Shown: piece by piece, positions 1 to 32,051 of the stretch
Position numbering within the stretch: the stretch's first letter is position 1
How the letters are laid out: each line of letters opens with the position of its first letter
Origin: Phycisphaerae bacterium
Lineage (GTDB): Bacteria; Planctomycetota; Phycisphaerae; UBA1845; PWPN01
Assembly (NCBI GenBank): GCA_012729395.1
Contig: JAAYDF010000159.1
Location: 1-32,051, forward strand
Direction of reading: 5' to 3'
Length of the DNA: 32,051 nt
Notes under the pieces: model-generated
Database searches by the model: none
What the model saw: only the letters and a program-made list of their open reading frames with translations
What the model was told of the DNA's origin: nothing
Program-made: the position numbers and the translations under genes

Positions 1-17
1 ACCCTTCCCAGTACTTA

Positions 18-51
18 GGTGTACCATACACCCATCTATGAGGTCTGTCAA
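18..51 (-). promoter_or_regulatory. Leftward sigma70-like promoter with overlapping palindrome
   Basis: On the minus strand TTGACA (51-46) is followed after 17 bases by TATGGT (28-23). The 15-bp palindrome GGTGTA-cca-TACACC (18-32) lies exactly over the -10 element, the usual place for a repressor operator. The driven gene would lie to the left, outside the window. The palindrome resembles GntR/FadR-type operators only loosely, so the regulator family is a guess. Confidence 0.5.
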
Positions 52-305
52 ATGTTATTTTCGATTATTTTGGGACGGCTGCTGCCGGCTGGCGGGGAGG
101 GGCTTATCAGGGTGGGGGCGGGTTTGCGAGGGCCATCAAATTGACAGCGTCGGATGGTGATTTCCGTCAACAGCGGGGGCCTGCTCGACGAGTAACGCGT
201 GCTTGGCAAATGGCGATGGTGGCGAGTAAGGCTTGCACGCGAGCAGTGCCACACGGATGAGACCTGCCCCGAGACAAAAGGGCGTCATTCGCCATCCGCG
301 GCCGA

Positions 306-415
306 AATGACCAATGAAGTCCGAATGACCGATGACCAACGTCCCCGCTCGCGGTTGGCGTTCTGGCTTCGGGCTTGGTCATTGATTGGTCATTGGGCCT
401 TGGGCATTCGCCATT
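306..415. repeat. Mirrored degenerate heptamer repeat (AATGACC / GGTCATT)
   Basis: The left arm carries AATGACC (306-312), AATGAAG (313-319), a 4-base slip, AATGACC (324-330), GATGACC (331-337) and AACGTCC (338-344). The right arm carries the reverse complement: GGTCATT (377-383), a 4-base slip, GGTCATT (388-394), GGGCCTT, GGGCATT and CGCCATT (to 415). The 7-base period and the mirrored 4-base slip suggest one element that could fold into a long imperfect hairpin. The same period recurs at 7875-8014 with a different consensus. Confidence 0.6.
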
Positions 416-639
416 TTGTCCCGGGAGCCAGGCGGCCAGCGAGTTGCACCCTAGACAGAAGATGCATCCCCTCAGCACCACGGCGTCGGCCATTCCCCCT
501 CTCTTGACGACGATGATCGCGATTGAATGCATCACCTCATCACCGAAACTGGCCCATGCCGGGCAACCCGCCGCGGGGCCACAGAACCAAAGCAACGCAT
601 CGCGGTAAGTCACATAGGCCAGGAAACGCCGGAGCACCA

Positions 640-666
640 TTGACATGGATGCGGAAGGGGTATTAG
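640..666 (+). promoter_or_regulatory. Candidate promoter for the Gfo/Idh/MocA gene
   Basis: TTGACA (640-645) is a perfect -35 hexamer and TATTAG (661-666) a plausible -10. The spacing is only 15 bases, shorter than ideal. It would give a leader of about 130 bases before the start at 804. No other promoter candidate was seen closer to the gene. Confidence 0.3.
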
Positions 667-803
667 CCTAGGACATCGTGGCACCGGACACCGGGCGAAA
701 AGATACAAGGCGGCCACTGTCGCCGCCCCACCCGCTCGGCAGGCCACCACGCCTGAACTCCCGGTGCGTAACCAGCCGGTTCATCAATTGAAGGGAGCAT
801 TCC

Positions 804-2180
804 ATGGGCACCACCTCGAAGGGTACCTCGTCGCGACGTGAGTTCCTCAAAACCACAGGCCGAGCGGCCGCCGCGTCAGCCCTGGCCAGCGTCGTCGTCC
901 CCGCGGTGCATGCGGCCGGAAAGAACCACACACTCCAGATCGCCCTCATCGGCTCCGGCGGGAGAGGAACCGGTGCCGCGGTCCAGGCCCTTTCAGTCAA
1001 AAACGGCCCCATCAAGCTCGTCACCATAGCTGATGTCTTCGAGGCCCGGATCAACGGCGCCCTCGGCCACCTGACCAAGAACTTCACCGCCCAAGTAGAC
1101 GTGCCCCCAGAACGCCAGTTCGTCGGCCTCGACGCCTATCGCAAGGCCATGGACTGTCTCCAAGCCGGCGACGTTGTCATCCTCGGCACGCCCCCTGCCT
1201 TCCGCTGGGTCCACTTCGCCTACGCCATCGAGCGAGGACTGCACGTGTTCATGGAAAAGCCCGTCACCGTCGACGGGCCGACCAGCCGCCGCATGCTGGA
1301 ACTCGGCGAGGCCTCGATCAAGAAGAACCTCAAAGTCGGCGTCGGGCTCATGTGCCGACACTGCGCCGCCCGTGAGGCACTCTCCGCCAAAATCCGCGAC
1401 GGCGCCATCGGAGACATCACGACCATGCGGGCCTACCGCATGCACGGGCCGATCGGCTTCTTCGCGTCCGACCCCAAGCCCGAGGGCATCAGCGAGCTGA
1501 TGTACCAAATCCAACGCTTCCACAGCTTCCTGTGGGCCGGCGGCGGAGCCTACAGCGACTTCTACATCCATAACATCGACGAATGCTGCTGGATGAAGAA
1601 CGCCTGGCCAGTTCGTGCCCAAGCCACCGGCGGGCGACACTATCGAGGCAATTCCATCGACCAGAACTTCGACAACTACTCCGTCGAGTACATCTTCGCC
1701 GACGGCTGCCGACTGTTCCTCTACGGTCGGTGCATCGACGGTACCTACAACGAGTTCGCCAGCTATGCCCACGGCACCAAAGGCTCCGCGGTCATCTCAA
1801 CCAACGTGCATACCCCCGCCAAATGCCGCATCTACCGCGGCCAGGACGTGACCCGGGAAGACCAACAAGTGTGGGCCTTCCCGCAACCCGAGCCGGATCC
1901 CTACCAGCTCGAATGGGACCACCTCATCCAGGCCATCCGCGAAGACCGGCCATACAACGAGGTCGAACGAGGCGTCAAGGCCAGCCTCGTCACCAGTATG
2001 GGTCGCATGGCCGCCCACACCGGCCAAGTCATTACCTACGAACAGATACTCAACAGCGACCACGAGTTCGCCCCCGGCCTGGACAAGCTGGGCCCCGATT
2101 CGCCCGCGCCGCTCCTGGCGGACGCCGACGGCAAGTACCCCGTGCCAATGCCCGGACGTACCAAGAATCGCGAGTACTGA
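804..2180 (+). CDS. Gfo/Idh/MocA family oxidoreductase with Tat signal
   Basis: A 458-aa protein. The first ~35 residues form a twin-arginine signal (SRREFLKTTGR, then an Ala/Val-rich stretch ending near VHAA), so it should be exported folded. A Rossmann domain follows, with IALIGSGGRG near residue 50 and the family EKP motif (VFMEKPV, about residue 150) whose lysine is catalytic in relatives. The C-terminal domain has GGGAYSDFYIHNIDE, matching the family's GGG...D..H..D pattern with its active-site histidine. Such proteins are NAD(P)-dependent sugar or inositol dehydrogenases, or glycoside-modifying enzymes; the substrate cannot be read. The start is fixed by an AAGGGAG ribosome site at 791-797, seven bases before ATG. 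It stands alone, followed after 65 bases by a small membrane protein on the same strand. Confidence 0.9.
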   Translation: MGTTSKGTSSRREFLKTTGRAAAASALASVVVPAVHAAGKNHTLQIALIGSGGRGTGAAVQALSVKNGPIKLVTIADVFEARINGALGHLTKNFTAQVDVPPERQFVGLDAYRKAMDCLQAGDVVILGTPPAFRWVHFAYAIERGLHVFMEKPVTVDGPTSRRMLELGEASIKKNLKVGVGLMCRHCAAREALSAKIRDGAIGDITTMRAYRMHGPIGFFASDPKPEGISELMYQIQRFHSFLWAGGGAYSDFYIHNIDECCWMKNAWPVRAQATGGRHYRGNSIDQNFDNYSVEYIFADGCRLFLYGRCIDGTYNEFASYAHGTKGSAVISTNVHTPAKCRIYRGQDVTREDQQVWAFPQPEPDPYQLEWDHLIQAIREDRPYNEVERGVKASLVTSMGRMAAHTGQVITYEQILNSDHEFAPGLDKLGPDSPAPLLADADGKYPVPMPGRTKNREY

Positions 2181-2245
2181 CCGAGCCGGTCACCGAGAAG
2201 AACAGTCATCACGCTGTTTGCGGCCCTGCCGCAAAGAGGTGCCAC

Positions 2246-2587
2246 ATGGATAACGCATGGGATACCTTGCGATTGTTCACGTCGGCTTTCCTGTTCCTGT
2301 TCGTCCTCGGAAGCGTCCAGTGCAACGCTTACATCCTTTTTTTGCGGTGGTACCTCAGGAGACAACCTGGTTCATCGATCCTTGTAGTGGGAGGAGTCGC
2401 CGGCGCGCTTGCCCTCTGGCTCTCTCCCTTTGAAGGCCTCCGAAGATACTGGTGGATCCCCCTATTCGTGGACCTCCACTGCGCCCCCTTGCTGGTTTGC
2501 CTGGCTTACGGCGTATGCACTGGCAAGTACCCGCCCAAGCAGCCCCCAGGGGAAACCGCTGATCGCGCGAATCATCAGCGCATTTAA
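2246..2587 (+). CDS. Small membrane protein, unknown function
   Basis: A 113-aa protein starting at ATG 2246, preceded by AGAGG at 2234-2238. The frame is open further upstream, but that part lies inside the oxidoreductase gene and is a shadow. About three hydrophobic segments are visible (residues ~8-30, ~43-62 and ~72-92). Short basic loops (RWYLRRQ, GLRRYWW) separate them, and the tail is polar and Pro-rich (KYPPKQPPGE). No family is recognised. The hydrophobicity pattern, ribosome site and clean fit in the gap support it as real. It follows the oxidoreductase by 65 bases on the same strand and may be cotranscribed. An inverted repeat begins eight bases after its stop. Confidence 0.6.
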   Translation: MDNAWDTLRLFTSAFLFLFVLGSVQCNAYILFLRWYLRRQPGSSILVVGGVAGALALWLSPFEGLRRYWWIPLFVDLHCAPLLVCLAYGVCTGKYPPKQPPGETADRANHQRI

Positions 2588-2594
2588 CGACCCA

Positions 2595-2671
2595 GCGTAG
2601 CGGCCGCCCCCTGTGGCGACCGGCGGATTCCTTGCGAGTTCGCCGTTCACCAGAGGCGGTGACCGCTACGC
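2595..2671. repeat. Inverted repeat GCGTAGCGG / CCGCTACGC
   Basis: Perfect 9-base arms at 2595-2603 and 2663-2671 enclose 59 bases. It sits directly after the stop of the 113-aa protein. It could be a small mobile palindromic repeat or a structured transcript end; no T-run follows, so a classical terminator is unlikely. Confidence 0.45.
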
Positions 2672-2854
2672 CATGGCGCGAAATGCCCTGTCGCTTGGGA
2701 ACTGACCTTGGGGACCGGCGTGCGGGCTCGCCGCGCGGAGCAACCACTTGACGGCATGGCGGTGCCGTCGCGTCGGAAGGCGTCAGGGCAGCTGAGTGCC
2801 TGCCCCCCTCCCGGGACCGCTTGGCCCCATGGCTCAAGCCGACCCAACCCACGG

Positions 2855-2860
2855 TATAAT
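2855..2860 (+). promoter_or_regulatory. Perfect -10 box immediately upstream of rnpA
   Basis: TATAAT lies only six bases before the ATG at 2867. If used, transcription would start at or within a base or two of the start codon, giving a leaderless mRNA. No convincing -35 is seen at the right distance, and no ribosome site precedes the ATG, which fits leaderless use. Confidence 0.45.
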
Positions 2861-2866
2861 GCCCCC

Positions 2867-3253
2867 ATGCCGTCGCAACCTCAGCCAGCCACCCTGCCCC
2901 GTCAACTGCGCCTCCGCAAGCGCGCCTCTTTCCAGCGCGTCTTCCGCTACCGCCTGACCGCCTCCGACCGCTGGATGACCCTCCGGGCCGCCCCGGGAGA
3001 GCAATCCTACACCCGCCTGGGGATCGCCGTCGGTCGAGCCTTCGGCAACGCCGTCCGCCGAAACCGAATCAAACGTCTCATCCGCGAAGCTTTTCGACAC
3101 ACCCGCCACACCCTGCCGCCGGGCCTCGACCTCGTCGTCCTCCCTCGCCCAGGCAACCAACCGCAAGCACACGAGCTGAAGCAATCACTCTATGGCTTGG
3201 CTCATCGCATCGCCAAACGCCGATCCCATACGCCCGGCTCCCATCCCGATTGA
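2867..3253 (+). CDS. rnpA: Ribonuclease P protein component
   Basis: A 128-aa basic protein that binds the RNase P RNA and helps it mature the 5' ends of tRNAs. The family signature RNRIKRLIREAFR (about residues 65-77) is intact. It is preceded by the typical LRKRASFQRVFR near the N terminus and GIAVGRAFGNAVRRN in the middle; length is normal. The start at 2867 places the LRKRASF motif at the expected distance. The frame is open upstream to 2708, but that extension is low-complexity and unlike the family. rpmH, the usual upstream partner, is not visible in the 280 bases before it, and no yidD or yidC follows. The next gene is convergent nrdJ. Confidence 0.93.
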   Translation: MPSQPQPATLPRQLRLRKRASFQRVFRYRLTASDRWMTLRAAPGEQSYTRLGIAVGRAFGNAVRRNRIKRLIREAFRHTRHTLPPGLDLVVLPRPGNQPQAHELKQSLYGLAHRIAKRRSHTPGSHPD

Positions 3254-3276
3254 GCGGCTCGCCATGCGCGCAAAAA

Positions 3277-3314
3277 GAAAGCACCAGGTGCCTTAAGGCT
3301 GGCCCGGTGCTTTC
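3277..3314 (-). terminator. Rho-independent terminator for leftward transcription
   Basis: GAAAGCACC (3277-3285) pairs perfectly with GGTGCTTTC (3306-3314). An inner GCC-ttaa-GGC hairpin lies at 3290-3299. Read on the minus strand the hairpin is followed by CTTTTTG, a U-run. It would end nrdJ transcripts or a small RNA. Confidence 0.7.
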
Positions 3315-3472
3315 CGGAGGGGAAAGAAGCCGAAAATCAGAATCAGACGGCAACGATACGCTGCCCGCGAACCCTCCAATGATCCTCAGCGGGGTGACCC
3401 GCTTTCCATCACACTATCGGCACACCGCCCATACAAAATTGAGCGATATCTGAGTTTACACCAAACTTCGGC

Positions 3473-3490
3473 CGGGGCCAGCCCGTTTTT
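3473..3490 (+). terminator. Possible rnpA terminator
   Basis: A short CGGG/CCCG stem (3473-3476 with 3482-3485) is followed by TTTTT (3486-3490) and another T-run at 3495-3500. The stem is only four pairs, so termination may be partial. Confidence 0.35.
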
Positions 3491-3571
3491 GTCCTTTTTT
3501 ACCCTATTCTTAAGGGTCGTACACACCCTTTATCGGGCTCTTGGCTGCAGCCGAGCTCACTCCGCTACAAC

Positions 3572-3600
3572 CTTATAGCAGAACGCCCATTCCGACGCAA
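3572..3600 (-). promoter_or_regulatory. Leftward promoter candidate just beyond nrdJ
   Basis: On the minus strand TTGCGT (3600-3595), 17 bases, TATAAG (3577-3572). The -10 matches five of six positions and the spacing is ideal, but the -35 matches only its first three bases. It points away from nrdJ toward the terminator at 3277. Confidence 0.35.
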
Positions 3601-3608
3601 GAGAAGGC

Positions 3609-6293
3609 TCAGCACTGAGCCCAGCCGCAATGCCGGCAGGTGTTGCACCCTTCCCCGAAAACCAAGGCTTCGCCGCAAGAGGGGCACTTAACCTTGAACG
3701 CCAGACGCACCCGTGCGGAGGCGACCGCGGTGCTTGCCGCGGGCGCCTCCCCAAGCTGGCTGGCCTGGGCCGACGTCAGTCCGTGGCGCACTTCCGAACC
3801 GGCCCCATTGCCCTTGCCGCTCGAACCGGAGTTGCCGTACCCGTTTCCCTTGCCGTTTCCGTTCCCGTTGGCCTTGCCGGATGGCGGAGCCGGGCGGTCC
3901 AGTTCCGAAAGATCGCACTCGCCCAACAGCAGTGCCCGCAAGCCAAAGTACTCCTTCGCCCGCGTGTAACGCTTGAGCGCCCGGGCCAACCCGTCGCCCA
4001 GGCTCATGATCTTGCCTTCGCGCGTCGGAACTTGCATGCTCGACCCGATGTCCTTGAGCTGCTGAATGATGTGCCGGAGCGAGCCCCCCGCCCTCAACCA
4101 CAGAGAGGTGAGCCGGCAAATCGCCTCCAGATCGCTGTTGGCGATATCCCCGCCCTTGCCTAACTGAGCGAAGACCTCCAACTCGCGCCCGGTGCGCGTA
4201 TCCACCGTGATCTTGACGTGCATGTTGCCGAACGGAGTCATCTGACGAAGCCGCAAGCCGCTGACGATGTCCGGAATGTCCCGCGGCTCAATCACCGGAT
4301 CGGGAGCGGGGACGGGCTTGGCGGCAGGCTCCTCGGCGGCCTTGAGCTTCGAGTCCGACTCTTTGAGGGCCATCGGCTGCTCGGACCGGCATCCATCGCG
4401 ATAGACGGTAACACCCTTGCAGCGCAGCTTGTAGGCCTGACGATAAATCGTCTCAACTTCCTCCTTCGAGGCGTCATGCGGGAAGTTGATGGTCTTGGAG
4501 ATCGACGCGTCGCAATGACGCTGGAAGCCGGCCTGCATCCGCACGTGCCAGTCGGGCGAGATGTCATGGGCGCACACGAAAACGCGCTTGGCTTCCTCGG
4601 GTACCTCGTCAATTCCAGCGAGGGTGCCATCCCTGGCAATTCTATCCATGAGCCCCTCGCTGTAGAACCCCCGGGCCTTCGCGTAATCAGCGAAGACCGG
4701 GTTCACTTCCACCATGGGTTTGCCGCCCTCGTTCTGGCCTTTGAGCACGTTGCGGAAGAAGGCCAGGCTAAACATCGGCTCGATGCCGCCCGAGCAACCC
4801 GCAATGATGCTGATCGTCCCCGTCGGCGCCACCGTCGTGGCCGCCGCGTTACGCATCGGACGATGATGCTCCGTATCCCATGTGCTCCCCTGCCAGTTCG
4901 GGAAGCACCCGCGCTCGCCCGCCAGTTTCTCGCTGTAGTTGTGGGCCTCGTCGTTGATGCACTGCATGAAGCGATCGCCCCAGGCAATGCCTTCCTCCGA
5001 TGAGTAGCGGACACCCAGCATGTACAAGGCGTCGGCAAAACCCATCACGCCCAGCCCGATCTTGCGGTTCGCCTTGCACACCCGCTCGATCTCGGGCAGG
5101 GGATAGTTGTTCACGTCGATGACGTTGTCCAGAAATCGCACCGCCCGGTGCACGGTCTCACGCAGCCCGTCCCAATCCACCTCCGAGCCCGTCTCCGTCT
5201 GGCGAACGAACTTCGCCAGGTTGATGCTGCCCAGATTGCAGGCCTCGTAAGGCAGTAACGGCTGCTCGCCGCAGGGATTGGTGGCCTCGATCCGCCCGAT
5301 GTGCGGGGTCGGATTGAACTCGTTGATGCGGTCGATGAAGATCACGCCCGGCTCGCCGGTCTTGTGGGCATTCGTGACAATGATGTCCCAGATATCCCGA
5401 CGCGAGTAAACGGGTACATTGAGCGACGAGCTACGAGCGACATCCTTATCCGCAGCGGGATGATCGCCGCCGGTCACCCGCAGCTCGCCGCTCTGACCGC
5501 GCCTCACGGGGATCAGAGACCGGATATCGTACGAAGTCACCGGCACGTCCCGGGGAATCACATATTCCTGCCCGGTCCGCGGGTTACGCACGATATGCGG
5601 GGAATCCGCATCAGCCAGAAACGCCTCCATCCACTCATCCGTCAGCTTGACCGAGATGTTGTAGTTGGTGAACTGGGTGAGGTCCTGCTTGGCGTAGAGG
5701 AATCGCAGAATGTCGGGGTGGTGGATGTACATCATGCCCATGTTGGCCCCGCGGCGGAAGGCGCCCTGCTGGATGGCGTTCGTAGCCTCGCTGAAGGCTC
5801 GCCAGAAACTAATGGGGCCGGAGGTCGTGCCACCCGAGCTGCGGATGTAGTCGCCCGTTGGACGCAGCTCGTCAAAGGCAAAGCCCGTCCCGCCGCCCGC
5901 TTTCTGAATCAGGGCGGTGTTCTTGATGCTGTCGAAGATCTCGGACACGCTGTCGCGCACCGGGAGCACGAAGCAAGCGCTGAGCATGCCCATCTCTCGG
6001 CCAGCGTTCATGAGCGTCGGACTGTTGGGCATGAACCGACCGCTGACCATCAGATCGAAGAAGGCCGCCGCCCACTCATCACAGGCCTGCTGTCCGCCGT
6101 AGCGCAGCTCCGCCTCGGCAATAGTCCGTGACACGCGTTCAAACAGGGCGCGCGGCGTCTCGACCACCTGGCCATGCTCGTCCTTCTTGAGATACCGAGC
6201 CCTCAGAACCCGCAACGCATTCGCCGACAAGCCCAGATTCGCCTGGGCATCGCTGACTTCTCTGCCATGCTCATCCGTGACCAAAGCGACCAT
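3609..6293 (-). CDS. nrdJ: Adenosylcobalamin-dependent (class II) ribonucleotide reductase
   Basis: An 894-aa enzyme that reduces ribonucleotides to deoxyribonucleotides using a coenzyme B12 radical. The catalytic set is complete: N339, C341 (thiyl radical) and E343 in NPCGE, and the redox pair C107 (MLSACFVLP) and C352 (YEACNLG). GGGTGFAFDELRPTGDYI (residues 133-150) is the substrate-loop region. Around residues 690-780 a TSCPD-type domain is visible (MTPFGNMHVKITVD...GKGGDIANSDLEAI). A Gly/Asn-rich linker (GKANGNGNGKGNG) then leads to a C-terminal zinc ribbon (CPSCGEAL...CRHCGWAQC) that probably shuttles electrons. The ATG at 6293 follows GGGGTGAAGG at close spacing. It is transcribed alone, with two promoter candidates upstream. 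No cobalamin riboswitch motif was found in the leader. Confidence 0.96.
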   Translation of the reverse strand: MVALVTDEHGREVSDAQANLGLSANALRVLRARYLKKDEHGQVVETPRALFERVSRTIAEAELRYGGQQACDEWAAAFFDLMVSGRFMPNSPTLMNAGREMGMLSACFVLPVRDSVSEIFDSIKNTALIQKAGGGTGFAFDELRPTGDYIRSSGGTTSGPISFWRAFSEATNAIQQGAFRRGANMGMMYIHHPDILRFLYAKQDLTQFTNYNISVKLTDEWMEAFLADADSPHIVRNPRTGQEYVIPRDVPVTSYDIRSLIPVRRGQSGELRVTGGDHPAADKDVARSSSLNVPVYSRRDIWDIIVTNAHKTGEPGVIFIDRINEFNPTPHIGRIEATNPCGEQPLLPYEACNLGSINLAKFVRQTETGSEVDWDGLRETVHRAVRFLDNVIDVNNYPLPEIERVCKANRKIGLGVMGFADALYMLGVRYSSEEGIAWGDRFMQCINDEAHNYSEKLAGERGCFPNWQGSTWDTEHHRPMRNAAATTVAPTGTISIIAGCSGGIEPMFSLAFFRNVLKGQNEGGKPMVEVNPVFADYAKARGFYSEGLMDRIARDGTLAGIDEVPEEAKRVFVCAHDISPDWHVRMQAGFQRHCDASISKTINFPHDASKEEVETIYRQAYKLRCKGVTVYRDGCRSEQPMALKESDSKLKAAEEPAAKPVPAPDPVIEPRDIPDIVSGLRLRQMTPFGNMHVKITVDTRTGRELEVFAQLGKGGDIANSDLEAICRLTSLWLRAGGSLRHIIQQLKDIGSSMQVPTREGKIMSLGDGLARALKRYTRAKEYFGLRALLLGECDLSELDRPAPPSGKANGNGNGKGNGYGNSGSSGKGNGAGSEVRHGLTSAQASQLGEAPAASTAVASARVRLAFKVKCPSCGEALVFGEGCNTCRHCGWAQC

Positions 6294-6484
6294 CCTTCAC
6301 CCCTGGGGTAATCAAGCGTCCAACAAATCAACTATGAAGCCGAAGTCCTGCTCAAACGGGCGCAGCAGCAGCAGCAGCCCTGGAACGCGAATGCGCCCCT
6401 CGCGCTCCGCAAAAGAGGAAATCCTCTGCGCCTATAGCGGGAAATACAGATCGTCAAAGCCCCAACATGTGGGGGGCAAGTATC

Positions 6485-6513
6485 TTAATACCTCAAGATC
6501 TGGACGAAGTCAA
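6485..6513 (-). promoter_or_regulatory. nrdJ promoter candidate, proximal
   Basis: On the minus strand TTGACT (6513-6508), exactly 17 bases, TATTAA (6490-6485). This would give nrdJ a leader of about 185 bases. Confidence 0.45.
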
Positions 6514-6570
6514 CGAAAGTTTCACCCGAAACACGCGATATCTTCATCGCGACCACAACCCGTTGACAAA

Positions 6571-6600
6571 GCCTCAGTTACAGGAGGCACTCTTTTTTTA
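6571..6600 (+). terminator. Hairpin plus T-run, rightward
   Basis: GCCTC (6571-6575) pairs with GAGGC (6584-6588), followed by a T7 run inside 6589-6600. It is a short intrinsic-terminator-like structure on the plus strand. No plus-strand gene precedes it, so it may shield the regulator from antisense transcription or end an unrecognised small transcript. Confidence 0.4.
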
Positions 6601-6633
6601 CTCACAAGCGATTCTCGTTATACCAGCGACCAC

Positions 6634-6660
6634 ATTATATCGGCCCTGGCCGGACGTCAA
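6634..6660 (-). promoter_or_regulatory. nrdJ promoter candidate, distal
   Basis: On the minus strand TTGACG (6660-6655), 15 bases, perfect TATAAT (6639-6634). The hexamers are strong but the spacing is short. It would add about 150 bases to the nrdJ leader. Confidence 0.4.
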
Positions 6661-6789
6661 CCCCAATATTTTGCGGTTCATCTCCCCCCGGGAGGCGGTG
6701 TTGGGCCGGGTCGCGCCAGACGAACCGATCACACAAGAACTTGCGCGCCTGGGGCTATCTCCCCCATTCGTTGTGTAGCCCCGAGAAAC

Positions 6790-6834
6790 TTGACAGGCGA
6801 GAAAATCATTCTATTATCCGGATGATTGGATAAT
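6790..6834 (+). promoter_or_regulatory. Promoter and inverted-repeat operator of the ArsR-methyltransferase gene
   Basis: TTGACA (6790-6795), 16 bases, TATTAT (6812-6817) is a near-consensus sigma70 promoter. Two inverted repeats overlap the -10 and start region: AATCAT (6804-6809) with ATGATT (6822-6827), and ATTATCC (6814-6820) with GGATAAT (6828-6834). This is where an ArsR-family repressor usually binds, so autoregulation is likely. No copy of the repeats was found directly before ahcY, which suggests ahcY is reached by read-through from this promoter. Confidence 0.65.
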
Positions 6835-6862
6835 GCGTTTTGCAGGCAGGGAACCGTGCCCA

Positions 6863-7852
6863 ATGGCCGACGCGGATGCCATCTTTCGCTCGCTTGCTGA
6901 CTCGACTCGGCAACGGCTGCTGCGGGTGCTCTCAGCACAGGAACTAAGCGTTTCGGAGTTGGTTGAGATCCTTGAGCAACCGCAATCGACGATTTCGCGG
7001 CACCTGCGGGTGCTGCGGGAGGCGGGGTTACTGGTAGATCGCCGATCAGCAAATGCGGTGTTGTACGCGACACCGCCGTCCAGTCCGCCCGGCGAGCAGG
7101 AGGTGGGCAACGGCCGACGGGTAGCTGGGCTGCCAGTACTGCGAGAGCGGATTCTGGACTGGTTGCGGAGCGAAGAGCTGAGCCCACGGTTAGCTCAGCG
7201 GATCGAGCGGGTGGTCCGGCGTCGACAGAGGCACCGGCCCGATTTCTTTGATGACATCGGGGCCCGATGGGATCAACTGCGGATCGAGGCGTTCGGCGAG
7301 GTGTTTCACCTGGAAGCGCTGAGCACTCTGCTGCCGACCGACTGGACGGTGGCCGACATCGGGACGGGTACGGGGTATCTACTGGGTATCCTGGCTCGGC
7401 AATTTGCGCGGGTGATCGCGGTGGACCCGGCCGAGGCGATGTTGGCGGTGGCCCGTCACCGGCCGGAGGTACGGGCGAGCGATCGGGTCGAGTTTCGTCG
7501 AGGTTCGCTGGAGGCCTTGCCGATCGAGGATGGTGAGGTGTCCCTCGCGATTGCGGCCCTGGTCCTGCACCATGTGGCGACCCCGCCGGCGGCGGTAGCG
7601 GAGATAGCCCGGTGCGTACGGCCCGGGGGGCGCGTGCTGATCGTCGAGCAGGAGCGTCATCATCACACGACGTTCCACGAGCGGATGGGTGACGACTGGT
7701 GGGGCTTTGAGCCGGACACGGTGGTGGGCTGGCTGCGTGAGGCGGGGCTTGGGGAGATAAGATATCAGCCGTTGGCGTTGGCCGGCCCGCGAGGCAGCTC
7801 GGCTCTGGAGGTGCCGCCGCTGTTTGTGGCCACGGGGAGGAAGGGGGGATGA
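6863..7852 (+). CDS. ArsR-type regulator fused to a SAM-dependent methyltransferase domain (SahR-like)
   Basis: A 329-aa two-domain protein. Residues ~1-70 are a winged helix-turn-helix of the ArsR family (STRQRLLRVLSAQELSVSELVEILEQPQSTISRHLRVLREAGLL). Residues ~140-300 are a class I methyltransferase fold with the SAM-binding motif VADIGTGTGYLLGILA near 160 and an acidic motif (VIAVDPAEAML). The pair of domains next to ahcY matches the SahR regulators known from Desulfovibrio, which sense S-adenosylhomocysteine and control the methionine cycle. I infer the methyltransferase fold is a ligand sensor here, but an active enzyme is not excluded. Start 6863 (MADADAIF) has GCAGGGAA upstream; an in-frame ATG at 6833 lies inside the operator and almost at the transcript start, so it is less likely. 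ahcY follows on the same strand. Confidence 0.88.
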   Translation: MADADAIFRSLADSTRQRLLRVLSAQELSVSELVEILEQPQSTISRHLRVLREAGLLVDRRSANAVLYATPPSSPPGEQEVGNGRRVAGLPVLRERILDWLRSEELSPRLAQRIERVVRRRQRHRPDFFDDIGARWDQLRIEAFGEVFHLEALSTLLPTDWTVADIGTGTGYLLGILARQFARVIAVDPAEAMLAVARHRPEVRASDRVEFRRGSLEALPIEDGEVSLAIAALVLHHVATPPAAVAEIARCVRPGGRVLIVEQERHHHTTFHERMGDDWWGFEPDTVVGWLREAGLGEIRYQPLALAGPRGSSALEVPPLFVATGRKGG

Positions 7853-7874
7853 GTGGGGAGTGGGGGGAGAAGGT

Positions 7875-8014
7875 GAGATTGGAGATTGGAGATGCGAGAT
7901 TTGAGATCGGGGGTCTGGGATTTGAGATCGGAGATTTGAGATTCGAGATCTGGGATTTCGGATTTGCCGTGTGCGAGTTGAGACTCGCGATGTACGATTT
8001 GGGATTGTGAGTTG
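7875..8014. repeat. Degenerate heptanucleotide array, 20 units (GAGATTT type)
   Basis: From 7875 the sequence reads in strict 7-base register for 20 units: GAGATTG, GAGATTG, GAGATGC, GAGATTT, GAGATCG, GGGGTCT, GGGATTT, GAGATCG, GAGATTT, GAGATTC, GAGATCT, GGGATTT, CGGATTT, then more diverged units to TGAGTTG. No slip occurs over 140 bases. The strand is purine-rich. The array fills almost the whole spacer between the regulator and ahcY, and produces spurious Ser/Ile/Pro-repeat frames on the minus strand. Confidence 0.85.
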
Positions 8015-8046
8015 AGCGTGTTTTGGACACATATGGAGATAGCGTG

Positions 8047-9471
8047 ATGTCGACCGCGGTAACGGATTTCAAAGTGAAGGATTTGTCTTTGGCGGATTGG
8101 GGTCGCAAGGAGATCCTGATTGCGGAATCGGAAATGCCAGGCTTGATGGCGGTGCGTGAGGAGTTCGGCTCGGCTCAGCCGTTGGCGGGAGCGCGGATCA
8201 CCGGCTCGCTGCACATGACCATCCAGACCGCGGTGCTGATCGAGACGCTGGCGGCGTTGGGTGCGGAGGTGCGCTGGGCGAGCTGCAACATCTTCTCGAC
8301 ACAGGATCACGCGGCGGCGGCGATCGCCAAGACGGGCATTCCGGTGTTCGCATGGAAAGGCGAGACGCTCGAGGAGTACTGGGACTGCACGCTGAAGGCC
8401 ATGACTTGGGCGGGCGCCGACGGCCCGACCTCGATCGTAGACGACGGCGGCGACGCGACACTGCTGGTCCACCGGGGCCACGCCTTCGAATCGGAATTCG
8501 CCAAGACCGGCAAGCTGCCGACGCCTTGCCGGGACAATAAGGAGATCGAGGTCATCGACAAGCTGCTGATCTCGCAACTTCAGAAAGACCCACAGTTCTG
8601 GCATCGCATGGCCAAGGGGATCGTCGGCGTGAGTGAGGAGACGACGACCGGCGTACACCGGCTGTACCACATGGCCAAGAGCGGCGAGTTGCTCTTCCCA
8701 GCCATCAATGTGAACGACTCGGTGACCAAGAGCAAGTTCGACAACCTCTACGGCTGCCGTGAGAGCCTGGTGGACGGCATCAAGCGGGCCACGGACGTGA
8801 TGATTGCGGGCAAGAAGGTGGTCATCCTCGGGTACGGCGACGTGGGCAAGGGCTGCGTGCAGTCGATGAAGGGCCTGGGGGCCACGATCTACGTCACGGA
8901 AATCGACCCGATCTGTGCCCTGCAGGCGGCGATGGAAGGCTTGCAGGTGGTGACCATGGAAGAGGCCTGCAAGTTCGGCGACATTTTTGTCACCACCACG
9001 GGCAACGTCGACGTGATCACCCGGCAGCACATGAATCAGATGAAGGACGGAGCCATCGTCTGCAACATCGGGCACTTCGACAGCGAAATCCAGGTGGACG
9101 CGCTCACCGACCTGCAATGGGACGAGATCAAGCCGCAGGTGGACCACGTCATCTGGCCGGACGGCAAGCGGATCATCATGTTGGCCAAGGGCCGGCTGGT
9201 GAACCTGGGCTGCGCAACCGGGCACCCGAGTTTCGTGATGAGCAACAGCTTCACCAACCAGACCATCGCCCAAATCGACCTGTGGGAGAACCGCTCGTCC
9301 GGCAAGCATGAACGAAAGGTGTACACGCTGCCCAAGCTGCTGGACGAGAAGGTTGCCCGGCTGCATCTCAAGAAGCTGGGCGCGCAGTTGACAACGTTGT
9401 TGCCCAAGCAGGCGGCATACATCGGCGTGCCGGTCGAGGGCCCGTACAAACCCGAGCACTACCGGTACTGA
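8047..9471 (+). CDS. ahcY: Adenosylhomocysteinase
   Basis: A 474-aa cytosolic enzyme that hydrolyses S-adenosylhomocysteine to adenosine and homocysteine, relieving product inhibition of methyltransferases. Visible landmarks are the N-terminal substrate region ([23 protein letters not shown], about residues 46-68), the catalytic stretch [14 protein letters not shown] near 196-209, and the NAD-binding loop GYGDVGKG (262-269). The C terminus [10 protein letters not shown] is the conserved family ending that contacts the neighbouring subunit's cofactor. Length and the SVTKSKFDN segment are normal. ATG 8047 follows GGAG at 8035-8038; an in-frame TTG at 8023 is less likely. It lies downstream of the ArsR-methyltransferase gene, probably its regulatory target. 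No SAH or SAM riboswitch was recognised before it; the spacer is a heptamer array. Confidence 0.97.
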
Positions 9472-9487
9472 CCGGCGAGCGACGCGG

Positions 9488-9587
9488 GCAAAACGGTGTC
9501 AGGATGATTATTGCGGAGCAGGCCGCGACTGCGTTCTTCGCAACCGCCTTGGCGGCCCCGCAAAAATCATCCTGACACTATTTTTGC
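9488..9587. repeat. Long inverted repeat, bidirectional terminator-like element
   Basis: GTGTCAGGATGATT (9496-9509) pairs with its perfect complement at 9565-9578. After one A-A mismatch, TTGCGG (9511-9516) pairs with CCGCAA (9558-9563). Inner GGCCGC/GCGGCC (9521-9526 with 9552-9557) and outer GCAAAA/TTTTGC (9488-9493 with 9582-9587) extend the stem. A T-run follows on the right. It separates convergent ahcY and ugd and probably ends both transcripts. Its right end overlaps the ugd stop codon and last codons. The size and arms also suggest a MITE-like or palindromic mobile repeat. Confidence 0.8.
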
Positions 9588-10897
9588 GGTGACGTGGTGG
9601 AGCGTCCGATGCCGTGGTACTCGAATCCGCGTTTGTGCATGGTATCCAGGGCATAGAGGTTGCGGCCGTCGAAGATGACGGGGCTGCGCATGCGTTGGCG
9701 CATGACGTCGAAATCGGGCGAGCGGAACTGGTTCCATTCGGTCATGATGGCCAGCGCGTCGGCGCCATCGAGCGCGTCGTAGGCGGTCTGATGGCAGGAC
9801 ACTCGGTCGCCGAACTGCTGGCGGAGGTTGCCGAGGGCCTCGGGGTCGTGGGCCCGGACGGCGGCGCCGGCCTGGAGGAGCTTGTCGATCAGGATCACCG
9901 CGGGGGCCTCACGGATGTCGTCGGTATTGGGCTTGAAGGCGATGCCCCAGACGGCGAAGGTCTTGCCGGCGAGGTTGGCGCCGAAGCGAGCGGTGATCTT
10001 GTGGAAGACCAGCTCGCGCTGCCGGACGTTGACCTGATGAACGCTTTCGAGCAGGTCGTGCTGAACGCCGGCGCGGCGAGCGACATGGATCAGGCCCTGC
10101 ACGTCCTTGGGAAAGCAACTGCCGCCATAGCCGGCCCCGGGATAGAGGAACTGGAAGCCGATGCGCGAGTCCGAGCCGATACCGCGGCGCACCTCGTTGA
10201 CGTCGATACCAAGGGCGTCGCAGACGTTGGCTACCTGGTTGATGAAGCTGATGCGGCTTGCCAGGGCGGCGTTGGCGGCGTACTTGGTCATTTCGGCGGC
10301 GCCGCGTGACATGACGTAGACCGGCCGCTGGTTACGGATGAAAGGTTCGTGCAGTTCGGCGATCACCGCGGCGGCTTCGGAATCCGCGGCACCGATGACC
10401 ACCCGGTCGGGCTTCTGGCAGTCGGCGACGGCCGAGCCTTCCTTGAGAAACTCGGGATTATTGACTACGCGGATGGGGAAGCGGGCCTTGGCGTCAAACC
10501 GCCGCTGCAAGTCGTCGCCGGTTCCAACGGGGACGGTGCTCTTGATGACCACGATGCGGGGGCTGTCGAGGTGTTCGGCGATATCGTCGGCGACGGAGTG
10601 GAGGGCTCGCAGGTCGGGCGAACCGTCGGGGTTGGGCGGCGTGCCCACGGCAATGAAGATGACTTCGCCGTGCCGAATGGCCTCGGCCTTGTCGGTGGTG
10701 AAGCGAAGTCGACCGGCGGCCATGTTGCTGGTGAGAATCTGACTGAGCCCGGGCTCGAAGATGACGCACTCGCCGCGCTGCAGGGCGGCCACTTTGGCGG
10801 GATCGGCATCGAGGCCGACCACGTCGTTACCGGTATCGGCGAAGAGGACGCCGGTGACCAATCCCACGTAACCCGATCCGATCACGGTCAAACGCAT
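9578..10897 (-). CDS. ugd: UDP-glucose 6-dehydrogenase family protein
   Basis: A 439-aa NAD-dependent enzyme of the UDP-glucose/GDP-mannose dehydrogenase family, which oxidises a nucleotide sugar twice to the uronic acid used in surface polysaccharides. The N-terminal Rossmann motif is VIGSGYVGLVTG (5-16). NNPEFLKEGSA (146-156) and K205 (AEMTKYAAN) are active-site elements, and C261 in GYGGSCFPKD is the catalytic cysteine. GIAFKPNTDDIREAP marks the C-terminal domain. The motifs fit UDP-glucose better than GDP-mannose, but substrate is inferred. ATG 10897 has a GGAG site. It is the last gene of a leftward set, 23 bases after a membrane protein gene. Its last residues (TSPQK, stop) are encoded within the arm of a long inverted repeat, so the repeat may have set this C terminus. 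Confidence 0.93.
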   Translation of the reverse strand: MRLTVIGSGYVGLVTGVLFADTGNDVVGLDADPAKVAALQRGECVIFEPGLSQILTSNMAAGRLRFTTDKAEAIRHGEVIFIAVGTPPNPDGSPDLRALHSVADDIAEHLDSPRIVVIKSTVPVGTGDDLQRRFDAKARFPIRVVNNPEFLKEGSAVADCQKPDRVVIGAADSEAAAVIAELHEPFIRNQRPVYVMSRGAAEMTKYAANAALASRISFINQVANVCDALGIDVNEVRRGIGSDSRIGFQFLYPGAGYGGSCFPKDVQGLIHVARRAGVQHDLLESVHQVNVRQRELVFHKITARFGANLAGKTFAVWGIAFKPNTDDIREAPAVILIDKLLQAGAAVRAHDPEALGNLRQQFGDRVSCHQTAYDALDGADALAIMTEWNQFRSPDFDVMRQRMRSPVIFDGRNLYALDTMHKRGFEYHGIGRSTTSPQK

Positions 10898-10920
10898 GTC
10901 CGATCACTCCACATAGCACA

Positions 10921-11754
10921 TCATCGTTTACGCAGCAGACTGACAAACTGACGCTGCACCTGTTCGAGGGCGGCCAGGTCCGCGATGGCAAAGACCGCGG
11001 TCAACAACGTCCCGCAGAAGGGGAAGAAGGCTGACGGAAACTGATCGCGGACCAGAGTGACCGCCGCGATGACGGCCCAGGGCAGCACACCCACAAACCA
11101 AGTGACGGTTGCGACGGCAACGGCGGCGTTGGACTGCCGCCCTCCTGGTACCGGCCCCTGCTCGCCGGGGTCTAGCTCGTGCAGTCGGGCGCGCATGACA
11201 CCAAGAAGGCGATGAAGGGCGAGCCAATGGAGGATGGGCACCAGAATCAGCATGGACCACACGATCGGCCCGAGGCGAACACGAACCAGTGCGCGCGTAC
11301 CCAGCATCAGCAGAACGAGATAGGCCAGAGCCAGAGCGGGCCGGCCGACGCGTGCGAATGTCGCCTCGGAGACCAAACCGGGCTGGTACACTTTCAGAAC
11401 GGCCGGCCAAGGGGCTACGGCCACAGCCACAACGGTCGCGGGCAGACAGGCCCATATCAGGGTACGACGGCGACGGCGACGTGAATCGTCCGGTTGGGGG
11501 GCCGCGGTCGGGTCGCGAAGCAATTCCTCCCGGTCCGCGGCGATTTGGATCGCCCACCAGATGGTCAGCACGTAGTCGAGCCAGATGACGCCGGTCAGGG
11601 CCACCAGGACCGCCGGACGCTGAATGCTGGTCACAATCGCCAAAGACAAGAGCAACAGCAATGCCAGCACGCGGGTAAGCAGCAGAAACTCGATACTCCC
11701 CTCGGGGAAGTACGAGAACCAGCGTTGGCGTTGGGTCAGCAGTGGGTTATCCAT
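10921..11754 (-). CDS. Polytopic membrane protein, unknown function
   Basis: A 277-aa integral membrane protein. About six hydrophobic segments are visible: FLLLTRVLALLLLLSLAIV, AVLVALTGVIWLDYVLTIWW, TLIWACLPATVVAVAV, ALALAYLVLLMLGTRALV, a tryptophan-rich IVWSMLILVPILHWLALH, and a C-terminal WFVGVLPWAVIAAV plus TLLTAVFAIADLA. A basic loop (SRRRRRR) lies between segments two and three. No known domain is recognised. I start it at ATG 11754; a TTG immediately before it is also possible. It begins 15 bases after the stop of the glycosyl-phosphate transferase gene and ends 23 bases before ugd, so the three are likely cotranscribed. By context it may serve polysaccharide assembly, but this is only a guess. 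Confidence 0.75.
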   Translation of the reverse strand: MDNPLLTQRQRWFSYFPEGSIEFLLLTRVLALLLLLSLAIVTSIQRPAVLVALTGVIWLDYVLTIWWAIQIAADREELLRDPTAAPQPDDSRRRRRRTLIWACLPATVVAVAVAPWPAVLKVYQPGLVSEATFARVGRPALALAYLVLLMLGTRALVRVRLGPIVWSMLILVPILHWLALHRLLGVMRARLHELDPGEQGPVPGGRQSNAAVAVATVTWFVGVLPWAVIAAVTLVRDQFPSAFFPFCGTLLTAVFAIADLAALEQVQRQFVSLLRKR

Positions 11755-11769
11755 CAATGGTCGTCCGGT

Positions 11770-12933
11770 TCATTCTTGACTGTTATCGGCTTTGGGGCGT
11801 TGGCCCTCGATACTAACCATGTCGAACTTCCAGACGCCCGCGACGACGAGTGCAATGGCAATGCCATAGACCAGAATGGCGTACCGGGTCCGCAGGAAGA
11901 TCACCGACGTTCCGACAAGAACAAAGGCGAGAGTCAGGGCATAGCTGATGGCGACGACTTGGCGGACGGACAAGCCGCGGTCATGAAGTTGGTCGTAGAA
12001 ATGGCTGCGGTCCCCCTGCATGAGCGGCCGGCCGTTGCGCCAGCGGCGGGCGAGGGTCAGACACATGTCCGCCGTGGGCAAGCCAAAAACCATCAAGGCT
12101 CCGATCATCCAGCGAACCTTCTGGGCCTCGCCGAACAGCAGGATGAGGACGGCGGCGTTCAGGCCAAGCAGCATGGAGCCGGCGTCCCCCAGGAAGATCT
12201 TGGCTGGATTGCGGTTGAAGGGAAGGAAGCCGGCGGCCGCTCCGAGCATGGCCAGAGAGAGGATGATGCGTTCGTTCTCCACTTCCAGGTCGCAGTAGAG
12301 CCGGAGGTGGATGGCCAAGACGCAGAAGCCGAGCGAAATGATGCCCAGCACCCCGGCGCACAGCCCGTCCAGCCCGTCAATCAGATTGGACGCGTTACAG
12401 GCACCCACCACGATGAGCAGCATGAACGGGACGGAGTACACCGCCTCGAGCCAGCGTTCCTGAAGTCCTTCCTCGGCGACGAAGACCTCGCTGATGGCTC
12501 GGACGAGCTTGTCGCCCAAGCCGAGGTAGAGAAGCCAGCAGGCCACGATGATGTTGCACGCGAGCTTGACGGTGGGTCGCATGACGCGAAGGTCGTCGAA
12601 CAACCCGATGAGCATGATCGCCAGTCCGCCGGCCGCGACACCCGAGAGAATTCGGGTCCGCACCTCGATATCCGGGGCCAGAAAAGAGGCCGCGATGCCC
12701 GCCAGCCAACCAAGACAGATGGCGACACCCCCAAGGTAGGGGATGGGGCTCTTGTGGGGCTTAAGGAAATCGTCCGGCCGATCGACGATACCCAAGCGAA
12801 GTGCGACGTATCGACACAGTGGTGTAGCCAGTAGGGACACACCCAAGGAGACAAGAGCAATAGGCCAGTACTGGGCCAGAACGGCGGTCCAGGTGGTCAC
12901 GGGGGTATTCGAGACGGCCACAATCGTGCTCAT
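11770..12933 (-). CDS. WecA/MraY-type undecaprenyl-phosphate sugar-1-phosphate transferase
   Basis: A 387-aa polytopic inner-membrane enzyme of glycosyltransferase family 4. It should move a sugar-1-phosphate, commonly GlcNAc-1-P, from its UDP form onto undecaprenyl phosphate, the first step of a surface glycan. Motifs in order are IVDRPDDFLKPHKSPIPYLGG (49-69), DDLR (113-116), NLIDGLDGL (183-191) and FLGDAGS. A cytoplasmic GDRSHFYDQLHDRGLS loop replaces the family's His-rich loop. About ten membrane segments are visible. The frame is open back to 13050, but that extension is polar and unlike the family, so ATG 12933 is preferred; its ribosome site is weak. The motif set fits WecA/TagO-like enzymes better than MraY. 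It leads a membrane-protein and ugd set, consistent with exopolysaccharide or lipopolysaccharide synthesis. Confidence 0.9.
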   Translation of the reverse strand: MSTIVAVSNTPVTTWTAVLAQYWPIALVSLGVSLLATPLCRYVALRLGIVDRPDDFLKPHKSPIPYLGGVAICLGWLAGIAASFLAPDIEVRTRILSGVAAGGLAIMLIGLFDDLRVMRPTVKLACNIIVACWLLYLGLGDKLVRAISEVFVAEEGLQERWLEAVYSVPFMLLIVVGACNASNLIDGLDGLCAGVLGIISLGFCVLAIHLRLYCDLEVENERIILSLAMLGAAAGFLPFNRNPAKIFLGDAGSMLLGLNAAVLILLFGEAQKVRWMIGALMVFGLPTADMCLTLARRWRNGRPLMQGDRSHFYDQLHDRGLSVRQVVAISYALTLAFVLVGTSVIFLRTRYAILVYGIAIALVVAGVWKFDMVSIEGQRPKADNSQE

Positions 12934-13056
12934 GTGAGGGATTGTGACCGAGACACGGGATTTCGTAAAGTGTTGATCGGGGCCGGCAGCATAAGCCGGC
13001 GTTTCTGGCGCGCGTTCGCTTGGGGCGGCGACGTCCGCCGTTCCCGCCAACGATCA

Positions 13057-13065
13057 CCCCCCCCC
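13057..13065. repeat. Homopolymer C9 (G9 on minus strand)
   Basis: A run of nine C lies between the secretin gene and the sugar-phosphate transferase gene, about 125 bases before the latter's start. Such tracts can change length during replication; whether it affects expression is unknown. Confidence 0.4.
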
Positions 13066-13099
13066 AGCCTGCCCATTGACGAGGGGAGCACCTGGAGGG

Positions 13100-16000
13100 T
13101 CAATTGCCCGCTGCCATATCCGAAGTCACCAAGTCGGGGAAGTTCTCCCGCTCGAGTTCCTGGCGGATGATGATCGACGGCTTGATCAGGATGAGCAGCA
13201 CGTATTCATCCTTGGTCCGCGAGCGGTTGGTGAAGGCCCGCTTGAGAATGGGGATCTTACTGACCACGGGCACGCCGGCCTCGATTTCCTCTTCGGCGGC
13301 CAGTCTCAGCCCGCCCAGCAGCAGCGTGCCTCCGTCAGGCACGTAGGCCTGCGTGCGGACCGTGGTGATCTGGTACTCGGGGGTCTGGAAGTAAGCGGCC
13401 AGGGCTCCCGACTGAACTGGGATTGTCCGCAGGGTCACGTCGGTGACCGTCGGCTGGATGTACATTTTGACATAGCGGCGGTCGGACGAGATCTGCGGGT
13501 AGACCCACAGCTTACGGCCTCGCGGGAGGTTTCGGACATCGGGGGTGACGGCCGCGGAGGCCTGTCCACCCGTGCCGGTCCCAGATTGGCCTGCCGCACC
13601 GGGCGAAGCAACGTAGGCGATGTATGTACGGATTTCGATCTCGCCCGGCTCGTTATCAACGAGGACGATTCGGGGGGCATCCACACTGGAGCCCCGCGAG
13701 TCCATTTGCGTAGCCCGAAGGAGGAAATCGACCTGGAAGTTATCGAGGAACCCGCCGAAGAGCGAGAATGCCGGCCCAACCTCGGAGAAGGAGTCGGCCA
13801 AATTGCCGGGGACGCTGGTGCGCCGGGGGCCGGCCAAACCGAGGGTGTTGTTAACCAGGGGGACGGGGGTGCTGTGCCGGCTCCAGTAGTTGGACGGCGA
13901 GCCCTGCGGAACAAGGGCCACGTTGCCGTACGGCTGCTCGAGGGTGACCGTCGAGGTCAGGGGCACCCCACCGATGGCGGGCACCGCCGGGGTGACGCCG
14001 ATCTGGCCGAACTGCCGGGGCATGAGGAGCTGGGCGCCGGTCCGTGGATCCAGCACGGGATAGCCGCCCTGAGTGAGGGCCTGGTCCATCCCGGCATTGG
14101 CGCTGTTGAGCACCACATCGAGATCGACGCCGATCTCCTCGAGGAAGTTGCTTCTGAGGGTCAGGAAACGGGCTTCGATGGCGACTTGGTCGTCTCCTGA
14201 AGTATCCCGGAAGGTCTCGAGCATCGCGGCAATTTCTCGGTGCACGGCGGCGGTGTGGTGCACGATCATCTTGTCCTGCCACACCTTGAGCGAACCGGGG
14301 ACACCGTCGGGCGCCCACGTCCCCGGGGCGATGTTCTGAGTGATGAACTCCTCGAGTTCCTGGGTTAACCGCTCGCGCTCCTCCTTCTTGTCGAAGTCAA
14401 GCTCGTCACGGCTGGAGCTGCTGCTACTGCTGCTGCCGCCGCCGCCGTACGACCCACCGCCGGTGCCGCCGCCGCCGCCCATGTTGTTCAGCATCTCCAT
14501 ATCGTCGTCCTCGGTTGGAGGCGGGACGCTGGGCAGCTCACGGAGCAGGTCGCCGACCTTGTAGATCTCCGTTTGGGTGTTGCGGTTGAGGTCCTCACGG
14601 CTCGACACGCGGACTACGCCCTTGATGATGTCGTAGGCCAGAACCACGTCCAGGCCGCCGACGTTCTGCAGCACGATATCCAAGGCCGTTTCGCCGGCGG
14701 TGTCTCGCAGGCTGATTCCACCGGTGTTGCTGGTGCGGTCGATCCCCAACTGCTCGAGGAGAACCCAGTTGACCACGATGGATACCTTGGTGTTCTCCTG
14801 GAGGAAATCGATGGCCTCGCCAAAGCCTGACCCATCGGGGAATTCCACCACGGCGATAGGCACCCGAAGCCGCTCGCGAGTCCGCTGGTTCTCGTCGCCT
14901 TCCTGACTGAGGCCCACGCCATAGGGGTCGCGGTTAACGATCATGCGCCAGGCGGCCTCATCGGGGTAGGCGACAAAGCGGTCTTCGGCACCGACGGTTT
15001 CGGGGGTACGGGTCTTCTCGATGGAGAGGAAGGCTTCCTGCATGCGGTCGAGGAAGACCTTACGGTTTTCTTCCTGGTTGTGAACGATCGCGGCATCCTC
15101 GATCATGCGCAGGACGAACTGGGCGTTCTGGTTGGACGGGTCGATAGCGATGATCTCACGGAGAACATTGGCCGCCTTGGCGTACTCGCGCTCCTTCTGG
15201 AGCTGCATGACCTGATCCATGAGTTGCCCGATGCGCTCGTCTTTTTCTTTGATGACCGCTTCTTGGCGCTCGCGTTCTCGGGCCATGGCGTCCATACGTT
15301 GCTCGGCGGTTTGCTCCTGCTGAAAGCCCGCCTCCTCGCCGTCGATGAGTCGGACGAGCGAATCGACCTGCCGAGCCAGGAACGCATACCGTTCCGGCGG
15401 CTCGGCATCGCGGCGTCCGGCCTCCAGGAGCTGCCGAGCGAGATCCAGTCTTTGCCGGGCGGCGGCGTACTCATGCTCAGTGATCAACTGGCGAACCGCC
15501 TGCTCATGCTCTCGATAGAGGGTTTCCGTACGGATCCAGCGACCCTGGCGACGCTGGAGAGAGTCGGTCAGCAGGTCCGGGCGACCCTCGACCTGGCGGT
15601 GCTGGCGGACCAGCTCCAGACCGTTGAGGGCCTGCGGGTGGCCTGGCGTGTACTTGAGGGCCTCTTGGAACTTGGCGTAGGCGACGTCGTACTGAGCGGC
15701 AGCCATGGCGGCATCGCCGGCCTTGATCAGGTCGTCGGCCATAGCCCGGTTGCGTTCGGCGCGAGCCTGGCTGTACTGGTCAGAAGCGGGCGCCGAGGCC
15801 GGCGTAGCGACAGGCGCCACCGGCTCGGAGACGGCGGGAGCGGGGGCGGGAGCGGGAGCGGTCGCCGCGATACGGCGATCGAGTTCTCGCTTCTTGTCGA
15901 CGGACGCCAAGCCTTCGCGAGCCTGCTGTTTCTGGGCCGGCGAGGCGAAGTCGTTGTCCATGACGGCGTGGTAGAATCCCTCCGCCGCTTCGTTTTCGCC

Positions 16001-16291
16001 GGCAGAGAACGCTTTGTCGGCGTCCGCCAGATTCTGCCGAGCTTTGTTGGACTGATGAATCGCGATCCGCACTTGCTCGATCAGCTCGTCGCGCTTTTGC
16101 TTCTCGTCCGCGGTCAACTGATCGCGATCGAGCTCCAGGAGGAGCGCTTGGGCCTGTTGGTACGCCTGCTCACCGTATAAACGGGCTGCTTCATCGAGTT
16201 TCTCGGATGCCAGTGCGGGGGCGGAAATAAGCAACAGCACCGCCCCAACCGTCATGACCGACCGTCGCCACAGATTGCGACCAACTTTCAC
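13100..16291 (-). CDS. Secretin (PilQ/GspD family) with N-terminal TPR-like region
   Basis: A 1063-aa outer-membrane channel protein for a type IV pilus or type II secretion-like machine. A signal peptide (VGAVLLLISAPALA, residues ~16-28) is followed by a long helical region with TPR-like repeats and a charged coiled coil near 330-370. Around 477-570 is an STN/secretin N-like domain (AIDFLQENTKVSIVVNWVLLEQLGI...). A Gly/Ser-rich linker with an eight-serine run (near 620) precedes the secretin core. The C terminus has VPDGGTLLLGGL (about 980) and GVPVVSKIPILKRAFTNRSRTKDEYVLLILIKP, the secretin signature. The start is GTG 16291 with a strong GAAGGAGG site. It is long for the family because of the N-terminal helical extension. 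It is the last of four genes in pilM-N-O-P-Q order. No separate pilotin gene is seen. Confidence 0.92.
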   Translation of the reverse strand: MKVGRNLWRRSVMTVGAVLLLISAPALASEKLDEAARLYGEQAYQQAQALLLELDRDQLTADEKQKRDELIEQVRIAIHQSNKARQNLADADKAFSAGENEAAEGFYHAVMDNDFASPAQKQQAREGLASVDKKRELDRRIAATAPAPAPAPAVSEPVAPVATPASAPASDQYSQARAERNRAMADDLIKAGDAAMAAAQYDVAYAKFQEALKYTPGHPQALNGLELVRQHRQVEGRPDLLTDSLQRRQGRWIRTETLYREHEQAVRQLITEHEYAAARQRLDLARQLLEAGRRDAEPPERYAFLARQVDSLVRLIDGEEAGFQQEQTAEQRMDAMARERERQEAVIKEKDERIGQLMDQVMQLQKEREYAKAANVLREIIAIDPSNQNAQFVLRMIEDAAIVHNQEENRKVFLDRMQEAFLSIEKTRTPETVGAEDRFVAYPDEAAWRMIVNRDPYGVGLSQEGDENQRTRERLRVPIAVVEFPDGSGFGEAIDFLQENTKVSIVVNWVLLEQLGIDRTSNTGGISLRDTAGETALDIVLQNVGGLDVVLAYDIIKGVVRVSSREDLNRNTQTEIYKVGDLLRELPSVPPPTEDDDMEMLNNMGGGGGTGGGSYGGGGSSSSSSSSRDELDFDKKEERERLTQELEEFITQNIAPGTWAPDGVPGSLKVWQDKMIVHHTAAVHREIAAMLETFRDTSGDDQVAIEARFLTLRSNFLEEIGVDLDVVLNSANAGMDQALTQGGYPVLDPRTGAQLLMPRQFGQIGVTPAVPAIGGVPLTSTVTLEQPYGNVALVPQGSPSNYWSRHSTPVPLVNNTLGLAGPRRTSVPGNLADSFSEVGPAFSLFGGFLDNFQVDFLLRATQMDSRGSSVDAPRIVLVDNEPGEIEIRTYIAYVASPGAAGQSGTGTGGQASAAVTPDVRNLPRGRKLWVYPQISSDRRYVKMYIQPTVTDVTLRTIPVQSGALAAYFQTPEYQITTVRTQAYVPDGGTLLLGGLRLAAEEEIEAGVPVVSKIPILKRAFTNRSRTKDEYVLLILIKPSIIIRQELERENFPDLVTSDMAAGN

Positions 16292-16459
16292 GGAAGGCCT
16301 CCTTCGAGCCCACCCGCTCTACAGCGCGGGCGAGGTAGGGTTCTTGCCGCTCAACAGGCAGGACCGCAGACCACCGGCAGGATCACGGCCGATCCTCCAC
16401 CAACGGTGGCCCCAAAGCTTACCGCAGGACCGCCCCGGATGCCAGTCCCAGAGAGCAGC

Positions 16460-18508
16460 CTATATTTCTCCGGGGCCCGAAGGACCGCCCCGCGGGAACC
16501 TTCCCCGTGGTGCGAAATCGCGGCTGGGCAGCCGAGGCTGTACGCCAGGACGGATCTGGCCCGCCGGACCTTCATCAAGCTGCTCGCGGAGTGCCTGCTC
16601 CTTCTTGATCTGGGACAACAGATCCCGTTTCAGAACGGCATCCCGGGCAACCACGTGCTCGGCGACATCCCCGTCGGCGGTCAGCAGGATCGCAGCGGCG
16701 GTCTGACGCTCGCGATAACTGATCGCTCCATCCCGTCCGACGCTCCGTTCCTGGTAGGTGTACTGGTCGTTCACGCCGGCGACAATCGCCCCGTAGACGA
16801 ACTCGTCGCCTCCGGTCGAGAACGCGGCCAACTCACCCACTTGGCGGTCGCCAAAGCCCATCTTCCACTCGCCCCGCACCCATTCCCGGATTTCCAGCGT
16901 GGCCGTATTGGCATTCGCCGCCTTGGTGATAAACAAATAACGCACCGGCTGGACCTGGACTGGATCGGACCATTCGGACCATTCGCCGGCCAGGGTCACT
17001 TTGCCGGCATCGTCGGCATTCTCCAGTCGGTTGGCCAACCCAACGTACTGGTTGAAAACCAACAGCCGAACCCGGTACCGATACGTCTTGCCCGGGATGA
17101 TCCGCAAATCGGTCAGCCAGAAGGGATCCACGTCCTCGCCGACATCCTGCTCGCCAGCCAAGCGGCGTCGCTCCTCGGCCAGGAAGAGTTCCCGCTCGGC
17201 ACGATCCACGTCCTGCTGGATCCGGAGGAGCCGCGATTGGGCGTCCTCGACCTGCTTCGAGCTGGCATCAGGATTCTGGATCACCTGCTCAAGCAGATCC
17301 CGGGCCTGGATGAACTCCTGCTTGGTGATGGCTTCGTCCGCTTCACGGAATAGCCGGGTAATCTCGGCCCGTCCGGCGCGGGCAGCGGGAGCATCGCCCG
17401 GCGACGGCGTGACGGAAGCTCGGGGGGCCACGGGAGGAGCGCCATCAGGACCGGGGAAACGGCCCCGGCCGCCCCCAAAATCGCGACCGGTCGTTCGCCG
17501 CGACGGGGTCGCCGTCCGCGGAGCGGCCGTCGGCTCGACTGTCCGACGCGGGGTGGGCCCCTCATCCTCCGTCGGCAGCATCGCCCCGTAATCCGCCAAT
17601 TGCACCGACAACCCGGGCAACTGCTTGGGCACCTCCCAGGCGAACCAGCGATTCTCGAGGAACTCCTGGAACTGCGGCCGCAGGATTTCCTCCTGCCCGG
17701 CAGGGGAATCGAGTAGCGTCAGGTAATCCTGGATGTACTGACGGTCCGCGTCCAGAATGGCATAGGTGCCGTCGTCCTGGCGGTGCAACGGTACGGTCGC
17801 CCGGACGGGGATCTTGCGGGGGGAGTAACCGGTGACCATTTCGGGCTCGCTCCATGCGCCCGTCGGCAGGAGTACCTGACGCTCAGCCTCAACGACGGCC
17901 ACGAGCAGTTTCTGCCGATCGGGGGCATAGCGGACCCGCTCAAACTCATCACGCTGTTCTTTGCGATGGACCGCTGAGAAGAGAGCGACCCAGTGGTACT
18001 CCTGAGTGATTGGGGGAGGGGGTTGCACGTCACCCCCCGTACTGCCCGGACGAACCAGAATGGAGTCCGGGAGCCGAGCAAAGGCCCTACCCACCGTGGC
18101 CACCAGCGGGCGCGGGGGCAGGATCTTAGCCAACTGAATGCTGTCCGGCCGGTCCTCATCCGCAATACTGGGGATATCCGGGGCCGGCGGCACGAAAGCC
18201 ACCGTGAACTCCTTGGGCAGCCCCAGGTAGTCGTATGGGCTGCGCTGTTGGTTGATGTCCGGGACTTTGATGCCCGCACTGGGGTTGATATCCAACTGAC
18301 CCTGCTGCATGGTAGCCCGAGCCTGCTCCGCCCGCGTACGCATCTCGGTGTAGAACTGGTCGGGCCCCAGCTTGCGACCATCGACCTCAACGGCGTTCGG
18401 ACTCCCCACGACGTAGAGGACGAAGATGACCAAGACAACCGCGCCGGCCGCCCCGATGATGATCTTCTCGAGGTGCCGCTCGATCATTGTGACATTTTGC
18501 TTAGCCAT
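16460..18508 (-). CDS. PilP-position inner-membrane protein with fibronectin-like domain
   Basis: A 682-aa protein with one N-terminal membrane helix (IIIGAAGAVVLVIFVLYVVG, ~16-35); the rest should be periplasmic. Its first part (to ~320) matches no family I know. A Pro/Arg/Gly-rich linker (~325-395) follows, then a helical segment (EITRLFREADEAITKQEFIQARDLLEQVI) resembling a TPR. Near 470-520 is a beta-rich domain reading GKTYRYRVRLLVFNQYVG...GEWSEWSDPVQV, a fibronectin type III-like pattern with a perfect WSEWS. The C-terminal third is also beta-rich and ends in a Gly/Arg/Pro tail. Starting at ATG 18508 is favoured by GGGAG upstream; a TTG at 18523 is an alternative. Its place between the PilO-like and secretin genes suggests it bridges the inner-membrane platform and the secretin, as PilP or GspC does, but no PilP homology is visible. 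Confidence 0.8.
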   Translation of the reverse strand: MAKQNVTMIERHLEKIIIGAAGAVVLVIFVLYVVGSPNAVEVDGRKLGPDQFYTEMRTRAEQARATMQQGQLDINPSAGIKVPDINQQRSPYDYLGLPKEFTVAFVPPAPDIPSIADEDRPDSIQLAKILPPRPLVATVGRAFARLPDSILVRPGSTGGDVQPPPPITQEYHWVALFSAVHRKEQRDEFERVRYAPDRQKLLVAVVEAERQVLLPTGAWSEPEMVTGYSPRKIPVRATVPLHRQDDGTYAILDADRQYIQDYLTLLDSPAGQEEILRPQFQEFLENRWFAWEVPKQLPGLSVQLADYGAMLPTEDEGPTPRRTVEPTAAPRTATPSRRTTGRDFGGGRGRFPGPDGAPPVAPRASVTPSPGDAPAARAGRAEITRLFREADEAITKQEFIQARDLLEQVIQNPDASSKQVEDAQSRLLRIQQDVDRAERELFLAEERRRLAGEQDVGEDVDPFWLTDLRIIPGKTYRYRVRLLVFNQYVGLANRLENADDAGKVTLAGEWSEWSDPVQVQPVRYLFITKAANANTATLEIREWVRGEWKMGFGDRQVGELAAFSTGGDEFVYGAIVAGVNDQYTYQERSVGRDGAISYRERQTAAAILLTADGDVAEHVVARDAVLKRDLLSQIKKEQALREQLDEGPAGQIRPGVQPRLPSRDFAPRGRFPRGGPSGPGEI

Positions 18509-18666
18509 ATCCGGCTCTCCCAAGAGCCCGCCTCACGACTTCTGTGTCACCGGCCTACCCGCCATGGCGGATACCTAGCCGGCCACGCTTCAGAAACCGT
18601 GGACAGGCGGCAAATCAACCTGAGCCCATCGGAGCCCGCGGCCGCAAAGACCGCCGCGGGATTCAC

Positions 18667-19995
18667 TCAAATCTCCCCATCCGGGACACCCCCTCGCATC
18701 TGGGGCCTCATGGGTCGGCTGCGGCTCGGCATGCCCCGATCGCCGCCACCGCCGACCGAGGTGCCCTGAGCGGTCCCCAAGGGGATCGCCTGAGCCACCG
18801 CGTCGGGCATCCATTCTTTGTACTTGGCCCGCAGGAAACAGCCCTCAAAATCCAACTGCACATTGATCACCGGAGCGGGCCCGTAGAGATAGCCAACCAA
18901 GTCCGGGTTATGAGGTTCCTCGGCGAAGGTCACCAGCAGCGGGGTATAGAAGCCGGGCACGCAAATCGCGTCAATGACGGCGGGCAATTTGCGGGCGTCC
19001 ACGACCAGCCCCAACGAGAAGTGGATCACGTCCACACTATCGGTGCTACCGCGTTGGGTGAAGACCTCGGTAGCAGCGCCGCCGGATCCAAATCCTCGGC
19101 CTGTCTCAGTAGCACCCTGGGGCGGCAGGTAGCCGCCCACGTTGAACCGCTGGAGGTGCTTGACGGGCAGGTTTCCTACCCAGGGATGCTCGCCCCGGCC
19201 TTGAAGCTCCTCGGCGGCGGCCTTGTTGAGGCTCGCCAGCGCCTGAATCACATCTTGCTGAATCCAGAGGGCCATCTGGGCGTACCACATCTCCTCCACG
19301 GTCGGACGATCGACGCCCGAGACGGCGGGCCGCTGGTCCAGGTTATACTCGCTGGCATAGCAGTAGATGGCTTGTGCTCTCATGATGCTGACACGAACCA
19401 TCGCGTCCTCGCGAGCGAGCTCCTCCGGGGACAAGTTTGCGCGCGTCGTGTCGCGACCTCCGGGGCCGGGTCCTGGACCGGCCAGCTGGCGACCAGGGGT
19501 GAGCCCGGGCTGGGGTCGTTCCTCAACGCCCCGGCCAAGGTCACTCATCCGCTCCGCCCTCAAGCGTTGGATCTCCAGGTTACGCTCTTCCTGAAGGCGA
19601 TCATCGTCGGACGGAGCGTCCTTGGCGTTGAGCATGGTCAGGAGCTGGCGCTGAGCCTCGGCGAAGGCGTGTTTGAACTGGAACGGGGCGTACTGGTTGG
19701 TGGGTTTGACGCTGGGAAACACGTCCGGGTGCAGTGGCACGTGGGCGCCTAACTTGGCCAGGGCCTCCATGGTCTGCTGGACCTGTTGCTCGTTGTCCTC
19801 GCGGATTCGCTTCAGTTGCTCAATCATCTGCTCGTTGACGGGTGTGAGCGACCGCAAGCGCTGGGCAAGCCCGGCATCCTGGGCCATGACATCCTTCACG
19901 TCAGACAGGACGAAGCCCAAGACGATGAGCACGATGGCCACGAGACTCACCGCCCCGCAGATCACGATGGTCAGATGGGACTTAATCCACTGCAT
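18667..19995 (-). CDS. PilO-like inner-membrane protein
   Basis: A 442-aa protein. One membrane helix near the N terminus (IVICGAVSLVAIVLIVLGFVL, ~10-30) is followed by coiled coil (LAQRLRSLTPVNEQMIEQLKRIREDNEQQVQQTMEAL), then a long variable middle. A C-terminal alpha/beta domain (VDVIHFSLGLVVDARKLPAVIDAI...LVTFAEEP...PVINVQLDFEGCFLRAKYKEWMP) resembles the ferredoxin-like fold of PilO. It is longer than typical PilO (about 200 aa), due to the middle and a Gly/Arg/Pro-rich tail. ATG 19995 follows GGGAGCAGGAA. It comes 46 bases after the PilM-PilN fusion and about 160 before the PilP-position gene. Function as the PilO partner is inferred from architecture and gene order rather than sequence identity. 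Confidence 0.75.
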   Translation of the reverse strand: MQWIKSHLTIVICGAVSLVAIVLIVLGFVLSDVKDVMAQDAGLAQRLRSLTPVNEQMIEQLKRIREDNEQQVQQTMEALAKLGAHVPLHPDVFPSVKPTNQYAPFQFKHAFAEAQRQLLTMLNAKDAPSDDDRLQEERNLEIQRLRAERMSDLGRGVEERPQPGLTPGRQLAGPGPGPGGRDTTRANLSPEELAREDAMVRVSIMRAQAIYCYASEYNLDQRPAVSGVDRPTVEEMWYAQMALWIQQDVIQALASLNKAAAEELQGRGEHPWVGNLPVKHLQRFNVGGYLPPQGATETGRGFGSGGAATEVFTQRGSTDSVDVIHFSLGLVVDARKLPAVIDAICVPGFYTPLLVTFAEEPHNPDLVGYLYGPAPVINVQLDFEGCFLRAKYKEWMPDAVAQAIPLGTAQGTSVGGGGDRGMPSRSRPMRPQMRGGVPDGEI

Positions 19996-20041
19996 GTTCC
20001 TGCTCCCGCCAAAACCGGCCCGGCTGATAGCCCGAGCGGCC

Positions 20042-22213
20042 TTACTGTATCGGTATCTCGTCCAACGACTCCGCTGGCGGCTCCGCGTTCAAGGATCCAT
20101 CCGCCGCAGGCCTGTCGCCGAGGATGGCCACGAAAACGATCTCGAATTCCCAGTCCCGGAGGATGGACTCGCCGGTCACCGGATCCTTATCCTCGCCCAG
20201 ATTGGCGATGGTGGCGATACCGCCATCGGGCCCAGGCCCGCCGATGCCCGGGCTGGAGCTTCGCCTCGGCCCCGCGAAACTGGTGGGCCCGGGCAGTCCG
20301 CCCCGCAGACCTGTGGGCGCTCGTCCGCCACCGCCGCCGAGATCGCGGACCGGCACGCAGCGCACGAGGAACATCTTGTCGAAGTAGAGTCCCTTCTGGC
20401 CCTGGCCCGCCTGCCGCAGACCAGCGATGAAAGTATCGTTGACGAAGGCGGTTCCACGGATCTGGTCGCCGCCGGCGAACGGTGTCCGCCCCACCATGCT
20501 GATCACGAAGCCGCTGATCTGAGGCTGATCGGGGGCGTCACCGGCATCCATCCTGGACATTCGCCCGCCGCTCGTGGTGCCGCCCGGACTTTTCATGGAC
20601 TCATACACGCTCAGCACGTCGGAAGAGTAGACCGCATCCATGCTCTGAATGAAGACCTGTGCCCGCTTGCTCCGCTCGTACTTGTCGGGGTTGCTTTCGA
20701 TGAGATCCTTGTACGGCTGGGGCCCCTTGGCCATCGCGTTGATCAGTTCAGGATCTCTGGCCGGCATGGCCGAGTGGATCATATCGAGGATGCGCGGCCA
20801 GATGACCTTATGGGCCTGAAGGCGTTCGATTTCCTGGGCCTTGCCGATTTGCTCCTGGTTTTCGGATTCGATCCGGGACTTCTCGTCCTGGAGAACCTGG
20901 ACCGCATCGAGGATCTGTTGGGCGTAGAACTTGGGCGGTTGGCTGGCGTCCGGACCGCGGGTCAGGATGGCGGAAGCCGCCTGGGGATCCTGCGGTCTCA
21001 TCGGCGCGGGGAGACCTTTGCCCGTAGCGGTGGCCAAGGCCCGTTGCTCACTGAGATTGACGGTCCAGACCAAGCCGGCCGCAAGGAGCAGACAGGCGGC
21101 CGCGCCGTAGAACCAGGGGGTCTTCTTTCGCCAGATGACTTGTTTGGCGATTTCGGGGGGCAGGAGGTTGCTGGTGATGGGGGCCTGATCGAGTCCCTGC
21201 ACCGCCAGGCCGTAGGCGATCCCGAAGCTGAGCAACTGGTCCATGAGTTGCGGGGCGTTGGGAGCGTTGCTTGCCGACAACCGATTGAAGGTGCTCGGAC
21301 GGACGACCTCCATGCCCATGTTCTGCTGGATAAACTTGGGCATCCCAGGCAGCTTGAAGGCGTTGCCCATGGCCAGGAGCTTGTTGAGCTTAACGCCGCG
21401 ACGCGAGGAGGTGAAAAACCCGATGGATCGCTGCACCTCGGCGACCAGGTCGGCGAAAACCGGTCGCATGGCCTGGAAGATCTGGCGGGCGTATTTGCTG
21501 CTGCTGGCCGACCGCTTGAGGTTCTCCGCTTTGCTGAACGAGAGCTTGAAGGTCTTGAGCAGGGCTTCGGTGAAGTTGTTACCGCCGATGGGGATGTTGC
21601 GCGTCCAGAGGCTGTTGCCGTCCACGACCAGAAGGTCGGTATTCTGGGCGCCGATGTCCAGGATGGCGACGGATTCCTGACCGCAGAGCCCGTCGTAGCG
21701 CAGGGCGTTGTAGAGAGCCAGTGGCGAGGACTGGACAATGGCCGGCTCGAAGTTCAGATCCGAGAGAAACCGCAGGTACTCGCGCATCAGCTCGCGTCGC
21801 ATGGCGAAGATACCCACCTCGGTCTCGGCGGCCTCGGGGTCCTCGAAGATCTGGTAGTCCCAGATGACCTCCTCCATGTCGAAGGGGATCTGCTGCTGGG
21901 CCTCGTATTTGACCAGGTCGGGGATTCGCTTCTTGTTATCGATGGGGGGCAGCTTGGTAAACCGGGCGAGGGTGTGTTGTCCAGGGACGGCGACGACGAT
22001 CCGCTCGTTGGCCAGATCGTGGGCGTCAAGGAACTTCTTCATGGACTCGGCGATGAGGGCTGCCTTGTTCACCTCGGGCTGGGAGAGGATCTTGGAATGC
22101 TCGATGTAAACGTGATCGAGGACCTCCACCTTGTCGCCGGCCGCGCGGACACGGATGGCCTTGAGGGCGCACTGCCCCAGGTCGATGCCCCAGACTGGTT
22201 TGTTGGCCGCCAT
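20042..22213 (-). CDS. PilM-PilN fusion protein (type IV pilus alignment complex)
   Basis: A 723-aa protein. Residues 1-345 are PilM, a cytoplasmic actin-like ATPase: VWGIDLGQCALKAI (7-20), then AILDIGAQNTDLLVVDGN (183-200) as the second phosphate loop, and LLAMGNAFKLPGM for the adenosine region. SNLLPPEI (348-355) is the short segment with which PilN begins and through which it normally binds PilM. Then come a membrane helix (~367-386), coiled coil (AVQVLQDEKSRIESENQEQIGKAQEIERLQAH) and a periplasmic part. Thus two usually separate proteins that bind each other are one chain. The periplasmic part has a Gly/Arg-rich segment and ends in a predicted beta region (DWEFEIVFVAIL). ATG 22213 has an AGGAGG site six bases ahead. 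It is the first gene of the leftward operon. Confidence 0.88.
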   Translation of the reverse strand: MAANKPVWGIDLGQCALKAIRVRAAGDKVEVLDHVYIEHSKILSQPEVNKAALIAESMKKFLDAHDLANERIVVAVPGQHTLARFTKLPPIDNKKRIPDLVKYEAQQQIPFDMEEVIWDYQIFEDPEAAETEVGIFAMRRELMREYLRFLSDLNFEPAIVQSSPLALYNALRYDGLCGQESVAILDIGAQNTDLLVVDGNSLWTRNIPIGGNNFTEALLKTFKLSFSKAENLKRSASSSKYARQIFQAMRPVFADLVAEVQRSIGFFTSSRRGVKLNKLLAMGNAFKLPGMPKFIQQNMGMEVVRPSTFNRLSASNAPNAPQLMDQLLSFGIAYGLAVQGLDQAPITSNLLPPEIAKQVIWRKKTPWFYGAAACLLLAAGLVWTVNLSEQRALATATGKGLPAPMRPQDPQAASAILTRGPDASQPPKFYAQQILDAVQVLQDEKSRIESENQEQIGKAQEIERLQAHKVIWPRILDMIHSAMPARDPELINAMAKGPQPYKDLIESNPDKYERSKRAQVFIQSMDAVYSSDVLSVYESMKSPGGTTSGGRMSRMDAGDAPDQPQISGFVISMVGRTPFAGGDQIRGTAFVNDTFIAGLRQAGQGQKGLYFDKMFLVRCVPVRDLGGGGGRAPTGLRGGLPGPTSFAGPRRSSSPGIGGPGPDGGIATIANLGEDKDPVTGESILRDWEFEIVFVAILGDRPAADGSLNAEPPAESLDEIPIQ

Positions 22214-22627
22214 ACGCTGCCTCCTCTATCAACGCGTCTCCCCGCTCCCGCCAGACCGTTTCCACCCACCGACCGCTATCCGCCCTCGGCACGATACATT
22301 GTGTCGGCCGTGTCGTCGAAAGCACACCGGCAAACCGCAGACGCCACGCCGGTCTCAAGACATACTACGTAATCGACTACCCGCACGGGTGGCCAGAGGT
22401 GAGCAGCCACTCCGCCGGCAATCCAAGGGCAGGCACGATCCGCGCGGCGCGGGGTGACCTCGCTTGCGTGCTCCCGCTCGCGCGGGAGGAGACTGAAGGA
22501 AACTCATCCATTTCAAGTATTTATCCGGCCCTCGCGGATGTCAAGTCCGCAGGGTACCAAGGCGAGCCGGGGAGTGCATCCGCCGTTCAGTGGCAAGTTG
22601 CCAAAAGCGAAGTATCGAGGGTGGCAT

Positions 22628-22688
22628 GGGTCGGTACTCCGACCCGTGGCCAAACACGGACAACCACTGGTCTGGGTACAGACCAGTG
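22628..22688. repeat. Two perfect hairpins in tandem
   Basis: GGGTCGG-tact-CCGACCC (22628-22645) and CACTGGTCT-gggtac-AGACCAGTG (22665-22688) are perfect stems of 7 and 9 pairs. They are separated by 19 bases containing a GTGGCCAAACAC stretch. They look like one composite repetitive element. No T-run follows on either strand. Confidence 0.7.
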
Positions 22689-22721
22689 CCACCCAGTGCC
22701 CCTGGAATTCGGATGCACCCC

Positions 22722-22855
22722 GAGCCGGGGACGCAGGTCCTCGAGTTCAAACCGCGAGCCGGGGACGCCAGTCCCCGGGTCAAACCGCGTGCTGGGAGCG
22801 CCAGTCCCCGGGTTCAAACCGCGAGCCGGGGACGAAAGTCCCCGGTTTTGCCCGC
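22722..22855. repeat. Four tandem copies of a 33-34-bp palindromic repeat
   Basis: Copies start at 22722, 22756, 22789 and 22823. The unit reads GAGCCGGGGACG, then NNAGTCCCCGGGTTC, then AAACCGC. Each contains the palindrome GGGGAC-n-GTCCCC, intact in copies two and four and partly decayed in one and three. There are no unique spacers, so this is not a CRISPR array. The GTTCAAACC part imitates a tRNA T-loop but no cloverleaf forms. Confidence 0.85.
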
Positions 22856-22894
22856 TGGTTGCGTGTGCTCATAGCGGGCCGACCCGCGGGCCAG

Positions 22895-22900
22895 TATAAT
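22895..22900 (+). promoter_or_regulatory. Perfect -10 box of the kinase-STAS-MlaEF operon
   Basis: TATAAT lies about 40 bases before the first start codon. A GCGGG/CCCGC inverted repeat (22874-22887) occupies the place where a -35 would be, and no -35 hexamer is seen. The first gene has an AGAGGA ribosome site. Confidence 0.5.
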
Positions 22901-22940
22901 CGGCGTTCTGGCAGTCACACTGAGAAGCTAGAGGACTGAC

Positions 22941-23423
22941 GTGTACGGGCAACCGGGCATTCAACCTCACGGGCGGGCGGCCTCCGCCTCGGCCTCTCAC
23001 CGCTCCTTCGGGGGTGCGGCTCCCTTCCGCTACCTCATCGCTTGGGCGGCTCCGCTCGGCGTCCTGGTCATCCCCGCGTTGCTGGGTGGTTCTCTGATGT
23101 CGGCCGGTTGCGGGCCTGGCCGAACACCCTACCCACAGGCTTTCCAATCAGACCGGCCCCAGGAACGGGCGGCGGCGGCCAAGTGGGCGGCGGAGCTGGG
23201 TGATCGCGAGGCCATCGGGCCGCTGGTGGATCGGCTGGAGGACCCAGACGAGGCGGTGCGTTTCTACGCGATTCTGGCGTTGGAGAAGCTGACGGGGACA
23301 CGGCGGGGCTACGACTATCGAGCCGCCGAGCGGGATCGCTGGCGGGCGGTCCAGGAATGGCGCCGGCACCTGGCGACCGAGAGTACGGGTGGTGCGGCTT
23401 CCGTCGGAGGAAGCGACCGATGA
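22941..23423 (+). CDS. HEAT-repeat-like protein, possible lipoprotein
   Basis: A 160-aa protein starting at GTG 22941 with AGAGGA upstream. A hydrophobic segment (YLIAWAAPLGVLVIPALLGGSLMSAGC, ~31-57) ends in SAGC, an imperfect lipobox, so it may be an outer- or inner-membrane lipoprotein. The ~30-residue polar stretch before it is long for a signal peptide, so the true start could be further in. The rest (ERAAAAKWAAELGDREAIGPLVDRLEDPDEAVRFYAILALEKLTG) is one to two HEAT-type helical pairs, followed by an aromatic-basic tail (YDYRAAERDRWRAVQEWRRHL). HEAT repeats generally bind proteins. Its stop overlaps the start of the kinase gene by four bases, so the two are translationally coupled. Role in the operon unknown. 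Confidence 0.72.
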   Translation: MYGQPGIQPHGRAASASASHRSFGGAAPFRYLIAWAAPLGVLVIPALLGGSLMSAGCGPGRTPYPQAFQSDRPQERAAAAKWAAELGDREAIGPLVDRLEDPDEAVRFYAILALEKLTGTRRGYDYRAAERDRWRAVQEWRRHLATESTGGAASVGGSDR

Positions 23424-23914
23424 CCCCCGCGGGAAGCAAGCCGGCCGGCGGGCGGGTGATGCTGACCATCAGCAGTGACCCGGTGAGGATGGCGGACGTC
23501 CGGGAAACCGTGCGGCAAGCGGGCCAGCAGATCGGTTTCGTGGATCCTGACTTGGCGTGCCTGGTCCTGGCGGTTGACGAGGCCATTGCCAACGTTATCC
23601 GCCACGGCTATGAAGGTCGGCCGGGACAGCCCATCGAGATTGTCCTGGAACCGATTCGTCGCGAGAGCGGACTCGGGTTGCAGGTGGTCATCTGCGACTG
23701 CGGGCGGCAGGTGGACCCGGCCACGATTGCGGGTCGGGATCTGAACAACGTTCGGCCGGGCGGACTGGGCACGCACATCATCCGGTCGATCATGGATGAG
23801 GTCGAGTACACCTGTCGCGACACGGAGGGGATGCAGCTTCGCATGGTGAAGATGCTCAAACCCCGCGCCGATGGTGAAACGGAGTGCCCGGCGGCCTCCG
23901 TCAAGAAGGAGTGA
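23420..23914 (+). CDS. RsbW/SpoIIAB-type anti-sigma serine kinase
   Basis: A 164-aa protein of the GHKL ATPase class (HATPase_c_2). The N box is VLAVDEAIANVIRHGYEG, carrying the conserved Glu and Asn for Mg-ATP. The G1 region is VVICDCGRQVDP and the G2 region GGLGTHIIRSIMDEVEY. The G1 motif departs from the usual DxGxG (DCGRQ), so activity may differ. Such kinases phosphorylate a STAS protein and hold a sigma factor or other target. The start at ATG 23420 overlaps the previous stop (ATGA) and has GGAGGAAG upstream; a longer frame to 23357 overlaps that gene. The STAS gene follows seven bases later, its likely substrate. No sigma factor gene is seen nearby, so the target may be elsewhere or be the ABC transporter. 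Confidence 0.88.
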   Translation: MTPAGSKPAGGRVMLTISSDPVRMADVRETVRQAGQQIGFVDPDLACLVLAVDEAIANVIRHGYEGRPGQPIEIVLEPIRRESGLGLQVVICDCGRQVDPATIAGRDLNNVRPGGLGTHIIRSIMDEVEYTCRDTEGMQLRMVKMLKPRADGETECPAASVKKE

Positions 23915-23921
23915 GCCGAGG

Positions 23922-24269
23922 ATGACGCAAGTGGACAACACGCTCAACGATATTCGTCGCCAAGGCAACGCCACGATCGTGGCCCTGTCCGGCGAGGTGG
24001 ATCTGCATCGTACGCCGGCGGTGCACAAAACCCTGGTGCAGGCCTGCGAGCAGCATCCGGAGCGACTGGTGGTCAATCTCAAGGACGTGTCGTACATGGA
24101 TTCATCGGGGCTGGGAACGCTGGTGGAGGTTTTCCGACGGGTCAACGGCTACCACGGTACGCTCGCCTTGTGTCACCTGAGTACCCGCGTGCGGAGCGTC
24201 TTTGAGATCACCAAGCTGGACCGGTTCTTCAACATCTACGCGACTGAGGAGGAGGCCCTGTCGGCATGA
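23922..24269 (+). CDS. STAS-domain anti-sigma factor antagonist (SpoIIAA/RsbV-like, possibly MlaB role)
   Basis: A 115-aa single STAS domain. The sequence VVNLKDVSYMDSSGLGTLVEVFRRV carries the phosphorylatable serine, S61 in DSSG, equivalent to the serine modified in SpoIIAA. GEVDLHRTPAVHKTL near residues 24-38 is the typical N-terminal strand-helix. The ATG at 23922 follows a GAGCCGAGG stretch. It lies between its candidate kinase and the MlaE gene, whose start overlaps its stop by four bases. In other bacteria a STAS protein, MlaB, is a subunit of the MlaFEB lipid transporter. This protein could therefore serve a partner switch, the transporter, or both; the position favours a link but the sequence alone cannot decide. 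Confidence 0.9.
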   Translation: MTQVDNTLNDIRRQGNATIVALSGEVDLHRTPAVHKTLVQACEQHPERLVVNLKDVSYMDSSGLGTLVEVFRRVNGYHGTLALCHLSTRVRSVFEITKLDRFFNIYATEEEALSA

Positions 24270-25123
24270 GCGACGCGGCGCCGCCAAGTCGGACGGGTCG
24301 CCTGACCGCGGCGGTCACCGCCTTCGGGCAGATGGGCTACAACGCCCGCCACCGGTTTGTCCGGGATGTGCGTTATCTGGGCGGAGTCGGGTACTTGGTA
24401 GGTGACACGCTCGCCTGGGTGGTGCGTGCCCTGGTCTTTCGTCGGGTGAAGCTTGGGGCGTCGGCGTTGGCGAGCCAGATGGTCCGCGTGGGTGTGCGGA
24501 GCATTCCCATCGTGGTGCTGATCCAGGTGTTCATCGGCATCATCCTGGCGTTGCAGTTGGCTCCGACGCTGGAGGACTACGGCTCGCTGGAGAAGGTCGC
24601 GGACATCATCGGGCTGGCCATGTTCCGCGAGTTGGGCCCGCTGTTGTCGGCGGTGGTACTGAGCGGGTTTGCCGGTGCGTCGATCGCGGCGGAGATCGGC
24701 GCGATGGTCGAGTCGGAGGAGATCAAGGCTCTGCGGGCCCACGCTCTGAATCCGATCCGTTTTCTGGTGGTTCCCCGGCTGCTGGCCACGGTGATCATGA
24801 TGGTCGGCCTGACCGTCGTGGCGGACGTGGTGGGCGTACTCGGTGGACTTTTGACCTCGTGGTTGGTGCTGGACATTCACCCGTGGAGCTATCTGGACAA
24901 TACCCAGGTGGCGCTGTTCTACCGGGACTTCTTCACCGGGCTGGTCAAGGGGGGGGTATTCGGCGTTTTGATTGCCGCGATTGCCTGCTACGAGGGGCTC
25001 AATGTGACCGGCGGCGCGGAGGGTGTCGGCCGGGCGACCACCTCGACGGTGGTCAAATCGATTGTGGCGTTGATCGCCACCGATTGCGTGTTCACCGCGG
25101 TCTTCTTCATCTTCAAATTATGA
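24266..25123 (+). CDS. mlaE: MlaE-type ABC transporter permease
   Basis: A 285-aa membrane protein of the MlaE/YrbE family, the permease of ABC systems moving phospholipids between Gram-negative membranes. The diagnostic segment MFRELGPLLSAVVLSGFAGASIAAEIGAMVESEEIKALRAHALNPIRFLVVPRLLA is intact and contains the coupling helix. Five or so hydrophobic segments are visible, with a longer N-terminal polar and amphipathic part typical of the family. A run of eight G at 24949-24956 lies within the gene. The start overlaps the STAS stop and its own stop overlaps the MlaF start (both ATGA), so translation is coupled along the set. The partner ATPase follows; the MCE partner MlaD is not in the window. 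Confidence 0.93.
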   Translation: MSDAAPPSRTGRLTAAVTAFGQMGYNARHRFVRDVRYLGGVGYLVGDTLAWVVRALVFRRVKLGASALASQMVRVGVRSIPIVVLIQVFIGIILALQLAPTLEDYGSLEKVADIIGLAMFRELGPLLSAVVLSGFAGASIAAEIGAMVESEEIKALRAHALNPIRFLVVPRLLATVIMMVGLTVVADVVGVLGGLLTSWLVLDIHPWSYLDNTQVALFYRDFFTGLVKGGVFGVLIAAIACYEGLNVTGGAEGVGRATTSTVVKSIVALIATDCVFTAVFFIFKL

Positions 25124-26013
25124 GCGGGATGCGTGTCGTGCCCGAGGAGTCGCAGAAGTTCGTCATTTCGGTTCGTCAACTGGCCAAGCTCTTCGCCGAC
25201 CAGCAGGGGCGGCCCGTGCGCGTGCTCGATGACATCACCTTCGATGTGTATCCCGGCGAGACGCTGGTGGTCATGGGGGGCTCGGGCTGCGGCAAGAGCA
25301 CGCTGTTGAACTGCCTGATCGGCGAATTGCGGCCCGAGGAAGGCGGCATCTTCTACCAGACGCGGGTCATGCCCCAGCCGATCAACATCCTCGACGCCCG
25401 CGAGGAGCAGTTGAACGAGGTCCGCAAGCGGTTTGGGATCCTCTTTCAGAGCGGGGCCCTGTTCAACTCGATGACCGTGGCGGAGAACATCGCGTTGCCG
25501 CTCAAGGAGCATTCGTACGTCGACCCGTCGATCATCGACATTGTGGTCACCTTGAAGCTGCAGCAGGTGCACATGCTGCCGCACCGGGACAAGATGCCCG
25601 CTCAGTTATCGGGCGGCCAGAAGAAGCGGGCGGGGCTCGCCCGGGCAACGGCCCTGGACCCGGAGATTCTGTTCTACGACGAGCCGTCGGCGGGGCTGGA
25701 CCCGGTGACCTCGGCGGCCATCGACGAGCTGATCATTGACCTGTCGAAGAAGCTGAGCGTAACCAGCGTGGTGGTGACGCACGAGATGGACTCGGCGTTT
25801 CGCATTGCCGACCGGATGGTGATGCTGGACCGCGGGCGGGTGTTGCGTATCGGCCCGCGCGGCGAGTTTGAGCGGATCCGCGACACCGCGCCCGAGCGGC
25901 TGGCCGACGAGGACGAACGCCTGATCCACCAGTTTCTCAACGGCAAGACCGAGGGCCCGCTGACCGACGCCGCGGGCATGAGCGAATACGAAAAGTGGAT
26001 CGTCACGGGATGA
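25120..26013 (+). CDS. mlaF: MlaF-type ABC transporter ATP-binding protein
   Basis: A 297-aa ATPase that should power MlaE. The Walker A is GGSGCGKST (53-61), the Q loop LFQSGALFNSMTV, the signature LSGGQKKRAGLARA, the Walker B EILFYDEP, and the H loop VVVTHEMD. The SGALFNSMTVAENIALPL stretch and KKRAGLARA are typical of MlaF/Ttg2A subfamily ATPases. A C-terminal extension of ~40 residues (LADEDERLIHQFLNGKTEGPLTDAAGMSEYEKWIV) resembles the part of MlaF that contacts its partner. ATG 25120 overlaps the MlaE stop by four bases; an ATG at 25129 is an alternative. It is the last gene of the operon, with only 43 bases before the convergent DUF4855-like gene. No terminator is obvious in that gap. 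Confidence 0.94.
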   Translation: MSGMRVVPEESQKFVISVRQLAKLFADQQGRPVRVLDDITFDVYPGETLVVMGGSGCGKSTLLNCLIGELRPEEGGIFYQTRVMPQPINILDAREEQLNEVRKRFGILFQSGALFNSMTVAENIALPLKEHSYVDPSIIDIVVTLKLQQVHMLPHRDKMPAQLSGGQKKRAGLARATALDPEILFYDEPSAGLDPVTSAAIDELIIDLSKKLSVTSVVVTHEMDSAFRIADRMVMLDRGRVLRIGPRGEFERIRDTAPERLADEDERLIHQFLNGKTEGPLTDAAGMSEYEKWIVTG

Positions 26014-26056
26014 GCGAGGGGGCCAGTAGGGCTCGGCGATCCGCGTACCTGCGACG

Positions 26057-27304
26057 TTATCGCGGCGACGGCGATGCCGCTTGTTTGCGGGCCGCGACGA
26101 ACCGGCACAGGGCATCGTACAGGTCGGCCAGTTCGGGGCGCGTCGCCATCGCGTACACCGCACGGAGGCCCTGGTAGTAACCCGTGGGCTGCCGTAGCCA
26201 CTGATCGTGCTCGGCGGCGATGACCTCGAGGTAGTCGCGCAGCCGTTGACGAGCCGACTCATCCTCGACCAGGCTCTCGTCGCATTCGACCTCCACTCCG
26301 CACGGCACCGAGGCCGCCGCCCGCACGAGCTTGGCCAGATCCTCCCGCGTCTTCTTGTGCCTGGGAAAAAAGTAGTTCGGCTGCACCATGAGATAGTCGA
26401 AGCGCTCCGCCGGCTCGCCGCCCCGCACCAAGTCCTCGACCACGCTCAGCCGTTCCTTCCCGTACGGGCTGTAGGGGATCCAGGTCAACGTGAGCGGTCG
26501 GCCGTCCACGCTGAGCGAGTGCACGTGCCGGACTACTTGCCGCATCAGTCCGACGTCGCTTCGCAGGCGTTCGTCGGCGACCTGGTCGCGCGGCCGCATG
26601 TTCATGTGCGATTCGTTGAACCAGTAGAAACCGAGCAAACGCAGGTGTTTGAACTCGGCCGCGCGCCACCGGGCCAGGGCTTGCTCGATGTACCAGCGAG
26701 CGGCCTGCAGTCGCGGCTCGTCGCTGGAGCGGAAATCCCAGGTCGGCCCGTCCATCGACTCGCCCCAGTCGCTGACGCGCACGTCGGCGTACGGCAGGGT
26801 CAGCACGACTTCGATGCGAATCGGCCGGCCCAGCTTGCGCTCCAGCTCGGCTGCCGTCTGCTCCAGGGCGTCGAGTTGCAGGTTCTTGGCGAAGAGGCGA
26901 TCCAGGCACTCCTCCCAGTCCGGGCGGGTTGTCGGTTTGGCGCTCGCGGATGCCTCGAACATCGCTCCCCGCGAGCTACGGCGGTACATCCACAGGACGG
27001 TGTCGAACAGTGTGTCGACCGGGCGTTCGGCGTCGGTAGCTCGCTGTTCGTGCCGGGCGAGGTAGTGTTTGAGATGCTCGGTCGTCCAGTCTCGCGGGCC
27101 CCTCGAGTCGAAGCCGTAGTAGAGCAGCACCATGTCGGGCGCCGTCGGCCGATCGAGTCGCGGTGGCTCGGCAGCGCCGGCCGACTCACCCCCTGCCATC
27201 AAGCCGCCTGCCAGCAACACGGCAGCCAGGCACCATCTCCACCGCCCCACATTCGCCCCCCTACCAGTAGCACCCGATCCCGCGGCGAAACACGAACGCC
27301 CCAT
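26057..27304 (-). CDS. Secreted DUF4855-like protein
   Basis: A 415-aa protein with a signal peptide (RWCLAAVLLAGGLMAGGESAGAAE). The mature part has the pattern I associate with DUF4855: an N-terminal YYGFDSRGPRDW, a middle DTVLWMYRR...WEECLDRLF, IRIEVVLTLPYADV, then LRLLGFYWFNESHMN, LTWIPYSPYG and FDYLMVQPNYFF. This order suggests a TIM-barrel-like fold of glycoside-hydrolase character, and conserved Glu/Asp residues (NES, GVEVECDESL) could be catalytic. No substrate is known to me. ATG 27304 with GGGAG is chosen over a GTG at 27316. It follows the upstream membrane-protein gene by 30 bases on the same strand, so the two probably form a small operon. Assignment rests on motif memory, hence moderate confidence. 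Confidence 0.75.
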   Translation of the reverse strand: MGRSCFAAGSGATGRGANVGRWRWCLAAVLLAGGLMAGGESAGAAEPPRLDRPTAPDMVLLYYGFDSRGPRDWTTEHLKHYLARHEQRATDAERPVDTLFDTVLWMYRRSSRGAMFEASASAKPTTRPDWEECLDRLFAKNLQLDALEQTAAELERKLGRPIRIEVVLTLPYADVRVSDWGESMDGPTWDFRSSDEPRLQAARWYIEQALARWRAAEFKHLRLLGFYWFNESHMNMRPRDQVADERLRSDVGLMRQVVRHVHSLSVDGRPLTLTWIPYSPYGKERLSVVEDLVRGGEPAERFDYLMVQPNYFFPRHKKTREDLAKLVRAAASVPCGVEVECDESLVEDESARQRLRDYLEVIAAEHDQWLRQPTGYYQGLRAVYAMATRPELADLYDALCRFVAARKQAASPSPR

Positions 27305-27334
27305 GCTTGCTCCCACTTCCCTTGGCTGCCGAAT

Positions 27335-28069
27335 TCAGCCCGTCAGCAGACCCCAAAGCCCGGCATCACCGGCGGCCGCCAGCCGACACACACTGACCAA
27401 AGCCTGGATGATCACCAACACCAGCAGCACCAGCCCCACCCGAAAGAGTACCCCGCTCAGCAGGATGGAAATGCGATTCAATCGGCCGGCATGGTCGTGA
27501 ATCACGTCGAAGGTGTCCGACAACAGCCCCTCGTGATGCTCGGCGAAAAGCAGATCCTGGTACCAGGCGAACAGCCGGGCGCGATTGTCGGAATCGGGCA
27601 AGGCGGCCGCCTCCTCCAGAAGTTGATCGCCGTGGGCGGCCCGGTCGCCGTCGATCCGCAGGGCAACCTTGAGGAACCGATGAAAACGTTCCAGGTCAGG
27701 CACTGGCATGACGTGGACCAGATCAGCCACGACGCGAACCAGGTGGGTCACGCCGTAGTGGTGCGCGCGGTAGTCGCTGAACGTCGCGAACCGCCGGACC
27801 ACGGCGGGGCAACGCCAGAGGTACAGGCCCTCGGCGAAGGCGAAGGCGAGCGTCATCAGATAGAAGGTCATCCAGTTGAACGGCAGAGCCAGATCGATCC
27901 GCACGTTGCCGCAGATCACTAGCGGGTCCGGCCGGCCGACGTTGGGGGCGAACATGTGGCCGAGCACCGGCACGAGTAGTGCGCCTGCGAGACTGAACCG
28001 GGCCAAACGGCTGTTGCCCCAGCCACGCAGCGTCGTCCAGGACAAAGGATTAAGCAGAGCCCGGAGCAT
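27335..28069 (-). CDS. Membrane protein, unknown function
   Basis: A 244-aa protein chosen from ATG 28069 (MLRALLNPLSWTTLRGWGNSRLARFSLAG); AGGGA lies upstream. The frame is open to 28189, but that stretch is low-complexity. A hydrophobic segment near 26-45 (FSLAGALLVPVLGHMF), another near 60-80 (FNWMTFYLMTLAFAFAEGLYLW) and a long C-terminal one (ILLSGVLFRVGLVLLVLVIIQALVSV) are visible. A helical soluble part lies between them (DLVHVMPVPDLERFHRFLKVALRIDGDR...LFAWYQDLLFAEHHEGLL). No family is recognised. It is upstream of, and probably cotranscribed with, the DUF4855-like gene. An inverted pair of structured repeats lies upstream. Confidence 0.68.
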   Translation of the reverse strand: MLRALLNPLSWTTLRGWGNSRLARFSLAGALLVPVLGHMFAPNVGRPDPLVICGNVRIDLALPFNWMTFYLMTLAFAFAEGLYLWRCPAVVRRFATFSDYRAHHYGVTHLVRVVADLVHVMPVPDLERFHRFLKVALRIDGDRAAHGDQLLEEAAALPDSDNRARLFAWYQDLLFAEHHEGLLSDTFDVIHDHAGRLNRISILLSGVLFRVGLVLLVLVIIQALVSVCRLAAAGDAGLWGLLTG

Positions 28070-28260
28070 ACATCTCATCCCTGGCGGTAAGCGAGTAGGT
28101 CCCCCTGTCGCGCAACCGGAAGCCGACGGCCAGCCGGCCTGCGTTCGCGGGGCAGGCATCCGGCTTCCGCATCGCCTCCCCAACTCCATAGTGTCGGTTT
28201 TCCGTCACGCGGTGTCAATGTGCCCGGGAGTTGCAGTGCCAGAAAGTGGGCGTCCATGCT

Positions 28261-28353
28261 CCGAACCGCAACGCGGTTCCAGAGCAGAGCCCGGGGTCGC
28301 GCTGCGCACCCCGGGAACCATGCCCGCAACCGTGCCCCAACGCTGAAAGGGTT
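28261..28353 (-). repeat. Structured repeat, copy A (minus orientation)
   Basis: Read on the minus strand it runs AACCCTTTCAGCGTT, a variable part, a CCCGGGGTGCGCAGCGC core with its ACCCCGGG complement, and ends GGAACCGCGTTGCGGTTC. It carries two to three hairpins. The order and sequence match copy B, about 90 bases to its right on the opposite strand. Confidence 0.7.
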
Positions 28354-28443
28354 GCATACGTTTCCTGCCGGGGTGCCGGGACGTCGGAGCCGGCTTGGTG
28401 GCAAGGTCTGGGCGCCGAGGGGTTCATCCGCGGCCGGCTATGA

Positions 28444-28538
28444 AACCCCTTCAGGGTTTGTCGCATCGTGGTTGGTCTCATGCCCCAGGGTGCGCTGCGC
28501 GACCCCGGGCTGTGTTATTCAACACCGTTGGTGTTGGC
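28444..28538 (+). repeat. Structured repeat, copy B (plus orientation)
   Basis: On the plus strand it runs AACCCCTTCAGGGTTTG, a variable part, GCCCCAGGGTGCGCTGCGC with GACCCCGGGC, then TTCAACACCGTTGGTGTTG. Hairpins are CCCTTCAGGG-type, GC-core and AACACCGTTGGTGTT. Copies A and B diverge from the same centre and could pair with each other or act as ends of one element. Confidence 0.7.
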
Positions 28539-28677
28539 CAGACAATCCCTGTCCGGGTCCGGTTCAGCGTCCGTGAGCCGTTACCACGCTCCCGGGGTTC
28601 CGGTGCCTTGCCGTTGGCCGACGTCACGCATGATCGGCCAGCCGTGGGGGATCGAAGAAGCGATGGGACCCGCCTGG

Positions 28678-29823
28678 CTACTCGATGACGATCCAGCGGT
28701 AGTCCGCTCCCCAGTCTTGAAGTCTGATGCCAGGGGTAGCGATGGCCTTGCCGTGGGGCTTCCAGTCCTCGGTGGTGAAGAATTGAATACCATCGTGTGC
28801 TATAGCGGCGACCAGCTTTCCGCTCGGGGAGATCCTGGGAAACGCGAGCCCGTTTAGGAAGGTCGCCTCTCGCGATTTGACGTCGACCTTGGTTGTACCG
28901 ATCGGGGCCGTCGCACCTGTCGGTCGTGGGCTGGGGTATAGCAGGATGAATGTCTCGTCAGGGGAAACCGACGCGAACTCGCCCAGTGCGATTTCTTCGG
29001 TTTCTCCCGTATCGATGCTCAGTCGATACGTCACCGCAGGTGACGGCATGCCCCTGCATAGCACGGCTCGCTGATCGCCGGCCGGGAGCCCTGCGCTGTA
29101 GTAGATGAAGCGGCCGCTGTTGCCCCAAGCTGGACCAAGGTACTTGCTGTAGCCGTCCGGCGTTCCGACGGCATCCGATGCTTTGACCAGTTCGCGGAGC
29201 CGACCGTCAGCCGAGAGGACCGCAACGCCGTGTTCCTGTATATGGACATCATCCTCCCCGTACGATTGCGCGTAATAGAAGGCAACCTGTTTGGAATCCG
29301 GGGACCAGCGGAAGGGGTTCGTCACGACCCCTGTCGATATTCTGTGCACGCTCGTGGCGTCGCCGAGAACCACGGTTTCTGTGCGGTAGTCAAAGAAGAC
29401 GATTCTGGCGCCGTCGGGTGACAGGGCCGCGGGCCACATCCCCTTCACCGCCAGTTCCTCGAACGCACGGGCGGGTGCTCCGGGCTCAGCCGCCACCAGT
29501 TGGATGGGCTTGGCTCCATGGATATCCTCCCCGACCGATCGTAGCGTCAGGAGCCGTCGTCCGCGTGAATCCAGCAACGAGCATCGCAGGAACTCACCCG
29601 GGGCCTGCACGCCGAAGCCCTGTGGAGCCACTTTCTCTCCCCCGGCGGGGTCACACCACCTCAGTTGCCAGATCCGCCCCGAGAACCCGCCATCCTCGGT
29701 TCGCACACGTTCGCTACAGATGAACCGCTCGCGCTCGGCGATACTTGGCCGCGTGGTCTGGGCGGATGCCAGCGATATCGTGATACCGCATAGGATGCCA
29801 GTTAGCCCGAGCCTGGATATCAT
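28678..29823 (-). CDS. Secreted beta-propeller (TolB/WD40-like) protein
   Basis: A 381-aa protein with a clear signal peptide (MISRLGLTGILCGITISLASA, cut near residue 21). The rest shows repeated propeller blades typical of TolB/PD40 repeats: ALSPDGARIVFFDYR, RWSPDSKQVAFYYAQ, AWGNSGRFIYYSAG, SVSPDETFILLYP and RISPSGKLVAAIAHDG. The spacing of about 40-50 residues fits six or seven blades. Such domains bind proteins or ligands; no enzymatic motif is visible. ATG 29823 has a strong AAGGAGG site (29832-29838). It begins 21 bases after the stop of the Cys-rich secreted protein, so the three leftward genes at 28.7-32 kb form an operon. Function of the set is unknown. Confidence 0.8.
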   Translation of the reverse strand: MISRLGLTGILCGITISLASAQTTRPSIAERERFICSERVRTEDGGFSGRIWQLRWCDPAGGEKVAPQGFGVQAPGEFLRCSLLDSRGRRLLTLRSVGEDIHGAKPIQLVAAEPGAPARAFEELAVKGMWPAALSPDGARIVFFDYRTETVVLGDATSVHRISTGVVTNPFRWSPDSKQVAFYYAQSYGEDDVHIQEHGVAVLSADGRLRELVKASDAVGTPDGYSKYLGPAWGNSGRFIYYSAGLPAGDQRAVLCRGMPSPAVTYRLSIDTGETEEIALGEFASVSPDETFILLYPSPRPTGATAPIGTTKVDVKSREATFLNGLAFPRISPSGKLVAAIAHDGIQFFTTEDWKPHGKAIATPGIRLQDWGADYRWIVIE

Positions 29824-29844
29824 GCCGTAAACCTCCTTATCACG

Positions 29845-31389
29845 CTAAGGATCAACTACCGCATCGATGACTCTGTAAACATCAACCTGCGCACAATCCT
29901 GAATCCAGGTATTGAAACTCAGACTTGTGTATCCCTCAATGTACGGATGAGGCTCCTTGTATGGATTCTGATCCTCATTGTACTGGGTAATAAGATCATT
30001 CCACACCATGTGGTAATACGCACGAACATCCTCCTGTCGAAAGACCCGAGACCAAGAGTCCCCGGCGAATGTTGTGGCGTACATTCCAGGGTCGTTTTCA
30101 ACCACCGTACACCAGTGTAAATTCACCCTGGTCGGTGGATGATTTGGATTTGCAAGCATGAGATTAAAGACATCACCCCGAGTAAAGCTGGAAGTGGTGA
30201 ATACAGGCCAACTTATCGTAGTATATCCACGTTCCTGGATCTCCTCGAGGCCGTCCGTCTTCCCATCATCCGCGTGCGAGACCGACATACCGCAAGTCAT
30301 CGTTTTGCCCACCACGAAGGTACCGTCGATCAACTCTATACCGCGTGAAGCGGGACTGCACCAGCGTCCAGCCCAGAAGTTGCACATATCTCTTGAGAGA
30401 TGATCGAAGTATACGCGGATACCCACACTGTCGGAACACACCGGATTCTCAAGGTAGCGTCCAAGAAAGGAGATGCCACCATGGTCTGGCTCGGCCGGGG
30501 GGATGTGTCCGGGATTTTTCGGCTTCGTATGGTACCGATAACTGATATCACCGAGGTAGAATGGTATGTCCCACCATGGGTCTAAGACGCTTGGGCTGAT
30601 CTCCCCCTCGACGCGCGCAAGCCGCTTCTGAGCGATGTCGCCCCGGGCACCGATAACCACAGCATCGCGCGATTGTCGGTAGCAGCCGCCGTCGGTGAGA
30701 AAACTCGCCGCAAGGCCTTCCTCGAATTCCTGACTCTTGAGTCTCGGCGTTTTCGGCCAGATGATCTCGGTCTCCACCACCCAGATGGTGAACAATCGCT
30801 CGACGTCGGGATCGCGGATGGTCGGCTTTTTCCTGGCCGGGCACTCTTGGCATGCCTCACAGTTTTCTGTGCCGTCCGGACAGACACAGGGGTTGCAGAG
30901 GATGGGGTCGGGGATGCTGTCGTTGGCGAAGATGGCCTTGAGAAAGTAGGTGCCCGGCACGGTCAGGTCGGGCGGATCGTCGACGAACTCCCAATGGACC
31001 GTGATATACGGATCGTTGATGAGCATCCAGTCGCTCTCGACGGGCACACATTCAAGCTGCCCACTCGAGTTGTACTCATAGACCCAGCCATGGATTTTGC
31101 GGAGATCCTGGTCCTCCACCAAGTGGCCTACACGGAAATACTCCGCCCACTGCTCGGCGGTGGTCAGGGGCGGATTGGGATTGGTCGGTTGCTTGCACGT
31201 TATCACCCAATCGACACACGCATCCCCGCAGCAAAGCGAAGCTTCTATCTCCGGCCCCTCCTGCAACTCCCAACATGGGTTGCAGGGGCATTCCGGCCAG
31301 CAGGCCGGGGCCGGCGAAGGAACCATCGACAGCCATGAGCAGGCGACCACGACAATGATGATAACCCGACTAGCGCGCGTTAACCACAT
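29845..31389 (-). CDS. Cys-rich secreted protein, unknown family
   Basis: A 514-aa protein with a signal peptide (VIIIVVVACSWLSMVPSPAPA). The mature N terminus is packed with cysteines (CWPECPCNPCWELQ...CCGDACVDWVITC), and a second cluster (CNPCVCPDGTENCEACQECP) sits near 165-185. These could form disulfides or bind metal. Later parts are beta-rich with many aromatic residues and a tail repeating Trp/Tyr/Asn (YKEPHPYIEGYTSLSFNTWIQD). No known domain is recognised. The gene is more AT-rich in its 3' half (29850-30600) than its neighbours, a possible sign of different origin. ATG 31389 is nine bases after AGGAGG; a GTG at 31392 is equally possible. It overlaps the upstream gene by about 20 bases, implying coupled translation. 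Confidence 0.72.
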   Translation of the reverse strand: MWLTRASRVIIIVVVACSWLSMVPSPAPACWPECPCNPCWELQEGPEIEASLCCGDACVDWVITCKQPTNPNPPLTTAEQWAEYFRVGHLVEDQDLRKIHGWVYEYNSSGQLECVPVESDWMLINDPYITVHWEFVDDPPDLTVPGTYFLKAIFANDSIPDPILCNPCVCPDGTENCEACQECPARKKPTIRDPDVERLFTIWVVETEIIWPKTPRLKSQEFEEGLAASFLTDGGCYRQSRDAVVIGARGDIAQKRLARVEGEISPSVLDPWWDIPFYLGDISYRYHTKPKNPGHIPPAEPDHGGISFLGRYLENPVCSDSVGIRVYFDHLSRDMCNFWAGRWCSPASRGIELIDGTFVVGKTMTCGMSVSHADDGKTDGLEEIQERGYTTISWPVFTTSSFTRGDVFNLMLANPNHPPTRVNLHWCTVVENDPGMYATTFAGDSWSRVFRQEDVRAYYHMVWNDLITQYNEDQNPYKEPHPYIEGYTSLSFNTWIQDCAQVDVYRVIDAVVDP

Positions 31390-32051
31390 CACACTGGGCC
31401 TCCTGGCGTTTGATGATCCGGATGTAATTGGCCCACCCCGAGTCCGGAGCGACGGACATCAGGAGGTCCTCCGCCTCCTGGATCTCGTGTTCCGGTGCCT
31501 CGGCACGACGAAGAGTGATCCACAGTTCGAGATAGACCCGCGAGGGCACCTCGGGCGCGTGCTGGATGATCCACCGGAAGTGCTCGGCGCTCTCCTCGTA
31601 CCACTTCAAGTTGCGAACCTCGATACCCACGAAGAGGCGGGCGCTCGCCAGTTGGTCGATGTACTCGGAGCCGTCGTACTTGGCGAAAAAGTTGTCGCCC
31701 GCCCGGGCGGCACCCCGCGCGTCGCGCTCCCAGCAGTAGCTCTCGACCGCGATGAGCTCGGCCCGCACGCGCTCCTTCGGCCGACACCAGGGGGCCTCCG
31801 CCAGTGCCCGGCACCTCTCGCGAAGCGCCGCCCAACCGGCATGGTCCACTTGCCTTGCGTCATAGATCCCGCTGGCCCTGCGTTCAAAGACCGGTTTTCG
31901 CAGACGTTCGTAGTGCATTCCGACGAGGTGGAGCCCGGCGTACGAGGCGGCGGCAGGGTCGGCGCTGTTGCGGGCCAGTTGCCCGAAGATATCCTCCGCC
32001 TCGGTGATCCGCCCGCTGCCGCGGCACAGGGCTCCCAGCCGCATCCTGGCC
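31370..32051 (-). CDS. TPR-like helical protein, partial (5' end outside window)
   Basis: At least 224 aa; the frame stays open through the window edge, so the N terminus is probably missing, although an ATG at 32044 could be a start. The sequence is all helical with loosely repeated pairs: EAEDIFGQLARNSADPAAASYAGLHLVGMHYE, WYEESAEHFRWIIQHAPEVPSRVYLELWITLRRAEAPEHEIQEAEDLLMSVAPDSGWANYIRII. This fits tetratricopeptide repeats, generally protein-binding scaffolds. Several cysteines (RCRALAEAPWC, ESYCWERDARG) are present. It overlaps the Cys-rich gene and is first in the visible part of that operon. No enzyme motif is seen. Confidence 0.7.
   Translation of the reverse strand, partial: ARMRLGALCRGSGRITEAEDIFGQLARNSADPAAASYAGLHLVGMHYERLRKPVFERRASGIYDARQVDHAGWAALRERCRALAEAPWCRPKERVRAELIAVESYCWERDARGAARAGDNFFAKYDGSEYIDQLASARLFVGIEVRNLKWYEESAEHFRWIIQHAPEVPSRVYLELWITLRRAEAPEHEIQEAEDLLMSVAPDSGWANYIRIIKRQEAQCDVVNAR

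Follow-up and report, generated by a model that had tools for sequence, protein, structure and literature searches.

A candidate partner-switching kinase encoded with an Mla/MCE-type lipid transporter in Phycisphaerae

An Mla/MCE-type lipid ABC transporter is probably encoded together with a dedicated partner-switching module, which would control the MlaB-like STAS subunit of this transporter, on the 32,051-nucleotide contig of a Phycisphaerae bacterium analysed here (JAAYDF010000159.1; "the window" denotes this whole stretch). The locus would correspond to the cytoplasmic and membrane part of the transporter plus the partner switch. The features discussed below are listed in Table 1.

Table 1. 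Genes of the cluster and codons of the putative contact residues (window coordinates)
Feature	Position	Strand	Evidence
HEAT-repeat lipoprotein-like gene	22941..23423	+	PF13646 HEAT_2, E 3e-9
RsbW/SpoIIAB-type serine kinase gene, 164 aa	23420..23914	+	HATPase_c_2, PF13581, E 1.3e-26
STAS gene, RsbV/SpoIIAA type, 115 aa	23922..24269	+	PF01740, E 1.5e-23
MlaE-family permease gene, 285 aa	24266..25123	+	PF02405, E 3e-70
MlaF-type ATPase gene, 297 aa	25120..26013	+	ABC_tran, E 1.6e-30
Codon of kinase Arg28 (= RsbW Arg23)	23501..23503	+	alignment to 6m36_A
Codon of kinase Glu54 (= RsbW Glu49)	23579..23581	+	alignment to 6m36_A
Codon of STAS Asp27 (= RsbV Asp23)	24000..24002	+	conserved strictly only with kinase present
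Codon of STAS Ser61 (= phosphorylated RsbV Ser56)	24102..24104	+	alignment to 6m36_B

The window encodes an MlaE permease domain and an MlaF-type ATPase together. A first-pass annotation had described these genes as closely linked to those of a kinase and of a STAS protein with an intact phosphorylatable serine, and both statements are borne out: the domain matches are in place, the kinase and STAS genes are separated by a gap of 7 bp, ATGA overlaps join STAS to MlaE and MlaE to MlaF, and the STAS protein contains Asp60-Ser61-Ser62. The stop codon of the upstream HEAT gene likewise overlaps the kinase ATG (ATGA). Promoter and terminator scans gave nothing above chance worth using. Clustering of the flanking ORFs returned mostly shadow frames, the one useful outcome being a recurring FAD enzyme.

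The intact system, in the order HEAT lipoprotein-kinase-STAS-MlaE-MlaF-MCE, is widespread in Phycisphaerae and extends to other classes of the phylum. Kinase, STAS and MlaE genes lie side by side in 49/74 named Phycisphaerae/Planctomycetota loci, and the kinase-STAS-MlaE order recurs in 34/49 order relatives and in 19 of the 28 loci of a class-and-phylum sample. Since most relatives repeat the same order, the linkage goes far beyond chance. The STAS gene adjoins MlaE without a kinase in 13/49 and 23/74 loci, and wherever a kinase gene lies next to MlaE, STAS is present too. In a phylogeny of 97 MlaE proteins, at least 9 changes in kinase status are needed, 5 of them forced by supported branches; the kinase belongs to the ancestral set, and several lineages have since lost it. 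Its repeated loss with the transporter left intact suggests that the kinase serves the transporter.

The kinase matches HATPase_c_2 (GHKL) over the full length of the model (PF13581, positions 1-127 of 127), and its best solved relative is RsbW (6m36_A, E = 4.6e-15; profile A1). The N-box residues Glu54 and Asn58 are present in 72/72 kinase homologues, as are Gly114-Gly115 of the Gly-rich G2 loop (GGLG), and Gly117 of this loop, Arg28 and the G1-box Asp93 are each found in 71/72; the second Gly of the DxGxG motif is mostly Gln. In the RsbW-RsbV crystal, RsbW Arg23 forms a hydrogen bond with RsbV Asp23, and RsbW Glu49 contacts the phosphorylated Ser56 (PMC7340262). STAS Asp27 and Ser61 and kinase Arg28 and Glu54 map to these residues (RsbV Asp23 and Ser56, RsbW Arg23 and Glu49), which are hydrogen-bonded in the crystal. 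The kinase would grip the STAS protein through Arg28-Asp27 and Glu54-Ser61, like RsbW on RsbV, and this step is strongly supported; judging from its family and its intact active site, it would also phosphorylate Ser61.

The kinase very probably binds the neighbouring STAS protein, because Asp27 is kept strictly only where the kinase is kept: Asp occupies this position in 72/72 kinase-bearing loci versus 9/25 lacking the kinase. For Ser62 the corresponding values are 72/72 and 15/25. Six losses of Asp27 were inferred, all on kinase-less or kinase-losing branches, which account for 20% of the tree length (P about 7e-5, uncorrected, for a column chosen after inspecting all alignment columns). Among the 10 new loci used as a hold-out, most fetched loci being duplicates of those already in the tree, Asp27 occurs in 9/9 with the kinase and in 0/1 without it. 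A strict independent-pairs test on Asp27, underpowered owing to too few pairs, did not reach significance. One genome (G024) has Thr27 in the STAS protein despite a similar kinase elsewhere in the genome, and in E. coli, whose MlaB has no dedicated kinase, the corresponding Asp is present as well.

Ser61 is invariant in 97/97 loci, with or without the kinase, and so is the Asp60-Ser61 motif that characterises RsbV/SpoIIAA anti-sigma antagonists. The presence of Ser61 is therefore no proof of phosphorylation, and a search for its loss in kinase-less loci, as a natural experiment, gave nothing, given that the residue never varies. The retention of the STAS protein without the kinase, with Ser61 unchanged both ways, would also suit a purely structural, permanent MlaB-like subunit beside a kinase fold that is vestigial or an assembly factor, with no phosphorylation switch taking place; E. 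coli MlaB functions without a known kinase (PMC7367683). We regard this alternative as quite improbable, since the catalytic residues Glu54, Asn58 and Asp93 as well as the GGLG loop hardly ever vary, and Asp27 and Ser62 are relaxed only where the kinase is gone.

The AlphaFold2 model of the STAS protein (pLDDT 90.8) includes the fifth strand and the final, C-terminal helix. Its best folds are SpoIIAA and RsbV, with MlaB only at rank 41 in the fold comparison; the sequence, too, is nearer to RsbV/SpoIIAA than to MlaB, and the score against the curated MlaB family NF033618 is no match (17.7 bits; cut-off 90). A plasmid search with this protein found distant STAS proteins only. Given this closeness to RsbV/SpoIIAA, the STAS-MlaF interface is a putative one. 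In the favoured model the protein would be the MlaB-like accessory subunit of MlaF. In E. coli, MlaB Thr52 is located at the MlaF interface and the T52E substitution weakens MlaF binding (PMC7367683). As for the ATPase, its best curated NCBIfam relative is MlaF, yet below the cut-off (174 of 441 bits), and in the PDB it is closest to the Mce1 ATPase (8fed_G) and to MlaF chains. Its C-terminal tail (QFLNGxxxGP...) is conserved in the family and missing from MlaF paralogues without STAS, both in this genome and in related ones. The presence of this MlaF-like tail in the window protein supports the STAS-transporter half of the model.

The initial description of the locus as having no MlaD holds for the window, where no MCE gene was found, but not for the system. 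A divergent MCE gene of ~450 aa directly follows MlaF in 36 of the 37 named loci with room for it, and the MCE gene sought for the window's own genome was found as an unlinked orthologue (contig C184:9650-10984, E = 1.3e-163). The MCE protein matches Mce1B by profile (E = 1.6e-7) and Mce1/MlaD by Foldseek; Pfam PF02470 (MlaD) does not detect it. An MCE-less transporter was rejected once this gene had been found beside MlaF in relatives and at C184. The early proposal that the transporter's STAS protein is the target of its own kinase thus loses its MCE-less framing, and is otherwise supported by the phylum-wide gene order and by the tracking of the kinase by Asp27. The divergent MCE protein would be the periplasmic partner, its gene adjoining MlaF in most relatives and lying on a separate contig in this genome. 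At the locus level, no extra gene that could encode MlaC interrupts the conserved gene series, unlike in the E. coli operon. Near-complete genomes of family f9 yielded no MlaE other than the kinase-linked one, and their MlaF-MCE genes are located elsewhere.

Could the module be a classical partner switch whose client, a sigma factor or another regulator, is encoded elsewhere in the genome, the transporter genes being just co-transcribed? The resemblance of the STAS protein to RsbV/SpoIIAA would fit, as would the HEAT-kinase-STAS genes found away from MlaE in two genomes (G050 and G026) and the kinase kept without a window-type MlaE in another (G003). We consider it unlikely, however, as the STAS gene stays by MlaE after repeated kinase loss, a place that a pure anti-anti-sigma factor does not need. 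Furthermore, the absence of an adjacent sigma factor noted at first pass is confirmed among the window ORFs, and clear sigma-70-like ORFs occur in only about 5/80 relatives' flanks, three of these loci being without the kinase. The displaced HEAT-kinase-STAS loci (L105 and L106) have, by inspection, no recognised sigma factor adjoining, whereas the first-pass annotation had named a kinase-STAS pair beside a sigma factor and away from MlaEF as the contrary case. About six SpoIIE-type phosphatase genes are present in the window's genome, none of them linked to the cluster.

The HEAT-repeat lipoprotein gene, overlooked at first pass, is conserved as the first gene of the cluster, and almost every Phycisphaerae locus carries a homologue in this upstream position. 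The protein (160 aa counted from the GTG start) has a hydrophobic stretch followed by Cys57, which is invariant (alignment A4). It would be a conserved companion, probably extracytoplasmic; our guess at its role is sensing or docking. Its conserved first position would also be compatible with a reverse flow of information, in which transporter occupancy or the lipoprotein frees or holds the STAS protein and the kinase reports the envelope lipid state to another target, and partner switches with outputs beyond a known sigma factor do exist (SypA/SypE; review PMC8256260). On the other hand, the locus shows no further client and the kinase was lost repeatedly with the transporter intact, and such a flow is quite improbable. 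A two-way signalling transporter is rather unlikely as well; here, STAS would be a shared phosphorylation-gated subunit shuttling between kinase and MlaF, the lipoprotein an envelope sensor, and transporter engagement would free the kinase for further targets.

If the switch acts on the transporter, as we favour, phosphorylation of Ser61 would dislodge STAS from MlaF, so that MlaEF assembly or ATPase activity would fall, and an unlinked PP2C phosphatase would reset STAS. Structural work on MlaFB proposed STAS phosphorylation at Thr52, without a kinase to test (PMC7367683). With a kinase gene in the operon itself in much of one phylum, the regulation of Mla/MCE transporters becomes testable: lineages that naturally lost the kinase serve as controls, and Asp27, Ser61, Arg28 and Glu54 are defined residues to mutate. 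If true, the model would carry partner switching beyond transcription, to the direct control of a lipid transporter. Surveys based on the Pfam MlaD and curated MlaB models, which miss the MCE and STAS proteins, may undercount such systems (e.g., PMC10665443).

Our literature search found no earlier report of RsbW with MlaE or related combinations. Among the closest systems, MlaFEDB of E. coli and other diderms shares MlaE, a tailed MlaF, a small STAS protein with an Asp-Ser/Thr motif and an MCE protein. Here, however, the STAS protein is RsbV-like (115 aa, with an extra strand and helix; MlaB has 97 aa), the operon adds a dedicated kinase and the HEAT lipoprotein, the MCE protein is divergent (~450 aa), and the cluster has no counterpart of E. 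coli mlaC. The RsbW-RsbV and SpoIIAB-SpoIIAA pairs of Bacillus resemble our pair in the kinase and STAS folds, contact residues, phosphorylatable serine and gene adjacency, but the neighbours here are MlaE and MlaF, with no linked sigma factor. Mycobacterial Mce1 (8fed) provides the best PDB matches for MlaF (Mce1 ATPase) and for the MCE protein (Mce1B); its complex contains several different MCE subunits, whereas a single MCE gene accompanies STAS and kinase here. Finally, in SypA/SypE of Vibrio fischeri a serine kinase likewise regulates a STAS protein, and the output is biofilm formation rather than a known sigma factor; in our case transporter genes adjoin the pair.

The source genome (5.74 Mb, 99.6% complete) carries on contig C126, the window, five consecutive genes that overlap or nearly touch, with ATGA overlaps at three of the four junctions and a gap of 7 bases between the kinase and STAS genes. 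Open reading frames and domain matches bear out the four genes and the Ser61 named in the first-pass annotation, which had however omitted the HEAT gene ahead of the kinase. Three imperfect GC-rich repeats of about 33 nt are found upstream of the cluster. The place taken by the MCE gene in relatives is occupied here by a gene for a DUF4855 protein (E 1.3e-52) that converges on MlaF. Elsewhere in the window, PilM-like and secretin genes separated by two large unassigned ORFs resemble a cluster for type IV pili or type II secretion.

Coordinates of the cluster and of other features (positions without a contig or locus name are in the window; C, contigs of the source genome; L, loci)
Feature	Location	Strand
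HEAT-repeat ORF	22941-23423	+
Kinase	23420-23914	+
STAS protein	23922-24269	+
MlaE	24266-25123	+
MlaF	25120-26013	+
GC-rich repeats	22717-22850	
DUF4855 protein	26057-27316	-
PilM-like and secretin genes	13100-22213	-
Unlinked MCE gene	C184:9650-10984	
STAS-less MlaE-MlaF-MCE set (L049)	C139:28500-32662	
Another RsbW-type kinase (L050)	C137:24500-30500	
FAD-dependent oxidoreductase	L159:8200-9297 and 17 other named loci; L104:2287-3510; L107:2263-3534	

Gene order was compared in 61 genomes, i.e., the source genome and 60 relatives. Those relatives that were found by name are Phycisphaerae/Planctomycetota metagenome-assembled genomes. The HEAT gene followed by kinase-STAS-MlaE is the common arrangement. 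Kinase adjacency was counted only at loci where the upstream sequence was long enough; in three overlapping sets it holds for 34/49 order relatives, 49/74 named loci and 19/28 class-and-phylum loci, the phylum sample extending the linkage beyond the class; the coupling first noticed in the window recurs, as kinase-STAS-MlaE, in most counted loci of relatives. STAS and HEAT genes are retained without the kinase in 13 of the 49 order relatives and 23 of the 74 named loci, and STAS is never missing from a counted MlaE locus that has the kinase. Mapping kinase presence onto a maximum-likelihood tree built from 97 MlaE proteins requires 9 changes, of which supported branches force at least 5, a pattern consistent with an ancestral kinase that was lost repeatedly. 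The arrangement differs in family f35 (G107:C12, G196:C4, G211:C16, G253:C26), where about 3.5 kb separate MlaE from a related kinase encoded on the opposite strand.

Ser61 is invariant with and without the kinase and is therefore no evidence for or against kinase action. A scan of every STAS column found Asp at position 27 in 72/72 loci with the kinase vs. 9/25 without; position 62 is Ser in 72/72 vs. 15/25. Of the columns conserved to at least 97% where the kinase is present, those relaxing without it number 3/10 in STAS, 1/40 in MlaE (a Val/Ile change), 0/62 in MlaF and 0/6 in HEAT. All six inferred losses of Asp27 map to branches that lack or lose the kinase, and these branches account for 20% of the tree length (P about 7e-5, uncorrected, for a column picked after inspection). 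In ten loci outside the tree, Asp27 is present in 9/9 with the kinase and replaced by Ala in the single locus without; it is also retained in the displaced kinase-STAS pairs of genomes G050 and G026. By alignment, Asp27 and Ser61 correspond to Asp23 and Ser56 of RsbV, and kinase Arg28 (conserved in 71/72) and Glu54 (72/72) to Arg23 and Glu49 of RsbW; the crystal structure of RsbV with RsbW shows bonds between Arg23 and Asp23 and between Glu49 and Ser56 (PMC7340262). The Asp27/Ser62 pattern, together with these contact residues, indicates that the kinase very probably binds the STAS protein, whose phosphorylation would be expected given the kinase's family and its intact active site. The Asp equivalent to Asp27 is also present in E. 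coli MlaB, which has no dedicated kinase, and in genome G024 position 27 of STAS is Thr even though another contig encodes a similar kinase, away from MlaE and beside a FAD enzyme. In genome G003, which has no window-type MlaE, the kinase likewise lies next to an enzyme of this kind; both assemblies have about 6% contamination. This oxidoreductase (FAD_binding_3/DAO) occurs in 18/80 named loci, 3′ of the MCE gene where inspected, and is possibly a lipid-modifying partner.

The description of the system as having "no MlaD" does not hold. A PF02470 search of the source genome returned one MCE gene, beside a second, STAS-less MlaE on C139. In relatives, a protein of ~450 aa lies directly 3′ of MlaF (36/37 named loci with room); Pfam detects only 5/19 of its members (E 0.1), and its profile matches Mce1B (E 1.6e-7). 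The source genome encodes its orthologue unlinked, away from the cluster (E 1.3e-163). In a moderate-confidence model of this copy (pLDDT about 75-90 for the barrel, 65 for the whole protein), an MCE barrel is combined with a membrane helix and long helices, and the best-matching folds are those of Mce1 and MlaD. The near-complete genomes of family f9, which have a single MlaE, carry it together with the kinase and have MlaF-MCE at another place. This split, and the MCE gene after MlaF in relatives, indicate that the full system is HEAT lipoprotein-kinase-STAS-MlaE-MlaF-MCE, sometimes divided in two.

We infer that the kinase-STAS pair controls the transporter, because STAS stays beside MlaE after kinase loss and the MlaF C-terminal tail is present. 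Thr52 of E. coli MlaB, the residue equivalent to Ser61, lies at the MlaF interface, and T52E lowers MlaF binding; phosphorylation of MlaB in cells is still to be determined according to the authors (PMC7367683). It counts against such control that the STAS protein is closer to RsbV than to MlaB and fails to match the curated MlaB model. A sigma factor encoded elsewhere and acting in trans is a possible client of the pair; however, clear sigma-70-like ORFs, seen to be missing next to the window cluster in the first pass, appear in only about 5/80 flanks of relatives, three of these loci being without the kinase. A phosphatase would be required to reset the STAS protein; the source genome has about six phosphatase genes of the SpoIIE type, none in the window.

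A full-text literature search, with most subscription papers outside its coverage, returned no paper with both RsbW and MlaE and no description of this operon, and a review of STAS-only proteins (PMC8256260) does not mention Mla. A survey that used PF02470 and an MlaB model (PMC10665443) would miss the window-type MCE and STAS proteins. We rate the parts as known and their combination as new to searchable papers, with comparative sequence evidence that two of the parts probably interact.

The kinase consists of a full-length HATPase_c_2 domain, and among proteins of solved structure B. subtilis RsbW is its best relative. Another RsbW-type kinase of the source genome (L050) lies between two STAS-like ORFs; in the first of them the phosphorylation loop has Ser-Ser-Ala in place of Asp-Ser-Ser. 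The top PDB matches of the MlaF ATPase are Mce1 ATPase and MlaF chains. Its tail (QFLNGxxxGP...) matches that of E. coli MlaF (QFLDGxxxGP); the STAS-less paralogue on C139 lacks it, as do the corresponding paralogues of related genomes. Compared with MlaB, the STAS protein is more RsbV-like: its nearest sequences are TM1442, SpoIIAA and RsbV, Foldseek places SpoIIAA and RsbV on top and MlaB at rank 41, and its model (pLDDT 90.8) includes the fifth strand and final helix that MlaB lacks (PMC7367683).

Follow-up and report, generated by a model that had tools for sequence, protein, structure and literature searches.

What kind of element occupies the gap that separates open frames 27335-28189 and 28678-29823, both on the minus strand of the window, by which we mean the whole 32,051-nucleotide stretch of Phycisphaerae bacterium DNA analysed here? 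A preliminary description had reported two copies of a three-hairpin repeat lying on opposite strands around a centre of about 90 bases, and had proposed that they could be the ends of a mobile element or an element acting at the RNA level. Direct reading bears out this anatomy: positions 28263-28536 form an inverted, head-to-head pair of three-hairpin half-units around a variable centre of 88 bases (28355-28442), without a transposase gene. Half-unit A (28263-28360, plus strand) comprises a first hairpin, H1 (28263-28279; GAACCGC-AAC-GCGGTTC, with a loop of 3 nt), an AG foot (28288-28289) immediately 5' of H2 (28290-28315; CCCGGGGT...ACCCCGGG) and H3 (28338-28354), which has a single mismatched pair. 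Half-unit B (28437-28536) lies on the minus strand, with H3' at 28443-28459, H2' at 28484-28509 (one G-T pair) and H1' at 28520-28536 (CAACACC-AAC-GGTGTTG). The H1-H2 gaps are 10 and 10 nt and the H2-H3 gaps 22 and 24 nt; complementarity between the 52-nt inverted arms is 79%. When the region is folded in isolation, its z scores are -5.1 (plus strand) and -6.4 (minus strand), with none of 200 shuffles equally stable, part of this score arising because the two halves pair with each other. Neither neighbouring open frame gives a clue to the element, no transposase remnant was detected in the centre, which is the position of the transposase gene in relatives, and nothing resembling a promoter or terminator was seen around the element. 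Just outside it, near the start of open frame 27335-28189, another imperfect inverted repeat (19-nt arms, 79%) occupies 28117-28169.

The element recurs in the window's own genome (G000), a draft assembly of 5.74 Mb in 370 contigs. A DNA search with the window element returns 56 matching pieces; a covariance model, R1, built from 29 half-units aligned without structure, finds 41 half-units (A and B of the window match at 97.3 and 101.3 bits), 35 of them of the window's A/B kind and distributed over 20 places. Both halves, inverted, are carried by 14 of these 20 places, one place having three halves, and at the 6 places with a single half a contig end is never more than 54 nt away. Contigs C99, C127, C141, C171, C172 and C365 terminate inside or right beside copies, and it is the repeat that breaks the draft assembly there. 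The remaining 6 R1 matches score 36-42 bits, and at least two of them (C4, C282) adjoin places of a second end family. Beyond the outer hairpins the copies mostly have no sequence in common, with repeated flanks in some subsets. No transposase remnants were found in 15 stretches of this genome that hold A/B copies, nor was an intact transposase with A/B-type ends found in it; the two genes of the relevant transposase subclass present there (L031 and L032, see below) have different end sequences.

Is the structure itself conserved? The compensated stems that had been quoted for the window, GAACCGC/GCGGTTC versus CAACACC/GGTGTTG, are real by direct reading. When 29 half-units are aligned by MAFFT with no structure supplied, pairing holds in 98.2% of cells and compensation is seen in 55, a count reached by 0 of 500 shuffles, with slid registers giving 0-2; the 6 pairs altered on both sides are, unlike the 55 cells, equalled in 128 of the 500 shuffles. 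Independent compensating events are few, perhaps seven by eye, because most compensated cells reflect the old split between A and B. The cmsearch alignment (A2) was left out of this analysis because it is fitted to the model. Further copies and covariation, the two points on which the preliminary description had made its reading depend, are both present.

That description had also pointed to a possible transposase elsewhere, and in relatives a Y1 (HUH) transposase gene is indeed bracketed by such half-units. R1 matches occur in 28 of 61 genomes (relatives and own genome together), and the layout at L075/L119 and L083/L103 is half-unit (+), Y1 gene, half-unit (-): at L075 these lie at 916-1010, 1045-1497 and 1501-1601, and at L083 at 916-1018, 1012-1485 and 1501-1607, with Pfam Y1_Tnp matches of 7.6e-22 and 3.1e-20, respectively. 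The own genome provides a further case with other stem sequences, L032, where a plus half-unit (1311-1399) and a minus half-unit (2006-2095) flank a minus-strand gene (1405-1896). Forty Y1 loci were examined, 10 from the own genome (of 11 matches) and 30 from ten relatives (of more matches). R1 lies on both sides of 9 of 11 genes with a Y---Q--HH motif (L031, L032, L099, L100, L101, L103, L110, L118, L119) and on one side of the other two (L102, L109); no R1 match at E<=1 was found in the other 29 of the 40 loci. All 11 genes have the Y, the Q, the last H and a WQ, and 10 have the first H (L101 has R). The complete form contains a Y1/HUH transposase gene of ~150 aa between its ends. Among the 29, L108 is a broken gene of the same kind with a triple of hairpins on one side in the strict test described below; with it included, all 12 such loci from the own genome and the ten relatives pass that test on at least one side, 5 of them on both. 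Two others, L111 and L112, have a Y---Q--HH-like motif, a different C-terminus, no R1 match and no triple-hairpin ends that could be found, and are perhaps a separate Y1 subclass. At L031, positions 865-2577 hold yet a further end family (CCACGGGT cores) as several weak copies in tandem.

The window's own family is tied to this gene at several loci. The 26-nt H2 found in most B halves of the own genome also stands at L161 and L181, beside an intact transposase gene. In G012, from the same family, L072 holds a half whose H1 is identical to that of the window's A, and a truncated relic of the transposase C-terminus lies about a dozen nt inward of it (E 1.8e-4, in a small search). In the own genome the gene of L032 occurs once, while copies of its ends lie at about 11 further places; such recurrence of ends without the gene is the pattern termed REPtron in the literature. 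The first 2.4 Mb of G059 hold 16 pairs of H2 with a spacing of 131-150 nt, and one further pair, spaced 611 nt, encloses the transposase (the H2 expression matches nearly strand-symmetrically, and orientation was taken from R1). With A3, an alignment of 11 Y---Q--HH transposases, as the probe for the enzyme, 21 of the 61 genomes have both R1 and A3 matches, 7 only R1, 10 only A3 and 23 neither (p=7.6e-4, uncorrected for relatedness); an A3 match is thus absent from 7 of the 28 genomes with R1 matches. Sites without an element are also seen: G018, of the same genus as G022, lacks the full L083 element (25 versus 1176 bases between conserved flanks), and a basic copy present in G059 is missing from G056 (91 versus 584 bases at the site). 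These sites differ by more than the element, and a base-precise empty site of a basic A/B copy was found in neither G018/G022 nor G056/G059. In G022 a dispersed ~95-nt repeat unrelated to the hairpin ends (L083 787-884; more than 20 matches in G018) lies beside the transposase element.

How far the association reaches was assessed independently of R1. A3 was used to scan a named genome collection, and the best 80 of at least 580 confirmed candidate loci were kept, 75 of the 80 being assessable on both flanks. In a strict test requiring perfect stems and fixed gap ranges, triples were found at 41 of these 75 loci from the best 80, on both flanks at 22 and on one at 19, and on neither flank at 34. 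The same test finds triples in 1 of 775 shuffled flanks, in 5 of 2038 windows placed 700 nt or more away from the gene at the same loci and, with wider windows, at 0 of 22 other Y1 loci. It was retained although it misses the window copy itself, by reason of the mismatch in H3 of A and the G-T pair in H2 of B. Inverted similarity from flank to flank, again over 75 of the best 80 of at least 580 loci, has a median of 37 versus 11 across loci; it exceeds the highest of 75 shuffles at 58 of the 75 loci versus 13 of 75 cross-locus pairs, and fails to do so at 17. Across genomes H1, H2 and H3 still pair despite wholly different stem sequences, and 64 ends beside transposase genes follow one pattern: A at -2 (92%) and G at -1 (94%) before H2, mostly C or T at -3 (T 36%), G at -4 in 6%, giving a foot nYAG, with 3-nt H1 loops in 61 of the 64 and an H1-H2 gap of 9-13. 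By eye, triple ends are recognised in Bacteroides xylanisolvens XB1A (L190), Kaistella haifensis (L187), Verrucomicrobium relatives (L137, L152), a Fibrobacteres record (L157) and planctomycetes (L161, L181). The transposase genes themselves occur in Planctomycetota, Verrucomicrobiota, Bacteroidota, Fibrobacteres, Acidobacteria (Terriglobus, Pyrinomonadaceae) and other records. Three genomes (G032, G107, G180) have 9-10 of the genes each, several near-equal in score, suggesting that complete elements have multiplied there recently.

Which known system is this? The subterminal hairpins of IS200/IS605 elements lie on one strand. The present elements share with IS200/IS605 an HUH Y1 transposase and differ in having inverted triple hairpins in place of the small subterminal hairpins described in PMC6006769. 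By its Y---Q--HH motif and WQ, the cognate transposase is assigned to subclass 1.2, which, in Quentin et al. 2018 (PMC6006769), is defined by Y---Q--HH, is found mostly in Cyanobacteria and Bacteroidetes, and is said to have "no" REP and to lack typical terminal IS200 structures. The likeness extends to the length of ~150 aa, the H-hydrophobic-H arrangement and the low number per genome (2 in G000). The three-hairpin inverted ends and the wider range of phyla depart from that published account, and the bracketing triples contradict the description of the subclass, not membership as judged by motif; the automatic search of Quentin et al. required GT[AG]G near the foot, which the present ends lack. 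With the REPtron/BIME of class 2 TnpA-REP they share a gene bracketed by inverted hairpins, many gene-less pairs and a foot ending in AG, and the REPtron arrangement, a bracketed gene plus structures recurring without it, is found both with L032 in the own genome and in G059; they differ in having three hairpins per end, fixed gaps, no GTAG and a Y---Q--HH transposase. Class 3 TnpA-Y1 of Planctomycetes and Acidobacteria likewise combines a Y1 gene with atypical multi-copy secondary structures next to it, in phyla that overlap with those found here, but PMC6006769 gives it a CnGA foot and YV[VI][AENY]EQ, as opposed to nYAG and Y---Q--HH here. A class 3 REPtron is rejected by this foot and by the motif (Y---Q--HH versus Y----Q).

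A described RNA family, RF01687 (Acido-Lenti-1 RNA), appears to be part of these three-hairpin transposon ends. Its two hairpins are H2 and H1, the outer two of an end, joined by a link of the same order; it differs in covering two of the three hairpins in a single orientation and in being filed as an sRNA. No RNA family reaches its gathering score in the window, and the window copy is not a member of RF01687: H2 and H1 of half B (28484-28535) score 23.5 bits against a gathering score of 37 (E 0.0033 or 0.00081, depending on the stretch searched). Among the best 80 of at least 580 loci, 8 contain 13 matches at or above the gathering score, and none of the 13 is more than 180 nt from the transposase gene, with RF01687 on both sides of it at L158, L200 and L204; L109 likewise has it on both sides, and L100 has it upstream and, below the cut-off, downstream, the two loci together holding 4 gathering-score matches. 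All these genes are of subclass 1.2, and no RF01687 match was found in 8 control Y1 loci. Weinberg et al. 2010 list the family, from Acidobacteria and Lentisphaerae, as "probably" RNA, and a 2026 paper suggests that it may regulate Tannerella proteases; our literature search found no paper tying it to a transposase.

The window element could be read as a transcribed structured RNA, like RF01687 as filed, that regulates neighbouring genes and has the transposase merely as its carrier. The compensated stems would suit this reading, as would the construction of RF01687 from the outer two hairpins and its listing as "probably" RNA by Weinberg et al. 2010. It is at odds with the inverted copies at both ends of the transposase gene and with the lack of any promoter- or terminator-like pattern around the element, and the maintenance of pairing in H1-H3 despite wholly different stems between genomes fits DNA hairpins recognised by a protein, though also RNA. 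We thus hold a regulatory RNA to be improbable; the suggestion of an RNA-level element is not needed, whereas that of a mobile element's ends is supported by the inverted triples that bracket the Y1 gene in relatives and by the relic at L072, the window copy itself being a putative mobile copy.

Given the inverted multi-copy palindromes in intergenic positions and the presence of other Y1 genes in the genome, one might also think of an ordinary REP/BIME, tagged by GTAG/CGTC and moved by a class 2 TnpA-REP (RAYT). Yet the unit here has ~100 nt and three hairpins, as against one of 20-40, and the GT[AG]G foot is absent from the 64 ends (G at -4 in 6%, T at -3 in 36%). Triples are missing from the 22 other Y1 loci and R1 at E<=1 from all 29. 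Because the foot is missing and the other Y1 genes have neither triples nor R1 matches, the canonical RAYT/REP is rejected, and we see very little chance that it accounts for the element. Equally slight is the chance that the element is the MITE of a DDE transposon, such as one that targets TA, with the Y1 gene as a passenger. This reading draws on an extended subfamily of one genus (G056/G059), which inserts at TA with inverted GACC/GGTC ends; however, the genus has at least one other subfamily besides it, similarity between unrelated copies in the own genome stops at the outer hairpins, and the Y1 gene sits inside the ends across phyla. The extended repeat surrounds the hairpin pair, has TTAGACCGTGCC... 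/ TATAGCGTGC... ends, is flanked by TA and is polymorphic between species (L247 1451-1820; L266 1394-1916; in G059 near 851764-852132, 1418781-1419160 and 1652919-1653291), as would be expected had the pair been captured by a second element, one that targets TA. L247 and L266 are two near-precise insertions in G056 versus G059, and near-precise empty sites were found for this extended subfamily of G056 only, none for A/B copies. Their TA junction and GACC/GGTC ends suggest that a different transposase moved them, and they were not counted toward the Y1 reading.

We return to a mobile element served by a Y1 enzyme, and consider it probable that the window feature is a non-autonomous, transposase-less, BIME-like copy of a small mobile element, presumably mobilised in trans via single-stranded hairpins. 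The anatomy, the copy number, the covariation and the bracketing of this transposase class are observed; cutting, mobilisation in trans and the part played by the AG foot are inferred by analogy with TnpA-REP and IS608-like enzymes. The complete element would consist of inverted three-hairpin ends of ~100 nt around a gene for a Y1/HUH transposase of ~150 aa (Y---Q--HH), the window copy and its sisters having kept ends and a short centre only. The hairpins would fold while the region is single-stranded, and a transposase supplied by a full copy or a related gene could then recognise the AG foot and the hairpins of an end. Such a role of the foot has a parallel in TnpA-REP, where, according to PMC8266576, a foot ending in AG is thought to guide cutting at CT. 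The catalytic tyrosine would presumably cut and rejoin the strand (the A3 profile matches IS608 TnpA, 2a6m, at 8e-14), and the end pair might be copied or moved into further intergenic positions, in line with proposals made for TnpA-REP and REP/BIME.

More broadly, our literature search, which left most subscription papers outside (for example the Bertels RAYT classification), found no account of triple-hairpin ends beside subclass-1.2 genes. It seems to us reasonably likely that subclass-1.2 HUH enzymes constitute a separate, unrecognised REPtron-like class with triple-hairpin inverted ends and an AG foot in several phyla, and that RF01687, rather than being an RNA, represents the outer part of such DNA ends, its annotations marking complete or transposase-less copies, including the suggested Tannerella protease regulators. 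A subclass of HUH enzymes thereby gains a concrete candidate substrate with a testable end grammar (H1, 9-13 nt, AG, H2, ~22 nt, H3, inverted), and an Rfam RNA family would be reclassified as transposon DNA. The same reading accounts for a kind of intergenic repeat that recurs in Planctomycetota and Verrucomicrobiota and that coincides with assembly breaks in the genome from which the window comes.
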